Positions 1 through 64,000 of a DNA stretch of 64,000 nt are shown piece after piece. The notes under the pieces were generated by a model, which was not told the origin of the DNA, searched no databases, and saw nothing but the letters and a program-made list of their open reading frames with translations. Position 1 is the stretch's first letter. Each line of letters begins with the position of its first letter. Source of the DNA: Verrucomicrobiales bacterium (GTDB lineage Bacteria; Verrucomicrobiota; Verrucomicrobiia; Verrucomicrobiales; DEV007); NCBI GenBank assembly GCA_029212615.1, contig JARGPJ010000003.1, positions 124,001-188,000 on the forward strand. The letters run 5' to 3'. The translations under genes and the position numbers were made by a program.

Positions 1-1032
1 TACAGGTACACCGAAGATATCAGATGTCACCTCACCAATTCCTTTCATCAAACTCGAACCTCCGGTGAGGAAAATACCTTTCCCCAATTTATCCAGAACT
101 CCTTGTTTACGAAGGGGTTCCGAAATAACCGTAAGCAATTCGGTCGCCCTCGCGTTCATTATCTGATTCAACAACTCCTGCTCAACGGTCTTCCCGTTCT
201 CACCTTCGATAGCGATTTCGCCATGAGAAATATTTTTCAATGAGGCGCTGCCGTGAGTAACCTTGAGCTTTTCAGCTCTCGAAAGAGGAATCTTCAGAAC
301 CAGGGCGATGTCATTCGTAATATGGTCACCACCAATCGCGACGCAGCCACTGGCAACCACCGCTCCATCGACAAAACAAATAAAATCAGTCGTTCCTCCA
401 CCAATATCAAGAAGAAGAGCCCCTTCGTTCTTTGCCTCACGGTTGAGAACAACCTGAGCAGCAGCGACGGGTGAAAAAACGATATCCTCAACTTCAAGAG
501 GCACCTCGCGAACGCATTTGATGGCGTTTTGAATGCGGGTCTTTGTTCCGTGAATAATGTGGTAATCCGCCTCCAACTTCTGACCGATCATCCCCAAAGG
601 ATTCAGCACTTTCTCCTGCCCATCGACAAAGTAGTGCTGAATAATACTGTGAATATAGCCGTTCTCTTTTGGAATGGGAACGTCGCGGGCGATCTTCTTT
701 ACCTCCTCAAGATCTTCAGGTGAAATCTCCATCTGATCGTCAGCAACCCGGATCGTGCCTCGATTGTTTAAGCTTTCCACATGAGAGCCGGTCACGGCAA
801 GAAAGACGGTGTTGATCTCGACATCACTACGCTCTTCAGCCCTCGAAAGCGCGTCATGCAGACAGGTTTGAACGGTCTCGGAATCAACCACTTCACCTTT
901 TCGAACGCCGGCAGACGGATGCTGCCCCACTCCCAGAATTTTGATCGCGCCATCGCTGCGCACTTCGCCTACGACAAGGCAAACTTTAGAGGTGCCGATC
1001 TCAAGACCAACATAGATATTCGAGGAAGCCAT
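1..1032 (-). CDS. ftsA: FtsA, cell-division actin homologue (partial, C-terminus off the left edge)
   Basis: Translating the minus strand from ATG at 1032 gives 344 open codons with no stop before the window edge, so the 3' end is missing. The N-terminus reads IYVGLEIGTSKVCLVVGE, the phosphate-1 loop of the actin/Hsp70 fold; a second nucleotide loop, LLLDIGGGTTDF, follows near residue 200, and GIFLTGGSSLMKGI near 325. FtsA binds ATP, tethers FtsZ filaments to the inner membrane and recruits later division proteins. It lies 24 bp after ftsQ on the same strand, the usual dcw order, so ftsZ is expected just left of the window. No clear ribosome site precedes the ATG; the start rests on the conserved N-terminus. 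Confidence 0.95.
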   Translation of the reverse strand, partial: MASSNIYVGLEIGTSKVCLVVGEVRSDGAIKILGVGQHPSAGVRKGEVVDSETVQTCLHDALSRAEERSDVEINTVFLAVTGSHVESLNNRGTIRVADDQMEISPEDLEEVKKIARDVPIPKENGYIHSIIQHYFVDGQEKVLNPLGMIGQKLEADYHIIHGTKTRIQNAIKCVREVPLEVEDIVFSPVAAAQVVLNREAKNEGALLLDIGGGTTDFICFVDGAVVASGCVAIGGDHITNDIALVLKIPLSRAEKLKVTHGSASLKNISHGEIAIEGENGKTVEQELLNQIMNARATELLTVISEPLRKQGVLDKLGKGIFLTGGSSLMKGIGEVTSDIFGVPV

Positions 1033-1056
1033 TAATATTCAGGAACCCTTAAGAGT

Positions 1057-2100
1057 TTAGCCCCCATTCAAAATAGAGCGCAAGTGTTTTTCTTTATCGT
1101 TCAGAGGCTTCGCATCACTGCCGTAAGAGTCCCTTGCGATGGGAGAAGCCACCGCGGAAATCCCCGCCGGATCAACCGGCCCCGCAAAGGTCGCCGGAAT
1201 ATTCTCACTCATTGAAACATCCACTGTGGCCAAATGCTGCCCGATTTTCTCAGCCTTGGCAAGAACCACGCGAAGATCGGCAAGGCCCCTTTCCAGGTCA
1301 TAGGTTGCAAAAACTGCCTGCAATCCACTGCGGTAGCGACATTGCAGAGACCACTCGTTCCGCAGTCGAACCAGGTGAACCTTCATTGAATCATCTTCGG
1401 CCGGAACTGATGACTCCCCGATCAGCCGAATTGCCCCGAGGATCCCGTCATCCGTCAACTGACTGCCTTCAACAGGGTCCTTCATCGCAAAACTCTCGAT
1501 GACTGGCAATGCCTCAGTCTCTTCGGATAAATCAAGGCAGCGAAAGAGGTACCCGTGTTCATCAATGAGGAAGCCGCGCTCCATATCCCCCGGCCTTACG
1601 CCGAGCGGCGGACACGAAATCCAGGCAATCGGCATCCGTTCCTTCACAGAAATATTGAGCTTGTCCGGCATCTCACGTGAGACAACCACCTCATGAACGA
1701 CCGGGATTTTCCCGATCCGGTCGCGAATCCCGTCGAGATCAAGCTCAAGAAGCTTCATTCCGGCAGAGACATTTGAAATTTCAGACAAATTCGCCTGCGT
1801 GAGGACTCCATCACTGATGAAATTTAATTCACGGAGAACAAACTCCTCATTCTCGAAAAAGATCGCATCATGAGCGCGGGTTACTCCATATGGAATGCTC
1901 ACGGAAAGACAAGCGATCGCCAATCCCCTGACAACCCACAACTTCCTGCGGGACCGCCTTACCTTGGGAGAAGCTGCCGGTGACGCGGGAGATGCCTCCA
2001 GCATGATCCACTCGGTTTCATCGACTCCACGATGCCGCTTCCGGAAACCGGAAAACCACTGACTTTTACGTAGATTTGAAGACCCTCTTTTCTTTCGCAT
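1057..2100 (-). CDS. ftsQ: FtsQ/DivIB-type cell-division protein
   Basis: 347 residues: a basic cytoplasmic N-terminus (RKKRGSSNLRKSQW), one membrane segment around 53-72 (LWVVRGLAIACLSVSIPYGV), then a POTRA domain (about 85-160, ending in VKERMPIAWI) and a beta domain. This is the FtsQ layout: a bitopic protein that joins the divisome in the periplasm and scaffolds FtsL/FtsB. The C-terminal third is poorly conserved, as is normal for the family. Its ATG shares a base with the ddl stop (TAATG at 2098-2102), implying translational coupling. FtsA follows 24 bp downstream. Assignment rests on POTRA-like sequence plus position between ddl and ftsA. Confidence 0.9.
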   Translation of the reverse strand: MRKKRGSSNLRKSQWFSGFRKRHRGVDETEWIMLEASPASPAASPKVRRSRRKLWVVRGLAIACLSVSIPYGVTRAHDAIFFENEEFVLRELNFISDGVLTQANLSEISNVSAGMKLLELDLDGIRDRIGKIPVVHEVVVSREMPDKLNISVKERMPIAWISCPPLGVRPGDMERGFLIDEHGYLFRCLDLSEETEALPVIESFAMKDPVEGSQLTDDGILGAIRLIGESSVPAEDDSMKVHLVRLRNEWSLQCRYRSGLQAVFATYDLERGLADLRVVLAKAEKIGQHLATVDVSMSENIPATFAGPVDPAGISAVASPIARDSYGSDAKPLNDKEKHLRSILNGG

Positions 2101-3026
2101 TAACCGAAATTAAACGAAAGTTTAATAATTTTCAAACATAGAGTTGCATAATCGATACCGGCAGCAGCGGCAGCCTTTGGAAGTAAACTGCTCTCCGTCA
2201 TCCCGGGAATCGTGTTCACCTCCAAAACGAAAGGTTTCGAATCGTCTGCCCGGAGGAGCACGTCGACCCGGGAATACACTTCAATTCCGAGGGAGCGATG
2301 AGCTTTGAGAGCTTCCTCCTGAACCTGTCTGGTAATATCCTCAGGAAGCTCAGCCGGACAAAAATAGTCAGTCCCCCCTTCCCCTGTCATCCAGGGATAC
2401 TTGTTAGAGATGTCGTAAAAGCCGGAACGAGGCTGAATGTGAACGATAGGGAAAACCTCATCACCAAGGATCCCAACGGTCAGTTCCTTCCCGGTGATTA
2501 ACTGTTCAACCAGAACGTCTTTGCTGAAATTGGCAGCATCTTCTATCGCGGCACCCCATTCCTCTTCATTGTGAACAAGGTGAACGCCAACGCTGGACCC
2601 TTCGCGGGGCGGCTTTACAACACATGGAATCCCGACACTTCCGGGCGAAGCCTCATCCCCTTCCAGAATGACGGTCTCCGAGGCCGGCGTGCTGACGCCA
2701 GCAGCGAGAAAACGATCTTTGCTGAGAATCTTGTCGAAAGCGACTCTCGAACTCGCTTCGCGGGCCCCCGTATACGGAACACCTTTTTTCTCCATCACGG
2801 CCTGCAGGCTCCCGTCTTCACCAAAGGTTCCGTGAATCACGTTAAATCCGATATCGGTGCCTTCCGGCAGATCAAAATCATGCTCCCGGACATCGACCAG
2901 AACCACCTCGCCTACTTTTCCTTCGAGAGCTCCGACAACCCCTTTCGCAGACGCGAGCGAAACTTCACGCTCTGATCCGGGACCTCCTGCGAGGACTGCC
3001 ACTTTCATTTCACTCAGTGCTTTCAT
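2100..3026 (-). CDS. ddl: D-alanine--D-alanine ligase
   Basis: 308 residues from the ATG at 3026. ATP-grasp enzyme that joins two D-Ala with ATP to make the dipeptide for the peptidoglycan stem. Visible landmarks: N-terminal KVAVLAGGPGSEREVSLASA, the ATP-binding segment PCVVKPPREGSSVGVHLV, EQLITGKELTVGILG, RVDVLLR and the Mg-binding FVLEVNTIPGMTESSLLP near the C-terminus. The open frame extends 29 codons further upstream but that extension has no ligase similarity; ATG at 3008 (MKVAVLAGG) is a second possible start. It overlaps ftsQ by one base and is 37 bp after the small Cys4 gene. Confidence 0.95.
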   Translation of the reverse strand: MKALSEMKVAVLAGGPGSEREVSLASAKGVVGALEGKVGEVVLVDVREHDFDLPEGTDIGFNVIHGTFGEDGSLQAVMEKKGVPYTGAREASSRVAFDKILSKDRFLAAGVSTPASETVILEGDEASPGSVGIPCVVKPPREGSSVGVHLVHNEEEWGAAIEDAANFSKDVLVEQLITGKELTVGILGDEVFPIVHIQPRSGFYDISNKYPWMTGEGGTDYFCPAELPEDITRQVQEEALKAHRSLGIEVYSRVDVLLRADDSKPFVLEVNTIPGMTESSLLPKAAAAAGIDYATLCLKIIKLSFNFG

Positions 3027-3063
3027 ACAATTAAAGGCTTCAATTTTATAAATTTCAGGATCG

Positions 3064-3504
3064 CTAAATAGATCCATCCGTGTTTTTCGTGCCGAATCCC
3101 CCGGTCGGACCATCCACCTGGGAATCGGCTAGCGCACGCGCCATTCTCACCATGTCTTCGTCGCTGATTCCCGACTCCCACTCCCCGCACCAGCCTTCCC
3201 GGGAAACTGTCGGCCACGAAGCCAGCGTGCCAGCTCCGGCCGCAGGGGCATGGCGGCGGCATTCCCCCCCTGTCGCGGCACTGCGGGAGGTTCCCTCAAA
3301 AGCCAGGAATCGACAGCTGCGACAAGAGACCTCGTCCATTCCAAGGCCGTGCAGTTCATCTGAAGCCGGGGATGGATCAACGCCGCCTGAACCCTTATGG
3401 TAATCCGCTGACTTACTATCAGTTACAGCATGTTTTTCCAAATCCCCTCTAAGACCGACATTCGAAGGCGGGATAGAAGATTTGGCAGCAAAGGGATTAT
3501 TCAT
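3064..3504 (-). CDS. Small four-cysteine protein of unknown function inside the dcw cluster
   Basis: 146 residues from ATG at 3504, starting 5 bp after the murC-murB stop and ending 37 bp before ddl, so it looks co-transcribed. The first 55 residues are low-complexity and polar. The core has C61-x2-C64 (SCRSCRFLAFEG), C82 in GECRRHAP, and SWPTVSREGWCGEW with C106. From memory this C-x2-C ... CRR-x-P ... WP-V ... WCGEW pattern occurs in short uncharacterised proteins of many bacteria; four cysteines suggest a bound metal or Fe-S centre, which is inference. No signal peptide or membrane segment. I do not know a function. Its presence between murB and ddl is unusual. Confidence 0.75.
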   Translation of the reverse strand: MNNPFAAKSSIPPSNVGLRGDLEKHAVTDSKSADYHKGSGGVDPSPASDELHGLGMDEVSCRSCRFLAFEGTSRSAATGGECRRHAPAAGAGTLASWPTVSREGWCGEWESGISDEDMVRMARALADSQVDGPTGGFGTKNTDGSI

Positions 3505-3508
3505 GCCG

Positions 3509-5824
3509 TCAGACCGGGGTGTTCTGTCCAATGACCTGGACCTCAGTTTCAAGCTCAATCCCACGCTCATCGAGGGCTTTCTTTTTGATCACTTCGATCA
3601 GATCCAGGACGTCGCGCGCTGTCGCTGCCCCTTCATTCACAATAAAATTACCATGCACACTGCTCACCACCGCCCGGCCGACACCTGACTCCTTGAGATC
3701 CATTTCGTCGACGAGCTGGCCCGCGCCAATTCCCTCAGGGTTCTTAAAAATGCAACCTGCACTGGCAGCAACAGGCTGAGAGGATCGCCGCTTTTCCTTT
3801 GAAGCATTCATCCGCTCAGCAATGAGATGATCCTGCGTCGGCGTTCCTTTAAATACCGCAGAGACTGCCACATTGTGAGCGAGTTCAGGGACGTGCCGGT
3901 AGTGATGTCGAATTTCCTCCACCGGCTTTTCGAAAACCTCACCTTCGGCATCAATCATGGAGACGCTGACGACTTGATCGAAAGTCTCCGATCCCATTGC
4001 CCCGGCGTTCATGCGAAGACTCCCGCCGACGGCACCTGGAATCCCTTCCATCCACTCAAAATCTCCAAGACCGGCAGATTGAGCCGCGGCAGCAAGTGCC
4101 TTGAACTTCACTCCTGCTCCGGCACGGATCGTATCCCCTTCAGCGTGGATGTCAGCGAATTCCCCCTTCACCGGATTCACGACCACTCCGGTAATTCCTC
4201 CATCCCGAACCAGCAAATTCGAACCTCGCCCTACTACACGCAAAGGAATCCCCGAGTCAGCACAGTAACGAACGACGCGGGCCAACCCGGCAACCGTGGT
4301 AGGCTCAATCCAGAACTGAGCCGGACCTCCCACTTTCATCGTGGTGTGTTTGCGCATCGGCTCGTAAAGACGAACTTCACCACCCTCCTCCGCGAGGACT
4401 GACTTCAACTGGTCCATCTCTGCGAGATCTTTCGCGAGACGCGTCCCCACTTCATGAATATTTCCCGCGCCGAGTGTCATGACCCAGTCCCCGGCCTTCA
4501 GGCCTTTTCCGACGGGAAGGTGAAGTGAAGGCAAATCAGGATGACTGTGAGCTTTGGCCACCTCCCCCAGTTCTCTTACCGCCTCAACAATGGTATCGCC
4601 CGTAATCCCCGGAATCGGCTGCTCGCTTGCCGGGTAAATATCAGTGACCCACAGTTCATCAACGCCATCGAAGCACTTCCCGAACTCATCACGCAGCAAT
4701 TGAGTCCTCGAAAAGCGATGCGGCTGAAAGAGACAAATCAGTCGGCCTGCATGCTGGCTCCGGGCCGTCTGTATCGTCGCCGCAATTTCTGTGGGGTGAT
4801 GACCATAGTCATCTACCACCGTCACGAAATCTTCGTGACGCTTCAGCTCGAAACGGCGCTTTGCGCCGCGGAACGAACCGAGAGCCTCATCGACCAGATC
4901 AAAGGAAACCCCCGCTTCATCAGCCAGCGCAATCACCGCGAGAGCATTCAGGACATTGTGCCTTCCCGGTATCCCGAGGCGAACACGTCCGAATTCCTCT
5001 CCTTTACGGTAGACGGTAAACTCAGTTCCAGCTCCTTTCGGAGAAAGGTCGCCCGCCGAAAAATCGAGTTCCTTTCGCCAGCCGTAGCTCACCGCGTTCG
5101 GACGTCCTCCACAGACTTCAGCAGCATGCAAATCATCACCGCAGTAGAAAATCTTACCGGCCGTCTGATCGCAAAACTGGCCGAAAACTCCACGGATCTG
5201 ATCAATTCCATCCTGATAGAAATCAAGATGCTCTTCTTCCACGTTGAGCAGGATCGCATGCTCCGAATGAAAATTAACAAGCGTTCCATCACTTTCGTCG
5301 CCTTCCGCGACAAAAAACTCCCCCTTGTCATCCCAGTTTGCATTGGTTCCGAGAATCGGGATCTCGGCTCCAACATAATGCGATGGAGCTTTCGCTCCAA
5401 CCTTCAGAACATGAGCAGCGAGCGCTGAAGTGGTTGTCTTCCCGTGAGTGCCCGCAACCACGACTCCCTTCTTGCTGTGCATGATTGCGGCAAGAGCCTC
5501 GGCACGACGCAAGAGAGGAGTTCCATTCTCGATCGCCGCATCATAAGCCGCATTTCCCGGCTTAATCGCACTGGAGTAAATCACAACCTCAGCATCAGAG
5601 ACCGCCTGCGCTGAATGCGGGGACGAAAAGGAAAGCCCTACTTTTTCAAGGCGCTCAGTCTCTCTCGAAGTGACGCGATCTGATCCGGAAACGCGATGTC
5701 CCAGCCCCAGGAGCAACGAAGCTAATCCGCTCATCCCTGAACCGGCCACACCGATCAAATGCACTCGAATCGGAACATCCTGATCTCCAAACTTCGGTCC
5801 CCAAATTTCACAAATACTACTCAT
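3509..5824 (-). CDS. murC-murB: Bifunctional MurC-MurB: UDP-MurNAc--L-alanine ligase fused to UDP-MurNAc dehydrogenase
   Basis: 771 residues in one uninterrupted frame. Residues 1 to about 460 are MurC: VHLIGVAGSGMSGLA at 21-35, P-loop GTHGKTTT at 125-132, DDYGHHPTEI and FQPHRFSRT. Residues from about 470 are MurB: MKVGGPAQFW, VVGRGSNLLV (FAD binding), GIPGAVGGSLRMNAGA, and AGCIFKNP near 690, where a Cys occupies the position that is Ser in E. coli MurB. MurB reduces UDP-GlcNAc-enolpyruvate and MurC adds L-Ala, so the fusion joins consecutive cytoplasmic steps. The join is in frame with no internal stop; MDQLKSV at 470 could be a remnant of a separate MurB start. Upstream murG ends 25 bp before. 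An AGAG tract just before the ATG is a weak ribosome site. Confidence 0.95.
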   Translation of the reverse strand: MSSICEIWGPKFGDQDVPIRVHLIGVAGSGMSGLASLLLGLGHRVSGSDRVTSRETERLEKVGLSFSSPHSAQAVSDAEVVIYSSAIKPGNAAYDAAIENGTPLLRRAEALAAIMHSKKGVVVAGTHGKTTTSALAAHVLKVGAKAPSHYVGAEIPILGTNANWDDKGEFFVAEGDESDGTLVNFHSEHAILLNVEEEHLDFYQDGIDQIRGVFGQFCDQTAGKIFYCGDDLHAAEVCGGRPNAVSYGWRKELDFSAGDLSPKGAGTEFTVYRKGEEFGRVRLGIPGRHNVLNALAVIALADEAGVSFDLVDEALGSFRGAKRRFELKRHEDFVTVVDDYGHHPTEIAATIQTARSQHAGRLICLFQPHRFSRTQLLRDEFGKCFDGVDELWVTDIYPASEQPIPGITGDTIVEAVRELGEVAKAHSHPDLPSLHLPVGKGLKAGDWVMTLGAGNIHEVGTRLAKDLAEMDQLKSVLAEEGGEVRLYEPMRKHTTMKVGGPAQFWIEPTTVAGLARVVRYCADSGIPLRVVGRGSNLLVRDGGITGVVVNPVKGEFADIHAEGDTIRAGAGVKFKALAAAAQSAGLGDFEWMEGIPGAVGGSLRMNAGAMGSETFDQVVSVSMIDAEGEVFEKPVEEIRHHYRHVPELAHNVAVSAVFKGTPTQDHLIAERMNASKEKRRSSQPVAASAGCIFKNPEGIGAGQLVDEMDLKESGVGRAVVSSVHGNFIVNEGAATARDVLDLIEVIKKKALDERGIELETEVQVIGQNTPV

Positions 5825-5849
5825 ATCTCTCTAATCGGAATGCCACCAG

Positions 5850-6953
5850 TCACAGGGCCGAAACCACTTCATCACAAACCCTTCCTGAAGCATCCGGAAC
5901 GGCCAGAGATCCCATGGCTTTTTTCATCGTCGCGAGACGTCCTTCGTTCTGAATAAGTTCGATCATTCGTGGCGCAAAATTTTCTTCGTTCAATCCTCCC
6001 TGAGCCCATGCTTCAGCGGCTCCCGCCTCTGAAAAAATATCCGCATTCAAGGTTTGATGATCATCTGCCGCAAACGGATACGGAACGAGCACAGACGGTA
6101 TTTCAAAATGAGACAATTCCGTGAGTGATGATGCCCCCGATCGACAAACGGATAGATCGGCGATGGCGAGAGCTTTCTGCATTTCACCACAAAACGAAAT
6201 GAGCGTCCCCGCCTTCGGATTTGCCTCATAGGCGGGCTTTGCCGCCTCGTAGTCAGTGGGGCCGCTGATCTGTAGAACCTGCAACCCGGCCGCTTCGAAC
6301 TCCGGAAGGCCCGAGGCGACCAACTCATTGAGTCGGCGGGCGCCCTGACTTCCCCCCATCACGAGGAGAATCTTCTTCGCCGGATCCAAATCAAATGCGG
6401 CAGCCGCCTCGGCCCGGTCCATTTTCTCGACGAGCGATGGTCGAAGTGGCGTTCCGACAACCTTCACCGGCTTACCTTTTCCAAAGTAAGGCACGCAACG
6501 TTCAAATCCGACCAGAATAGTTCGTGCAAAACGGGCATTAAGCCGGTTCGCCCGGCCCGGGATCGCATTCGACTCATGGATGAATGTCGGAAGCTTCATG
6601 AACTGCCCTGCCATTAACGGGGCTGTCGAGGTAAACCCTCCCATGCCCAGCACAGCGTCGGCCTGAAACGATTTCAGCAATTTCCGGCAAGAGAAAAACG
6701 CCCCGATAAAGCGAAAGATAAAACCGGGCATTTTGAGCGACACCAGTTTAGGCATCGCCACGGTCGGCATCCGTTCAAAACGGAGGTGTCCATAGCCCTC
6801 CGAAGCGAGAGCGTCGATATGCTTTTCGGAAATCAGGAGGAGAGCCTCTCCGCCGCGCTTCGTCCACTCCTCAGCAACAGCAATGCCGGGAAAAAGGTGA
6901 CCACCGGTGCCTCCGCAGGCAATAACAAGGCGCTTCAGGGAAGAATCAGACAT
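5850..6953 (-). CDS. murG: MurG, lipid II synthase (GlcNAc transferase)
   Basis: 367 residues. GT28 glycosyltransferase that adds GlcNAc from UDP-GlcNAc to lipid I on the inner face of the membrane. Diagnostic pieces: GGTGGHLFPGIAVAEEW at the N-terminus, GMGGFTSTAPLMAG, HESNAIPGRANR, GGSQGARRLN and the donor-site segment CRSGASSLTELSHFEIPSVLVPYPFAADDHQ near 270-300. First gene of the dcw cluster in this window; ftsW, which often precedes murG, is not found immediately upstream. There is no ribosome site in the 15 bases before the ATG, where the DNA is AT-rich. Confidence 0.96.
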   Translation of the reverse strand: MSDSSLKRLVIACGGTGGHLFPGIAVAEEWTKRGGEALLLISEKHIDALASEGYGHLRFERMPTVAMPKLVSLKMPGFIFRFIGAFFSCRKLLKSFQADAVLGMGGFTSTAPLMAGQFMKLPTFIHESNAIPGRANRLNARFARTILVGFERCVPYFGKGKPVKVVGTPLRPSLVEKMDRAEAAAAFDLDPAKKILLVMGGSQGARRLNELVASGLPEFEAAGLQVLQISGPTDYEAAKPAYEANPKAGTLISFCGEMQKALAIADLSVCRSGASSLTELSHFEIPSVLVPYPFAADDHQTLNADIFSEAGAAEAWAQGGLNEENFAPRMIELIQNEGRLATMKKAMGSLAVPDASGRVCDEVVSAL

Positions 6954-7096
6954 TTAGAAAAGCGAAAAATTTAGGGAGATTACACTGTATCCAGAATTTT
7001 GAGAAAAACCTCCCACATGGGATGATGAATTCTCACCTAATGCTGATTTAGCACCGTTTCCCGGAATTGCACCGAAGAATCCCCTCGCCCCCTCAA

Positions 7097-8047
7097 CTAG
7101 ACAACAACCCTCAGGGCATTGGGCAGGGCTTTGATCAGCTGCGGGGTTTGCGCAGCGACATCCCCGTCGACTTGAATATCAATAACGGGATCCGTCTTAA
7201 TATCAACCGACTCGACACTCCAATGCGTGATCAACTTCGAAGCATCAAGATCGATATCGTCGGGATCCGACTTTTTATGACGCTCCAGCCCCATCATTTT
7301 CCGGGCGAGCTGAACGATACCTTCAATATTAGCCTTTTTGAGTAAAAAGACATCAAGACGCCCATCATTTACATCGACTGACGGAGCCAGGGTAAGTCGC
7401 CCCACCCCGACCGTACCGGCATTGGCGACAACACAGGCCACCCCTGAAGATTTCACGGTCTCCTCACCATTGAGAACGAGTTCATAGTCTGCCTCCGGAA
7501 TATCCTGAAGCAATTTAATCGCAGAAAAGACGTAGGCCCACTTCCCGAACTGATCCTTCAACTCACGGGTGGCTTCCTGGACCACGCCGACTTCAATACC
7601 GCACCCGATTCGCAAAAGGAACGGTTTGTCCCCCATCATTCCGACATCGATATGTTTTGTTCGGTAACTCTCCCCGCAGATTAGATCACAGGCTTTTTCA
7701 AGATCCCCCGGGAGCCGTAACTCGGAAGCAACCAGATTACCGGTTCCTCCGCCGAGAATGAGAAGGGGAACATTTGTCCCGATCAGCCCCGAGGCCACTT
7801 CCATCACCGTTCCATCACCACCGTAAACAGCCACGACTTCAAAGCCTCTCTCCGCAGCCTCCTTTGCAAGCTTGCAGCCATCTCCGGTCCCGTGCGTGAT
7901 CGAAATATCCCAGTGAATCCCGGCATCGCGAAATGCCTGATTCAAAATCGCGAGAAGCGGAATCCGCCGCGATGGAGCCGGATTGACGACGACCATGACT
8001 GACTTTGGCTTATCCTGCTTTTGAAGGTTTACCGGTTGGATCGACAT
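7097..8047 (-). CDS. Diacylglycerol-kinase-family lipid kinase
   Basis: 316 residues with the DAGK catalytic fold: VMVVVNPAPSRR at 18-29, the nucleotide loop AVYGGDGTVMEVASGL, and ILGGGTGNLVASEL; the C-terminal half is the beta-sandwich seen in YegS/DgkB-like enzymes (VDVNDGRLDVFLLKK). Family members phosphorylate diacylglycerol or related lipids (or sphingosine-like lipids) at the membrane surface with ATP; the substrate here cannot be read from sequence. It stands alone: 143 bp after murG's start on the same strand and divergent from phoB with 184 bp between. Confidence 0.85.
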   Translation of the reverse strand: MSIQPVNLQKQDKPKSVMVVVNPAPSRRIPLLAILNQAFRDAGIHWDISITHGTGDGCKLAKEAAERGFEVVAVYGGDGTVMEVASGLIGTNVPLLILGGGTGNLVASELRLPGDLEKACDLICGESYRTKHIDVGMMGDKPFLLRIGCGIEVGVVQEATRELKDQFGKWAYVFSAIKLLQDIPEADYELVLNGEETVKSSGVACVVANAGTVGVGRLTLAPSVDVNDGRLDVFLLKKANIEGIVQLARKMMGLERHKKSDPDDIDLDASKLITHWSVESVDIKTDPVIDIQVDGDVAAQTPQLIKALPNALRVVV

Positions 8048-8126
8048 AAACGGATAGAATCGTTTCAGGAACTTAGAATCATTTGCAGGAAACGTCTATT
8101 CTCTTGTATGCTGCAATGAGCAAAAA

Positions 8127-8159
8127 GAGATAACTATCTCGCGGTGACGTAATTGTCAC
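8127..8159. promoter_or_regulatory. Two adjacent inverted repeats between the lipid kinase gene and phoB
   Basis: GAGATA-AC-TATCTC (8127-8140) is a perfect 6-bp inverted repeat, followed at 8144-8159 by GTGAC-N6-GTCAC. Both lie in the divergent promoter region, about 70-105 bp before the phoB ATG. They could be operators for either gene. They do not match the E. coli Pho box (direct repeats of CTGTCAT), so self-regulation by PhoB is not supported by sequence. Confidence 0.35.
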
Positions 8160-8231
8160 GACAGCATTCTTTCGGAACAGTGAAACAGTTGCACTCTGCA
8201 ATCGTTAAAATATCCCTACCCGACCCCACCT

Positions 8232-8921
8232 ATGCCTACCATCCTCATCGTTGACGACGAAGAAGATATTCGTGAACTCATCGCCATCAATCTGCTACGG
8301 GAGGAGAAATACAGCCTTCTCGAAGCAATTAATGGGCTGGAGGCCTTGCATCTGGCCAAGACAAAGAGGCCGGATTTGATCATTCTAGACCTTATGCTTC
8401 CGGAAATGGACGGTCTCACGGTTCACAAAAACCTTCGTGATGATCCCCGTACCGTGAACATTCCGGTGATTATGCTCACCGCCCGGGGAAGGCTTGAGGA
8501 GAAAATTCATGGTCTCGAAATGGGAGCCGATGACTACCTTGCCAAGCCTTTCAGCCCGAAAGAACTCATGCTTCGCGTCAGAAATCTGCTCCGGCGCACC
8601 AATCCGAATCAAGGGGGAAGCCTGATTGAGTCCGGCCCGTTCAGCCTCGACAAGAATGCGCTCAAACTTCATCTTGAAGGCGAGGAAATTGAGCTCACCG
8701 CTACCGAATTCAAACTCCTCCTCAGCCTCATTGAGTCACCGGGCATCACTCAGGAGAGGGGCGACCTCCTTAAGAAAGTTTGGGGCTACAGCGACATGAT
8801 TCAAACCCGTACGCTGGACACTCACATCAAACGTCTTCGTGAAAAGCTGGGAGCCAACGGGAATTCCATTGAGACAGTGCGTGGCGTCGGCTATCGCTTT
8901 CTTGAAGGAGCTTCACACTAA
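8232..8921 (+). CDS. phoB: PhoB/OmpR-family response regulator
   Basis: 229 residues. Receiver domain 1-120 with acidic pair D8-D9, phosphoacceptor D53 (LIILDLMLPEMDG), T83 (VIMLTARG) and K105 (YLAKPFSP); winged-helix DNA-binding domain about 130-226 (ELTATEFKLLLSL, QTRTLDTHIKRLREKLG, ETVRGVGYRF). Phosphorylated dimers of this family bind direct-repeat sites and activate transcription. It is followed 5 bp later by a PhoR-like kinase, so the two form an operon. The phosphate role is inferred from closest family resemblance; no pst, phoU or phosphatase genes are nearby, so other envelope signals remain possible. Confidence 0.88.
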   Translation: MPTILIVDDEEDIRELIAINLLREEKYSLLEAINGLEALHLAKTKRPDLIILDLMLPEMDGLTVHKNLRDDPRTVNIPVIMLTARGRLEEKIHGLEMGADDYLAKPFSPKELMLRVRNLLRRTNPNQGGSLIESGPFSLDKNALKLHLEGEEIELTATEFKLLLSLIESPGITQERGDLLKKVWGYSDMIQTRTLDTHIKRLREKLGANGNSIETVRGVGYRFLEGASH

Positions 8922-8926
8922 AACCC

Positions 8927-10258
8927 TTGGAAACGTTCATCATTCTCTCCCTTTCGGGGATTTCAATCTGGCTTGGTTGGCGATTATACAGACTTCGCGA
9001 GGGCATCACCAGCCTGACGGAAGCAATTCAAAGCGATCCGCTGCCCTCCATTCGAAAAATCGATGCCGACATCTATCAACGACGGCTCAAAGCGCTGAGC
9101 GCCGTAGCCCTGAACACGGTTGCGGAAGCCACCCTGACGAGAGACTCCGAACGGCGGAAAAGGGAATTCCTTGAAACCCTCCTCAATGAAATTAAGGACC
9201 CTATATTCATTCTCGACAGCAATCGTGAGATCAGGTTCCTGAATGAATCCGCCCGCCAGCTCTTCCCAAGCGATCAGCCCTACATGGCCCGGGCATTTAT
9301 CGATGTCTGCCGCGACCACCGGGTCTTCGACACCCTCGTCCTCGCCGATGAAGTAGGCGCAAAAGTTTCTGACAACATCGTCCTTCGCAAAGCAGAGCCG
9401 GGAACCGGCCGCATGCAGGAAATAAACTTGCTCGTCGAAGCCGAACCCCTCGTTTTTCACGGATCCAACTCCGACCCGGACCGGGGCAGCTGGGTTCTCC
9501 TCAGAGACGTCACAAACGAACTGGAAACTGAGCAAATCCGTCAGGACTTTGTGGCGAATGCCTCCCACGAACTGCGAACCCCGCTTTCAATTATCAACGG
9601 GTATCTGGAATCAATGGACGATCCTGATACCGACTTAAATCAGGAACTATATCGTCGTGCGGTTCGGACGATGAAGAAACACGGGGAACGTATCGCCCGC
9701 ATTATCGAGGACATGCTGATGATCTCGAAACTGGAAAACGCTGACAACCTTCTCAATCACGAGCCATTCAGCCTCAGAGATTCAGCCGAGGAAATGGTAT
9801 CTCAACTCATGCCGATCATTGATGAAAAGCACGCCAGGGTCAGCATTAAATCCGACCCGGTGAATGGTGATTGGATTCTGGTCGGTGACCGCTTCTACTG
9901 GGACCAGATCTTTTTCAATCTCATCGAGAATGCCCTGAAGCAGAACCCCGAGCCCGGCTTAAACATCAAGATCCGATTCCGGGAGAACAAAGGTCGTTAC
10001 CTCATTTCCATCTGCGACGATGGAATCGGCATCCCTTCAGCTGATGTTCCCCTCGTCTTCAAGCGCTTCTATCGTGTCGAAAAGCATCACGCAACGATCA
10101 AAACGGCAGGCACCGGACTTGGCCTGTCAATCGTGAAACGCGCCATTGAAGCCCATCACGGCACCGTGAACCTCGAAAGCGAACCCGGAGTGAAGACCGA
10201 ATTCGTGATATCAGTGCCTGCGACAAAAGTACCGACAGGGAGCCCGCACCTGGACTAG
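8927..10258 (+). CDS. phoR: PhoR-like membrane sensor histidine kinase (TTG start)
   Basis: 443 residues. One N-terminal membrane helix (FIILSLSGISIWLGWRL, 4-20), a PAS-like domain about 85-195 (DPIFILDSNREIRFLNESARQLF), HisKA with phospho-acceptor H214 in FVANASHELRTPL, and HATPase_c with N-box NLIENALKQN, DDGIGIP and GTGLGLSIVKRAI. The start must be TTG at 8927: an in-frame stop sits at 8903 and no ATG or GTG lies between. AAGGAG occurs 16 bases before it, further than usual. Having a single N-terminal helix and no periplasmic domain matches PhoR rather than most sensor kinases, suggesting that the signal comes from a membrane partner. Partner: the PhoB-like regulator immediately upstream. 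Confidence 0.88.
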   Translation: METFIILSLSGISIWLGWRLYRLREGITSLTEAIQSDPLPSIRKIDADIYQRRLKALSAVALNTVAEATLTRDSERRKREFLETLLNEIKDPIFILDSNREIRFLNESARQLFPSDQPYMARAFIDVCRDHRVFDTLVLADEVGAKVSDNIVLRKAEPGTGRMQEINLLVEAEPLVFHGSNSDPDRGSWVLLRDVTNELETEQIRQDFVANASHELRTPLSIINGYLESMDDPDTDLNQELYRRAVRTMKKHGERIARIIEDMLMISKLENADNLLNHEPFSLRDSAEEMVSQLMPIIDEKHARVSIKSDPVNGDWILVGDRFYWDQIFFNLIENALKQNPEPGLNIKIRFRENKGRYLISICDDGIGIPSADVPLVFKRFYRVEKHHATIKTAGTGLGLSIVKRAIEAHHGTVNLESEPGVKTEFVISVPATKVPTGSPHLD

Positions 10259-10325
10259 AACAGCTGAGCATAGCCCCCCCCGCTTTAATAAAACGCGAGG
10301 GCGGCACCATTCGCACACTCCTCTC

Positions 10326-11021
10326 CTAGCGCCTCGCCGCAAGGAGTCGCATCACGAAGTAGAGCAGTTGCCCGAGAGAGGCGATGGCGGCAACCGTATA
10401 GGTCATCGCGGCCCAGAAGAGCGCATTCTTCGCCTTATCGTGATCAAGATCCCCCATTGCGTGGGAGCCGTCCAGCCATACGAGCGCACGACGGCTGGCA
10501 TCAAACTCAACAGGAAGAGTGATGAACGAAAACAGTGTCGTCGCAGCAAACATAATCACCCCGATGAGGAGGACCGTAGTGTTTCCTGATGCCGCGAGAA
10601 ACATCCCTGCCATCAGCACCCACATCATGAACTTGTTCGACAGGTTAACCACCGGAACAAGCGCCGAGCGCAATTTGAGAGGACCGTAAGCCTTCGCGTG
10701 CTGCACGGCATGACCGCACTCATGAGCAGCCACCGCTGCTGCTGCCACATTTCGCTGACTGTAAACAACCTCACTCAGATTCACCGTCTTCTTCAGAGGG
10801 TTGTAATGGTCGGTCAACTGCCCCGGAGTCGAAATAATCTGGACATCAGTTATCCCCTCGTCCTGCAACATTCTCTGTGCAATCTCGGCGCCGGACATCG
10901 TAATCGGTCTCCCGGAGTATTCGCGGAAACGCTTTTGCAGCATCGAGCCAACCCACCGACTGATGAGCATGGCACCAAAGGTGATGACGTAATAGATGAT
11001 ATCGATACCGCCGAAAGACAT
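10326..11021 (-). CDS. YugP-type membrane zinc metallopeptidase
   Basis: 231 residues from ATG at 11021; the longer open frame upstream is not conserved-looking. The zinc motif H100-E-C-G-H104 sits in AAHECGHAVQHA, preceded by NLSEVVYSQRNVAAAA, and followed by membrane segments (FMMWVLMAGMFLAA, TVLLIGVIMFAATTLFSFITLPVEFDAS, NALFWAAMTYTVAAIASLGQLLYFV). These are hallmarks of the YugP family (putative neutral zinc metallopeptidase, Pfam Zn_peptidase_2). The substrates are unknown. It is convergent with phoR. EFDASRRAL after the last-but-one helix is typical of the family. Confidence 0.88.
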   Translation of the reverse strand: MSFGGIDIIYYVITFGAMLISRWVGSMLQKRFREYSGRPITMSGAEIAQRMLQDEGITDVQIISTPGQLTDHYNPLKKTVNLSEVVYSQRNVAAAAVAAHECGHAVQHAKAYGPLKLRSALVPVVNLSNKFMMWVLMAGMFLAASGNTTVLLIGVIMFAATTLFSFITLPVEFDASRRALVWLDGSHAMGDLDHDKAKNALFWAAMTYTVAAIASLGQLLYFVMRLLAARR

Positions 11022-11114
11022 GATAAAGTGTGGTAAATGTATTCGTAACCAAGTTACGAAGATTGGAGGAAAAAGAAACGATAAATCGCCTTCATCGCAC
11101 AAGTATCCGCCCAT

Positions 11115-11156
11115 AAAAAAGCGACCCCGGCGGACCATAAGTCCACACGGGGTCGC
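11115..11156 (-). terminator. Rho-independent terminator after rlpA
   Basis: On the minus strand GCGACCCCG (complement of 11148-11156) pairs with CGGGGTCGC (complement of 11121-11129); a second internal pairing GGAC/GTCC extends the hairpin. The stem is followed by six T residues (11120-11115). It starts about 30 bases after the rlpA stop. Confidence 0.9.
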
Positions 11157-11187
11157 CCACCTGAGCCTCTGAAACCCAGAAATTCTG

Positions 11188-12195
11188 TCAGCGAATCACT
11201 AGCGGACGTTCGCGCCATCCTCTGCGATTCGCCTCATAGCTGATCCAGCGTTGCGCCTCGTCAGCTGTCGAAAACCCGCCTTGTGTAACAACCAGAAACA
11301 GGGCGTTCGCATTCGAACGGAGCACTGTCGTCGGAACGCCACTTCGAACCAATGATTCGTTCATTTCGTATGCATTTGAGGATTTCCTGAACGCGCCGAA
11401 CTGCGCCCGGTAGACCGATACCTGTGTCGTCGGTTGAGCCGGAGCATTCTGCCGGGCAGGAACCGACTGGATCTGCGAACCTGCATTTAGCGGGATCAAA
11501 TCCGACGGCGCAACCCCGGCCGGGGATCCACCGATTCCAGTCGTCCCTGCTTGAACAGGACTCATCGGATCGTACTGCGCCGCAGGAATACCGTATTGAA
11601 CCGGCTTGGCCTTCCCGAAGAGCCCTCTCTTTACAGGGGCCCCTACAGCGGTTTCCGCCTCGAGCTGCTTGGCCTTGTGAGGATCATTTACCGCTTCCAG
11701 CATCGGATCGCGCTTCAAGCCTTTGAAAGGAGTAAACTTCTTCTTCGCCGGCGCATCGACCACCCCGGGAGCGGGAACAACCGAATGCTGAACCGTTGTC
11801 GGAGCAGTCACCGCGGATCGCGGCTGAAACGCCGGGGCGTTAGACAGTATCATCATCGACCCCTGAGCCAGCCTCCCTTTCTCCAACCCGATGTGATTCG
11901 CTGCCGCCCGTGAAATATTTACCAGTGTCGAGTCCTCTCGTTTCCGATCGTTGATTCGCACATCGACCATTCGACCTGTCTCAAAATTAGCCACTCTGAC
12001 CATGGTCCCCAGAGGAAGCGTCGCGTGAGCGGCCGTGAGCGCCCTGACCTCGTAAAGCTCACCACTGGCAGTTGGCCGCCCCTGATACTGATCCGAATAC
12101 ATGCTGAGATACCCGGTAGCCGAAACCTCAGCCTCGACAGAGAGAGGCCCACAACACAGGAAAACAAAGCAAATAAGAGAGAGTCGTGAGGTCAT
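11188..12195 (-). CDS. rlpA: RlpA-family septal-ring lytic transglycosylase with SPOR domain
   Basis: 335 residues. Signal peptide (MTSRLSLICFVFLCCGPLSVEA), then the double-psi beta-barrel at about 25-110 (YQGRPTASGELYEVRALTAAHATLPLG split across residues 37-63, VRVANFETGRMVDVRINDR), a long Pro/Ala linker, and a C-terminal SPOR domain from about 262 (YRAQFGAFRKSSNAYEMNESL). In RlpA proteins the barrel cleaves or binds peptidoglycan glycan strands denuded of stem peptides, and SPOR targets the septum. CCG lies in the leader, but no lipobox is convincing, so it is probably periplasmic. Monocistronic, with an AT-rich upstream region and its own terminator. Confidence 0.9.
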   Translation of the reverse strand: MTSRLSLICFVFLCCGPLSVEAEVSATGYLSMYSDQYQGRPTASGELYEVRALTAAHATLPLGTMVRVANFETGRMVDVRINDRKREDSTLVNISRAAANHIGLEKGRLAQGSMMILSNAPAFQPRSAVTAPTTVQHSVVPAPGVVDAPAKKKFTPFKGLKRDPMLEAVNDPHKAKQLEAETAVGAPVKRGLFGKAKPVQYGIPAAQYDPMSPVQAGTTGIGGSPAGVAPSDLIPLNAGSQIQSVPARQNAPAQPTTQVSVYRAQFGAFRKSSNAYEMNESLVRSGVPTTVLRSNANALFLVVTQGGFSTADEAQRWISYEANRRGWRERPLVIR

Positions 12196-12199
12196 AACG

Positions 12200-12285
12200 C
12201 GCAGTTATTTCAATTTAGTTAAAATTAGTTAAATATAAAGTTTTTATTTTATTAATTTTTTATAATTTATTGAAGCCTTTCCGAT
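12200..12285 (-). promoter_or_regulatory. AT-rich promoter region of rlpA with a 10-bp direct repeat
   Basis: About 80 bases directly before rlpA are almost entirely A and T, unlike the surrounding DNA. TTAGTTAAA occurs twice at 12215-12223 and 12225-12233, ten bases apart (one helical turn). Minus-strand TATATT and TATAAA-like hexamers are present but none has a good -35 partner, so the exact promoter cannot be named. Confidence 0.4.
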
Positions 12286-12649
12286 ATTCTTTAACAGACT
12301 CCCAGCCTTCGCTGAGCCTTAAGGGATAGCGTTCTATACGCAGTCCCTCCGAATTAAGCTGAATCGCGCCGGGGAAGACGCCTCAGCTCCGCTGACTGCC
12401 CCTGCACTCGAACAAGATGTCATCGAGACAAAGGATTCCGACCTCCTCCCACTTTATGCCGATTACCGCCCCCCCTTTAACGATATGCTCGGACTGCTGC
12501 TCTTACCGAATTCCAAACAGCCGGGCTTTAGTCGAGGCTCGTTCTCCTTTATTCCACCCCGAAAAAAAGACTTCCCGATCACTAAGAACCGGAAAGCCTC
12601 TATTCATCGATTGAGAGAGGATACGAAATCTTCCTCAGATGTCTCCGCC
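12286..12649. other. Intergenic stretch, no convincing gene
   Basis: A plus-strand frame stays open from about 12326 to a TAG at 12739, but its first ATG is at 12485 (84 residues, very basic, no recognisable domain) and its last 90 bases lie antisense to the DUF1501 gene. I do not regard it as a supported gene. No RNA gene or clear terminator was seen here. Confidence 0.5.
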
Positions 12650-13945
12650 TCAAGAGAGCAAATCGAGCACCGGCACCCCTTTATGAGCAACGGTAAACGG
12701 ACGTTTACTGGGGCTGTAAAGGATTTGGTCAAGCGGTAGACCTAAGGCATGAGCGACCGTCGCATTGAAATCCGGGATCTTAACCGCATTCTCGATGACA
12801 TTTTCACCGCCCTCATCAGTTTTCCCGTAAACGGTCCCGCCTTTAACGCCTCCACCTGCCAGCACTGAGCTGAACGCTTTCGGGTAGTGGTCACGTCCGG
12901 CATTCTGATTGATACGCGGGGTGCGGCCGAACTCAGTCGTCAACACCACGACCGTGTCATTCAGCTTTCCACGCGCATCCAGATCTTCGAGAAGCGCCCC
13001 CATGGCCTGGTCCAGGATCGCGCATTTCTCAGGAGCAGCGACAAACACACTGTTGTGCATGTCCCAACCATTGAGCGACACTTCAACCGCCCTCACGTCT
13101 TTCTCAATGAGGCGACGTGCGAGGAGACAGCCCTGGCCAAATGAATTCTCGCCATAGCGAGCACGGGTCACCTCATCTTCTTCCTTCAGGTCAAAAGCAG
13201 CGAGGTCTTCACTTTGCATGAGACGAACCGCGTCATCGTACATCTGAGTGTAGGCGCGAACCTGCTTCACATCATAGCGCTCGTGAAATTCCTCATCAAA
13301 CTGCCTCGACAGGCTGAGGCGCTGGTCAAAAGTTGCCTGTTTTACCCCTCGCAAGCTTGAGTTCTTCAGTCCCCCATTCGGATCGTTGATTGCGAGCGGT
13401 TCGAACTGAGGCTCAAAGAATCCCCCGCCGCCGTTAATGCTGCTGCTGCCTCCGACGTAGACAGAACCGGGAAGGTTGTCATTGAGCTTCCCCTTAAACT
13501 TGAGCGCCCAGGCTCCGATTCCCGGATGTTTGATTGTAGCACGCTCCTCGTAGCTGGTGTGCATCAGATAATTGCCCTGAGCGTGCGCGCCCGCCGTCGA
13601 TGTCAATGAGCGAATGATCGCCAGCTTATCCGCCTGCTTCGCAAGGGAGGGCAGATACTCGGAAAGTTTGATGTCATCCACATTGGTATCAATGGTCTTC
13701 GTTACGCCCTGATTGTCATGCCCGGGCTTTGTATCAAAAGTATCCAGATGAGTCATGCCGCCACTCATATAGAGGTAGATCACATGTTTCGCCGCATTCA
13801 CTCTCGGTTCGAGGCCGAGATTAGGCCCGAGGGCTCCCATGCCCCGGCTGGTCATCCCCAATGCCCCCACACCGAGGAAGGTCTTTGCGGTTCCCTCCAT
13901 AAAGCGGCGACGGCTCCACTCATCTGACTTGAAGACTGTATTCAT
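12650..13945 (-). CDS. DUF1501 secreted protein (Tat-type leader)
   Basis: 431 residues from ATG at 13945. The N-terminus has a twin-arginine-like leader (SRRRFMEGTAKTFLGVGALG). The body is DUF1501, an alkaline-phosphatase/sulfatase-superfamily fold: VIYLYMSGGMTHLDTFDTKPG, LTSTAGAHAQGNYLMHTSY, GWDMHNSV, VVLTTEFGRTPRINQNAGRDHYP and DKTDEGGENV-like segments. These proteins are highly abundant in Planctomycetes and Verrucomicrobia and almost always follow a DUF1549/DUF1553 gene, as here (43 bp gap, same strand). The biochemical activity is unknown; the conserved His/Asp residues suggest metal-dependent hydrolysis. The open frame extends 46 codons upstream of the chosen ATG, overlapping the preceding gene. 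Confidence 0.92.
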   Translation of the reverse strand: MNTVFKSDEWSRRRFMEGTAKTFLGVGALGMTSRGMGALGPNLGLEPRVNAAKHVIYLYMSGGMTHLDTFDTKPGHDNQGVTKTIDTNVDDIKLSEYLPSLAKQADKLAIIRSLTSTAGAHAQGNYLMHTSYEERATIKHPGIGAWALKFKGKLNDNLPGSVYVGGSSSINGGGGFFEPQFEPLAINDPNGGLKNSSLRGVKQATFDQRLSLSRQFDEEFHERYDVKQVRAYTQMYDDAVRLMQSEDLAAFDLKEEDEVTRARYGENSFGQGCLLARRLIEKDVRAVEVSLNGWDMHNSVFVAAPEKCAILDQAMGALLEDLDARGKLNDTVVVLTTEFGRTPRINQNAGRDHYPKAFSSVLAGGGVKGGTVYGKTDEGGENVIENAVKIPDFNATVAHALGLPLDQILYSPSKRPFTVAHKGVPVLDLLS

Positions 13946-13988
13946 ACGGTTGTGATTGGCTGGATTGAACGGATAGGGTTTAACGAAA

Positions 13989-16361
13989 TTACTGCACGAA
14001 CATGAATTGTTGTGTGTTGAGAAGAGCCCACACAAGCCCCTCGTAGGCGGAGTCACCGCGCTCAGCGATCTGGTTGAGCGCAATCTCCATCTCCTGTTCA
14101 GACGGTTCTCGCGTCAACATCGCTTGAAAGATCATCTTCGACTTCTCCTCCGGATCGCCGGCGGCATGAACCCGACTGCCGAAGACGGCAAACTTGTTCG
14201 TGAGTGCCTCGGCGATAGTCCCATTGAGTAGATTCAGAGCCTGCGGCACTGATGCTGAGTAGGCGGCATTTTCAATCACTTCCCGGTCAGACTGTCCAAA
14301 CTCACGCAGAAAATGGCCGCGCCTTGCCGGAGACTCCAACTCGGAAGCTCTTGCCATATTTGAGACGAGGGAAGCATAAAGTCGGTATTCCGTTTTCAGC
14401 TTGCTACGCCATACTTTTTGTTGCTTCCGGTCGAGGTCAGCCGGCGGATCAGGAAACTCAGGCTTGGGCAGAGCGGTCAGGACCGCGCCCTCTTTATCCG
14501 CATCCATCATCGAGCCACCTTCCATCGCCATACTCATTTCACTCATTCCCATCGCTGCAAGAAGATCATCGCCATCGACTTTTTCACCGGTGTGTTTGTA
14601 ACCAATTTCAGCAACCATGTTCCGGCCTTCACGACGAAGCTTACCGAGCTCGGCCTGTAGCTTTTTGATCGTTGCTTCCTCTCCCGCTTCACGGGCAGCA
14701 TACAATTGCTTGCGGACCTTTTCCTCCCGTGGCCCGAGATCGGCGTATCCCGCGGCAACCTCCTGGACCATCTCGATGAACTCTTCAGGGCTTCGTTCTT
14801 CGAGTGCATAGTAAATCCGGCGGACTTTATCCACAGCCTCAAGCTGCCCTTTGAGCCGCGGACGATAACCGTCTGCTTCAGGAAGAGCCAGAGCCACGAT
14901 TGAATCCCAAATTTGTTCTGCGCTCATTCGACGAAGAACCGGGCCCTGAAAGTAGTAAGGCATGCCGAGGACCAGTTCGTCACGGTTAACTTCGCGCTGA
15001 TAGGCATCGGTGAGATAGAGCACCTCCTGGTAGGCGCGCATGTCGTAATCGAGGTCACGCATAAGCTCTTCAAGATAGGAAAGCAGCTTCGGATTCGTCA
15101 CTGCCGTCGTGTCAGTGAGGTCATCGACGGGCTCAAAAATGCCGTGCCCGAAAACCCGCTTCCAAAGCCGATTCGCAATCACCCGGGTGAAGGTTGGATT
15201 CTCAGGAGAGGTCATCCAGTCGGCGTAGACGTCGATCATGCTCCCATCGATGTTCTCAACATCGATATCCTTACCGAACATCGTGAGTGGCTTCACCGGG
15301 TCATTCGGCTCAGCGTCGTCATATTGATAGTCGTGCGGAAGCTTAAGAGTCCGCTCCAGTTCCTGGGCCTGAATGTATTGGAGCGGATTGTAGAGCTCGT
15401 TGATCGCATTCTTCACAAAACGTGAGTCGTGATCATACGCCTGGTATGCATCAATCGAACGCCGGGCAAGCTTGCGAAATTGAGCATCATTGATGCCCAT
15501 TCTATCCAGGCTCCGCTGATAGCGCTTGTTCTTCACATATTTTTCCAGAGAGGCTTCACTGTTGATTTGAGGAAACCGGTCCAGTTTAACCGCTTTTTCG
15601 TGAAGTGTTTTGCGCTCTTCCCGCTGCCACGCATTCAGCGCCTCACGGTTGGGAGAGTTATAGCGACGGGCGTCCATTCCATAAGAGAAGGCCGCCATAT
15701 GAAAATAGTCCATTTGCGTCCAGACATCGAAAGGGTGATCGTGACACTGAGCGCACTCCAGGCGGGTCCCCAGAAACACCCGCACAGTGTTCGACATGTT
15801 GTCCAGAGGCATGCCTCGATCCCGGATGTAGTAACCAACGGCTCCGTTGTCCCAAATCTCGCCCCGGGCAGAAACCAGCTCACGCACGAATTCATCGTAT
15901 GGGAGGTTATCTTCAACCGCCTCTCTTACCCATAGTTGATACGCCGCCTCAGCCTGACGGGCATTATTGCCGAGACCTGCATTGATTCTTAAAACGTCGG
16001 CCCAGAAGTTAAAAGCGTGACTCACGTGTCCATCACTTTCGAGGAGGTCACGGATAAGTTGCCCGCGCTTCCGCTCATAGGTGGAACCATGGAAATTTTC
16101 AGCCTCTTCAATCGTTGGTATCCGCCCGACAATGTCGAGATAGACGCGCCGAACAAATGTCTGGTCATCGATTCCTGGATTGGGCTCCACTCCATTCTCT
16201 TTGAGGACCTCGTTGACGAGTTGATCAATCTCTCTCGCCGCCACCTCAAAGTCGACTCCCTCTTTTCCGACCTCCTGAGATTCCGGCTTTGCCCGGACCG
16301 TAGACACTCCGGAGAGGAGAAAGAGAAAGCAGAAAACTAGTCGGAAAGCACGCATCATCAT
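13989..16361 (-). CDS. DUF1549/DUF1553 (PSCyt2/PSD1) secreted protein
   Basis: 790 residues from the first of three consecutive ATGs at 16361. A signal peptide (MMMRAFRLVFCFLFLLSGVSTVRA) is followed by DUF1549 (about 40-260: DDQTFVRRVYLDIVGRIPT, LLESDGHVSHAFNFWADVLR, LECAQCHDHPFDVW with C203-x2-C206-H207) and DUF1553 in the C-terminal half (WMTSPENPTFTRVIANRLWKR, HGIFEPVDDLTD, LLNGTIAEAL). The CxxCH could hold heme c, but in DUF1549 it is a family motif and heme has not been established. Many relatives carry a separate N-terminal cytochrome domain (PSCyt1); this one lacks it. A coiled segment (about 530-600) splits DUF1553. Forms an operon with DUF1501; function unknown. Confidence 0.92.
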   Translation of the reverse strand: MMMRAFRLVFCFLFLLSGVSTVRAKPESQEVGKEGVDFEVAAREIDQLVNEVLKENGVEPNPGIDDQTFVRRVYLDIVGRIPTIEEAENFHGSTYERKRGQLIRDLLESDGHVSHAFNFWADVLRINAGLGNNARQAEAAYQLWVREAVEDNLPYDEFVRELVSARGEIWDNGAVGYYIRDRGMPLDNMSNTVRVFLGTRLECAQCHDHPFDVWTQMDYFHMAAFSYGMDARRYNSPNREALNAWQREERKTLHEKAVKLDRFPQINSEASLEKYVKNKRYQRSLDRMGINDAQFRKLARRSIDAYQAYDHDSRFVKNAINELYNPLQYIQAQELERTLKLPHDYQYDDAEPNDPVKPLTMFGKDIDVENIDGSMIDVYADWMTSPENPTFTRVIANRLWKRVFGHGIFEPVDDLTDTTAVTNPKLLSYLEELMRDLDYDMRAYQEVLYLTDAYQREVNRDELVLGMPYYFQGPVLRRMSAEQIWDSIVALALPEADGYRPRLKGQLEAVDKVRRIYYALEERSPEEFIEMVQEVAAGYADLGPREEKVRKQLYAAREAGEEATIKKLQAELGKLRREGRNMVAEIGYKHTGEKVDGDDLLAAMGMSEMSMAMEGGSMMDADKEGAVLTALPKPEFPDPPADLDRKQQKVWRSKLKTEYRLYASLVSNMARASELESPARRGHFLREFGQSDREVIENAAYSASVPQALNLLNGTIAEALTNKFAVFGSRVHAAGDPEEKSKMIFQAMLTREPSEQEMEIALNQIAERGDSAYEGLVWALLNTQQFMFVQ

Positions 16362-16572
16362 TTCGGGGTTACGATGAATATACTCTGATACCCCGCGTTT
16401 GTTGCATACCAATCGGAGACACAATAGCGCCAAAGTGATGACCTGAAAGAGCTAGATCGCCACACAGAGCAGCAGCCGTCTCCCTCTCCATTCAACGAAA
16501 ACAGAGCCTTCATCGGCTTGAAGGCGGCTATTTCCCGCTTGCCCGCCACCAAATGCTTTTTACACTCCGGCA

Positions 16573-17520
16573 ATGATCCGAACTGCTTTTCTATTCTCAA
16601 TCCTTTTCCTTCTCATTTCGACAGGACACGCTGAACTGAACTACCGCTTCGTGGAATCATGGTTGAAGCTTCCCGCCGGGCAGGAATACCTTGGGAACTC
16701 TCACGGCGAGATCGACGTCGACTCCAAAGGGAACGTCTATATCAGTGTCGAGGGCGAGTCCGCCGGGCTCCAGGTTTTTAATCCCAATGGTTCCTATTCC
16801 CACGCCGTTCCCAATCTTCCGGGAAGTCTCCACGGCTTTGTCATCAAGGATGATTTCATTTACGCGAGTGTCCTGAGAACAGGCTCTGTGATCAAAGCCA
16901 CGCTTGAGGGCGAGATCGTTCTGGAAATCCCGACCTCATCCTTTCCCGAGGAAAAGGTCGGCCCCAAAGGACTCAAGCTCACCTCAGTCGACGTCGCCCC
17001 TAACGGCGACATCTATGTGGTCGACGGATACGGCATCGACTCCATCTTTGTTTTTAATGCCAAAGGCGAATTCAAAACCGTCTTCGGTGGACAGGAAGCA
17101 CCCTACAATCTCGACAACTGTCACAAGATTTTCATCGATCCCCGCTACGAAGAACCACGTATTCTTTGTTGTGACCGGAAGAATCACCGCCTCCTGCACC
17201 TTTCACTTGAGGGCAAGGTGCTTGGAGTCTTCGCTGAAGACCTGAGGCGTCCTTCCTCAGCATCCTTCCACGGCGACTATGTTTGTATTGCTGAGATCGC
17301 CGGTCGAGTCAGCATTCTCGATAAAGAGGGATCGATCGTCGGCACGCTGGGAACCAATGAAATCGAAGGCGAGATCAACACAAATAGGGTTGCGCCTTCC
17401 CAGTGGCGGACCGGTATCGTGACGGCTCCACACGGCATCGCCTTCGACGCCGAAGGAAACATCCTCATGTCCGAATGGAATGTCAGCGGCCGGGTTCTTC
17501 GCTGGGAAGTTCGCCTCTAA
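16573..17520 (+). CDS. Secreted NHL/six-bladed beta-propeller protein
   Basis: 315 residues with a signal peptide (MIRTAFLFSILFLLISTGHA). Repeated blades with the pattern D-x-x-G-N/D-I/V-Y: EIDVDSKGNVYISVEG, SVDVAPNGDIYVVDGYG, FDAEGNILMSEW, with GIDSIFVFNAKGEFKTVFGG between them, as in NHL-repeat proteins and peptidyl-alpha-hydroxyglycine-lyase-like propellers. Probably exported; partner or substrate unknown. It is divergent from the DUF1549/1553 gene with 211 bp between and ends convergent with a sulfatase across a strong terminator. Related propellers often accompany sulfatases in these phyla, but a functional link here is only positional. Confidence 0.85.
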   Translation: MIRTAFLFSILFLLISTGHAELNYRFVESWLKLPAGQEYLGNSHGEIDVDSKGNVYISVEGESAGLQVFNPNGSYSHAVPNLPGSLHGFVIKDDFIYASVLRTGSVIKATLEGEIVLEIPTSSFPEEKVGPKGLKLTSVDVAPNGDIYVVDGYGIDSIFVFNAKGEFKTVFGGQEAPYNLDNCHKIFIDPRYEEPRILCCDRKNHRLLHLSLEGKVLGVFAEDLRRPSSASFHGDYVCIAEIAGRVSILDKEGSIVGTLGTNEIEGEINTNRVAPSQWRTGIVTAPHGIAFDAEGNILMSEWNVSGRVLRWEVRL

Positions 17521-17593
17521 GTGCCCCCTCCCATCCACGGGAAATGGCAAGGTCCGGCCGGAAGAACAATTCCGGGCCTCACCACGATTAGAC

Positions 17594-17613
17594 GCCCGGC
17601 CACCTGGCCGGGC
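17594..17613. terminator. Strong hairpin between convergent genes
   Basis: GCCCGGCC (17594-17601), a four-base loop, and GGCCGGGC (17606-17613): a perfect 8-bp GC stem between the propeller gene and the sulfatase, serving both directions. No long T-run follows on either strand. Confidence 0.75.
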
Positions 17614-17631
17614 TCTTATGAGCCTCGCCTC

Positions 17632-19143
17632 TCAGTAATCGTTAGAACGGGCTCTACTGAACTCAGCGACCTGTGATTCAACCTGCCTTTTAAAGATTTT
17701 GATCATGGGGGCTAAGTCGGGGTCATTGATCCGATTGCTCATTTCATGGGGATCATCCTCGAGATGGTAAAGTTCATCGGCCCCCTTCAGGTTGGGATAA
17801 TGTATGTACTTCCAGTCACCTTCACGAAAGAGTTGCCATGAAGGAAAGGAACGACTCGACTTCTCCATAAAATATTCTGCGACAAAAGAGCTTCGCCACT
17901 CACTCGAATTCCCCTGCGGATCGCCGAATAAGGGCAACAGCGATTCACCTTGAATCACGGTCGGCACCGGGATGCCGGCAAGTTCCAGAAAAGTGGGAGC
18001 AAGGTCGACATTCAAGACGAATCGCATACTCTCCGAGGCCGCGTTGATCAGGGGAGGGTAACGAATCAGCAAGGGAATTCGAATTGATTCCTCAAAGGCG
18101 ACCCGCTTCTGATTGAAGACCCCGTGTTCTCCCTGAAGAAAACCGTTGTCGCTCGTAAAGACGATCAAGGTCTCATCAAGAATCCCGTGTTTTTCCAGCG
18201 TGCCCAGAAGTTGCCCGACCCCTTCGTCAACTGATTGCAGCGCACTCATTTGATCCCGGATATTCGACGCCGGATCCTTGCCTCGCCCCCAGCGGGGCTC
18301 TTGAGGTTCGGGAAGCCGGTCTAGATCCTCAATGACCTCAAATCTAGCTTTCTTCGGCTGGATGAACGGAAGCGGATTCCCCGTCACACGAGCATGAGCA
18401 GTTGGCTGGTCCGAGGTATCATCCGAGGCGCTGACCGGCGGAACATAACGGAAATCAACATACTCCTCTTCATGGCGGGGCGCGGGCAGATAAGGGACGT
18501 GAACCGCTTTGTGAGACAGGTAGAGAAGGAAAGGCTGATCCGGAAAATTCTCTACCGCGTTGTCGACAAAATCGACCGCCCTGCCATTCAAATAATCAGT
18601 CATATAACCACTGAGCTGAATGCGCCGGCCATTGTCATTAATCACCGGATTCCGATACTGCCCCTGCCCCTTAAAACTGATCCATTCGTCAAACCCCGGC
18701 CGGCGCGTGTCATCAAAGCCCATATGCCACTTTCCGATCAAGCCGGTCCGGTAACCACTGCTGCGCAAGAACTGTGGGAAGGTCACTAGGCGATCTCCTA
18801 AAATCCCGATGCCATTGGTATCAATATTGTAGATCCGGTGGGTGCTCGCGTAGAGCCCCGAAAGAAAACTCGCCCGACTGGGCGAACAGATTGGAGTGGT
18901 GACGAACGCGTTGTGAAAATTGATGCCCTCCGCTGCGATCCGGTCAATGCCCGGCGTCCTGACATGAGGATTTCCGTTACAGGCAAGGCCGTCGTAACGC
19001 AGATCATCCGCAATGATAAAAATGATGTTCGGCGGATTCTCAGTAGCGCCGACTATTCCCGACAGGGCGATTAGCAGCGAGAGAACCGACCACACGATCC
19101 TCCGAGGTTTTGACTGATTCATCGGTCGTTTGTAACCATTCAT
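17632..19143 (-). CDS. Secreted sulfatase (formylglycine type)
   Basis: 503 residues with a signal peptide (hydrophobic IVWSVLSLLIALSGIVGA); a second ATG at 19122 gives a shorter, equally good leader. Sulfatase landmarks: metal site PNIIFIIADDLRYDG near 38-52, the FGly motif C86-S-P-S-R90 in TTPICSPSRASFLSGLY, GYRTGLIGKWHMGFD, FVTSDNGF-like VFTSDNGFLQGEHG, and VDLAPTFLELAGIP. Cys86 must be oxidised to formylglycine, presumably by an FGE-type enzyme elsewhere. Substrate likely a sulfated polysaccharide or its fragments outside the cytoplasm; the exact ester cannot be read from sequence. One of three sulfatases in the window, none adjacent to another. Confidence 0.93.
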   Translation of the reverse strand: MNGYKRPMNQSKPRRIVWSVLSLLIALSGIVGATENPPNIIFIIADDLRYDGLACNGNPHVRTPGIDRIAAEGINFHNAFVTTPICSPSRASFLSGLYASTHRIYNIDTNGIGILGDRLVTFPQFLRSSGYRTGLIGKWHMGFDDTRRPGFDEWISFKGQGQYRNPVINDNGRRIQLSGYMTDYLNGRAVDFVDNAVENFPDQPFLLYLSHKAVHVPYLPAPRHEEEYVDFRYVPPVSASDDTSDQPTAHARVTGNPLPFIQPKKARFEVIEDLDRLPEPQEPRWGRGKDPASNIRDQMSALQSVDEGVGQLLGTLEKHGILDETLIVFTSDNGFLQGEHGVFNQKRVAFEESIRIPLLIRYPPLINAASESMRFVLNVDLAPTFLELAGIPVPTVIQGESLLPLFGDPQGNSSEWRSSFVAEYFMEKSSRSFPSWQLFREGDWKYIHYPNLKGADELYHLEDDPHEMSNRINDPDLAPMIKIFKRQVESQVAEFSRARSNDY

Positions 19144-19266
19144 TACTCCATCTCACTAGACAGCCCCACCATCAACTATTGCTCCAATGTCCCCCCATGC
19201 GGAAAAACAGGAAAATAGCGATAGGCACCATCTCGCCGAAATCAGAGAGCCTTCTTCTCAGGCGCC

Positions 19267-19647
19267 TCACCCGGCAACCCATTCGTAGGCTTCTTCCTCA
19301 CTCTCAAAGTATTTCATTTCACCTGAAATGAACCACGTTCCCACCTTTGCCGCGATCTCCTGCCAGTGTTTGTTTCCGAAAATCGCGATTTTACCGAATT
19401 CCTTTCCATGCTTTACGCCAAGACGGAAATCGTCCCAGGCAGCGCGCGGTTCCCAGCCTTCCATCTCCGTGCCGTCTATCATCACATTGATAGTTGGATG
19501 AGGAACGCCGCTCACCGCGGCATCAATCATGGGAGTGATCACCTCGTAATCTTCGTGCTTCAGCTTTCCGACAGCTTTAAGCGTGAGAAAAATTTCATTC
19601 CCGACTCGATCAATTCCAACCGAAAATCCGCGTTTGATTGTTTTCAT
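19267..19647 (-). CDS. SpoIIAA-like (STAS-fold) protein
   Basis: 126 residues from ATG at 19647. The sequence fits the SpoIIAA-like family (Pfam PF11964): LTLKAVGKLKHEDYEVITPMID, INVMIDGTEMEGWEPRAAWDDFRLGVKHGKEFGKIAIFG, and the C-terminal WFISGEMKYFESEEEAYEWV. Members have a STAS/CRAL-TRIO-like fold and mostly unknown ligands; some bind hydrophobic or lipid-like molecules. It is soluble, with no catalytic motif. The ferritin-like gene lies about 110 bp upstream on the same strand, so the two may be co-transcribed. A 12-codon upstream extension is open but begins out of context. Confidence 0.85.
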   Translation of the reverse strand: MKTIKRGFSVGIDRVGNEIFLTLKAVGKLKHEDYEVITPMIDAAVSGVPHPTINVMIDGTEMEGWEPRAAWDDFRLGVKHGKEFGKIAIFGNKHWQEIAAKVGTWFISGEMKYFESEEEAYEWVAG

Positions 19648-19756
19648 GTTAGATATTTGATAACGATTGATTTCAAGCTCCACGATGCCCGGCGTCCGGG
19701 CCGTTCAAGGAATGACGGCGACGGGTAGGATCTATCAGCACGCGATCTGACGCAAT

Positions 19757-20245
19757 CTACACCGGCTCATCTTCACCCGGCGCAGACATATGCTTGGAGA
19801 TATAGGCCGGCTCTCCCATCCTCTTCAAGAGGTCAAGCTGGAGCTCCAACCACCCCATGTGGCCCTCTTCGTCCATCACGATCCGCTCGAAAAGCGATCG
19901 GCTCCCGATATCCCCGACCTCATCTGCTTGACGTGCGGCCGCTGTGTAAAACTCAATCGCCTCCTTCTCGTCAGCTAAATCCGACTCAAACATCTTTACC
20001 AGAGATTCCGCAACCTCCGGCGGCTTTGCCAACTCAAGCTTCGGATCTCCCTTGAGGAACAGGATACGGTTAATGTAATCGTCAGAATGACCCAGCTCTT
20101 CCTGCATTTCTTCACGCATCTGCGCAGCAAGCCGGTCGATTCCCCAATCCGATAAAACGCTGGCATGCAACTGATACTGATGCGCAGCGGTGAGTTCCAT
20201 CGCCAGTGCGGCTTGCAAGTTCTTCAATGTATTTTCTCTACTCAT
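19757..20245 (-). CDS. Bacterioferritin-like protein without the heme-ligand methionine
   Basis: 162 residues, four-helix ferritin. Ferroxidase ligands are present: E17 (AMELTAAHQYQLH), E50 and H53 (EELGHSDDYINRILFL), E93/E94 (DEKEAIEFY), and E127 with H129 (MDEEGHMGWLE-type motif). In E. coli bacterioferritin the residue after E51 is Met52, the axial heme ligand; here the aligned residue is Leu51, so this homologue probably does not bind heme between subunits. Stores and oxidises iron in the cytoplasm. Length matches the family (about 158). No ferredoxin (bfd) gene is nearby. A SpoIIAA-like gene follows. Confidence 0.88.
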   Translation of the reverse strand: MSRENTLKNLQAALAMELTAAHQYQLHASVLSDWGIDRLAAQMREEMQEELGHSDDYINRILFLKGDPKLELAKPPEVAESLVKMFESDLADEKEAIEFYTAAARQADEVGDIGSRSLFERIVMDEEGHMGWLELQLDLLKRMGEPAYISKHMSAPGEDEPV

Positions 20246-20389
20246 ATTCTTATATACGTCTCTGGTAATCAGATGATTTAAATTTTCACAAACCGGATTT
20301 TCATTACGAATTCAAAGGGCTGATTCGGAAATCATTTCACTCGTTTTCAAGCATCGAAACCCTCTCCCCGATTACGACCCGGAAGGTTC

Positions 20390-20716
20390 TCAATCGGGCG
20401 CTGAATGATAAGTAAAATGCACCTCATTCACAGTTTCCAACACGATCTCACGAACCAATATCTCAATTTGGTCACCTTTCATCATGGCGATCCGGACTCC
20501 GTTGAACCGGCACCCCCATCGATGTCCCAGCCCAGCAACCTTCGGCAAATATCCAGAGGCTAAGCCATTCACGAGAAGCGATGGATCCTTGCATGTTTGC
20601 ATCTTAAAAATCTCCTCATGCTGTGCGTCATAATCGTCCCCCGCGCATACTGAATCCCTTGTTCTCGAAACTGAAATCTCATCTTGTCCCTCAGGAATCT
20701 GGAATAGCACCTTCAT
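20390..20716 (-). CDS. Small hypothetical protein
   Basis: 108 residues, soluble, no signal peptide. Beta-rich look (FNGVRIAMMKGDQIEILVREIVLETVNEVHFTYH) with two separate Cys-containing segments (DSVCAGDD, MQTCKDPS). I recognise no family. The composition and hydrophobic periodicity are protein-like and no alternative gene covers the region, which is why it is listed. It lies downstream of nothing obvious: 253 bp to the next gene on its 5' side, which contains the tandem repeat. Confidence 0.5.
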   Translation of the reverse strand: MKVLFQIPEGQDEISVSRTRDSVCAGDDYDAQHEEIFKMQTCKDPSLLVNGLASGYLPKVAGLGHRWGCRFNGVRIAMMKGDQIEILVREIVLETVNEVHFTYHSAPD

Positions 20717-20833
20717 TCTTTCAACTAGCGCCTGATAATCGAGTCACTCCCGGAGCGGCGCATTCTCTCCGACAGGATAGACGTATGAACGATGGCACGT
20801 CAATACCCGCACCACGGACAAAACAGGATTGAG

Positions 20834-20882
20834 CCGGGGAGGGACAGGTTGCGCCGGGGAGGGACAGGTTGCGCCGGGGAGA
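20834..20882 (+). repeat. Tandem 20-bp repeat containing GGGACAGGTT
   Basis: The unit GCCGGGGAGGGACAGGTTGC is present twice exactly (20834-20853, 20854-20873) followed by a partial third copy. Each full unit carries the decamer GGGACAGGTT (20842-20851, 20862-20871) also found at both ends of the RAYT gene and at 24901. Confidence 0.9.
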
Positions 20883-20970
20883 GAGCAGTAACACTTCGCC
20901 AAGGACGCCAAATAAATGTCATTGAGAGCGAATGACAGAACCCTGGCTTACCCCGGTGAACTCGCCGACG

Positions 20971-21987
20971 TCATTTCACCATGAATTCGGGATAGTGCTT
21001 CTCAGCACAGGGCTCGCAAATCCCGTGACTGAATTGAGCATCGCTGTGATCGCGAATGTACTCCTCGAGTCTGTGCCACTCTCCTTTGTCATCACGAATC
21101 GCTTTGCAAAAAGAACAGGTCGGCAAAATTCCCCGCAAGGTTTTCACTTCATTCAGCGCGGATTGCAAAGAGGCAATGAGCTGCTCTTTGTCTTTCTCCA
21201 GCTTCTTCCGCCGCTCAATCTCCTGTTGGGCCAAGGTCAATTCCAATCGGACCTCCGTCACCTCCTTTAGAATTGCCAGCACGGGGCGGTTTTCGATTTC
21301 CATCCCGTTTTTCCTGTTCTGCCAAACGATGTACAAATAAAGAAAAGGGAAAGCAAAGAGACAGATGATGAGACGGCTCACAAAAGTCCCTGACATGATA
21401 TTCAAATATTCTTCACTCCCTAGAAAGGCACCGGTTGAAAAGAGAAGGACATCCAACCACATGACCCCGAGAAGGGTGAAAAATGCGCGCAGCCCCACGC
21501 GAACCTTAAACTGTGGCTTCCCGAGAAACTCCCAGCAAACGGCCAAAAAGATCAAATCAGCCAAGGCGGCCACAATCGATGCCACATAAATCCGGAGGGC
21601 TTGAGGCGGGAAATAGCTCAGTTGTTCCTCACCGCCTGAAAGCCTGATCTGCCAGTGAAGAACCATGGTCACAATCGGGACCATCACTGATACGCCGATA
21701 ATCGTTGAAATAGCGATCCTTGTCGCTCGCGGACCATCGAAAACGTAGACAACAAAAACGCCGAGTAATAAGGCCGTATAAAAAACGGTCGATCCAACCA
21801 TCAGAGAAATGCCCCCCATCTGCACTCTCACGCCGGCATCTGTCGTCCAAACCATCACGGCCGTTAAGCTGCCAATTAACGCATAAAAGTGAGAGAGCCC
21901 GATGCGATCCCTAAATGAGTGAGCGAACAGCACCAGAAAATAAACAGCAATTGCTTCGGTGATCAGGATCAATAACTCATTATTCAT
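20971..21987 (-). CDS. 7-TM protein with coiled coil and C-terminal zinc-ribbon-like tail (putative orphan sensor)
   Basis: 338 residues. Residues 1-222 hold about seven hydrophobic segments (LLILITEAIAVYFLVLFAH, VFYTALLLGVFVVYVFD, ISTIIGVSVMVPIVTMVLHW, YVASIVAALADLIFLAVCW, LRAFFTLLGVMWLDVLLF, LIICLFAFPFLYLYIVW). Residues 235-283 form a charged coiled coil, followed by the tail LPTCSFCKAIRDDKGEW ... FSHGICEPCAEKHYP with C291-x2-C294 and C324-x2-C327. That tail is common at the ends of bacterial signalling proteins (from memory), where it probably binds zinc. There is no kinase, GGDEF or other output domain and no two-component gene beside it, so both input and output are unknown. Confidence 0.8.
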   Translation of the reverse strand: MNNELLILITEAIAVYFLVLFAHSFRDRIGLSHFYALIGSLTAVMVWTTDAGVRVQMGGISLMVGSTVFYTALLLGVFVVYVFDGPRATRIAISTIIGVSVMVPIVTMVLHWQIRLSGGEEQLSYFPPQALRIYVASIVAALADLIFLAVCWEFLGKPQFKVRVGLRAFFTLLGVMWLDVLLFSTGAFLGSEEYLNIMSGTFVSRLIICLFAFPFLYLYIVWQNRKNGMEIENRPVLAILKEVTEVRLELTLAQQEIERRKKLEKDKEQLIASLQSALNEVKTLRGILPTCSFCKAIRDDKGEWHRLEEYIRDHSDAQFSHGICEPCAEKHYPEFMVK

Positions 21988-22148
21988 ATCAATTTACTCT
22001 GGCCCGGCTCCCCGCATCGCAGAAGGTCAACAGAATTCAAAAAAGGACAGCTGGAAACTGTTTTTTAACTTTTCTTTATCATCTCGTCTTCTGAACAGAT
22101 CCCGAAAATTTGAGCGCTAAAATAGGAGAATAAGGGGATAAATAGGAG

Positions 22149-22160
22149 GGGACAGGTTAT
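22149..22160 (+). repeat. Left 12-bp inverted repeat of the RAYT unit
   Basis: GGGACAGGTTAT, 54 bases before the transposase ATG, is repeated exactly in inverted orientation at 23465-23476. It runs straight into the near-palindrome TGAACTGTTCA (22160-22170) and then CACTT-N7-AAGTG (22177-22193). This head-plus-hairpin arrangement resembles REP elements recognised by RAYT proteins. Confidence 0.75.
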
Positions 22161-22213
22161 GAACTGTTCAAAATACCACTTGATTAATAAGTGTTCACTT
22201 TTACACTTGATGC

Positions 22214-23245
22214 ATGAGGTATTCGCGGATCAAAGGTGAAGGACTCAGCTACTTTCACTGCATCTCCCGTGTCGTTGACCGGCGATTCATTTTTCACGAT
22301 GCCGAAAAAGAGCATTTTGTCGCTCTCATGCGCAAACTCGAGGCCTTTCACGGCATGCGGGTGGTCACCTATTGTGTCATGTCGAACCACTTCCACCTCC
22401 TCATCGAGGAGCCGGATCGCGAGACGCTCCCGCCTCTTGACCGGGAAACCCTTCTCAAGCGCATGGGTTTTCTCTACAAGACGCACACCATCAGAACCGT
22501 CCGTGAGGAGCTCGACCGTGCCGCCAGGTCAGGGAATACCCAATGGGAACAGGAAATTCTGGACCGCTACCGCCGTCGCATGGGCGACCTCTCCGCCTTC
22601 ATGAAAGACCTCAAACAGCGGTTTTCCCAATGGTACAACCGTCGTGAAGGTCGGCGCGGCACCCTATGGGAAGATCGCTTTAAGAGCCTCCTCGTTGAAG
22701 GTGACACCAAAGCACTCATGACCGTCGCTGCCTACATCGATCTGAATCCGATTCGTGCCGGCATCGTTGAAAAAGTGGAATCCTATCGCTGGTGCGGCTA
22801 TGCCTCGGCCGTGGCAGGAAACCGCTGGGCCCGTGAGGGGCTGAGACGGATCTGGGGACAATCTCCGGCCATCAGCGCCGGGGAAGACGAACTGGATTGG
22901 GACACGGTGAGCCCTCAATACCGACTCTGGTTGTATCAGGAAGGGGTCGAAAAGAAGCAGGCTGAGACCGGAAAGAAAGCCAGGCGCAAAGGCTTCACCG
23001 AAGAGGAGCTTGAAGAAACGATCGCGTCAGGCGGGCAACTTCCCCTGCCGTCTGTCCTGAGAAAACGAGTGCGTTACTTCAGTGACGGAGCCGTTCTCGG
23101 CAGTGCTGATTTTGTAAATCGAATCTTCGCGCATCAAAGGGAAAAACACGGACTAAAGCGAAAGACCGGAGCGAGGCGGATGAAAGACGCTGCCTGGGAG
23201 GGACTTCATGTCATGCGCGATCTCGGTGTGGATCGGATCGGTTGA
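22214..23245 (+). mobile_element. REP-associated tyrosine transposase (RAYT, Y1_Tnp/TnpA_REP family)
   Basis: 343 residues, intact. IS200/IS605-like HUH nuclease domain: IKGEGLSYFHCISRVVDRRFIF at the N-terminus, the metal-binding H59-F-H61 in VMSNHFHLLIEEP, GTLWEDRFKSLLVEGD, and the likely nucleophile Y174 in YIDLNPIRAG. Longer than the classical E. coli RAYT (about 165), with a C-terminal extension from about 215. RAYTs are normally single-copy, domesticated enzymes that nick and mobilise short REP palindromes rather than themselves. The gene lies between inverted copies of GGGACAGGTTAT with further copies within 2 kb on both sides. Its start is ATG 22214, with no ribosome site. Confidence 0.9.
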
Positions 23246-23621
23246 AGAGAGGTTTGAGTGGAGGAGAAAGAGAACGCTTCCGGGAATTCCTGTGCCCGGG
23301 CGTCTGATCCGGTGCGACTGAGGTGGCTGAGGGCTGCCTTATTGAGGAATTATCGCGCTCAGGCAGGTGGAAGATTGCTTTGTTCGTCGGGATTGAGTCG
23401 ATGTTCGCTGCGTCGAAGCAATATAAAGCAAAGTCGCATCAGGAGAAGCGCGAGGGCTCAATAGATAACCTGTCCCTTGGGAGAGGGGATCTTGCGCACT
23501 CTTTAGTCACTAAAAACCCTCTCAACCTACTCATCTTAAACAACATGTAAAGCATTCACTCGCAGTGTAAAGATCGAGTATTTCGCTTGAGGCAACGCCG
23601 GGCAGACCGTTTAGCTATGCT
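23246..23621. other. Intergenic stretch after the RAYT gene
   Basis: No supported gene. It holds the right inverted repeat (23465-23476). Short open frames (for example 23258-23464) lack protein-like features. The DNA between the RAYT stop and the repeat may belong to the mobile unit. Confidence 0.6.
23465..23476 (-). repeat. Right 12-bp inverted repeat of the RAYT unit
   Basis: ATAACCTGTCCC is the exact reverse complement of the left copy at 22149-22160. The two enclose 1,328 bp including the whole transposase gene. Confidence 0.75.
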
Positions 23622-24770
23622 TCAGGAAAGGCGCACCGTTTTCCAGGGCTGCTCTCCAAGATGCTGAAAAATATCGGCTTCAACCTTCAACGGCGAAAGG
23701 CGAACCACCGCGTGCCCCCAGAAATTACCGTAGTCAAAACGTCGAATGAACGGCTTCTCGCGTTCCAAAATCGCCCGCCTTTCCGAAACAGTGTCAGGCG
23801 AATGACCGGGTTCGAGGTCCACGAGATTGGGGCCATACTGATCCACTCCCGAGATTAAATCTCTCGCTTTTCCCTTCAAATTATAAGCGACACTGCTGAT
23901 CGAGAGTTGGGTAAAGTGTCCCTCGCCTGTCTTCCGCTCGACCAGAGAATATTTGTGTAAATGACCGCAAAGAACAATCGCATGATGCCTTCCAAGGATC
24001 TCGTACAACAGTTCCCGCTTCTCCTGTAAATCGCCCCTCCCAAATAAGCACCAAGACGAACGCGCGTTGTAAGGCACTACAGGTGGATGAACGATAAAGA
24101 AGACACGCCCGGTCGAATCCGGGCGGCGCGATGCCATCAGGGCTGCAAACCAATCCAGACTCCTCGCGTTATAGGCATCGAAATAGACAAAAAGATCGTC
24201 GCCCTTTCGGTGCTCAAAATGAGCCTCACCTCCCCCGGATATCCCCAATCCCCGGTCAATCCAGGGAACCATCACTTCGTTGTAGGCTTCTATCGCCCCT
24301 GGACCGGTGATGTCATGATTGCCCTTCGTCATTCGAACGGGAACACCGAAACCGGCCTGATCAATGAAGTCTATTGCCTCTTTGCAATGCCTCCGTGCCA
24401 GTTGTTCATTGCCACACAGCCCCTGAACGAGATCCCCGATTTGAACGACAGAATGACAGCCGGTTGTCTGAACTGTATCCTTGACCCGCTGTATCAGCGT
24501 GGGAAGGTTTGACTCAGTGATGCGCGAATAGCTTTCAATCGCATTCACAGCGTTTGGCTGTTCACGCTTCACCCAATCGAAATCATGATGATCGAGACGG
24601 TCAAAATGAAGGTCTCCAAGCAAAGAAAAACTCCATTCACCGGCATCCGCCAAAGGGGCTTCAGACTGCCCCAGGACAACACGAGAATTCCCCGGGCCGA
24701 CCAGCGTAGCGATACCGACAGCAGAAGCTGTATTCTTAAGCAAATGGCGGCGGGTAAAGCGGGCGTTCAT
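23622..24770 (-). CDS. Exported calcineurin-like metallophosphoesterase
   Basis: 382 residues with a twin-arginine-like leader (MNARFTRRHLLKNTASAVGIATLVGPG). The five metallophosphoesterase motifs are present in order: D53-x-H55 in SLLGDLHFD, VVQIGDLVQG, TKGNHDITG, FIVHPPVVPY and VLCGHLHKYS. The two-metal centre hydrolyses phosphoesters; the substrate is unknown. Tat export implies folding with cofactor in the cytoplasm before release to the periplasm. GGAG lies two bases before the ATG, too close for a normal ribosome site. It stands alone. Confidence 0.88.
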   Translation of the reverse strand: MNARFTRRHLLKNTASAVGIATLVGPGNSRVVLGQSEAPLADAGEWSFSLLGDLHFDRLDHHDFDWVKREQPNAVNAIESYSRITESNLPTLIQRVKDTVQTTGCHSVVQIGDLVQGLCGNEQLARRHCKEAIDFIDQAGFGVPVRMTKGNHDITGPGAIEAYNEVMVPWIDRGLGISGGGEAHFEHRKGDDLFVYFDAYNARSLDWFAALMASRRPDSTGRVFFIVHPPVVPYNARSSWCLFGRGDLQEKRELLYEILGRHHAIVLCGHLHKYSLVERKTGEGHFTQLSISSVAYNLKGKARDLISGVDQYGPNLVDLEPGHSPDTVSERRAILEREKPFIRRFDYGNFWGHAVVRLSPLKVEADIFQHLGEQPWKTVRLS

Positions 24771-25123
24771 TTCTCCGGGATGAGCTGCATGCGTATCAGT
24801 TTACCATAGGGCACAGACTTTCAACCTTCAGAATGCCCCTCATGAACGAAGGGATACAGGGTAGAACGTGGCGGCAGCTTTTCGCAAGTAAGATCACTGA
24901 GGGACAGGTTAGAATGGACAGGCATGAAGGCCCGTTCCAGATGAAGAAGGAGGCAAACAGACAGATTTAGAGTGCCGGTTAAAAGCCCCCCCGGCCCTGC
25001 CGTAAATTTCATCGGGGTATCAACTACTGACGAAACCAGGGCTGAATTCGTCGAAGCTTCCCCCCCTAAAAGCAGTGTAAGGAACTCGCTTAACACCGGG
25101 CGATTCTCAGCTGCCCTGATTTG
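24771..25123. other. Intergenic stretch with a GGGACAGGTTA copy
   Basis: No supported gene. A minus-strand 91-codon open frame (24821-25096) has no recognisable domain and an odd composition. GGGACAGGTTA occurs at 24901-24911, followed closely by a second GGACAGG (24916-24922), linking this spacer to the RAYT repeat family. Confidence 0.55.
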
Positions 25124-25501
25124 TCATGACTCGGCATCGTCCTGATCGCTAAGCCCTTGAGGATTCTCTTCAAAATGTAGTTTATGAAGGATTCGATGAA
25201 GCACAGGAACAAAGAGAATCGCCACCGTTGAAACAAAAATCAATCGCGCATAGAGAATAAAGACCCCTGAGAAAATTCGTCCACCCGGTGTGCTCTCACT
25301 CGGATGCACATCGTGACCACTAAGCATGAGGCATGTATGATAAAATGCTTCATCCAATTCTCGATCGCCAAGTTGGTGATAGCCGACCGTCCCTACCAGC
25401 AATGACCCGCCAACCAGTAGCAGGGTGATAAAAAAAGCCAGGGCTATGCGCTTAAAAAAGGCATGCCTCGATAAAACAGGCTGCGACCGGTGTTCAAACA
25501 T
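25124..25501 (-). CDS. Two-TM, ion-channel-like membrane protein
   Basis: 125 residues: helix 1 about 17-38 (IALAFFITLLLVGGSLLVGTVGYH), an extracytoplasmic loop with AFYHTCLMLSGHDVHPSE, helix 2 about 76-101 (FSGVFILYARLIFVSTVAILFVPVLHRILHKLHFEEN). From memory, the ending HRxLHxxHxE and a loop-helix of this type are shared with small proteins often annotated as two-pore-type potassium channel relatives, but the selectivity filter TVGYG is absent in the pore position, so conduction is unproven. No partner gene nearby. Confidence 0.65.
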   Translation of the reverse strand: MFEHRSQPVLSRHAFFKRIALAFFITLLLVGGSLLVGTVGYHQLGDRELDEAFYHTCLMLSGHDVHPSESTPGGRIFSGVFILYARLIFVSTVAILFVPVLHRILHKLHFEENPQGLSDQDDAES

Positions 25502-25765
25502 CCCTAACTGGTCAATAATTCTTTCAACGTATAAACCAAAATTACCCGATTCTAAATCGTAGCCGCCGAAAAGAGATTAAATTACCCGACTGAACATGTC
25601 AAACCTGACAGGCTTCGGGAAACTTCCGATAGTGCCCTGGCCCGAAATCGACCGCTAATCAATAGATGACATCCCCTCTCGGAATACGTCTAACAAAACC
25701 AACTAATCAGAGGAGCTCCCAAATAAAGTGCCTTGTCCCCTTGTCCAGAAGTGCTCATCGAGTCT
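25502..25765. other. Spacer with a 40-bp-spaced direct repeat
   Basis: AAATTACCCGA occurs at 25539-25549 and again at 25579-25589, exactly 40 bases apart, just upstream (5') of the two-TM gene. TGTCA-AACC-TGACA (25597-25610) follows. These could be regulator sites for that gene; no gene is seen here. Confidence 0.4.
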
Positions 25766-26062
25766 TCACTCTGCGCTCGTTGACTCCTCGCCTCCGTCTT
25801 CCTCAACTTCCTTCTCCCGCAGCTCTTCGATCATCTTATCGATTTGATCGACGTGTTTTAAAGGAGCGCGACGACGGAGATGTTTATTCCAGAGAACCTC
25901 ACGGAATTGCTCCATCTCGGCGAGGGTGAGCATCTCACGCTTCTCCCATTCCGGATCTGATTTCCGGGTGTAGAAAAATTCCCAACGTCCCGCGTGATGC
26001 TGGGCCCGGTAAAAAACCTGCTCACCGTCTTCAGCCCGGTCACGCCATTCGTGTTTTGTCAT
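25766..26062 (-). CDS. Small acidic hypothetical protein coupled to hisC
   Basis: 98 residues. Its ATG overlaps the hisC stop (ATGA, 26059-26062), the classic sign of translational coupling. The sequence is rich in Trp, Arg and Glu: WRDRAEDGEQVFYRAQHHAGRWEF (residues 6-29), then DPEWEKREMLTLAEMEQFREVLWNKHLRRRAP and a Glu-rich helical tail. Resembles short uncharacterised proteins of Verrucomicrobia that sit beside amino-acid biosynthesis genes; no known domain. It could assist the aminotransferase or merely share the transcript. Confidence 0.7.
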   Translation of the reverse strand: MTKHEWRDRAEDGEQVFYRAQHHAGRWEFFYTRKSDPEWEKREMLTLAEMEQFREVLWNKHLRRRAPLKHVDQIDKMIEELREKEVEEDGGEESTSAE

Positions 26063-27159
26063 GATGCGGCGAGAACCTCTTTAAGGGTTTCTATGCAACG
26101 GCGGTTTTGATCCATCGTTCCGATGGAAATCCTGACCCAGCCGGGAAGCTTATACCCACTCATGGCACGGATGATCACACCCTTTTTCAACATCGCTTGA
26201 AAAACAGCATCGCCGTCGCCCACCTTGACGAGAACAAAGTTCGCGACACTGGGCACATACTCGAGCCCCATTTCCTCAAAAGCGGCGTGAAGAAAAGCAA
26301 GCCCTTCATCATTGAGGTCACGGGTTCGTTGCTGGTGTTCTTCATCCGCGAGACCGGCAATGGCGCCGGCCTGAGCAATCATGTTCGTGTTGAAAGGCTG
26401 GCGGCATTTTTGCAGGACATTGGCAATCTCCGGAGTGGTGATGCCGTAGCCAATCCTCAATCCGGCCAACCCCTGAATCTTCGAAAAGGTTCGCATGATA
26501 ACGACATTCCGACCTTCGCGGACATATTTAAGAGTGTCAGGCGCATCGTGAAGGAACTCGTGATAAGCCTCGTCGAAAATCACCATGACATGGTCGGGCA
26601 CTTTCTCCATGAAACGATCAATTGCCTCCTCCCCCACCATGGTTCCGGTCGGGTTGTTAGGATTTGCAATGAAGACTTTCCGCGTCTGTGGCGTGATTGC
26701 CGCTGCCATCGCATCAAGGTCGTGAACGTATCCGGGGTCGGGAACTTCAATCGTCTCAGCGCCGAAGAGCGTCGCCATGAGTTTATAAACGACAAAGGCG
26801 TGTTCGGCAGCAATGACGTTGTCTCCGGGATTCAGGAAGCCGTGGCCGATGAGCTCGATGATCTCATTCGACCCGTTTCCGAGGATAATGTTCTCCCGTC
26901 CGAGACCGAATTTTTCAGCGATCGCAGTGCGGAGTTTGTAGCCTCCTCCATCGGGATAAATATGGACTCCTTCGGCCGCTTCCTTCATTGCCTCAACCGC
27001 CCTGGGAGAGGGCCCGAGAGGGTTCTCGTTCGAAGCAACTTTGATGATGTCTTCGGGATTAAGCCCGAGCTCGCGGGCCGTTTCATCGATTGGCTTTCCG
27101 GGGTCGTAGGCAACGAGGTTTTCGAGCCAGGGGTGGGCTTGCTTGGTGATGGTAGACAT
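26059..27159 (-). CDS. hisC: Histidinol-phosphate aminotransferase
   Basis: 366 residues. Fold-type I PLP enzyme of histidine biosynthesis, converting imidazole-acetol phosphate and glutamate to histidinol phosphate. Visible: SNENPLGPSPRAVEAM near 43-58, ILGNGSNEIIELI (PLP phosphate contact), FIANPNNPTGT, FDEAYHEF (PLP ring Asp), PLP-lysine K227 in RTFSKIQGLAGLRIGYG, and WVRISIGT at the C-terminus with the phosphate-binding Arg. Sits 12 bp after purT and overlaps the small ORF downstream, so the three genes form one minus-strand operon. No other his genes are present. Confidence 0.95.
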   Translation of the reverse strand: MSTITKQAHPWLENLVAYDPGKPIDETARELGLNPEDIIKVASNENPLGPSPRAVEAMKEAAEGVHIYPDGGGYKLRTAIAEKFGLGRENIILGNGSNEIIELIGHGFLNPGDNVIAAEHAFVVYKLMATLFGAETIEVPDPGYVHDLDAMAAAITPQTRKVFIANPNNPTGTMVGEEAIDRFMEKVPDHVMVIFDEAYHEFLHDAPDTLKYVREGRNVVIMRTFSKIQGLAGLRIGYGITTPEIANVLQKCRQPFNTNMIAQAGAIAGLADEEHQQRTRDLNDEGLAFLHAAFEEMGLEYVPSVANFVLVKVGDGDAVFQAMLKKGVIIRAMSGYKLPGWVRISIGTMDQNRRCIETLKEVLAAS

Positions 27160-27171
27160 GTCAGGAAAAGG

Positions 27172-28356
27172 TTAAAGAGAAACATTAATTGCCCTGCTGG
27201 CATTGCGGGCTCTTTCGCGGGCGTCATCGATCGATTCCCCGCGGGCAACGGCAACCCCCATGCGGCGTTTACCGGCAACTTGAGGTTTTCCAAAGAGCCT
27301 GATTTGAGTGTCAGGCTCGACCAGCGCAGCCTCAAGATTGCCGTAAGTGATATGTTGCGACTCGCCTTCGACGAGCAAGACCGCCGAAGCGGAAGGGCCG
27401 TGCTGCTGTATATTCGGAATGGGCAGCCCGAGGATCGCACGCGCATGTATCGCAAACTGGGAGAGGTCCTGGGAAATCATCGTAACCATCCCGGTGTCGT
27501 GCGGTCTTGGTGACACTTCTGAGAAAATCACTTCGTCGCCTTTGATGAAAAGCTCGACGCCGAAGATCCCGCGCCCACCGAGTTCCCCGGTGATGGCCTC
27601 GGCATATCGCTGCGCCTCAGCTTTTGCCGTCGCGCTCATGGGCTGCGGTTGCCAACTCTCACGGTAGTCCCCGTCGACCTGAACATGGCCAATCGGCTCA
27701 CAAAAGGAGGTGCCGCCGACATGACGCACCGTGAGCTGAGTGATCTCGTAGTCAAATTCGACAAAACCCTCAACGATGACTTTCCCTTTTCCGGCCCGAC
27801 CGCCCTCCTGTGCATATTGCCAGGCGACCGCCACTTCATCAGGAGTGCGAACCGTGCTTTGGCCCTTACCCGACGAACTCATGATCGGCTTGATCACAAA
27901 AGGGAGCCCGATCGCCTCAACCGCTTCTTGATACTCCTCTTCGGTCTCAGCAAAACGGTAAGGTGAAGTTTTCAAACCGAGATCCTCTGCCGCGAGCCGG
28001 CGAATCCCTTCGCGATTCATGGTGAGCTGTGTCGCCCGCGCGGTGGGAATCACCGTAGTCGTACCCGCAGCTTCGAGCGCGGCGAGAGTGTCTGTCGCAA
28101 TCGCCTCGACTTCAGGCACGACGAGATGCGGCTTTTCCTCTTCAATCACCTTGCGTAAGGCATCGCCATCCAACATCGAAACCACATGTGCCCGATCCGC
28201 TACCTGCATCGCCGGCGCGTTTTCATATGCATCCACCGCGATGACTTCCACGCCGTAGCGCTGAAGTTCGATAACGACTTCTTTTCCCAGTTCGCCCGAC
28301 CCGCAAAGCATGACGCGGGTGGCTTCTGCAGTGAAGGGGGTTCCTATGCTTGCCAT
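27172..28356 (-). CDS. purT: Formate-dependent phosphoribosylglycinamide formyltransferase
   Basis: 394 residues, the usual PurT length. ATP-grasp enzyme that makes formyl-GAR from GAR, formate and ATP in purine synthesis, independent of folate. N-terminal Rossmann-like part [31 protein letters not shown]; grasp segments [31 protein letters not shown]; metal/ATP residues [28 protein letters not shown]-terminal [18 protein letters not shown]. First gene of the purT-hisC-small ORF operon; divergent from the permease gene with 74 bp between. Confidence 0.96.
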
Positions 28357-28430
28357 GGTCGCTAACTTAGAGATAAACTCGGAATACCAAAGGATTTTTC
28401 CGGCTCACGCGGAAGAATCCTCATTCTCCT

Positions 28431-30176
28431 ATGTCGACCGCTTCGCAATGGCTCCTCCTCTTTCGCATCCATCTCCGTATGGCGGGAGTCAAAGCAACAA
28501 ACTCAGTGAAAAGCTCCCGCCTCATGTCCGGGACCATTTTGCTCTTTCTCATCGCCTACACGGTGACGGCCTACTGGCTCTTTCGAGAGGGACTCGACTA
28601 TGTCGCCCGCCTCCCCGCGGCAGGAGCGCTCCTCAGCGATCGGCTCATCTATGTGATGTTCTTCTGCTTCATGATGATGCTGGTCTTCTCGGTCGCGGTG
28701 ACGAGCTACATCTCACTCTATCGGAACCGCGACACACGATGGCTCCTCACCCTGCCAATCTCTCACCGCACCATTTTTCTCTGGAAGTGCTTCGAATCTG
28801 CGATGTTCTCCGGGTGGGGACTGATCTTTATCCTTTTTCCTCTCCTTCTCGCTTTTGCTCAAATGCGGGGCGTCTCTGCAGGTTTCTTTTTCAAGGTCAT
28901 TCTTGTCCTCGTCCCTTTTCTCATCCTTACAAGCAGTCTGGGGTCACTCATTCTCGTGGCGGCGGTCCGCTTTCTTTCGCGACGTCAGCTCGTCATCGCG
29001 ACAGCACTGGTCGGACTTGTCCTTGCCGGATCAGCGATTCAAACCGCGCTGGTGAACAATGAAATCAATCAGAAAGAAGAACTCAGCGCCGCATTTACTT
29101 TTCAACGAGTGCTTCATCACACCAATATTTCGGTAAACCGGGCGATACCGAGCACCTGGGTTTCCGGAGCGATTGTTGACTGGACCCGATCGTATCGTCA
29201 CTTTGGGAGCCTGCTCTACCCCACCCTGCTTTTCAGCAATGCCCTGTTCGGATTGCTCCTCGTTTTCCGCGCCGGCGGAAGCTGGTTCTATCAGTCATGG
29301 AACCGTTCTCTACAGCAGTCGGCCTTCTCTGCGATTCGCCGGGAGTCCTATCACTCCGCTCCCCCGGTCGAACAGTTTTTCAGAAAGCCGACCACGAACC
29401 GTCTCCTGCGACTCCTCGTAGGCAGGCCGAATGCCGCGATTTCCCGGAAAGATTTCCTCACCTTCTTTCGCGACCCCGCGCAGTGGGTCCAGTTCTCCCT
29501 CGTTTTCGGGCTCCTCGCGATCTACGCCAGCGGGCTGCGACAGATGAATAGCAATATCGATCAGCCGCGGGACCTCTATCTCGTCGCTTTTCTCAACCTC
29601 GCCGTCTGCGCCCTTGCCCTCTCCACGCTGACAACCCGATTTGTCTTTCCCCAGTTCAGTCTTGAAGGGCGGAAACTCTGGATTCTCGCGATGTCCCCTC
29701 TCAAGATGCCCTCCCTCGTGGTTCAGAAATTCGTCACAAGCACGCTCTTCAGCGGAATGACGATCATCTTCATCCTCCTGATTGGCGGATACAATTTGCA
29801 GCTCGGCTGGGCGGACTCGATCTTCTTTGCCATCGCTATCGGGCTTCTGGCGATAGGGCTGAACGCCCTCGCCGTGGGACTCGGCGTTCTTTTTCCGAAC
29901 CTCCAGGAATCCAACGCCGCCAAAATTGTGAGCGGGTTCGGAGGAACGCTCTGTCTCATAGGTAGTTTCATCTACATTTTGCTCTTCATTCTCCTCCTCG
30001 CCTGGGCGAGACGAGACGTCTTCCTAAGTAATGAGATCAGCCATGATTGGATGAAATCCCCGAGAAGTCAGGCTTCCATCGCCGCCGCACTGTTCATAAC
30101 AACTCTAGTTAGCGTGATTCCTCTTCTTTTTTCACAGAAAAAGCTAAAAAGACTGGAAATTATAAGCGTTTTATAA
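28431..30176 (+). CDS. ABC-2-like multi-spanning permease
   Basis: 581 residues with at least ten hydrophobic segments, for example LMSGTILLFLIAYTVTAYWLF, IYVMFFCFMMMLVFSVAVTSYI, GWGLIFILFPLLLAFA, FFKVILVLVPFLILTSSLGSLILVAAV, and a second set from about 370 on. Typical of the putative ABC exporter permease family (Pfam ABC_tran_2 type: RDTRWLLTLPISHRTIFLWKC). Such permeases usually pair with an ATPase gene, which is absent here: purT is divergent on one side and a coiled-coil gene follows. The ATPase, if any, is elsewhere. Substrate unknown. Confidence 0.78.
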   Translation: MSTASQWLLLFRIHLRMAGVKATNSVKSSRLMSGTILLFLIAYTVTAYWLFREGLDYVARLPAAGALLSDRLIYVMFFCFMMMLVFSVAVTSYISLYRNRDTRWLLTLPISHRTIFLWKCFESAMFSGWGLIFILFPLLLAFAQMRGVSAGFFFKVILVLVPFLILTSSLGSLILVAAVRFLSRRQLVIATALVGLVLAGSAIQTALVNNEINQKEELSAAFTFQRVLHHTNISVNRAIPSTWVSGAIVDWTRSYRHFGSLLYPTLLFSNALFGLLLVFRAGGSWFYQSWNRSLQQSAFSAIRRESYHSAPPVEQFFRKPTTNRLLRLLVGRPNAAISRKDFLTFFRDPAQWVQFSLVFGLLAIYASGLRQMNSNIDQPRDLYLVAFLNLAVCALALSTLTTRFVFPQFSLEGRKLWILAMSPLKMPSLVVQKFVTSTLFSGMTIIFILLIGGYNLQLGWADSIFFAIAIGLLAIGLNALAVGLGVLFPNLQESNAAKIVSGFGGTLCLIGSFIYILLFILLLAWARRDVFLSNEISHDWMKSPRSQASIAAALFITTLVSVIPLLFSQKKLKRLEIISVL

Positions 30177-30220
30177 TATTAATGATTTGTTAACTAAAAT
30201 TTAACCCATCATTGCTTCCC

Positions 30221-30886
30221 ATGTCTGCTGCTGCTGAAATCCAACCGATGTTTTTTGATGAGGACGGTGGAAACGACCTCGAGATCCAGTTCGACCCTCA
30301 GCAATTTGAAGCGGTCACGCCCTACTCGGAAGACCTCAATGACGAGTATCAACAGGCCCAGGATCAACTGCGCCAGCTTCGTCAGCAGGAAGAACAGATC
30401 CGCCGTCAGGCTGAGGAACTTGAAGAGCTCACGCAGAAAGAAGAGCAATTTAAAGAAGGCCGAACTGCAGCGACGGAGCAGCTCACGAAGTATCTTTCCA
30501 TTCTCGATCAGGAAGCCACCGAAGCGCAACGCCTCGCCGAAGAATGCGGTGCCGCTCACGAGCGTCTTGAGAGTCACCTTTCCCACATCAACGGTCTCCG
30601 GCCGGAGACCTGGAGCCGCGCCGATCGCAAGGCGGAAATCGCGCGGGCTCTCGGCTATGTCGAGGCGGCCGAAGAGGAACTCGAAGACGTCTCCTCATTG
30701 GTAAGCAGTTTTGGTAAAAAGTCAGGTGGACTCTTTCAAGTCAAGGCACATCACAAGCGCCCTGCAAACTCCAGCGGATCCTCCAGCCAACAGGATTTCA
30801 CTTACTGGATCAAGAGCGGGCTCGCCTTCTCGCTTCCACTTGTCGGCTTTGCTTTGATCGCTCTCATCATCGTCCTTTTTCTCTAG
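30221..30886 (+). CDS. Coiled-coil protein with a C-terminal membrane anchor
   Basis: 221 residues from ATG 30221. An acidic N-terminus (FFDEDGGNDLEIQFDP) leads to a long Gln/Glu-rich coiled coil about 45-165, then a flexible Ser-rich linker and a single C-terminal helix (GLAFSLPLVGFALIALIIVLFL) ending the protein: a tail-anchored layout. No catalytic motif or known domain. It follows the ABC permease by 44 bp and precedes another small tail-anchored protein by 78 bp, so the three probably share a transcript. A TATAAT hexamer overlaps the permease stop codon (30172-30177) but lacks a -35 partner. Confidence 0.72.
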   Translation: MSAAAEIQPMFFDEDGGNDLEIQFDPQQFEAVTPYSEDLNDEYQQAQDQLRQLRQQEEQIRRQAEELEELTQKEEQFKEGRTAATEQLTKYLSILDQEATEAQRLAEECGAAHERLESHLSHINGLRPETWSRADRKAEIARALGYVEAAEEELEDVSSLVSSFGKKSGGLFQVKAHHKRPANSSGSSSQQDFTYWIKSGLAFSLPLVGFALIALIIVLFL

Positions 30887-30964
30887 GAAACCAAATCTGT
30901 CGAGCTGACCACTCAACGATTAACCCTTACCTCGGGCCACCCCTTCAGACCCAACGCCAAAGGC

Positions 30965-31366
30965 ATGTTTTCTTCCAAACCTTCAAACCGTCGTCGTCGT
31001 AGCAAAAAAGCATCCGATCGCTCATGGATCGATGATTCCGCGTCTTCAAAGGCCAAGCCAAAAGCAGCCCGGAAAGCCAAGTCATCCACTCCCCGTGATC
31101 AGGCCCACAAGCTGCACGCTCAGATTGGAGCAATCGAAAGTTTTCTCGACATGCATCATCAGGCTGAAGTTCAGCGGATGCAGATGAAACGCGAAAACAT
31201 TCTGCCTCCACCTGACCGGTCCAACCATCGTCAGGCTCGCAAGACCGTAACCCTGGCGGCCCGTCGACGTGAAATGGCAGAACGCAATCGCACGAGCTTC
31301 AAATTTCTCGTGATGTTTTGCACCGCCTGCGCGATCTGCTGGTGGCTGATCTTCGCGGGAGTGTAA
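30965..31366 (+). CDS. Small basic protein with a C-terminal membrane helix
   Basis: 133 residues. A Lys/Arg/Ser-rich N-terminal half (KPSNRRRRSKKASDRSW, KAKPKAARKAKSS), an amphipathic middle (AHKLHAQIGAIESFLDMHHQAEVQRMQM) and one C-terminal helix (FLVMFCTACAICWWLIFAGV). The strongly basic segment could bind nucleic acid or acidic membrane lipid; that is inference. It mirrors its upstream neighbour in topology but with opposite charge, which suggests the two could interact. No family recognised. Confidence 0.65.
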   Translation: MFSSKPSNRRRRSKKASDRSWIDDSASSKAKPKAARKAKSSTPRDQAHKLHAQIGAIESFLDMHHQAEVQRMQMKRENILPPPDRSNHRQARKTVTLAARRREMAERNRTSFKFLVMFCTACAICWWLIFAGV

Positions 31367-31444
31367 CGCTTCCCCTGTCCCGGTCGAGGCAGACGAGCGG
31401 GAGGCAGGAAAATCACTTTTACGTCAATACGACAAACGGGAGCG

Positions 31445-33193
31445 TTACTCAGCGGTCCCGGCTTCGTCTTCCCTGACACCGTTCTTCACCTCGAATTCAC
31501 GGCACCAGCCTTTGATTTCGAGATCGTTGAAGATTTTACCCATGACACGCCGGAGAAGCCCTTTGAGATTGGCGTTGTCCAACTCCGCAAGATTTCGAAC
31601 CGCCGCGTCCTTGTAGGTTTCGAGCAGAAGGAGGCATTTCTCATCCGCCTCAACCTCGTGCGCCAGTGTCCGGATCTTGTGAATCGCGATGTCCTCAAGA
31701 TCTTCATGGCTCCAGAGCGATTCCATGAGCGCCTTGTCATCTCCTTTCGCCCTTTCGCGGGCCAGAGCGAGAAGGACGCTGGGACGCATTTTCTCCAGCT
31801 CATTGTCGCCGGCATCCGCACCGAGGTCGTCCATGTCATCACGGATCTGATAAGCAATCCCGAGATTTTCAGAATACTTCTCGAGGACCTCACCGACTTC
31901 GTCGAGCTTTCCGGCATAGCTGGCACCCAGTTTCAGCGCCACCTCAAATGCCGGAGCGGTTTTTTGTCGGAAAATCTCAAGGACCTGCTTGGATTTCAAG
32001 GGCTTAGGATCCTGAGCCCATACGAGTTCAGCCCCCTGACCTCGACAAAGTTCGCGCTGTCCCCGTGAAGAGACAAGCAGCATTTCTGTCTTCTGTGCAT
32101 CGGAAATCTCACTCTCACCGATCAGGCGATACCCTTCCCCGATGAGAAGATCCCCTGCGTTGAGCGCCACCGGAATACTGTGCTCAACGTGCAAAGTCGG
32201 CTGATCATAGCGGCCGTGATCCTCGTCCTCAATGTCATCATGAATGAGGGAAGCCTTGTGAAAAAGTTCCGTCGCCACTGCGATCTTCTTGAGATCCTCA
32301 GGGATAGGTTCACCACGATCATCACGCAGAGCCTCAAAGGCTGCCGCCGTCAGAAACGGACGCCAGCGTTTGCCGTCACGGGCAAGCCACTCGCGGGCGA
32401 TTTCCTCCTGTCGGCCTTCGGCCGGGCCCATGATCGATTCGATCGACTCAGCGGTGAACCATTCCTTCACCTCTTCGTGCAAAGAGTTCAGATCAAGTCG
32501 CCGCGTTTTATCATCACTCGTGAGGTGAATGTATTCCCAGACCCAGTCGATATCGACGGTTGTATTGATGCAGTCATCCTGCAGGAGAGGCACCGCAATC
32601 GATGGGATCGCGGCCGCTTCGACATAAGGAAAAGTTCGCTCAAGAACGGGAAGGCATGAAATCCCGACGATCGCTTCGATCTGCCCTGTCTGAATCAAAG
32701 ACATCACGATAGCAGAACCTTCCGCAACGAGAACGGCATAACCGAGACGCTCCGCCTCGTTTTGGAAATCCTGAATGGAGCAAAGGCCGCACTGCTTGCA
32801 AAGAAGGCCGAACTCATCAAAGGGCGCCGGGCATTTGTCCTCCACCCGAAGACATTTCGGCATGAGGAGGAGCCGGCGCTCGTAGGGAATCTCGGCGAGT
32901 GTTTCCCGCCACATCTCATTATTGAGGCAGACCGCCGTATAGTGGAGGTAGGTTTCATCCCCTTCGTAGCCAAGTCCCTTGAGAATGACACGGGCGTGAA
33001 CATCAAGTTCCTCCAGAGGCATCGGAGGAACAGGGTTCTCCTTTTCGATGTAGTCGCGAATCGCGGCAAGAAAGTGATCCCGCTCAATTTTGGTCTGAGG
33101 AATGTACTTCTTCGGCGGACGAAAACGAGTCGTGGTGACTGGCACCGGCTTCGGAACCTTGATGGTCTGGATGGAGTCGACGGGAGAGGACAT
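31445..33193 (-). CDS. DUF116 fused to a polyprenyl (isoprenyl diphosphate) synthase
   Basis: 582 residues. Residues about 85-225 match DUF116: MPKCLRVEDKCPAPFDEFG, LLCKQCGLCSI with C132-x2-C135-x2-C138, then VLVAEGSAIVMSLIQTGQIEAIVGISCLPVLE; C114, C121 and C180 are also typical. Residues about 260-560 are a trans-isoprenyl diphosphate synthase: GKRWRPFLTAAAFEAL, first Asp-rich motif D319-D320-x2-D323 (LIHDDIEDED), GDLLIGEGYRLI, FRQKTAPAFEVALKLGA, second Asp-rich motif D452-D453-x-D455 (YQIRDDMDDLG). The synthase chains isopentenyl diphosphate into C15 to C40+ products for quinone side chains or lipid carriers. The role of DUF116 is unknown; the cysteines suggest an Fe-S cluster. Both Asp motifs are intact, so catalysis is expected. 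Confidence 0.9.
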   Translation of the reverse strand: MSSPVDSIQTIKVPKPVPVTTTRFRPPKKYIPQTKIERDHFLAAIRDYIEKENPVPPMPLEELDVHARVILKGLGYEGDETYLHYTAVCLNNEMWRETLAEIPYERRLLLMPKCLRVEDKCPAPFDEFGLLCKQCGLCSIQDFQNEAERLGYAVLVAEGSAIVMSLIQTGQIEAIVGISCLPVLERTFPYVEAAAIPSIAVPLLQDDCINTTVDIDWVWEYIHLTSDDKTRRLDLNSLHEEVKEWFTAESIESIMGPAEGRQEEIAREWLARDGKRWRPFLTAAAFEALRDDRGEPIPEDLKKIAVATELFHKASLIHDDIEDEDHGRYDQPTLHVEHSIPVALNAGDLLIGEGYRLIGESEISDAQKTEMLLVSSRGQRELCRGQGAELVWAQDPKPLKSKQVLEIFRQKTAPAFEVALKLGASYAGKLDEVGEVLEKYSENLGIAYQIRDDMDDLGADAGDNELEKMRPSVLLALARERAKGDDKALMESLWSHEDLEDIAIHKIRTLAHEVEADEKCLLLLETYKDAAVRNLAELDNANLKGLLRRVMGKIFNDLEIKGWCREFEVKNGVREDEAGTAE

Positions 33194-33209
33194 AAATGGG
33201 AAGTCGATT

Positions 33210-33242
33210 CAACAGGGTTGGCTCGATGACCTAACCCTGTTG
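33210..33242 (-). terminator. Hairpin downstream of the SGNH gene
   Basis: CAACAGGGTT (33210-33219) pairs with AACCCTGTTG (33233-33242) around a 13-base loop. It lies after the SGNH gene stop and before the DUF116 fusion start. No T-run follows, so termination is plausible but not certain. The stem shares TAACCCTGTTG with the hairpin at 48355-48383. Confidence 0.5.
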
Positions 33243-33359
33243 GGTGCAGTCTAACATGAGACAGAGTCTCGAAAAGCACAATTCAATCAATGAGAACCGC
33301 CCTGCGTGATCAGGGGAACAAAATCGGCAACGTTTTGTAAGGAGTCGCTATTGAAAGGT

Positions 33360-34547
33360 TCATCGATTCACCGCAAAATGCAGAATGGTCGCGGCATGCC
33401 CGCGGCTGAGTTCGTTTTTCTCTTCTGAAACGCGTATCGCGGCGGTGTGATAGGCATGGCTTAGACCATCGGCAAGAATGACGCTCCGTGGATAGTTCAT
33501 GCCCTTACTGAATCGTTCGTGATACAGATCGACCGCCTTCCATTCGCCCCCGTCAATGCTGACCTCAAGCATCCCTGCATCAGGTCCGGCGAGGACGAAA
33601 GCGCCAAGCATGTCCCCTGAGAAAGTGTAATACAAATAGTCCCCGGCTTCGTCTGATCGCAGGGCATGGTATTGTTTGTAGTCCGCCCGAATGCTCCCGG
33701 CCGTCAACAAAGCCTCCGAAACGGGAGCCCACTGCCACCCTCCGAGCCAGTTTAACTGCTGAGGGTCAACGATTTTGATCGAGTCAAATGAGCGTGGGTC
33801 GAGCGGCTCCGGAATCGAAACCACCTGTGGTGTTTCACCTGAAACCGTGTCATCGATGACTTTCGTGATCAATCCGGAGGAAAAGACGTATCCCCGGTCC
33901 TTTGGGTGCGTGTCACCATAGTCCGCCTCCCAGGTCATTGTTCCCGCCGCAATTTCGTTCGCGAGCCCCTGCCCCACATCAACGATGGGCAGGTCATAGT
34001 GGCGAGCCACCGTTTTATGGGCAGCAACGCTGACGGCTTCCTCCCCGGCCTGTTTCTTCGCTAGAATCCCCGGGTTCACATACTGCACCGAGATGATATC
34101 ACCTTTCGGGTTTGCCTCGAAATACTGGCGCACAATCCCTTCGAGCCCCCGAATCGCCGTCTCACGATCATGCGCAGCATCCTGGTCATCGTTCACCGCA
34201 AACTCGAGTACGAGAAGATCCACTTCCCCCTGCGAAAGGACATCGCGGTCGACCCGAAAGGCACCGCTCATGGAACAGGTTGAAGCGAGCCCGGCATTGG
34301 TAAAAATGAAGTCGACGTCAGACCAGTTCTCCTTCAACCAATCCGCGACCTTCTTGCTGTGGCCGGTATCTTTCTGCGTGATTGACCCACCGAGAAAAGC
34401 AACGTGTGCGGTGCGGTCCTTTTCCATCTTTGCGATGAAATTGGAGACTCCGCGCGTCCCCATTTCAATGACAGGGGTTTCCGCCCCATCGCTCGATGGT
34501 GCCAGAAAAAAGATGGCGAGAACAGGTAGGTATAAAAGGCGGTTCAT
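33360..34547 (-). CDS. Secreted SGNH/GDSL-type esterase
   Basis: 395 residues with a signal peptide (MNRLLYLPVLAIFFLAPSSDGA). SGNH blocks: nucleophile S55 in FLGGSITQ (block I), NAGLAST with Gly (II), EFAVNDDQDA with Asn (III) and DTHPKDRGY with Asp/His (V). The C-terminal 130 residues form a separate beta domain (WAPVSEALLTAGSIRADYKQY, DYLYYTFSGDMLGAFVLAG). Such enzymes remove acyl groups, typically acetyl, from polysaccharides. It is divergent from the second sulfatase (39 bp between starts), which favours a shared carbohydrate target and shared control. Confidence 0.85.
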   Translation of the reverse strand: MNRLLYLPVLAIFFLAPSSDGAETPVIEMGTRGVSNFIAKMEKDRTAHVAFLGGSITQKDTGHSKKVADWLKENWSDVDFIFTNAGLASTCSMSGAFRVDRDVLSQGEVDLLVLEFAVNDDQDAAHDRETAIRGLEGIVRQYFEANPKGDIISVQYVNPGILAKKQAGEEAVSVAAHKTVARHYDLPIVDVGQGLANEIAAGTMTWEADYGDTHPKDRGYVFSSGLITKVIDDTVSGETPQVVSIPEPLDPRSFDSIKIVDPQQLNWLGGWQWAPVSEALLTAGSIRADYKQYHALRSDEAGDYLYYTFSGDMLGAFVLAGPDAGMLEVSIDGGEWKAVDLYHERFSKGMNYPRSVILADGLSHAYHTAAIRVSEEKNELSRGHAATILHFAVNR

Positions 34548-34586
34548 GACTTGTCTTGAGACAGTAAAGGCGACAAGACTGGGGAG

Positions 34587-35945
34587 ATGAAACTGTTTTC
34601 CTCCCTTTTCGCGCTAACTGCCTTCTTCACAGCCAGCTGCCTCGCTAACGGGAAGCCAAACATGCTCGTGATTATGGTCGATGATCTGGGCTACGGTGAT
34701 CTCTCCGTTTACGGTGCCCCTGATTTGAGGTCCCCCCACATCGACGCCCTCATGAATGAGGGGATGCGATTTGACTCCTTCTACGCAAATTGTCCGGTGT
34801 GCTCCCCGACTCGAGCCGCCTTTCTAACGGGGCTCTATCCGGACATGGCAGGCGTTCCCGGGGTCATACGAACCTCGCTCCCCGACCGCCCGACAAGCTG
34901 GGGTAATTTGCGGAACGACGTCACGACGCTTCCCACTCAGTTAAAGAAAGCAGGCTACGACACAGCCCTGATCGGTAAATGGCACCTCGGTCTCGAAGCA
35001 CCTGATCGTCCAAACGATGTCGGCTTCGACTTCTTCCACGGATTCCTCGGCGACATGATGGATGACTACTACGAACATCACCGGAACGGAAAACACTACA
35101 TGCGCCGAAATGAGGAACCGGTTCATCCTCAGGGCCATGCCACTGACATCTTCACCGACTGGACCATCGATTACCTGAAGGATCGCAACCATTCCGAAGC
35201 CCCCTTCTTCGTCTTCCTGGCCTACAACGCACCGCACACTCCCATCCAACCGCCCGAAGACTGGCTCGAAAAAGTAAAAGCCCGGGAGCCCGGCATCAGT
35301 GAGCGCCGGGCCGCACTCGTCGCTCTCATCGAACACCTCGACGACGGAATCGGGCGCGTCGTGCAAACTCTCAAGGACGAAGGACTGTGGGAGAATACGA
35401 TCACTGTCTTCACCAGTGACAACGGAGGACAATCCAGCGTCGGTGCCCGCAACCTCCCCTGGCGCGGCGGCAAGCAGGATATGTGGGAAGGCGGCATTCG
35501 TGTCGGCACTTCGGTGACCTGGCCGGGACACATCCAGGCCGGAACGATTCAGGAAGATCACGTCTCTTTAACGATGGATATTTTCCCCACCCTTGCGGAG
35601 ATAGGTGGCGTTCCCGTGGATTTTCATCTCGACGGACGGAGCTTTCTTCCTGTCCTCAAAGGTGAAGCATTCGAGGAAGCTCCCCGCCCTCTCTTCTGGA
35701 TGCGACTTGAAGGCAACCCGCGCTATGGGGGACTTCCTTATCATGCCGCAAGAATAGGCGATTGGAAGATTCTCCGAAACGATCCGTATGAACCCTATCA
35801 ACTGTTTAAACTCGATACTGACTCAGGCGAGGAACAGCCCGTCCCGCGCGCTAAAGCGCCCAAGAAGTATGATGAAATTTATCAGGCTCTCATGCAGCAT
35901 CACAACGAAGCCGGCAAAATCCCCTGGCAGCGCGAGAATCCGTAG
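34587..35945 (+). CDS. Secreted sulfatase (formylglycine type)
   Basis: 452 residues with a signal peptide (MKLFSSLFALTAFFTASCLA). Metal site PNMLVIMVDDLGYGDLSVYG; FGly motif C72-S-P-T-R76 in CPVCSPTRAAFLTGLYP; ALIGKWHLGLE; TVFTSDNGGQSSVGARNLPWRGGKQDMWEGGIRV spread over 275-309; MDIFPTLAEIGG. Closest in feel to arylsulfatase A / N-acetylgalactosamine-6-sulfatase-like enzymes of polysaccharide degraders, but the substrate is not certain. GGGGAG abuts the ATG, too close for a canonical ribosome site. Followed 26 bp later by an MpaA-like gene on the same strand. Confidence 0.93.
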   Translation: MKLFSSLFALTAFFTASCLANGKPNMLVIMVDDLGYGDLSVYGAPDLRSPHIDALMNEGMRFDSFYANCPVCSPTRAAFLTGLYPDMAGVPGVIRTSLPDRPTSWGNLRNDVTTLPTQLKKAGYDTALIGKWHLGLEAPDRPNDVGFDFFHGFLGDMMDDYYEHHRNGKHYMRRNEEPVHPQGHATDIFTDWTIDYLKDRNHSEAPFFVFLAYNAPHTPIQPPEDWLEKVKAREPGISERRAALVALIEHLDDGIGRVVQTLKDEGLWENTITVFTSDNGGQSSVGARNLPWRGGKQDMWEGGIRVGTSVTWPGHIQAGTIQEDHVSLTMDIFPTLAEIGGVPVDFHLDGRSFLPVLKGEAFEEAPRPLFWMRLEGNPRYGGLPYHAARIGDWKILRNDPYEPYQLFKLDTDSGEEQPVPRAKAPKKYDEIYQALMQHHNEAGKIPWQRENP

Positions 35946-35971
35946 CGAGTCACAGTTCCAGACAACTTAGA

Positions 35972-36667
35972 ATGCCTCATCGAACGACACTGAATCTGCC
36001 TTCCCTCCCCTACGGAAAATCAGTTCGCGGGATCCCGCTTGAATACCTTCCTGCACGCGAAAAATGTGAACTCCTCATCGTGGCGGGAATCCACGGTGAA
36101 GAGTCAGACGGCGTCATTTCCCTATCGCGGGCCTATCGCTCGATCGCTCCTGAGATGCTCAGCCCTGCGATCGCATCAGTCCTTTGTGCGAATCCGGACG
36201 GGACGCTCCTCGGGACACGGGGCAATGCACGCGGTGTCGATCTAAACCGTAATTTTCCGTCAGAGAACTGGTCATCGAAGCCCTCTTCCTGCCGGTGGCA
36301 CGCAGACGAAGATACGACCCTTCCCATTCTCCCGGGAGTATCCTCAGGCTCCGAGCCGGAAACGGTCGCCCTCATTGATCTCATCGAAAAACTGAAACCC
36401 AAACAGATCCTGACGCTCCACGGACCACTCGCCTGCGTCGATGATCCGGATGAGAGCAATCTGGGCAGATGGATCGCTAAGAAGACCGGCCTCCCGCTCG
36501 TAACTGAAATTGGCTATCCCACCCCCGGGTCAATGGGATCGTGGGCCGCCGAAAAGCAATGGCCTGTCATTACCTGGGAATTTCCTCCCGAAGGAGTCGA
36601 AACGCTGAGTCGCTCGCAAGTGCCGGTTCTCGTCGAAATACTTTCCGGAAACTTTCCTGAAGCATGA
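35972..36667 (+). CDS. mpaA: MpaA-like murein peptide amidase (M14 zinc carboxypeptidase)
   Basis: 231 residues, no signal peptide. Zinc and catalytic residues of the M14 fold are visible: H41-x2-E44 (VAGIHGEESDG), N92-R-N-F (GVDLNRNFPSENW), H150 (ILTLHGPLACVDD) and the general base E203 (VITWEFPPEG). Matches MpaA, a cytoplasmic enzyme that cleaves the gamma-D-Glu-diaminopimelate bond of recycled murein tripeptide. Length fits (about 240). It could be part of the upstream sulfatase transcript, though the functions are unrelated. Confidence 0.85.
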   Translation: MPHRTTLNLPSLPYGKSVRGIPLEYLPAREKCELLIVAGIHGEESDGVISLSRAYRSIAPEMLSPAIASVLCANPDGTLLGTRGNARGVDLNRNFPSENWSSKPSSCRWHADEDTTLPILPGVSSGSEPETVALIDLIEKLKPKQILTLHGPLACVDDPDESNLGRWIAKKTGLPLVTEIGYPTPGSMGSWAAEKQWPVITWEFPPEGVETLSRSQVPVLVEILSGNFPEA

Positions 36668-36709
36668 GCGTTGAATCAAGGCAGCCACTTCGCTTCTCTC
36701 CACCACCAT

Positions 36710-38224
36710 ATGAATACCCGGCTTCCTCTCGTCACAATTTTAACGCTCCCACTCTTTGCAAATGCAGAGGTCACCTACCATCGGGACATCGCCCCGATCA
36801 TCTACGCGAATTGCACAGGTTGCCATCGCGAGGGGGAAAGCGGCCCCTTTCCACTCAGCACTTTTGAGGAAGTTTCGAGGAAAGCAAAAACTGTCGAGCG
36901 GGTCATTGAGGACCGTTACATGCCCCCCTGGCACGCCTCAATCGAACACGTCCCCTTTCACGATATCCGCCGGCTTGAGAAAGAAGAGATTGAGAGATTC
37001 GGAAACTGGGTCACCGCGGGAAAACCCGAAGGTGATCCCGCCGATGCGCCCCCGATCCCTGACTTTCCGGAAGGATGGCAACTCGGCGAACCGGACCTCG
37101 TCGTCACCATGGCGAAAGCCTACGAGGTTCCCGCAGACGGTCCTGACATTTACCGAAATTTCGTCCTCCCGCTCGACCTTCCGGAAGACAAGTGGGTCAA
37201 AGCGGTTGAGCTCCGCCCCTCGGCACGCTCAGTTCTTCATCATAGCCTGCTCTTCCTCGACGATAGCGGGACGGCACGTTCGCTCGACGGGAAGGATGGA
37301 AAACCCGGCTTCAGTGGAATGGGGTTCCGCAAAAGCGGCTCCATCGGCACCTACGTTCCCGGGGCAACACCCCGCAGACTCCCCGGTGATCTCGCGAGAC
37401 CACTCCCAAAGGGGTCCGACATCGTTCTCTCAACACATTTTCACCCCTCCGGGAAAATCGAAGAAGAACAAACGACCCTCGGCATCTATTTTGCAGACTC
37501 GCCTCCCGGCCGGAAACTCGAAGAACTGCAAGTACCTCCCGCCTTCGGTCGTGGAGCAGGGATCGATATTCCCGCCGGTGAATCCAACTATATTGTCGAA
37601 GACAGCTTCAAGATACCCGTCGACTACGAAGCCATTTCAGTCGGCGGCCATGCCCATTACATCTGCGAAACAATGCTGATGACAGCCACACTTCCTGACG
37701 GCGGGGAGAAAGTCCTGCTTGAGATCACGGACTGGGACCTCGACTGGCAGGACACTTACTATTTCGCGGAACCACTCATTCTCCCCGCAGGCACTGTGAT
37801 CAAGTCGGTCATTACCTACGACAATTCAGCGAACAATCCTGACAACCCCAACACCCCTCCGCAACGCATCAAGTGGGGCCGAGAATCAACCGATGAAATG
37901 GGAAGCATGACCCTCATCGGCGTTCCCGTCGAAGCCGGCGACTCCAGAATGCTGAGTCGCGCCGCCAAACTTGATCAGGCAAAAATACTCGCCGAAGTGG
38001 GGAAAGAACTCATCAATTCCCGAACCGCCGAAAAGCTTCCGCAAATCATCAAAGCGCTCGACCGGGATGGCGACGGCAACCTCCACGAAACTGAACTGCC
38101 GCCACGCATGAAATCAATCCTCCTGGAGAAACTCGATATCGACCGGGACAACTCATTGAACCCCTCGGAGATTCAAACACTGAAGGACTGGCTTGAAAAC
38201 AGGAAAGCTAAGAAAGAAGCATGA
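36710..38224 (+). CDS. Exported cytochrome c / copper type II monooxygenase-like protein with EF-hands
   Basis: 504 residues from ATG 36710, with a signal peptide (MNTRLPLVTILTLPLFANA). A heme-c site C35-T-G-C-H39 opens the mature protein (DIAPIIYANCTGCHREGESGPFPL), followed by WHASIEH and then a copper-monooxygenase-like region of peptidylglycine/dopamine hydroxylase type: HHSLLFLDDSG, STHFHPSGKIEEEQT, VGGHAHYICETML, with His clusters for two coppers. Two C-terminal EF-hands: DRDGDGNLHETE and DIDRDNSLNPSE. Predicted periplasmic redox enzyme; substrate unknown. Its stop overlaps the start of the redoxin gene (ATGA at 38221-38224). Confidence 0.85.
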   Translation: MNTRLPLVTILTLPLFANAEVTYHRDIAPIIYANCTGCHREGESGPFPLSTFEEVSRKAKTVERVIEDRYMPPWHASIEHVPFHDIRRLEKEEIERFGNWVTAGKPEGDPADAPPIPDFPEGWQLGEPDLVVTMAKAYEVPADGPDIYRNFVLPLDLPEDKWVKAVELRPSARSVLHHSLLFLDDSGTARSLDGKDGKPGFSGMGFRKSGSIGTYVPGATPRRLPGDLARPLPKGSDIVLSTHFHPSGKIEEEQTTLGIYFADSPPGRKLEELQVPPAFGRGAGIDIPAGESNYIVEDSFKIPVDYEAISVGGHAHYICETMLMTATLPDGGEKVLLEITDWDLDWQDTYYFAEPLILPAGTVIKSVITYDNSANNPDNPNTPPQRIKWGRESTDEMGSMTLIGVPVEAGDSRMLSRAAKLDQAKILAEVGKELINSRTAEKLPQIIKALDRDGDGNLHETELPPRMKSILLEKLDIDRDNSLNPSEIQTLKDWLENRKAKKEA

Positions 38225-38754
38225 CTATTCTTCGTACGCTGCTCCTCTCCTGCGTTTTCGTTCATTGCTCCGTCCTCGACGCGAGTGAAGAAAAGGCCGA
38301 CTCTCCGGTCGCAACCGTCTGGATCTTCGTCGCGGTGGATTGCCCGATTGCGAATGGCTGCGCCCCTGAGATCAATTCAATTTATGACGACTTCCACAAA
38401 CGCGGCATCGCGTTTCATCTCGTCTACCCCGAGCCTTCGCTGACGACCGAAGAGATCACCGCCCACCTTGAGGACTACGGTTTCAACATGGGGTTCAAGC
38501 ACGATATTGATCATGACTACGTCAAAAAGGCCGGCGTCACGATCACCCCGGAGGTCGCCGTTTTCGGAGGAGACGGAACCCTTCTCTACCGCGGGAGAAT
38601 CAATAATCGTTATTCCGATTATGGCGATCGCAGGAAGGCAGCCACAGAACACTACCTCCGTGATTGTCTTGGACAACTCCTCACCGGTGAGCCCGTCACC
38701 TTCCACGAGAACGACGCGATTGGTTGCTACATCGAGGCACTCAGCGGAAACTGA
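38221..38754 (+). CDS. Exported thioredoxin-fold (redoxin) partner
   Basis: 177 residues with a signal peptide (ILRTLLLSCVFVHCSVLDA). The thioredoxin-like segment VWIFVAVDCPIANGCAPEINSIYDDF puts C41 and C47 where AhpC/TlpA-type proteins carry the active Cys; the spacing (C-x5-C) is not the standard CxxC. Then ITPEVAVFGGDGTLLYRGRINNRY with the cis-Pro equivalent. Its start overlaps the preceding gene by four bases, so the two are translated together. A likely role is to reduce or load metal or heme into the partner; homologous pairings occur in Planctomycetes and Verrucomicrobia. Confidence 0.85.
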   Translation: MTILRTLLLSCVFVHCSVLDASEEKADSPVATVWIFVAVDCPIANGCAPEINSIYDDFHKRGIAFHLVYPEPSLTTEEITAHLEDYGFNMGFKHDIDHDYVKKAGVTITPEVAVFGGDGTLLYRGRINNRYSDYGDRRKAATEHYLRDCLGQLLTGEPVTFHENDAIGCYIEALSGN

Positions 38755-38807
38755 ACCCTTCTCAAATCCAGTGACTTCTGATATAACTGCCCGAATCCCC
38801 GGTATTT

Positions 38808-40043
38808 ATGGAGCCACTCACTCTCGTCGAGTCCGTCCTCGACAACCTTCCCGTCGCCGTCTTTGCAAAAGATGCGAATGACGATTTCCGGTTCGTTCTC
38901 TGGAACAAAAAGCAGGAAGAGATCACCACAGTGAAAGCGTCCCGCGCCCTTGGCCGTGATGATTACGCTCTCTTCTCAGAGGAATCCGCCGACTACTTTC
39001 GGAGCGTCGACAAAGCAGTCCTGAAAGCAGGCCGACTCCTCAAAGTTCCGGAAGAAATCATCGAAGGAAAGAACGGGCAGGACATCCACCTTCGCACGGT
39101 CAAGATACCGGTTATCGAGGAGGAGACCGGACGCAGGCTGGTCGTCGGAATCAGTGAGGACATCACCGAGCAAGTCAGGTCGAGGGCTCAGCTCGAAAGT
39201 CTCAACAAAAACCTCGTCGATGCAAACAAGGAGCTCCAGGAAACCCAACTTCAATTGATCCAGGCGGAGAAACTGGAGTCAATCGGCCGACTTGCCGCCG
39301 GCGTTGCCCACGAGGTGAAGAACCCCCTCGCCCTTCTCCTGCTCGGAGTGGACTATCTTTCCAACGGCATCGACCCCGATGACCCCAATGTCGATACCAT
39401 TCTCGCTCAAATGCGTAGCGCCGTTGACCGGGCCGACCGGATTGTCCGCGGCCTCGTTGATTTCTCCTCACAACGCTCTCTCTCACGTGAACCGGTCCAA
39501 CTGTATACCGTCATCGACGAAGTCCTTCTCCTCGTGAAGCATGAGCTGACACGCTCAAACACCTCGGTTGAGGTTTCCATCCCCAGAGACCTTCCCCATG
39601 TCTTTCTCGACCTCTCCAAATTTGAACAGGTCGTGATCAACCTCGTTATCAATGCCGTTCATGCAATGTCGGAATCAGAGAGACCGTGCCTCGAAATCAG
39701 AGCCAGGTCAGAGTCCCTTAGAGACGTCGTCAAGAACCAGGGAGCACGTCGTTACGAAGTGTTCCGCAGCGGTGACCATGTCGTGATTCTCGAGCTGGTC
39801 GATAACGGATGCGGAATTGATAACAATGACGCAACGAGGCTCTTCGATCCCTTTTTCACCACGAAAGCTACCGGGGTCGGGACAGGACTCGGCCTTTCAG
39901 TCGCTAGAAAAATTGTGCAACTCCACGGCGGTGAGCTTCACGTTGGTGATCGTGAGGATGCGAAAGGCGCCATCGCGAAACTGATCCTGCCCACCAAAGT
40001 CGACACCGGAAAGGTCGGTCTCTCTTCGAAAACGGCGAAATAG
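38808..40043 (+). CDS. Soluble PAS histidine kinase
   Basis: 411 residues, no membrane helix. PAS domain about 6-122 (VLDNLPVAVFAKDANDDFRFVLWN, EDITEQVR), coiled coil 120-155, HisKA with H168 in GRLAAGVAHEVKNPLALLLLG, HATPase_c with NLVINAVHAM, DNGCGI, GTGLGLSVARKIV. AHEVKNPL-type kinases (HisKA of NtrB/ZraS/HydH-like families) often signal through receivers of atypical output. The next gene, 76 bp on, is a stand-alone receiver and its probable partner. The ligand sensed is unknown. Confidence 0.88.
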   Translation: MEPLTLVESVLDNLPVAVFAKDANDDFRFVLWNKKQEEITTVKASRALGRDDYALFSEESADYFRSVDKAVLKAGRLLKVPEEIIEGKNGQDIHLRTVKIPVIEEETGRRLVVGISEDITEQVRSRAQLESLNKNLVDANKELQETQLQLIQAEKLESIGRLAAGVAHEVKNPLALLLLGVDYLSNGIDPDDPNVDTILAQMRSAVDRADRIVRGLVDFSSQRSLSREPVQLYTVIDEVLLLVKHELTRSNTSVEVSIPRDLPHVFLDLSKFEQVVINLVINAVHAMSESERPCLEIRARSESLRDVVKNQGARRYEVFRSGDHVVILELVDNGCGIDNNDATRLFDPFFTTKATGVGTGLGLSVARKIVQLHGGELHVGDREDAKGAIAKLILPTKVDTGKVGLSSKTAK

Positions 40044-40119
40044 ATTGACACTCACCGCCTTATCCTGACACCCTGATAGGGTCAAAACGGCGCCCTTTCA
40101 CCCCCAACCCTCTCTTTTC

Positions 40120-40500
40120 ATGGCTCGCAAAATTCTTTTGGTCGATGATGAAGCTGGCTTTACGCAGCTCCTCAAAATGAACCTTGAAAAGTCCGGGGAT
40201 TTTGAAGTGACCATCGAAAATGATTCCACCCGGGCCGTTTCGACAGCCCGGTCATTTCTCCCTGATATTGTCCTCCTTGATGTGGTCATGCCGGGAATGG
40301 ATGGAGGTGACGTTCAAGCTCAATTCCAATCAAGCCCTGAGCTGCGCAATGTCCCTGTGATCATGCTGACCGCGCTGGTGGATTCCGCTGAGCTTTCTGA
40401 CGGAGCAGTGGCACAAAGTGGATCTTCCATTGTTCTTCCTAAACCGGTGGACCTCGATCTTCTGCTGCGAGTGATTGATGAAGCCACTGCCGTGATTTGA
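40120..40500 (+). CDS. Single-domain response regulator (CheY-like receiver)
   Basis: 126 residues: acidic pair D9-D10, phosphoacceptor D54 (VLLDVVMPGMDGG), VIMLTAL with Thr, and K at LPKPVDLD near the end. There is no output domain, so it must act by protein contact or as part of a phosphorelay. Upstream partner is the PAS kinase. A small hairpin ACCCT-GAT-AGGGT (40070-40082) lies in the spacer and may weaken read-through or translation. Confidence 0.88.
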   Translation: MARKILLVDDEAGFTQLLKMNLEKSGDFEVTIENDSTRAVSTARSFLPDIVLLDVVMPGMDGGDVQAQFQSSPELRNVPVIMLTALVDSAELSDGAVAQSGSSIVLPKPVDLDLLLRVIDEATAVI

Positions 40501-40553
40501 GCGCCTACGCGTCGAAAACTTAACATTTCTAAAGTGGTTACGGAAGCCCTCTT

Positions 40554-40565
40554 CACCCTAGGGTG
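40554..40565. promoter_or_regulatory. 12-bp perfect palindrome before the phosphatase-like gene
   Basis: CACCCTAGGGTG ends nine bases before the ATG at 40574 (six before GTG 40571). Position and symmetry suit an operator or a translation-blocking site. No regulator is identified. Confidence 0.35.
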
Positions 40566-40573
40566 CCGACGTG

Positions 40574-41047
40574 ATGAATGAGCAAATTGTCCTGTTTCTC
40601 TGCACTGGAAATTTTTACCGAAGTCGCTACGCCGAAGCGCTCTTCAATCACCACGCCGCACTGGCCGGGCTGAATTGGAAAGCGCGATCAAAAGGCTTCC
40701 GGCCCCACCTCGCCACCGAGGACCTTTCGCACTGGGCCGCAGAGCGGCTCGAAGAGCATCACATCCCGTTCTCCCTGACTCGAGCCAAGCCGGGAAAACT
40801 CTGCCCGCTTGATCTTGCGGAATCCTCTCTCGTCATCGCGCTCTACGAACCGGAGCACGCGCCAATGGTAAAAGAACAGTTTCCACAGTGGATCGATCGC
40901 ATCCGCTACTGGCATGTCCCTGACATTGACATCACGACGCCTGCGATTGCCCTTGCCAAAATAGAGTACGAGATCGACGACCTTATTCGACAACTCGCTG
41001 CCGGTCATGCTCTTGGAAGACATGAGGATTGCGTCGTCGAATTTTAG
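40574..41047 (+). CDS. Low-molecular-weight protein-tyrosine-phosphatase-like protein
   Basis: 157 residues from ATG 40574 (GTG at 40571 also possible). The P-loop C10-x5-R16-S in VLFLCTGNFYRSRYAE matches the LMW-PTP signature C-x5-R-[ST]. The usual acid loop DP-[WF] near the C-terminus is not obvious; WHVPDIDITTPA may serve, so phosphatase activity is probable but not assured. Arsenate-reductase-like activity is an alternative for this fold. Cytoplasmic; no partner kinase is evident. Confidence 0.78.
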   Translation: MNEQIVLFLCTGNFYRSRYAEALFNHHAALAGLNWKARSKGFRPHLATEDLSHWAAERLEEHHIPFSLTRAKPGKLCPLDLAESSLVIALYEPEHAPMVKEQFPQWIDRIRYWHVPDIDITTPAIALAKIEYEIDDLIRQLAAGHALGRHEDCVVEF

Positions 41048-41143
41048 TCATCCTTATTTTTTGACAATACTTAGCAACGTGTCCATGCTGACTTTCATAC
41101 ACGTTTGTCCTTCCGGATTCTCCGGCAAAGTCAAACCTATGAT

Positions 41144-42697
41144 ATGAGTGATCTGCAATCTGAAACGGGAGCGGGTGGAGCATCTTCAGAAGGGACTGTC
41201 CAAGTCGAGATGTTCAATGGAAGCGGGCCTAAAAAGCGCCGGTCTTCGAAGTCGAAAATTTACGGGGACGGTTTACAAGCGCCCTCACCGATCGGCAAGA
41301 ATTTCGTTCTCGATACCAACGTGCTTCTCCATGATCCGGAATGCCTCGATCGCTTTGGAGACAATCACATCTGCATTCCACTCGAAGTGCTCTGCGAGCT
41401 CGACCGCTTCAAGACGGAGCAGACTGAGCGCGGAGCCAACGCTCGCGGGGCACACCGGAAACTGGCGGCCCACTTTTCCAGTCAGCCGGGAAATGCCACC
41501 TCCGGGATCGCTTTCTCTGAAGGAGGGTCCATCCGACTCGTGACCGGACAGCTGCCGGGCGGCACACGAGGTGAAGCAGCCGATGATCTTCTCTCGCTCT
41601 TCCGCGGACAGGACACGAATGACAATCGCATCCTCGTGACCACGAGGCTGATTGCGTCAAAAAATCCGGCCCCTACCATCCTTGTGACCAAGGACCTCAA
41701 CATGCAGCTCAAGGCGCATGCGATCGGCCTGTCCTGTGAGGACTATCAAAACGACAAAGTCCACAACGATCTCGTCAAAGAGACCGGTCCGACTATTATC
41801 GACCTCCGCCCGAGCGATCTGCAAAGGTTTGCGAGTACGGGATCGATTGAGCTTCCGCCTCACGTGAAAAAAGTCTATCCAAACGAATATGTGTTGCTCA
41901 AGGCAGGCGAGAAGCGGACGATGCCGGCGAGGATGGGCAGTGACGGGCTTTTCCACAAGCTCTTCGTCCCCGATCAGATTCGGATTCAACAGGGAAAGCC
42001 ATTGCGCCCCCTGAACCTCGGTCAACAATGCTTCATCGATGCTCTGCTCAATCCCGAAGCAACGCTGGTGACCTGCTACGGTCAGGCCGGTACCGGTAAA
42101 ACGCTCCTCGCGGTTGCCTCAGCGCTTCATGCCACCTTCGGGGGCGATTACAACGGAGTGACCGTGAGCCGGCCTGTGATCCCGCTGGGCGACACCCTGG
42201 GTTTCCTCCCCGGTTCTCTGGAAGAAAAACTCGACCCCTGGCTCAAACCGATCTTCGACGCACTGGAGTTCCTCCTCACTCCGGAACAGAATGCGGCGAA
42301 ACGGAAGCAAACCCGGGGTCGCAAAGGAGCTACCGACGCCCCCTTCAATGCCGGTGGAAAAAAGGTCTATGACCCCATGTTGGAGTCCGGTCTCGTGGAA
42401 ATTGAAGCGCTTTGCTACATTCGTGGTCGTTCTATTCCTAATCGCTACTTCATCCTCGATGAAGCGCAGCAGTTGACGCCTCTCGAAGCCAAGACCATTG
42501 TCACGCGAATGGCGCGTGGCTCCAAACTCGTTCTCATCGGAGACCCGGCACAAATTGACAACCCTTATGTGGATCGACTTAGCAATGGTCTGGTTTACAC
42601 TCGCGACCGTCTGCGCGACGAGGCCTGTAGTTCGCACGTTACCCTGGAACGTGGCGAACGGAGCCAGTTGGCGGAGGCAGCCGCAAAGAAAATGTAA
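41144..42697 (+). CDS. PIN-PhoH ATPase (PhoH2-type)
   Basis: 517 residues from ATG 41144. N-terminal PIN nuclease domain (about 50-190: FVLDTNVLLHDP with catalytic D57, CELDRFKTEQTERG, VTKDLNM) followed by a linker and a PhoH domain with Walker A G313-Q-A-G-T-G-K-T (CYGQAGTGKTLLAVA), Walker B FILDEAQQLTPLEAKTI and sensor RGSKLVLIGDPAQID. PhoH2-type proteins couple RNA unwinding to PIN ribonuclease cleavage. Many sit beside an antitoxin-like phoAT gene; no such gene is present here. Followed 65 bp later by the UvrD-type helicase gene. Confidence 0.92.
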   Translation: MSDLQSETGAGGASSEGTVQVEMFNGSGPKKRRSSKSKIYGDGLQAPSPIGKNFVLDTNVLLHDPECLDRFGDNHICIPLEVLCELDRFKTEQTERGANARGAHRKLAAHFSSQPGNATSGIAFSEGGSIRLVTGQLPGGTRGEAADDLLSLFRGQDTNDNRILVTTRLIASKNPAPTILVTKDLNMQLKAHAIGLSCEDYQNDKVHNDLVKETGPTIIDLRPSDLQRFASTGSIELPPHVKKVYPNEYVLLKAGEKRTMPARMGSDGLFHKLFVPDQIRIQQGKPLRPLNLGQQCFIDALLNPEATLVTCYGQAGTGKTLLAVASALHATFGGDYNGVTVSRPVIPLGDTLGFLPGSLEEKLDPWLKPIFDALEFLLTPEQNAAKRKQTRGRKGATDAPFNAGGKKVYDPMLESGLVEIEALCYIRGRSIPNRYFILDEAQQLTPLEAKTIVTRMARGSKLVLIGDPAQIDNPYVDRLSNGLVYTRDRLRDEACSSHVTLERGERSQLAEAAAKKM

Positions 42698-42762
42698 ATC
42701 AGACGAACCAACCGCATTTTATTTGCGCAAAGGCCGTCAACGGGGAATAAGGTTCCCCGAAG

Positions 42763-44787
42763 ATGGCCCGTGACTACACCATTAACCGCGTCCCGCAGGG
42801 CGCGAAATCGGAAATCGATTACCGAAAGGAACTGAATGATGCTCAGTTCGCCGCGGTAACCGCAGCTCCCGGCCCTGCTCTCGTCATTGCCGGAGCAGGC
42901 TCGGGAAAAACAAGGACGCTAACCTACCGCGTCGCCTACCTGCTCGACAACGGGATCGCCCCGAAGAATATTCTGCTTCTCACCTTCACGAATAAAGCAG
43001 CTCGTGAAATGCTACAGCGCGTCGAAGAACTGGTCCCCTACGAGACCGGTGAGCTCTGGGGCGGGACCTTTCACTCGATTGGCAACAAGATCCTCCGGCG
43101 TCATGCCCCCGAGCTGGGATATGAACGCAGTTTTTCGATCATGGATCGCGAGGACCAGAAGGAACTCATGAATGCGGTCATCGGCGAGAGTGAGTTCGAC
43201 ACGAAAGCGACACGCTTTCCGAAGCCTGACGTCCTCCTCGATGTCTTCAGTCTTTCCAAAAATACCGGTGAGGAAATCGCCGACATTCTCCACAGCCGCT
43301 ATTCCTATTTTCATCATCTTGCCGAGCCGATCATTGCGCTGCAGGATGATTACGAGAGAAAGAAGCAGCAGACGAACTCAATGGATTTCGATGACCTTCT
43401 GGAAAAAACGCTTCGCCTTTTTCATGAAAACCCCGGAATTCTCGAACACTACCAGAAACAGTTCGAGTGGGTCCTCGTCGACGAGTATCAGGATACCAAT
43501 ACCCTTCAGGCGGAGCTGATCGACATTCTCGCTGCGCCACAGAAAAATGTCATGGTGGTCGGCGACGACGCCCAGTCAATCTATTCCTGGCGGGGCGCCG
43601 ACTTTCGCAACATCCTCGACTTCCCCGAACGCTACGAGGGGGCAAAGCGGTATGTCATCGAAACGAACTACCGATCGGTTCCCGAAATTCTGACTCTCGC
43701 GAACGCGGCGATCGCGCCGAACACGAAGCAATTCCGTAAAGACCTTGCGCCGGCCCGGCCTGATCGTCAGGAGCTACCCGGATTGATCCCGCTCAACGAC
43801 ACCGCCACTCAGGCAGCCTTTGTCGCTCAGCGCATTCTCGAACTGCGGGATGAAGGCGTCGAACTGAATGAAATCGCCGTGCTCTACCGGGCTCACTTTC
43901 ACGCGATGGAGATTCAACTGGAACTGACGAAGCGAGGAATCCCCTTCGTGATCACAAGCGGACTGCGCTTCTTCGAACAGGCACACATCAAGGATGTCGC
44001 GGCCTTCATGAAGTTCGTCTACAACCGCAGGGATGAAGTCTCCTTCAAACGCATCGTCAAAATGCTCCCCGGCGTCGGGGCGAAAAGCGCCGATAACCTC
44101 TGGAAAGAGTGGCTCGCCTGCGATGAATCGAAGGCTGAAGCCGTTCACTCTTTTTCAGATGTCATGCTCGGATTTAAAATCCCCGCTAAATCCAAAAGCA
44201 GCTTTGAGCAGCTAGCTTTTACCCTCGACGAACTCGTTGATCACGAGGGACAACCCAAACCTCCCTCCCCCATGATGCCCTCCATCCTCGGAGGGGTTTA
44301 CGAGGACTACATGCGGAGCAAATTCTCCAATTTTGACAATCGTCGCCAGGATCTTCTTCAACTGCAGAAATACGCTGAAAAATTCGAAGACCTCGAAGAA
44401 TTTTTGAGCCAGCTCAGCCTGCTTGCGGGTCAGGATGCGGTTGCCGCAACACAGGATGAACCGGACAGTGAATCCGTTTGCCTCAGCTCAGTACACCAGG
44501 CAAAAGGCCTCGAATGGCGAGTTGTCTTCGCCGTCTGGCTCGCTGACGGGATGTTTCCCAACAGTCGCGTCATCGACGAAGACGATGACAACCAACAGGG
44601 GCTGGAAGAGGAACGCCGCCTCTTCTACGTTGCGGTGACGCGGGCAAAGGATGAACTCTACCTCACCTACCCCCTCATGTGGCACGGTGCCTTCAACGGA
44701 GAAGTCATTCAGCGGCCCTCACGCTTTCTCGATGATATTCCCACGGAAATGACCGAGGAGTGGAATGTAGGAACTGCGATGTGGTAG
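42763..44787 (+). CDS. uvrD: UvrD/Rep-family ATP-dependent DNA helicase
   Basis: 674 residues. Superfamily 1A helicase: Q-motif LNDAQFAAVTA, Walker A GAGSGKT at 44-50, LLTFTNKAAREML, GGTFHSIGNKILRRHA, DEYQDTNTLQAELI, VVGDDAQSIYSWRGAD, VIETNYRS, CLSSVHQAKGLEW and VAVTRAKDELYLTYP. 3'-5' unwinding for repair or replication-fork rescue. Shorter than E. coli UvrD (720), lacking the extended C-terminus, and closer to PcrA/Rep-like two-domain enzymes. UvrD, Rep or PcrA cannot be told apart from sequence alone. Confidence 0.93.
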   Translation: MARDYTINRVPQGAKSEIDYRKELNDAQFAAVTAAPGPALVIAGAGSGKTRTLTYRVAYLLDNGIAPKNILLLTFTNKAAREMLQRVEELVPYETGELWGGTFHSIGNKILRRHAPELGYERSFSIMDREDQKELMNAVIGESEFDTKATRFPKPDVLLDVFSLSKNTGEEIADILHSRYSYFHHLAEPIIALQDDYERKKQQTNSMDFDDLLEKTLRLFHENPGILEHYQKQFEWVLVDEYQDTNTLQAELIDILAAPQKNVMVVGDDAQSIYSWRGADFRNILDFPERYEGAKRYVIETNYRSVPEILTLANAAIAPNTKQFRKDLAPARPDRQELPGLIPLNDTATQAAFVAQRILELRDEGVELNEIAVLYRAHFHAMEIQLELTKRGIPFVITSGLRFFEQAHIKDVAAFMKFVYNRRDEVSFKRIVKMLPGVGAKSADNLWKEWLACDESKAEAVHSFSDVMLGFKIPAKSKSSFEQLAFTLDELVDHEGQPKPPSPMMPSILGGVYEDYMRSKFSNFDNRRQDLLQLQKYAEKFEDLEEFLSQLSLLAGQDAVAATQDEPDSESVCLSSVHQAKGLEWRVVFAVWLADGMFPNSRVIDEDDDNQQGLEEERRLFYVAVTRAKDELYLTYPLMWHGAFNGEVIQRPSRFLDDIPTEMTEEWNVGTAMW

Positions 44788-44934
44788 CGAAGCCGCCAGG
44801 TGAATTTCAACTCCCTGGTTCTCCGGGGATTGCACGGGGCACCATCGCGAAGATCTACCCCGGTTGCCGACCGCCCGGATACTCCGCTTCAGTTCACTGA
44901 ATCCGGATTCCTCGGGCAATGGTCTCGCGCTGAC

Positions 44935-45411
44935 CTATTCCCCGAGGCCTCGCTGTGGAGTGGTGAATACGTCTTCGTTAATCTGGACATCAGGGGGAAT
45001 TCCATCCAACAGAAGGACTTCGATGACATCAAACCGGAACAACACAGAGGGAGCGTTCAGCTCGCGCAGCCAGGCGTTGGCACCGCGAATGATAAGCCGC
45101 TCTTTCTCGCGATTCACGGCATCACCGGGACGCCCGAACTGATCACTTGTCCGCGTTTTCACCTCAGCAAAAACAAGCGTCTCCCCATCACGATAGACAA
45201 TATCAACCTCTCCCCCTTTCGGTGCGCGAAAGTTTCGGAAGAGAACCTTTCCACCACCTCGATGAATCTGCTTGCCGGCAAGGCGCTCACCCGTTTCACC
45301 AACAAGCCGGTTCCATTCGCCTGTTTCAGTGACTTCACGGGCAGGCAGGACAGTCGCCCGGTCCAATTCCCGGTCGACCCATCGAAACCACGCTGTCCGC
45401 ATCCAGTTCAC
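44935..45411 (-). CDS. yraN: YraN/UPF0102 nuclease-fold protein
   Basis: 158 residues. The core GETGERLAGKQIHRGGGKVLFRN (residues 38-60), KGGEVDIVYRDGETLVFAEVKTRT with the E-D-E-x-K restriction-endonuclease-like motif, and RFDVIEV are the UPF0102 signature. It begins with GTG at 45411 overlapping the rnhB stop (GTGA, 45408-45411), so it is translationally coupled; ATG at 45402 is an alternative. About 35 residues longer at the N-terminus than typical members. The rnhB-yraN pairing is widespread. Confidence 0.93.
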   Translation of the reverse strand: MNWMRTAWFRWVDRELDRATVLPAREVTETGEWNRLVGETGERLAGKQIHRGGGKVLFRNFRAPKGGEVDIVYRDGETLVFAEVKTRTSDQFGRPGDAVNREKERLIIRGANAWLRELNAPSVLFRFDVIEVLLLDGIPPDVQINEDVFTTPQRGLGE

Positions 45412-46025
45412 CGTCTCTTTTTTGCTGCTGCCGCGACCGGGGCAAAACTCATCCGGTGAAGGGGACAGGGCCCGTACTTACTCAACGCCGCTTTGTGAAG
45501 AGCCGTTCCGTATCCCTTGTGCCGCTCAAATCCGTACTCCGGATACTGAGCCGCGTAGCCAATCATCAAGCGGTCACGCTCTACTTTGGCAATGATGCTC
45601 GCCGCCGCAATCGAAAGGCTTAACCCGTCGCCTTTCACCAGTCCCCGGTGAGGCGACGGAAAGTCTTTCACCGGCTTTCCGTCAATCAGTGCGACATCAG
45701 GACGGGGCTCCAGCTTCAGAAATGAACGCCTCATCCCTTCCCACGTCGCCTGAAGGATATTGATCTCATCGATCTCATCCGCCTCGACCATGACGGAGGC
45801 CCAGCGGATCGAAGCATCGTTCGTAATCTCTTCGTAAAGAAGCTCCCGTTTCTTCTCCGTTAACTGCTTGGAATCATTCAGCACCTCATGGGTATAACTG
45901 TCCGGCAAGACCACCGCAGCGACTGAAACCGGTCCTGCGAGCGGCCCCCGCCCTGCTTCGTCGATGCCGGCAACCACTGGAAATCCTTCTTCCTGAAGTG
46001 CCAGTTCGTAGGAAAGGTCAGGCAT
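45408..46025 (-). CDS. rnhB: Ribonuclease HII
   Basis: 205 residues from ATG 46025. Removes ribonucleotides and RNA primers in RNA/DNA hybrids. Signature VVAGIDEAGRGPLAGPV with D22-E23, LNDSKQLTEKKRELLYEEI, DVALIDGKP, IAAASIIAKVERDRLMIGYA, and HKGYGTALHKAALSKYG all match RnhB. The 30-codon upstream extension is open but overlaps the LOG gene and lacks similarity. First gene of an rnhB-yraN pair, 20 bp after the LOG gene. Confidence 0.95.
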   Translation of the reverse strand: MPDLSYELALQEEGFPVVAGIDEAGRGPLAGPVSVAAVVLPDSYTHEVLNDSKQLTEKKRELLYEEITNDASIRWASVMVEADEIDEINILQATWEGMRRSFLKLEPRPDVALIDGKPVKDFPSPHRGLVKGDGLSLSIAAASIIAKVERDRLMIGYAAQYPEYGFERHKGYGTALHKAALSKYGPCPLHRMSFAPVAAAAKKRR

Positions 46026-46045
46026 GGAACGAGTGTCTTTTGTAA

Positions 46046-47143
46046 TCAGGAAACAGTGTTGACCTCGTCGATGAGCTGACGGAAACGACCTGCCATCCCC
46101 CGCTTCTTCGAGCAAATGAGACGGGGCAGCTCTCTCAAATGAGGTTCGTCAGATTCGGCGTCGAGCGCTTCACAACTTTCGTATTCGCCCTCTTCAAGAA
46201 GATCGAGGTAATCCCGGTTCAATGTTGCAAGGAGATCCTCAGTGACCGGTTTTTGCAGGCGCATCACGAGTCGACGCCCGACATAGCGATAGCTGTGAAA
46301 GTTGCTGTAGAAAGTAGTGATCTCAGCAACCGCCGCATCGATATCGGTCATCACTTTGAAGAGATGAAAATCATCCTCTGAAATGAGCCCCAAACGAAAG
46401 AGGTGATCCTTCACAAACTGCATCCAGGTCTTCCAGTAGGTCCCCCCGTCCGCATCAACAAGCACGATCGGCACGACCTGGGCCTTCCCCGTCTGAATCA
46501 ACGTGAGCACCTCGAAAAGTTCATCCATCGTCCCGAATCCTCCGGGAAGGGCGGCAATCGCGTCACTCTCCTTCACGAAAGCGAGCTTTCGAGTGAAGAA
46601 ATAATTGAAATCAATGAGCTTTTCATCGCCGTCGATGTGAACGTTTGCCCCCTGCTCAAACGGCAGCTTGATGTTCAACCCGAAAGAACTGTCACGCCCC
46701 GAACCTTCCTGGGCAGCTTCCATGATCCCCGGTCCGGCTCCGGTAATCGACATGAAACCGGCTTCACGCATCTTCTTTGCAAACTCAACTGCTGCCTGAT
46801 ACTCAGGCTCCTCGGGTTTGGTGCGGGCACTCCCGAAAATCGAAATCTTTCGTTCATCAGCGTAGGGACCAAAGACACGGCTCGACTGCCGCATTTCTTT
46901 GAGCGCACGATTGTAGAGTTTCAGATCTCCTTCCGGCGGACAATCCCGACCGAACTTCAGCGCCGTCACGATCATTTCACGGACCAGTGAGTTTGAAGCT
47001 TCGCAAGCCCAATCCTCCACCAGCTCCCGAATCTTTGCGTCAATCGCTTCATCTCCTGTCGTACCGGTTTTGCGGGGAAGACCAAAAATCCCCCCCCCGG
47101 TGAAGTCACGCGGGTCACGTCGTAGGTGGCGTCGTTTACTCAT
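46046..47143 (-). CDS. LOG-family (TIGR00730) nucleotide-monophosphate hydrolase-like protein
   Basis: 365 residues from ATG 47143; a 10-codon extension is possible. Central Rossmann-like LOG domain: KISIFGSARTKPEEPEY, FMSITGAGPGIMEAAQEGSG, and the family motif LPGGFGTMDELFEVLTLIQTG (residues 220-240 region). LOG proteins cleave cytokinin nucleotides or other nucleoside monophosphates to the base and ribose phosphate; many are mis-annotated lysine decarboxylases. A long C-terminal helical region (from about 280) and an N-terminal extension mark the larger type II group. The true substrate is not known. Confidence 0.85.
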   Translation of the reverse strand: MSKRRHLRRDPRDFTGGGIFGLPRKTGTTGDEAIDAKIRELVEDWACEASNSLVREMIVTALKFGRDCPPEGDLKLYNRALKEMRQSSRVFGPYADERKISIFGSARTKPEEPEYQAAVEFAKKMREAGFMSITGAGPGIMEAAQEGSGRDSSFGLNIKLPFEQGANVHIDGDEKLIDFNYFFTRKLAFVKESDAIAALPGGFGTMDELFEVLTLIQTGKAQVVPIVLVDADGGTYWKTWMQFVKDHLFRLGLISEDDFHLFKVMTDIDAAVAEITTFYSNFHSYRYVGRRLVMRLQKPVTEDLLATLNRDYLDLLEEGEYESCEALDAESDEPHLRELPRLICSKKRGMAGRFRQLIDEVNTVS

Positions 47144-47261
47144 ACGCGCCGAGGCTACCGGATGAATCGCCACCGCTCAATCTTTGATCCATAATTCCCG
47201 CCCCGAAAAAGCAGATTTTTTCCTTTCGTGCCCCCTGATTAGCGTGCTTATTCCCCGCCCC

Positions 47262-48332
47262 ATGTCTATCCCTCTCGACGATATCAGAATCGACAGTCTA
47301 AAGCAGCTTATCGCACCGACCATTCTTATGGAGGAAGTGCCTGTTTCAGCGAAGGCCGCTGACGTCGTCTCAACCGCCCGATCCGAAATTGCAGGCATCC
47401 TCGCGGGAAAGGATGATCGCCTCCTTGCGGTGGTCGGCCCCTGCTCGATCCACGACACAGATGCCGCACTGGAGTACGCCGATCGTCTCGCCGAGCTCAA
47501 TGCAAAAGTTTCCGACGACCTCCTTCTCGTGATGCGGGTCTACTTCGAAAAGCCCCGCACCACAGTAGGCTGGAAGGGATTGATCAATGATCCACACCTC
47601 GACGAGTCCTACGATATCAACGAGGGCGTCGCCATCGCCCGGAAGTTGCTCCTCGGTATCGCCGAGAAAGGGATCTCTGCGGGAACCGAATTTCTTGATA
47701 CGATCAGCCCTCAATTTTACGCGGACCTCATCAGCTGGGGCGCCATTGGAGCCCGCACCACGGAATGCCAGCTCCACCGCGAGCTCGCCAGTGGACTGAG
47801 CATGCCTGTCGGATTCAAAAACGGCACCGGCGGCAATTTCCAGATCGCAATCGATGCGATCCAGTCAGCAAGCCAGCCTCACCGTTTTCTTTCGGTAACC
47901 AAGTCAGGAGACAGCGCCATCGTTGCCACGAAAGGCAACGAAACCTGCCACATCATCCTTCGCGGCGGCAAGACCGGGCCGAATTTCGATCGCGAAAGCG
48001 TTGCCGAGGTCCGTCAGGCACTCATTGGGAAGGGACTCGATCCATCGCTCATGATCGACTGCAGTCACGCCAACAGTGGAAAAGACTATAAGAATCAGCC
48101 CGGCGTTGCCGCCGAAATCGGTGCCCAGATCGCTACGGGCGACACCTCGATCCGTGCCGTCATGATTGAGAGCAATCTCCATGAAGGCGCTCAGAAAATT
48201 AACGCAGATCGTTCCAAGCTTGAATACGGGGTCTCGGTAACTGACTCCTGTGTCAGCTGGGAAACCACCCTCGAGATCGTTGACCAGCTTGCGACTGACG
48301 TGCGCAAACGTCGCGCCACCTTCATCGCTTAG
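47262..48332 (+). CDS. aroG: Class I DAHP synthase (3-deoxy-7-phosphoheptulonate synthase)
   Basis: 356 residues from ATG 47262. First step of the shikimate pathway: PEP plus erythrose 4-phosphate. Class I AroF/AroG/AroH landmarks: VVGPCSIHDTDAALEYA (47-63 region), MRVYFEKPRTTVGWKGLINDP, AGTEFLDTISPQFYADLISWGAIGARTTE, GFKNGTGGNFQIAIDAI, ILRGGKTGPNF, MIDCSHANSGKDY, VMIESNLHEGAQ, and C-terminal YGVSVTDSCVSWETT with metal ligands Cys/His/Glu/Asp. The N-terminal feedback-binding region is present, so amino-acid inhibition is likely; which isozyme type cannot be decided, and aroG is used loosely. Transcribed alone. Confidence 0.94.
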   Translation: MSIPLDDIRIDSLKQLIAPTILMEEVPVSAKAADVVSTARSEIAGILAGKDDRLLAVVGPCSIHDTDAALEYADRLAELNAKVSDDLLLVMRVYFEKPRTTVGWKGLINDPHLDESYDINEGVAIARKLLLGIAEKGISAGTEFLDTISPQFYADLISWGAIGARTTECQLHRELASGLSMPVGFKNGTGGNFQIAIDAIQSASQPHRFLSVTKSGDSAIVATKGNETCHIILRGGKTGPNFDRESVAEVRQALIGKGLDPSLMIDCSHANSGKDYKNQPGVAAEIGAQIATGDTSIRAVMIESNLHEGAQKINADRSKLEYGVSVTDSCVSWETTLEIVDQLATDVRKRRATFIA

Positions 48333-48354
48333 TTCCGGTCTCCCGCAACCCCGG

Positions 48355-48383
48355 ACAGGGTTAAGTCACTCACTTAACCCTGT
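48355..48383. terminator. Perfect 12-bp hairpin between convergent genes
   Basis: ACAGGGTTAAGT (48355-48366), loop CACTC, ACTTAACCCTGT (48372-48383). It lies 22 bases after the DAHP synthase stop and 26 before the end of the convergent 1369-residue gene, followed on the plus strand by a weak T-rich tail (TGTTAATTT). Confidence 0.85.
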
Positions 48384-48409
48384 TGTTAATTTCCCGCCTG
48401 ACGCGGGAT

Positions 48410-51400
48410 TCAGTTCTTCTTCGGTAGTTCCGGAGGGTTCGACTTTGTCTTTTTCTTCGCCTTAAAGAGGGGCTTGAAATGCCCGTTCTCTGCGGAATTT
48501 CTCCATGCCATCCTGAGCCAGCGAACCAGAGCGGCAGCGAGCCAGAGAGCCCACAGCAGCATCGCGAGACGAAACCACCAGATGGAGACAGACCAATACC
48601 CCGGCTGCGGAAGTTCGGCTCCGGAGCGCTCCGAGAACCATTGCAAATAACTGGCGGTAGACCCGTTTCCCGCAACATACATCTGCGGATCTCCCAACAG
48701 TCCCGACGACGCCACCCCGAAAAAGATTCCCACCGAAAGCATGGTCAGGAAAATCAGAATCCCGGCGCAGAGATTGAAACTCCAGGGAGGTAGTTGCTGA
48801 AATCCGGGAGAGCCCCGCCACTGAACAAAAAAGAGCCAGGCAACAACGACCACCGAGAGAAACACCGGTATTTGCGTTAACCCAAGGCAGAGAAGTAACC
48901 ACTCGTGCATGCGAAGCGGACTTGTCGGTACTCGTGACAAGACAAAGGCTGCCAGTATTGCGAAAACAAGAACGCCCCAGAATCGAACCGCAGGGCCACG
49001 AAGGGGACCGTCGAGGAGAACAATCCAACGGTCATCAGCCGGTTGAATCAAGGTCGTGACATTGGCTGACTCCACAGGCAGCACGACTCCGTCCGCCCGG
49101 GTCCATCCGCGATCCTCTCCCGGAATCCTCCACTCAACCTCGATATTCTGCGCGCCCGGCCGCAAGGGAACCACCACCCCGTCCCCCTCTTTGCGAACCG
49201 GGATGCTTTTTCCAAAGTGCTTTAATGACGTTACGTCAGCACCCGTCGGAATCTGGATCGCAAAGTCTTCCCCGAGGCTTGTCCGCAGCGAAAGGTTGAG
49301 GGTCGACAAACGCTGCCGACGCCCGGGCTTCAGATGGTGCTTTGCCGAATCAATCGTGACAGCAGCCCCTGCGACGGCTTCGGGACGGGAGACGGAAATC
49401 GTCGCCGACTCACCGGGCCAGGGCTGCCACAAAGGCACGAGCTGTTCTTCGCTCACCACGAAAGTCGGAGAAAGCCCGGCAAAGGAAACATTCCAAACCG
49501 GTGAGGCTACGAGTCGCCATTGCTCCGTCCAGCTGTCGGAATCACGTGCTGAGAGCGTCAATTCATTTACCGGCGACAACTCCCCTTCCCAACTGAGACT
49601 GTCAGCCGCCGGGGCAAGCCTGACCTCAACCGAACCTCCTTCAACGGAACGCCCTGCACTGACCACTTTCTCCCCGGGCAGGACCGGAACTCTGATAACG
49701 ACAGCACGTCCCGTCGGTGAAAGCCTTGAAACGGTCGTCTTAACCCTCCAGACAAGTCCCAGCTCAATCTGACGTTCAACCAGAAGTGCGTGACCGGTAT
49801 CCGGTCTGTCGTAGGTGGCTGAAGTTCCTCCTGCCCCTTCATCCCGTGATCTCGAAAACAGGATCTGGTCTTCCGCACTTCCGTCGGGTCGCACTCCACT
49901 GACACTCCACCCTTCAGCCTCAATGGAAAAGCGACGGGGTTTCAGCGCAAATCCCCACTCCCAGTCCGTGACGTCGCGGAGCTTTCCTCTCACGGTAAGC
50001 TTCCGGATTCCTTTCTCAGGTAAAAGCACCCATATCCCCTTCTCTTTACGGAGCAGAGTTGCCTCACTACCATCAGCAAATACGGCTGAGACGGGAATAC
50101 AGGCGCCCAGCGGAAGCGGCACCGGAACTGCGCACCGATCCGCAGCATGATACTCAAACGTAATCGTCATCTCCTCTCCTTCGATCTGCAGATTCGCCGA
50201 GCTGATTCCCGCAGCCCCCGGAAAAGCGTCAGACGGCTCCGTCACCCGGGCCCGCAATTCGTTGAGCAATTCAGCATTCGGAAACTGAGCCTGCACCTTC
50301 TCAGGAGAACTGAGGACACAGAGCCCTGCCACGAGAATGGCAGCCGTCCCGGCCACTCCCGGATCCAGCGGCCTATCCTCCTTCTTCGGGCCGTGTGATG
50401 ACTTCCGCCGAACTGTCAAAAGCATTACTAACAATCCAACGAGGCACAGCACTCGAAGGACGGCGAGAAAACGGGAGAGGAGAGGCGGAATCAGGATTGG
50501 TCTCACCTCCTCAGAAGCCGAAACCGGCCCCTTCCATCCAAACTCCACGGTCCGCCAAGTCCAGGAAGGAACGCCGGGTCCGGTTTGGATGACCGCATCA
50601 GGATCATTCTTTAAGTTCGACTTTTTGAGCTTGTAAGAGTCCTTCGAAACCACCGGCGCGGCTACATTTCTTGAGGATGAAACATCGCTGTATACACCCC
50701 CTTCGAGGGCACCGGCAGCAAGTTTCATCCGGCCGGGAGCAGAGGAAAAGGCAGCTTTCCGCTCAAGTTGCGGAAAAACAGCCCCCTGAATTTGATAAGT
50801 GATAAACGGGAGTAAAGAGAGCAGAAGAATCCCTGCCATACCCCATTTGACGCCCATGACGACCTTCCGCCACCGCCCTTCCGGCATGAAAGCGACCAAT
50901 GCCACCGGAATCAAAAGTAGAAGCCACGGAATCCGGGGTGCACCAGGCTCATGGTAGGCTAGCCCGAAGGCAGCGAAGGCGATCAAAGCAGCACTGAGCC
51001 CCTGCAGGCGGAACACCGCGAGAGTGAACAGTAAGAGCAGAAAAAGATCCAGCAAGGTCCAGGAGGTCAACCAGTCACCGCGTGAGTAGTCAGCACCGAA
51101 GAGGGCAAAAAGACGGTATCCGGGAGGAAGTTGCATCACCGCGGTAAGCCCATCGGCGTCAGCCTGCCACCCGGTTGCCGGAAGGGTGCGATTCATCTGA
51201 ATTCTTCCGGTGGCAGTGGCCGACAACTGAGGTGATCTCACTTCAAACCCCGGAGCCCCTCCGTCAGGATTGTGTGTGATCAGCTGCGGTTCACCATCCA
51301 CACTGACAGACCCCAGAGCGTGACCTTCTGCGGCGTCGAGGCGACGAACCTTGCTGACCGGTCCACTCAATTTATCCTGATAGGTCAACATGCTCCCATC

Positions 51401-52519
51401 CCCGTCGAGCCAGAGTGATCTTTGAATTTTTAACGGCGCCCGTCCCTGCTCTCCGGAACCTCTGACGCGCTCGATCAGTTGAAATGTCTTTGCGGTATCC
51501 CACCGGTAAATGGGCAAGGTCCGCCATTCCGCAGGAACCTGCGTTTGAGCGACATCGATCTGCGGAAGCCCGATTACCTCACTCTGACGAAATTCCGGAA
51601 GCGCTTCAAAAGCGACCGATTGATCAGCAACAGCAGGGGTGACTCCTTCTGAGAACGAAACTCCCTCCACTTCGTTGATTTGAAAAGCGCGGAGAGTAAT
51701 ACTCCATCGTCCCGGCCGGAGCTGTGACTTGAGAAGCCCCCGATCATCAATCGCCACGGGAACAGGAGCACTGATACTCGCCAGTTTCCATCCTTTCGGC
51801 AAAACGGTCCCCAGAGTCTCTTCACGGCTCTTTCCAGCAACGATCAACTCGATCCTCGTCTCAAACCAGAGAGGTATTCCATCCTCCAGTTTCGAGAACA
51901 CATTGATCGAAAGAAAATCTTCGTCGACCGGCTCTGACGATGCCTGGCGTTGCAACCACAGGGTACCGTCAGAATCCCATGAAGGATTCTCCTGCGGAGC
52001 ACCTTTGACGACGAGATCCAACAACCCGATCTCCGGGGGAAGCGTGATCTGCTGAGGAAGCAGCGGCCATTCAAAGTGCCCCTTCACCGTAACACTTCCC
52101 TCTGCTATTTGAATGGCGGGCCGGCCTTCCCGCTCAAGCACCGGAACCGGGACACCCGATACCGTCACCTCCTGAGGCCACAGCCGCGAACTTCCGGGAA
52201 GGCTCAGCCATTCTTTCTGAAAAGCGGCCACTTCCATCGAAAACTCAGCGCCGCTCTCCGTTGCATCCAATTCCAGGCGGGAACACCAGATCGCGAATCG
52301 AACAGCAGGATCGGAGTAGTCCCGGGGGCTCTTGAAATCACTCCCCCCATTTGTGACCCACCCGACCCAGGGCTGTAGCGATTCAGGCACCTCATCTTCT
52401 CTCTCTCTCCCGGTTCCCACTTCGTCCTCCGGCCCTGTAAGCTCCTGGCCCATCAAGCCCCGGGGCAGGGAAATTGAAATAGAAGCAACGAGAAGGAGAA
52501 GCAGCCTGGCGGGAGTCAT
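48410..52519 (-). CDS. Very large membrane protein of unknown function
   Basis: 1369 residues. A signal peptide (MTPARLLLLLVASISISLPRG) is followed by about 450 beta-rich extracytoplasmic residues. Residues 464-493 (LPPGYRLFALFGADY, SRGDWLTSWTLLDLF) lead into four membrane helices to about 575, including AYHEPGAP at 521-528; two more follow around 700-760 (LRVLCLVGLLVMLLTV, AILVAGLCVL). A second large extracytoplasmic beta region (about 765-1210) is closed by four C-terminal helices. I recall uncharacterised giant proteins in other bacteria with the same FGADxxxGxWLxxWTLLDLF and HEPGAP core, so it may be a widespread family. No enzyme motif seen. Divergent from a sulfatase; function open. Confidence 0.85.
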   Translation of the reverse strand: MTPARLLLLLVASISISLPRGLMGQELTGPEDEVGTGREREDEVPESLQPWVGWVTNGGSDFKSPRDYSDPAVRFAIWCSRLELDATESGAEFSMEVAAFQKEWLSLPGSSRLWPQEVTVSGVPVPVLEREGRPAIQIAEGSVTVKGHFEWPLLPQQITLPPEIGLLDLVVKGAPQENPSWDSDGTLWLQRQASSEPVDEDFLSINVFSKLEDGIPLWFETRIELIVAGKSREETLGTVLPKGWKLASISAPVPVAIDDRGLLKSQLRPGRWSITLRAFQINEVEGVSFSEGVTPAVADQSVAFEALPEFRQSEVIGLPQIDVAQTQVPAEWRTLPIYRWDTAKTFQLIERVRGSGEQGRAPLKIQRSLWLDGDGSMLTYQDKLSGPVSKVRRLDAAEGHALGSVSVDGEPQLITHNPDGGAPGFEVRSPQLSATATGRIQMNRTLPATGWQADADGLTAVMQLPPGYRLFALFGADYSRGDWLTSWTLLDLFLLLLFTLAVFRLQGLSAALIAFAAFGLAYHEPGAPRIPWLLLLIPVALVAFMPEGRWRKVVMGVKWGMAGILLLSLLPFITYQIQGAVFPQLERKAAFSSAPGRMKLAAGALEGGVYSDVSSSRNVAAPVVSKDSYKLKKSNLKNDPDAVIQTGPGVPSWTWRTVEFGWKGPVSASEEVRPILIPPLLSRFLAVLRVLCLVGLLVMLLTVRRKSSHGPKKEDRPLDPGVAGTAAILVAGLCVLSSPEKVQAQFPNAELLNELRARVTEPSDAFPGAAGISSANLQIEGEEMTITFEYHAADRCAVPVPLPLGACIPVSAVFADGSEATLLRKEKGIWVLLPEKGIRKLTVRGKLRDVTDWEWGFALKPRRFSIEAEGWSVSGVRPDGSAEDQILFSRSRDEGAGGTSATYDRPDTGHALLVERQIELGLVWRVKTTVSRLSPTGRAVVIRVPVLPGEKVVSAGRSVEGGSVEVRLAPAADSLSWEGELSPVNELTLSARDSDSWTEQWRLVASPVWNVSFAGLSPTFVVSEEQLVPLWQPWPGESATISVSRPEAVAGAAVTIDSAKHHLKPGRRQRLSTLNLSLRTSLGEDFAIQIPTGADVTSLKHFGKSIPVRKEGDGVVVPLRPGAQNIEVEWRIPGEDRGWTRADGVVLPVESANVTTLIQPADDRWIVLLDGPLRGPAVRFWGVLVFAILAAFVLSRVPTSPLRMHEWLLLCLGLTQIPVFLSVVVVAWLFFVQWRGSPGFQQLPPWSFNLCAGILIFLTMLSVGIFFGVASSGLLGDPQMYVAGNGSTASYLQWFSERSGAELPQPGYWSVSIWWFRLAMLLWALWLAAALVRWLRMAWRNSAENGHFKPLFKAKKKTKSNPPELPKKN

Positions 52520-52685
52520 ATGAAGAATACGGAAGTTCGGTTCAATTCTATCTCAACACGACCGGAAAAGGCGATTTAAAATCCAGTTTCCACGATATTT
52601 TCTGCAAACAAGCTGCCGGAAAATTGAGCCGCCACCACGCAGATCAGCTCTCGCAATTTTTCGACAGCTTGTCATAATCTCAGGT

Positions 52686-54071
52686 ATGCGTTCCCTCATC
52701 GTATGGGCTCTTACCGCCCTGACCCTTCCCGTATTCTCCAACGACCGGCCGAATGTTCTTCTCATTTGTATCGATGACCTTCGCCCCGAGCTGAATTGCT
52801 ATGGCGTTGACTATATCCATTCGCCGAACATAGACCGGCTGGCATCAGGAGGTCGGGTCTTCAAACACCACTACGTTCAGGCACCCACCTGCGGAGCATC
52901 GCGCTATGCGCTACTCACCGGAAAATACGGTCCATCCTCAAACGAAGCCCTTTTCCAGCGGATCGACGGGGTCAGTTCACCAACCTTGCCCGAATGGTTC
53001 CGTCACAATGGTTACATCACCGTTTCTGTAGGAAAGGTCTCTCACCATCCGGGTGGATTAGGGGGACCTGACTGGAATGATGAGGCCATCATCGAAATGC
53101 CGGGCGCCTGGGTTCGCCATCCCATGCCCGTAGGAGACTGGCAACACCCTCGCGGATCAATGCACGGACTTGCCCACGGGGAGATCCGGGGAAACGCGAA
53201 GGACATGGATCTGTTTCAGTCAGAAGAAGGCTACGACGACATTTACCCGGACGGACTGATCACTGACACCACCCTCAAGGAACTGAATGAACTCGCTGCT
53301 GCGAACGACACCGAACCCTTCTTTCTTGCTGTGGGCATCATTCGTCCCCACCTCCCTTTCGGAGCGCCAGCCAAATACATGAAGCATTATGAGGGAGTGA
53401 AACTGCCGCCGATCCCCCACCCTGAGAAACCGGAGGGTGAAACGACATGGCACAAATCCGGAGAGTTCATGAAATACAACCGCTGGGGGCGCGACCCGAA
53501 TACGGATCATGAATTCGCCGGGGAAGTACGCCGGCACTACGCTGCTTGCGTCACCTATGCCGACGCCCAGGCGGGCAGGATTCTTGACCGGCTTGAGGAG
53601 CTGGGATTGAGTGACAAAACCATCGTCGTTCTCTGGGGTGACCACGGCTGGCATCTCGGTGAACATGCGATTTGGGGAAAGCACGCCCTCTTTGAAGAGT
53701 CCCTGCATTCACCTCTTATCATTCGCTATCCGGGTATTTCCGATCCGGGTTCCTCAAGCGATGAGATCGTGGAAACGGTCGATATTTTTCCAACACTCAC
53801 AGACCTCGCCGGACTCGAAATGCCTGCCTTCACGAACGGCCGTTCCCTTCGTCCGGTGATGGAAGGCAGTGGGCGCGGGCGTCCGGCGATCTCCTACTTT
53901 AAGAAAAACACATCGACGATCCGCACAGAACAATACCGAATGATCCTCCACGAAAAACACGTGGAACTTTACGACCATTCCACCGACGCAGGTGAAACCC
54001 TCAATGTGGCTGAAGAAAATCCCGGGGTGGTCGCAAAGCTGACCACACTTCTGAAGTCAAGAAAGCCGTAA
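52686..54071 (+). CDS. Secreted sulfatase, iduronate-2-sulfatase-like
   Basis: 461 residues with a short signal peptide ([18 protein letters not shown]). Metal site [19 protein letters not shown], FGly motif C69-G-A-S-R73 in [34 protein letters not shown]-like segment ([16 protein letters not shown]), [25 protein letters not shown] (631 aligned region about 315-340), [16 protein letters not shown]. The CGASR motif and the [10 protein letters not shown] box are those of iduronate-2-sulfatase-type enzymes, which act on sulfated uronic acids. That substrate is inference. Divergent from the 1369-residue membrane protein with 166 bp between. Confidence 0.92.
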
Positions 54072-54144
54072 ACCGTATCCCCGAACCCGGAGCCTCAGGG
54101 CAGAGTGTCGACAGCTTGGAACGTTACAGGGAACACCGGAAAGT

Positions 54145-54900
54145 TCAGTCCGCCACGGCCTCACGGGCAGCGGCAGCAGAGTAATCGCGGTTCAACTTCG
54201 CGATCACATCAGCACTGATCTCTGCGGGGCATACCGCTTCGCACTCATACTGGTTCGTGCAGTTCCCAAAGCCCTCGGCATCCATCTGCCGGACGAGAGC
54301 AAGAGTTCGCTTGTCCTTTTCGGGAGCGCCTTGAGGAAGCAAATTGAGGTGAGTCGCCTTTGCTCCCACAAAGAGCATCGCACTGGCATTCTTACAGGAG
54401 GCCACACATGCGCCGCAGCCAATGCAGGCAGCTGCATCAAAGGAGGCATCTGCATTCTGTTTCGGAATAGGCACCGAGTTTGCATCCGGAGCCGACCCCG
54501 TGCGAACATCAATGTATCCACCCGCTGCGACAATGCGGTCGAACGCGGTGCGGTCGACCATGAGATCTTTCACGATAGGAAAAGCCCGGGCCCGGAACGG
54601 CTCAATCCAGAGGGTGTCTCCATCACGGAACTTCCTCATGTGAACCTGACAAGTGGTGATGCCCTTCTCCTTGCTGTGAGGCACGCCGTTAATCGTCAGT
54701 GAACACATCCCGCAAACTCCCTCCCGGCAGTCATGGTCGAAGTGAATCGGGTCCCCACCATCGGTAATGATTCGCTCGTTTACAATATCGAGCATCTCAA
54801 GAAACGAAGCTTCTTCGGGAATGTCTTTCGCATCGTAGGTCTGGATGCTTCCCGTGTCGGTTGCGTGAGCCTGACGCCAGACTTTTAGAGTGAGATTCAT
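54145..54900 (-). CDS. sdhB: Succinate dehydrogenase iron-sulfur subunit
   Basis: 251 residues. N-terminal [2Fe-2S] plant-ferredoxin domain with C58, C63, C66 ([16 protein letters not shown]) and C84; C-terminal bacterial ferredoxin domain with C159-x2-C162-x2-C165-x3-C169 ([15 protein letters not shown]) and C214, C220, C224 ([17 protein letters not shown]). Electrons pass from SdhA to quinone. Sequence style matches the SdhB of Bacteroidetes/epsilon-type complexes with one b-subunit. Third gene of the sdhCAB operon, 43 bp after sdhA. Confidence 0.96.
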
Positions 54901-54943
54901 ATCGTCGTCGGTAAGTTAAAAATAGGATTAGGTTTCGAGGCGA

Positions 54944-56950
54944 TTACTTATAACTCCGGACACTGAGTTTCACGCCTTCGAAAACAAGCTTCTCTTTGTG
55001 CAGGATGGGCTCTTCACCGGGACCGGCATGCTCCCATGCGGAAACATAGGCAAACTCCTCGTCACGACGCTTTGCCTCGCCTTCATTTGTGTAGCCGGAC
55101 TGAACTGCTTCATCGTCCTTGGTAAACTGATACTCCTCCCGGAAGTGACCACCGCAGGATTCCTCGCGATTGAGGGCATCGTGGCACATCACTTCGGCGA
55201 AATCGATAAAATCAGCAACACGCCCCGCTTTCTCGAGTTCCATGTTCACTCCATCAGCATCACCGGGAATCCTGACATTCTCCCAGAAGTCCTTACGGAT
55301 TTCCGGAATGCGCTCAAGCGCTTCCTGGAGCCCTTCCTTAGTGCGGGCCATCCCGCATTTATCCCAGACCAACAGTCCCAGTTCACGGTGAAAGCTGTCG
55401 ACCGATTTGGTCCCTTTGATACTGAGAAGTTTTTCGATCCGCTCCCTCACTTCGGCCTCAGCTTTTTCAAACTCAGGGGCTTCGACCGTCACCGCACCGG
55501 GTGTCTGATCGACAAGGTAATTGGGAAGCGTCGCCGGAATCACGAAGTACCCGTCGGCAAGTCCCTGCATCAACGCACTCGCTCCGAGACGGTTGGCGCC
55601 ATGATCGGAGAAGTTAGCCTCTCCGAGCACGTGCAGGCCTTTCACATTTGACTGGAGGTTATAATCCACCCAGAGGCCCCCCATCGTGTAGTGGACCGCA
55701 GGATAAATCATCATCGGCGTCTCATAGGGATTGTCGCCGCTGATTTTTTCATACATATGAAAGAGGTTGCCGTAACGGGCCCGAATCGTATCCTCACCGA
55801 GGCGCGCAATCGCATCACTGAAATCAAGGAAAACACCGAGCCCTGTCCTCGCCACTCCACGACCTTCGTCGCAGGCTTCCTTCGCTGAACGGGACGAAAT
55901 ATCACGCGGAGCTAGATTACCGAATGAGGGATACTTCCGCTCGAGATAATAGTCGCGATCCTCCTCTGCGATATCCTTTGCCTTCAGTTTCCCTTCGCGA
56001 ATCTTCTTCGCAGTCTCCGGAGATTTCGGTGCCCAGATCCGCCCATCATTTCGCAGTGACTCAGACATGAGAGTCAGCTTGCTCTGGTAGTCACCGCTTA
56101 CCGGAATACAGGTTGGGTGAATCTGCGTGTAACACGGGTTAGCCATATAGGCGCCACGCTTGTGCGCCCGGAAGGCAGCCATCACGTTGCAGCCCATCGC
56201 ATTCGTGGAAAGGAAGAAAACGTTGCCGTAGCCGCCCGTGGCAAGAATCACGCAATCAGCAGCATGACGCTCGATCTCCCCCGTGCAGAGATCCCTCGTG
56301 ATGATCCCCTTGGCATGGCCGTCCACCTTCACGAGGTCAAGCATTTCAGTGCGTGGATACATGGTGACGCCTCCCTTGGAAACCTCTTTCTCCAGCGCCT
56401 GATACGCTCCAATCAAAAGCTGCTGTCCCGTCTGGCCACGGGCATAGAACGTCCGGCTCACCTGCGCGCCACCGAAAGAACGATTATCGAGGAGTCCACC
56501 GTATTCGCGGGCGAACGGCACCCCCTGAGCAACACATTGGTCAATGATATTCGCACTGACTTCTGCGAGGCGGTGCACGTTAGCCTCGCGGGATCTGAAA
56601 TCCCCCCCTTTGATCGTGTCATAGAAAAGACGCCAGACTGAATCGCCATCATTCCGGTAATTCTTTGCCGCATTGATCCCTCCCTGCGCCGCGATGGAGT
56701 GCGCACGTCTCGGGCTGTCCTGATAACAAAAGCACTTCACCTGATATCCCAACTCGGAAAGGGTTGCCGCAGCGGACCCTCCGGCGAGACCGGAACCAAC
56801 AACAATGATATTGTATTTCCGTTTATTTGCCGGGTTAATCAACTTTGCGTTGTCCTTGTACTTCGTCCATTTTTCAGGAAGAGGACCTTCAGGGATCGCT
56901 GAGTCAAGAGTGTCCGTATTCGAGCCTGTCGTAGAACCGTCGTATGCCAT
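54944..56950 (-). CDS. sdhA: Succinate dehydrogenase flavoprotein subunit
   Basis: 668 residues. FAD-binding [21 protein letters not shown] at 48-68, the covalent-FAD histidine H84 in [65 protein letters not shown] region, [42 protein letters not shown] (substrate loop and capping domain, residues about 425-470). Oxidises succinate to fumarate in the TCA cycle on the inner face of the membrane. Membership of the long-form SdhA group (about 640-670 residues) fits the single-cytochrome complex. Confidence 0.96.
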
Positions 56951-56985
56951 GTGAATTGTCGGTGGAAGTTTCGGAAAGTTCAGAT

Positions 56986-57747
56986 TCAGGATTCAGAAAT
57001 CGTTTCGACTGCGGAACCATGCGCGGCGGATTTTTCCGGAACGCCTTCGTCTTTCAGCAGGTTAACGGAAGTGAGGAACGGAATCGAAATAAAGCCCAAC
57101 CAAAGGATCAGGGTGACCGCAATGCCGATCTTTCCCGTCACCCATCGAGTCTTTTCAGAACGAAGGCCGAGAGTTTGGAACAGCGAGGAAATCCCGTGGT
57201 TCAGATGGGTGCAGAAAAATGAGACCGCCACGATATAAAACAGAACAACTATCGGGCTCTGAAACCCCGCAATGACCATGCCGTAGACATCGTGCCGGCT
57301 CGGGTCCATCGGATCCTTCATCTTCGCCAGGTCAGGATCAATCCGAACCGTAAAGTGGAGAAGGTGAAAGATCACAAAACCAAGCACAGTGAGCCCGCTC
57401 CAAATCATCATACGCGAACTGCGTGGTGCCTGAACTGTTGCGTCGTAGGCATAGCGTGTGTTTCTCGCGGCACGATTTTCGCGGACGAGGGCTATCGTCG
57501 CGACGAGGTGCAAAGCGAACGCACCGAGAAGTCCGAGGCGGAAAATCCAAATCCCCCACCCATGAAGAAAATGATGGAGGAAGTAACCGTAATCATTCAG
57601 AGACTCGCGTCCCTGAAAAATCAGCAGATTGCCGACCATGTGAGCAATAAGGAAGCCCACGAGCATGACGCCGGTCACGGCGACAATGAGCTTTTTACCA
57701 ATAGAGGATCCCCAAAATCCCAGTAGAGCTTTTCCGAGCGCGTTCAT
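56986..57747 (-). CDS. sdhC: Succinate dehydrogenase cytochrome b subunit (five-TM, di-heme type)
   Basis: 253 residues from ATG 57747. Five predicted helices: [102 protein letters not shown]. Histidines in helices 1, 2, 3 and 4 (HMVGN, LHLVA, HLLHF, HLNHG) would ligate two b-hemes. Single-polypeptide anchor as in Bacteroidetes, epsilon-Proteobacteria and Bacillus type complexes, so no sdhD is expected. It heads the operon and is divergent from the AGCS symporter gene. A 23-codon upstream extension is open and overlaps that promoter region. Confidence 0.92.
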
Positions 57748-57933
57748 TTCCGGTTTCTTAAGCAATACGAAGCGCTTTTGCAAGAAGATGGGCACTGAAA
57801 TCGAAAAATTGTGCAAAATATGTTCATTCCTCGCAAAATTGGCTCAATCGATGCGTCCAGCTTGTCTCAATTACGAGGAAAAACTCGTTGCCAATATTGC
57901 CCCGCGCCATCTAGCATCACCCATTTTGGAACC

Positions 57934-59667
57934 ATGTCGACCACCTGCCGCTTTCTAGCCTTCATTACCTTGACTTTTGCCCCTCTTGCAGCCAGTGCGG
58001 AAGAGGCTGCGATGTCCATTGCCGACAAGATTGATGCCGGACTGAAGCCGGTTGCAGATGGCGCCGTGGACATCGTTTTCTTCGGAATCGAGGTGATGGA
58101 TGGCGTCACTTTACCCATCGTTCTCATCCTTCTCGCCGCTACCGCCATTTTCCTGACACTCTACTTTAAATTCATCAACTTGCGCGGGTTCGGGATAGCC
58201 CTTCGCACCGCAAAAGGAAAATACACAGATCCGGATGCACCCGGACAAATCACTCACTTTCAAGCGCTTAGCGCAGCCCTCTCTGCCACAGTCGGACTGG
58301 GAAATATCGGTGGTGTCGCCGTCGCGATCGGGATAGGCGGGCCCGGAGCGACTTTCTGGATGATCGTGATGGGGCTGTGCGGGATGACGACTAAATTTGC
58401 CGAGTGCACCCTCGGAGTGAAGTATCGTCGAATCGCAAAAGACGGATCGGTCAAAGGCGGTGCCATGTATTACCTCCGCGACGGATTAAAAGAAATCGGC
58501 ATGGGACCGATCGGTGCTGTTCTTGCCGTCATGTTCGCCATTTTTGTGATCGGCGGGGCGTTCGGTGCCGGGAACATGTTTCAATCGAACCAGGCATTCA
58601 GCCAGTTCAGCTCAACATTTCTCGATCCCGGTATCGCAGGAAGCGGCGGAGCGAAATTGACATTCGGTATCATTCTCGCCGTTGCCGTGGGGCTTGTCAT
58701 CATCGGAGGAATTGTCAGGATCGCTCATGTCACCGCTTTTCTCGTTCCCTTCATGTGCGGGATATATGTGATTGCTGCCACTATCATTCTTCTTACCAAT
58801 CTCGGCGAAATCATCCCGGCGATAAGCACCATCATCTCGGCCGCCTTCAGCAACGAAGCCGTCACCGGTGGTCTCGTCGGCATTCTCATTCAAGGGGTCC
58901 GGCGCGCTGCTTTCTCAAATGAGGCGGGACTCGGCTCCGCCCCGATCGCCCACTCGGCGGTTAAAACAGACAAACCCGCCTCCGAAGGCTTCGTCGCTCT
59001 TCTCGAGCCATTCGTCGACACCGTCGTGGTCTGCACCATGACTGCTCTCGTCATCGTAATCACCGGAACATGGCAAGTCAGCGCGGAGGTGAATACGGCC
59101 GGCTCATCCCTTCTTTCTGAACCCGGCTCCAGTGAAGTTGTTCGGGATCTGGAAGCCGGACAGTTTCTTCATACCCGGGCATCGAAGGCTGATCACCTCG
59201 AAGTTATTGGTCTCGTTTCCCCTGACGACCATTCAGTCGAGGAAATCACCGGCTGGGTCCCTGCCAACTCTGTGACCGACCGGAAAGGAGTGCCGGTCAC
59301 CTCCATGGCTTTCGAGTCGGTTATCTCATGGTTCCCCGCTCTCCTCACGATTGCTGTCGTGCTGTTCGCCTTCTCAACGATGATATCGTGGTCCTACTAC
59401 GGTGAGCAGGGTGTTATCTATCTTTTCAGTTTTCTCGCCGACGACAAGATTAAGATTCCCGTGCTGATCTACAAAGTTATCTTTTGCCTCCTCATCATCG
59501 TTGGTGCCTCCGGCTCACTCGCCAATGTCCTCAACCTTTCAGACTCCATGGTCTTCGCGATGGTCATTCCTAACTTAATTGGCCTCTACTTTCTTCTTCC
59601 GGTCATTAAAAAGGAAATGACGTCCTACCTCGACCACGTAAAAACCGTAGATCAAAACCCGGAATAA
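57934..59667 (+). CDS. AGCS-family sodium/alanine (or glycine) symporter
   Basis: 577 residues from ATG 57934. N-terminal signal-like segment (FLAFITLTFAPLAASA), then membrane helices with family motifs: LSATVGLGNIGGVAVAIGIGGPGATFWM, GMTTKFAECTLGVKYRR, GVRRAAFSNEAGLGSAPIAHSAVKTDKP (central signature), and FSTMISWSYYGEQG. An unusual insertion of about 75 mostly hydrophilic residues (about 382-455: LLSEPGSSEVVRDLEAGQF, KADHLEVIGLVSPDD) interrupts the transmembrane core. A similar insertion occurs in some marine AGCS members. Imports alanine or glycine with sodium. Its stop overlaps the ATG of the DUF4190 gene (TAATG). Confidence 0.9.
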   Translation: MSTTCRFLAFITLTFAPLAASAEEAAMSIADKIDAGLKPVADGAVDIVFFGIEVMDGVTLPIVLILLAATAIFLTLYFKFINLRGFGIALRTAKGKYTDPDAPGQITHFQALSAALSATVGLGNIGGVAVAIGIGGPGATFWMIVMGLCGMTTKFAECTLGVKYRRIAKDGSVKGGAMYYLRDGLKEIGMGPIGAVLAVMFAIFVIGGAFGAGNMFQSNQAFSQFSSTFLDPGIAGSGGAKLTFGIILAVAVGLVIIGGIVRIAHVTAFLVPFMCGIYVIAATIILLTNLGEIIPAISTIISAAFSNEAVTGGLVGILIQGVRRAAFSNEAGLGSAPIAHSAVKTDKPASEGFVALLEPFVDTVVVCTMTALVIVITGTWQVSAEVNTAGSSLLSEPGSSEVVRDLEAGQFLHTRASKADHLEVIGLVSPDDHSVEEITGWVPANSVTDRKGVPVTSMAFESVISWFPALLTIAVVLFAFSTMISWSYYGEQGVIYLFSFLADDKIKIPVLIYKVIFCLLIIVGASGSLANVLNLSDSMVFAMVIPNLIGLYFLLPVIKKEMTSYLDHVKTVDQNPE

Positions 59668-60005
59668 TGGGCCAGGCATCTCTCCCCACTTCCAAAGCCG
59701 CGGTTTGGAGCCTCGTCTTCGGCATCCTGAGCATGACCTGTCTCTGGATCCTGGGATCCATTCCTGCAATCATTTTAGGAATTAGGGCCCTCAAACAAAC
59801 GGGCGGATCCGCTCCTGAAAAATCCGGTCACGGCCTCGCGATTTCAGGAATTGTTACCGGAGTCATCGGCATCCTCACCGGTATCTTTCTCTGGGGGATG
59901 ATCGCCAGCATTGCCCTACCAGCCTACCTTGAAGTACAGGAAAGAGCCAAACAAGCGACCACCACATCCCGGGACCAAACAGTTGTAATCGCTAATTCAG
60001 GGTAG
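59667..60005 (+). CDS. DUF4190 two-TM protein coupled to the symporter
   Basis: 112 residues: helix 1 about 10-35 (AAVWSLVFGILSMTCLWILGSIPAIILG), helix 2 about 55-80 (GHGLAISGIVTGVIGILTGIFLWGMI), with RALKQTGGSAPEKSGHG between, the DUF4190 pattern. The end ASIALPAYLEVQERAKQATT resembles the N-terminal stretch of type IV pilins. Start ATG at 59667 shares a base with the symporter stop. Function unknown; may modulate or stabilise the symporter. Confidence 0.85.
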   Translation: MGQASLPTSKAAVWSLVFGILSMTCLWILGSIPAIILGIRALKQTGGSAPEKSGHGLAISGIVTGVIGILTGIFLWGMIASIALPAYLEVQERAKQATTTSRDQTVVIANSG

Positions 60006-60138
60006 GAGCAGTCAACGAGGACCTATCTGAAAAGGCAACCACCCCTTGTCTACGCGGATAGAAATACCCGCATTTCACTTCCCACTCTTTGACCAAGGGT
60101 GACTCCAACGGTCCAGACGATAATCTGCACCCCGCAAT

Positions 60139-60573
60139 CTACGGACGCACCACTTCAACCGTCACGGTCTGTCGTCCCCACTCGAGAGCCTGCTTGTGGG
60201 TCTTGAAAAAGAGATCAATTTTGCCGCCTTTAATCGCACCTCCGCGGTCCTCCACCGTTCCCCACCCATAGCCTGGAATCTTCATGCGTGTGCCAAAGGG
60301 AAAGACATTGGTATCGGCGGCAATCGTGCCCGGCTTTGCCTTCGTTCCTGAAGCCGTCACCCCAAGCTTCTTACGCTCCCCCTTTTGCGGCCCATACGCA
60401 TAAACCGGCTGCATGAGGAGGTTACGCTTCCACCCACAACACTCCTGACACTTGCAGTAGCCTGTCGCTTCCAGCGTGACAAATTCACTTCGATCTGATG
60501 AATTCCTGCTCGCGCAACTGGTGAGCAGCGCTAAGGCCACGCCAAAGAAAAAGCCCCATTTCATAATTACCAT
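60139..60573 (-). CDS. 3D-domain lipoprotein (MltA-like C-terminal fold)
   Basis: 144 residues; lipobox LLTSC with C20 after a hydrophobic leader (WGFFFGVALALLTSC), so an envelope-anchored lipoprotein. The 3D (three-aspartate) domain is present: VTLEATGYCKCQECCGWK, GVTASGTKAKPGTIAADTNVFPFGTRMKIPGYGWGTVEDRGGAIKGGKIDLFF. Such domains are double-psi barrels like those in lytic transglycosylase MltA and are thought to act on peptidoglycan. Cys-rich CKCQECC is typical of Verrucomicrobia/Bacteroidetes 3D proteins. ATG at 60573 or 60564. An AT-rich upstream tract (60574-60600) may hold the promoter. Confidence 0.88.
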   Translation of the reverse strand: MVIMKWGFFFGVALALLTSCASRNSSDRSEFVTLEATGYCKCQECCGWKRNLLMQPVYAYGPQKGERKKLGVTASGTKAKPGTIAADTNVFPFGTRMKIPGYGWGTVEDRGGAIKGGKIDLFFKTHKQALEWGRQTVTVEVVRP

Positions 60574-60664
60574 AAAGTATGATAATTATAATTATAATAT
60601 TTGCAAGACAATTGCCCATCCATCTATCGATGAAATTTCGGCCTGCAGACGCCCCGCGGAAAAC

Positions 60665-62665
60665 TCAGAAGCCCCCCCGCCTCTCATTCATCACACGTAA
60701 GTCGTCGATCTTAAATTGGATCAAACGAAAGTACAAGTCTCTTGAATCCTCCACCGACTCAAAAGGATTACCTGCAAACTCAAAATGAATCTTCACCGAA
60801 TCAGCCGCCGGAATGGTCACGGCTCCTAGATTGGTCTCAACGAACCACTCCTCGCCAAGTTCAATCGACTTCTCATGATCTCCCCAAGACAATTGAACAC
60901 GACTCTGCTCAGGCAACTGAACCGTCAGTGAAATCAACACCGAAAGCTCTTCTCCTGAGATATTCTGAATTTCCAAAAAACTGCTTTGTTCGGACCACCT
61001 CCATTCACTCGCCCCATCTCTCTCCGGTTCGTAAAATCCTTCCCCCCAGTTCACGTGAAACACATCCTTCTGTCGAAAGAGATAATATGGATATCCAGCT
61101 ACCGCCTCAATGACTTCAATCTCTTCGAACCGATAGCTGTTTCGCAAATAAGCATAGATCTCATCAGCTAGAAAATCGGTCGGAAATCTTGGGTCGCTAA
61201 ACAACGAATCCTCCGGGCAGGAAACCACGTAGTCAGCCACGTTGATTAAAGGAATCGCGGAATCCAGTGAATCCAATCTCCTGTCATCGTAAGCATGAAC
61301 TAGCTTATTTTCTTTCAACGCCACCCACGAGATCTGCGCAGCATCGAAAGTGCCGGGCGAAGCAATGAACAAAGAAGATTCTCCCGGAGTGCGGGAAACT
61401 ATCTCGACCAGGCGCCGGTTTGCCCTTTTCCAACGTTCACCTGATTCATCTCCCGGCTCGTACCAGGTTGGTGAAATCTGAGAGGGCTTAAAACAATAAA
61501 TACCAACTAAGAAGAACACCAGCACAGGCATCGAACAGAGAACTCGCTGCCTCCCTACTGACAGAATAATGGATGCGGCCTCTAGCGAAGCCATCATCGA
61601 AACAATGAAAAACGGAAGCCCCAGGAAAGATGTTTTCTCCGCATTGTAGGTGACGACGGCATAAGCGACAAGAATCATGCTCCCCCAATGGATCATTCTC
61701 CATTTCGCCTGCCTGCCGCTTAACCCCAGATGAGTGAGAAGGATGCCCAGAAAAGTGAGCCCCAACCATCCCCACAAATGGGGCAACGCAGTGTGCCATG
61801 CCCAATGACCAGTCAGGTAGGCGGTGAGACGATCCATCAGGTTCAGCTCAGTCCTCCAAATGGCCGATTCTGCCTCATCAAATACAACTTTCCAGATATA
61901 GTGAACAATTATCTTCCCATTGAATAAATAGAGAGGAAGAGCAACCAACAGCGCACAAAAAGTAAGTTTCAGGAGCGCTCGAAGCTTCTGCTGCAAAATC
62001 TCTTTTCCGCCACGAAACCGCCAGCCCGCCGCCATCAGCCCCAAAACGGCAGTCGACCCGATCATAACGATCGTCAGGGGAAGGGTTGAGGTTTTCACGA
62101 CGAAAGCACCACCGATAGCCACCCCCGCCCACCATGATAAGTCATCGCGTTTCTCTGCAAGCATCCGAAAAAGCAGGGCGCAGGCCAGAGAAATGACCAG
62201 ACCGTAGGCAAAATCCGGCCGGAACTGGTTGGCAGCCTCAAAGACAGTTGGAGTAAACAGTACTGCGATAGCGGCGAGAACACCCTGCCATTGAAAACGC
62301 CAGGGGAAGAACAAAAATGCGGCGGCGGCAAAACCGCTCACGACGATCAAATTAATCACCAGCGGCGCCCATTCCTGATACCCGAAAATCAGGAAACCAA
62401 CCGTCGCTATAAAAACGGAGAACGGCGCCCTCAGGGGCACCGTGGTGAACTGCTCAACCGCTCCTGAAATCCCCTTATTCCTGATTTGTTCAGCATACTC
62501 ATATCCCTCTAAATAATAATTAAGGTCATCATACTCGAGATCGCGAGCCCAACGCCCCTTTTCAAAAACGGTCGTTAGGACAAATCCCCCAAACAACAGG
62601 GGCAATATGATAATACTCAGAACACTGAGCCAACGGTGCTTCCGCAGTATTTCACGAATTCTCAT
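60665..62665 (-). CDS. GT-C-fold membrane glycosyltransferase-like protein
   Basis: 666 residues, roughly eleven membrane helices in the first 400 residues followed by a C-terminal extracytoplasmic beta domain (WSEQSSFLEIQNISGEELSVLISLTVQ). An acidic pair in the first loop, RDLEYDDLNYYLEGYEYA near 42-58, is the layout of GT-C enzymes (ArnT, PMT, GtrC-like), which take a sugar from a polyprenyl-phosphate carrier. No known subfamily recognised. It is 17 bp after the GT2 gene and belongs with GtrA/GtrB-like neighbours, so it probably uses the polyprenyl-linked sugar they supply. Confidence 0.78.
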   Translation of the reverse strand: MRIREILRKHRWLSVLSIIILPLLFGGFVLTTVFEKGRWARDLEYDDLNYYLEGYEYAEQIRNKGISGAVEQFTTVPLRAPFSVFIATVGFLIFGYQEWAPLVINLIVVSGFAAAAFLFFPWRFQWQGVLAAIAVLFTPTVFEAANQFRPDFAYGLVISLACALLFRMLAEKRDDLSWWAGVAIGGAFVVKTSTLPLTIVMIGSTAVLGLMAAGWRFRGGKEILQQKLRALLKLTFCALLVALPLYLFNGKIIVHYIWKVVFDEAESAIWRTELNLMDRLTAYLTGHWAWHTALPHLWGWLGLTFLGILLTHLGLSGRQAKWRMIHWGSMILVAYAVVTYNAEKTSFLGLPFFIVSMMASLEAASIILSVGRQRVLCSMPVLVFFLVGIYCFKPSQISPTWYEPGDESGERWKRANRRLVEIVSRTPGESSLFIASPGTFDAAQISWVALKENKLVHAYDDRRLDSLDSAIPLINVADYVVSCPEDSLFSDPRFPTDFLADEIYAYLRNSYRFEEIEVIEAVAGYPYYLFRQKDVFHVNWGEGFYEPERDGASEWRWSEQSSFLEIQNISGEELSVLISLTVQLPEQSRVQLSWGDHEKSIELGEEWFVETNLGAVTIPAADSVKIHFEFAGNPFESVEDSRDLYFRLIQFKIDDLRVMNERRGGF

Positions 62666-62682
62666 CCTGATCAGTTCTACAG

Positions 62683-63639
62683 TTACTCCTCATATCCACC
62701 GGCAGTGAGCTTAATTAAATAATGCGGGCGATGCTTCACCTCCTCGTAGATCTTGGCGATATATTCTCCCATAACCCAGATCGCAAACAAAAGGCTTCCT
62801 CCAAACATGGATACCAGGAAGACAAGCGCAGTCCACCCCGGAACAGTTTCGCCCCGGAGGTGACGAATGAGGGAGTACATGCAATAGCATATCCCGATCA
62901 AAATCGAAATGACTCCGGGAAGCATCGCGAGCCTCAACGGGGTCGAAGAAAACGATGTGGCAGCATGCCAGGCAAGGGAAACCATTCTTCGAGTCGGATA
63001 CTTGGTCTCACCGGCAGCCCGCGTCGGACGATCAAACAAAACTTCGGCCTGTGAAAATCCAATCCAGGCAAACATTCCCCGAAGAAATTTGTGATGCTCA
63101 GGCATCTGACGGAAGGCCTCGAGAGCCATCCGGCTGATCAACCTGAAATCCCCGACATCTTCAGGAATCTCAATTGGGGTGAGCAATCTCAGTATCCGAT
63201 AGAAGACTTTAGATGTGCCCCGCTTCCAGCCGGTTTCGCCCTCACGACTCCGCCGCCTTGCGTAGACGACATCAAAACCTTCCCGGGCTTTATCCAACAT
63301 CTCGGCGACGAGTTCAGGAGGATCTTGAAGGTCTCCGTCCATGATCACGACATAGTCTACCTCTTCACCGACCTGATCGAGACCTGCCGCGATGGCTGCC
63401 TGATGCCCAAAATTACGGGACAACGAAACGACATATATATGAGGGCTTTCCCCTGTCCACTCCAGCACTTTATCGAGAGTATCATCACGACTTCCGTCAT
63501 CGATAAAATATACAGAAACCGCTGCCGGCAATTCGGCAACCATCTTGTCGACCGCAACCCGAAGATCCGATAACACTTCGCTCTCATTGTAGAGAGGTAT
63601 AATCACGGCCAGTTTTAATTCCTGATTCAATTGATGCAT
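62683..63639 (-). CDS. GtrB/DPM-like GT2 polyprenyl-phosphate glycosyltransferase
   Basis: 318 residues. GT-A fold: VIIPLYNESEVL, FIDDGSRDDTL, VVSLSRNFGHQAAIAAGLD, catalytic D101-x-D103 in VIMDGDLQDPPELV, GDFRLISRMALEAF, PEHHKFLRGMFAWIGF. Two C-terminal helices (LAMLPGVISILIGICYCMYSLI, ALVFLVSMFGGSLLFAIWVMGEYI). The enzyme transfers a sugar from a nucleotide donor to undecaprenyl phosphate on the cytoplasmic face, as in GtrB, ArnC and DPM synthase. Between GtrA and the GT-C gene. Confidence 0.93.
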   Translation of the reverse strand: MHQLNQELKLAVIIPLYNESEVLSDLRVAVDKMVAELPAAVSVYFIDDGSRDDTLDKVLEWTGESPHIYVVSLSRNFGHQAAIAAGLDQVGEEVDYVVIMDGDLQDPPELVAEMLDKAREGFDVVYARRRSREGETGWKRGTSKVFYRILRLLTPIEIPEDVGDFRLISRMALEAFRQMPEHHKFLRGMFAWIGFSQAEVLFDRPTRAAGETKYPTRRMVSLAWHAATSFSSTPLRLAMLPGVISILIGICYCMYSLIRHLRGETVPGWTALVFLVSMFGGSLLFAIWVMGEYIAKIYEEVKHRPHYLIKLTAGGYEE

Positions 63640-63743
63640 TTTTCAACTCCCTTCCATGAGGATTCGAGGGCGACACATGAATCACTACCCGTTAACTCAT
63701 CAAGTTTCAATATCCCTCCCCCCTGCCGGCACAACGATTCACC

Positions 63744-64000
63744 TCACCTGGAAAAAACGAAAAATTTCCTGCTCACAAAATTGACGAGCGCGGAAGAAAT
63801 CATGAATCCGAATTGCGCGATCCAGGGGTCCAAACCTCTCGAGATGAGGACAGGCCCACTCAACAATCCAGCAATGAAACTTAAAAAACTAATCGCCGTA
63901 AAGAGAAATACTTCTCTGAATGTCGAATGCCTCCCTTTGGTAAACACAAATTTGGCATTGGTGAAATAAGCAAAAAAATTAGAGAACGGAAAAGCAATAA
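63744..64000 (-). CDS. GtrA-like lipid-linked-sugar flippase (partial, N-terminus off the right edge)
   Basis: The frame from the stop at 63744-63746 stays open to the window edge, with no need for the GTG at 63947: it continues upstream as FPFSNFFAYFTNAKFVFTKG, the conserved middle of GtrA proteins. Further: EVFLFTAISFLSFIAGLLSG, WIAQFGFMISSALVNFVSRKFFVFS at the C-terminus. GtrA is a small four-TM protein thought to flip undecaprenyl-phosphate sugars to the outer face. Roughly the last 85 residues are here. Its presence 104 bp before the GT2 gene completes the Gtr-type trio. Confidence 0.88.
   Translation of the reverse strand, partial: IAFPFSNFFAYFTNAKFVFTKGRHSTFREVFLFTAISFLSFIAGLLSGPVLISRGLDPWIAQFGFMISSALVNFVSRKFFVFSR

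Follow-up and report, generated by a model that had tools for sequence, protein, structure and literature searches.

A DUF116-polyprenyl synthase fusion conserved across the Verrucomicrobiota and its probable place in an undescribed terpenoid pathway

DUF116 is a protein domain that has previously been without an assigned function, and in the open-access literature, to which our search was confined (subscription journals and preprints lay outside it), it is named by a single paper (PMC5898192, 2015). The section of that paper concerned with the domain reports at least six conserved cysteines with a CxxCxxC motif, proposes a flavodoxin-like fold and a function in electron transfer, records sulfite or nitrite reductase genes as neighbours of archaeal DUF116 genes and gives one sentence to a DUF116-polyprenyl synthetase fusion, Psta_0175 of Pirellula staleyi. 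The fusion itself has thus been known since 2015, and the genomic context is what is new here. Among described systems, the hopanoid pathway employs HpnC/D/E, SHC and HpnH, the Bacillus sesquarterpene pathway employs HepS/HepT, YtpB and SqhC (PMC7839719), and IspH is presented, in the part of PMC8837944 that deals with it, as an allylic diphosphate reductase with a [4Fe-4S] cluster.

The gene under study lies at positions 31445 to 33193 of a 64,000-nucleotide stretch of a Verrucomicrobiales genome, the whole of which we refer to as the window. It is a single open reading frame of 582 amino acids on the minus strand (ATG at 33193, stop at 31445), a strand that the preliminary description had not given. 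That description had placed DUF116 ahead of an isoprenyl diphosphate synthase with both Asp-rich motifs, and this was confirmed, since one frame contains both Pfam domains over their cut-offs and the motifs were located. DUF116 (PF01976) is N-terminal, spanning residues 79 to 221 (32531-32959, minus strand; hmmscan E 1.2e-35, 122.7 bits, cut-off 25), and is followed by the all-trans polyprenyl diphosphate synthase domain (PF00348) at residues 264 to 496 (31706-32404, minus strand; hmmscan E 4.2e-40, 138 bits, cut-off 27). The first Asp-rich motif, DDIED (D319-D320-x-x-D323; 32225-32239, minus strand), comes after an invariant HKAS and is present in all of 60 diverse fused proteins; in the second, DDMDD (D452-D453-x-x-D456; 31826-31840, minus strand), D453 is kept in 58 of the 60 (the other two being gaps) and D452 in 57, and the last position is Asp in 53 and Glu in 5. 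Two AlphaFold models were used, and a structure search with the whole protein was filled by prenyl synthases. The modelled synthase half has the canonical all-helical fold of all-trans prenyl synthases (VIA Z of about 32 over some 313 residues at 2.5-2.7 A against solved synthases), its nearest solved relatives being GGPP-type enzymes, with 27% identity to 1wy0 over the synthase domain. From the family cut-off, the DDxxD motifs and the predicted fold, the synthase half is assigned as an all-trans isoprenyl diphosphate synthase. Counting back from the first Asp motif, position -5 is occupied by Ala in 60/60 fused proteins and position -8 by Phe in 56/60. When the aromatic residue at -5 was mutated in the GGPP synthase of Sulfolobus, the products were C30-C50 (PMC4244643), which makes it likely that the product of the fused synthase exceeds C20.

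Full-length homologues, at 60-98% identity, came from other genomes on at least 80 contigs, every record being titled Verrucomicrobia or one of its subgroups, so the fusion is not an assembly artefact. A chance or assembly join of two genes is ruled out by these 80 contigs together with the occurrence of the fused form in 64 genomes of the phylum. Plasmid and viral collections yielded no relatives of the fusion. A search for the domain pair across genomes showed phylum-wide conservation of the fusion: DUF116 is present in 81 of 387 whole genomes and the fused form in 64 (59 fused loci that were fetched, together with the genome of the window and those of four near relatives), stand-alone DUF116 was found at 21 loci, and some genomes carry both. 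Two contigs titled Akkermansia muciniphila contain the fused gene, although two families of the window's order (f2 and f6) are without it; titles of such environmental metagenome-assembled genomes may be wrong.

Both active parts are conserved. In the DUF116 half, five cysteines form a cluster, C114-x6-C121-x10-C132-x2-C135-x2-C138 (32780-32854, minus strand), each retained in 59 or 60 of the 60 fused proteins, and two more, C180 (60/60) and C208 (59/60), bound the stretch at 32570-32656 on the same strand. All seven occur in 17/17 aligned stand-alone DUF116 proteins and are thus invariant in both clades, and the CxxCxxC motif is common to the fused and stand-alone forms. In a maximum-likelihood tree, which has few columns and an unknown root, the fused and stand-alone DUF116 domains are split by one fully supported branch, and this fits a single fusion event.

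The window considered alone misleads on function, because its neighbouring genes (an SGNH hydrolase-like gene, a sulfatase, an ABC permease and hisC, all named by eye) include no isoprenoid or quinone gene. Elsewhere in the window, the open reading frame at 22214-23245 resembles by eye a REP-associated (Y1-type) transposase, and that at 48410-52519 encodes 1369 amino acids, including membrane-like segments, for which inspection by eye suggested no clear assignment.

In relatives, the fused gene belongs to a same-strand operon with genes for a radical SAM enzyme, a ferredoxin-type protein, an alpha-alpha-toroid protein and a class II cyclase resembling squalene-hopene cyclase. Clustering of neighbours at 81 fused loci recovered the radical SAM protein (about 400 amino acids) at 47, the ferredoxin-type 4Fe-4S protein at 49, the alpha-alpha-toroid protein (260-340 amino acids, with a prenyltransferase toroid domain) at 49 and the cyclase (about 600 amino acids) at 33, all on the same strand and mostly near or abutting the fused gene. 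Three Verrucomicrobiales-type records (L039, L037 and L028) hold the complete set in one run, which in L039 is packed within 5447-12440. The partner cyclase has both squalene-hopene-cyclase domains (PF13243 and PF13249) and keeps the class II acid motif DxDD as PDADD, and the radical SAM partner has CxxxCxxC and additional conserved cysteines. The ferredoxin-type partner is divided in L039, where its N-terminal half has a frame of its own (L039:6787-7143, 119 amino acids); elsewhere this half is joined to the ferredoxin part. Pfam and NCBIfam searches with the 119-residue frame were without a match. In several distant genomes the operon also carries genes for PQQ-type beta-propellers, a NapH-like membrane ferredoxin and another 4Fe-4S protein, an extension that would suit a product working in electron transfer in the periplasm or membrane.

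The window's own genome has the operon broken up and all five genes nevertheless retained, dispersed: the radical SAM gene at G000:C18:341790-343001 (68% identity to that of L039), the ferredoxin-type gene at C18:122181-123032 (63% identity), and the toroid and cyclase genes side by side on C10 (L225:7960-8847 and 8851-10614; cyclase 54% identity). Immediately ahead of the radical SAM gene in this genome, and in the same orientation, is a DhnA-type aldolase gene (L224:7954-8769) related to 2-amino-3,7-dideoxy-D-threo-hept-6-ulosonate synthase, below the cut-off for that enzyme; we left it out of the set, since it was not found near the operon in the fused loci.

Phylum-wide counts, which cover the fused gene, the cyclase and the radical SAM gene, show the three travelling together: across the 387 genomes the fused gene occurs in 64, the cyclase in 63 (61 of them with the fused gene) and the radical SAM gene in 59 (all 59 with it). 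The Fisher p values for this co-occurrence, about 1e-64, ignore the shared ancestry of the genomes and so overstate the evidence; better evidence is the pattern of joint loss in families f2 and f6, which are without the fused gene and also without the orthologous radical SAM gene, ferredoxin-type gene and cyclase. Exceptions were few: three of the 64 fused genomes are without the cyclase and five without the radical SAM gene, perhaps owing to assembly gaps, and in one genome (92% complete) the radical SAM, ferredoxin-type and cyclase genes are present and the fused gene was not found.

We consider it highly probable that the fused gene, the cyclase, the radical SAM gene and their companions share one terpenoid pathway, and we assign a probability of roughly 0.6 to the reading that the fused protein builds the chain as the opening enzyme of an undescribed pathway of this kind, with DUF116 as its predicted redox module. 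In such a pathway, the polyprenyl synthase half would make an all-trans allylic diphosphate whose chain probably exceeds C20, and the squalene-hopene-cyclase-like class II enzyme, with its small alpha-alpha-toroid partner, would cyclise a product of that chain, while the radical SAM enzyme and the ferredoxin-type protein would supply further radical or reductive chemistry. DUF116 would most likely serve as a redox module built on a cysteine-ligated Fe-S centre (or on thiols), accepting electrons from the ferredoxin-type partner and either carrying out or feeding a reductive step on the newly made allylic diphosphate, at the point where squalene synthase acts in the hopanoid pathway.

Evidence on the function of DUF116 that is independent of the fused clade comes from the stand-alone loci. 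There ispH is nearby at 10 of the 21 loci, in most of these next to the DUF116 gene and divergently transcribed, a crtI-family desaturase gene at 8 and one or the other at 16, and a rough binomial estimate, which treats genomes as independent, puts the chance of finding ispH within 5 kb this often below 1e-18. No prenyl synthase gene was present in the fetched stretch of any of the 21, and the two halves of the fusion were therefore not encountered as independent neighbours. Both DUF116 clades thus keep company with makers or users of allylic diphosphates, and the fused clade has a ferredoxin-type protein for company as well. The tie to isoprenoid metabolism put forward in the preliminary description is strongly supported by the phylum-wide fusion, the terpenoid partners in the operon and these stand-alone associations.

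Some Fe-S or redox control of chain synthesis, as further suggested in that description, is plausible. In a strict form of this idea, DUF116 would do no more than sense the redox state or iron and tune chain synthesis accordingly, with no chemistry of its own on the product. A Cys-rich domain in cis with a synthase, with all of its cysteines invariant and both modules apparently intact, could be read in this way. Regulatory domains are usually less strictly conserved, however, the stand-alone form is a separate and equally conserved clade beside ispH and crtI-type genes, and the operon's own ferredoxin-type and radical SAM proteins suit electron transfer more than sensing; a purely regulatory role is, in our judgement, unlikely. 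We infer instead that DUF116 serves reductive steps of isoprenoid metabolism as a redox module with cysteine ligands. That it is a metal or Fe-S redox module of some type is probable, and the cysteines could alternatively bind zinc or form disulfides. Its predicted structure, of modest confidence (pLDDT 74, falling to about 50 in the cysteine loop), returned no Foldseek match below E 0.001 when searched alone, and its profile had no match among PDB sequences up to E 5; the VIA Z scores of at most 8.1 against designed Rossmann 2x2 proteins are within the range of unrelated models and are loosely in line with the flavodoxin- or receiver-like proposal made in PMC5898192. The exact reaction of DUF116 is speculative. 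Direct action on the allylic diphosphate is a tentative suggestion to which we give perhaps one chance in a few, and we hold as slightly more doubtful still the boldest version of the proposal, namely, that DUF116 represents an Fe-S enzyme of a new class, which takes the place of squalene synthase by reductive removal or remodelling of the diphosphate end of a newly made polyprenyl diphosphate, after which the cyclase and the radical SAM enzyme build a terpenoid of undescribed kind that is widespread in the Verrucomicrobiota.

The set could also be a variant hopanoid or triterpenoid pathway, in which squalene would come from elsewhere, the cyclase would be a squalene cyclase and the fused synthase would make farnesyl diphosphate. 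The cyclase matches the Pfam domains of squalene-hopene cyclases and, below threshold, TIGR01787, and the squalene/phytoene synthase family PF00494 is present in 11 of the 64 genomes with the fusion. One of these is the genome of the window, which has two such genes, so squalene may be available there. Against this, 46 genomes that have the fused gene, the cyclase and the radical SAM gene are without PF00494, HpnH (TIGR03470) was over its cut-off in 0/58 genomes tested, and the cyclase scored 127 bits, far under the hopene cyclase cut-off of 431. Moreover, the invariant Ala at -5 argues, by the published rule (PMC4244643), against a C15 product, and the window's genome has two ordinary prenyl synthases besides the fusion, one of which (L227) is over the FPPsyn cut-off and is a separate farnesyl diphosphate synthase. 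YtpB (PF10776), of the sesquarterpene route, likewise had no match in the genomes searched (0/58), with a control match in Bacillus subtilis. Hopanoid and sesquarterpene routes consequently fit poorly, the hopanoid variant being in our view decidedly improbable, and the absences point to a pathway that runs without squalene in most of these bacteria.

A different objection concerns DUF116 alone, which might be a general electron carrier that was joined to the synthase without catalysing any step itself, delivering electrons, for example, to the radical SAM enzyme. The sulfite and nitrite reductase genes beside archaeal DUF116 genes fit such a carrier and tell against our main reading, and electron transfer is what was proposed in the section of PMC5898192 on the domain, but it would be odd that the fusion partner in every fused genome found should then be the synthase and not the radical SAM or ferredoxin-type protein, and the latter is already a carrier; we regard this explanation as very unlikely. 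Polyprenyl synthases often serve quinones, and the operon of some lineages takes in NapH-like and other Fe-S genes, but a long-chain synthase for the side chain of menaquinone or another quinone, under redox control, fits poorly and is the least credible reading of all, since the fusion is a third synthase where two ordinary ones already exist, whole families of the window's order do without it, and the tie to quinone metabolism claimed in the preliminary description was not borne out, the identified conserved neighbours of the fused gene including no named quinone biosynthesis or UbiA-type gene and those in the window being unrelated.

The interest of the five-gene set, of which we found no description in the open-access literature (again with subscription journals and preprints outside the search), is as a testable route both to the function of DUF116, for which it offers a pathway, substrates to try and co-expression partners, and to an unknown terpenoid. 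Should the pathway prove real, the making of an unknown cyclic terpenoid without squalene synthase would be common to many members of a large bacterial phylum, with a bearing on membrane lipids and on the reading of sediment lipid biomarkers.

Comparison with known systems sets these features in relief. Psta_0175, from another phylum of the PVC group, has the same two domains in one protein, by its authors' statement; the section of PMC5898192 in which it appears proposes electron transfer and does not mention the operon, the co-occurrence with cyclase and radical SAM genes or the link between stand-alone DUF116 and ispH. The synthase half shares with the Pyrococcus GGPP synthase 1wy0 its fold and both Asp-rich motifs, and it differs from ordinary synthases of that type in its Ala in place of an aromatic residue at -5, its invariant HKAS, the N-terminal DUF116 and, by eye, the absence of the canonical GK-x-T-x-P after the second motif. 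With the hopanoid pathway the set has in common a class II DxDD cyclase alongside a radical SAM enzyme, and it departs from that pathway in the missing HpnH, in the 46 genomes without a squalene/phytoene synthase and in the low score of its cyclase. In outline it resembles the Bacillus sesquarterpene pathway, where a prenyl synthase and a squalene-hopene-cyclase homologue lead to a cyclic terpenoid without squalene (PMC7839719), and it is set apart there by the lack of YtpB, the DUF116 domain on the synthase and the inclusion of a radical SAM enzyme and a ferredoxin-type protein. DUF116 belongs, by Pfam assignment, to a different family from IspH (LytB) and has seven conserved cysteines, but the chemistry suggested for it, in which a cysteine-bound cluster reduces an allylic diphosphate by two electrons, would be like that of IspH as set out in the relevant part of PMC8837944, and ispH is a neighbour of stand-alone DUF116 genes.
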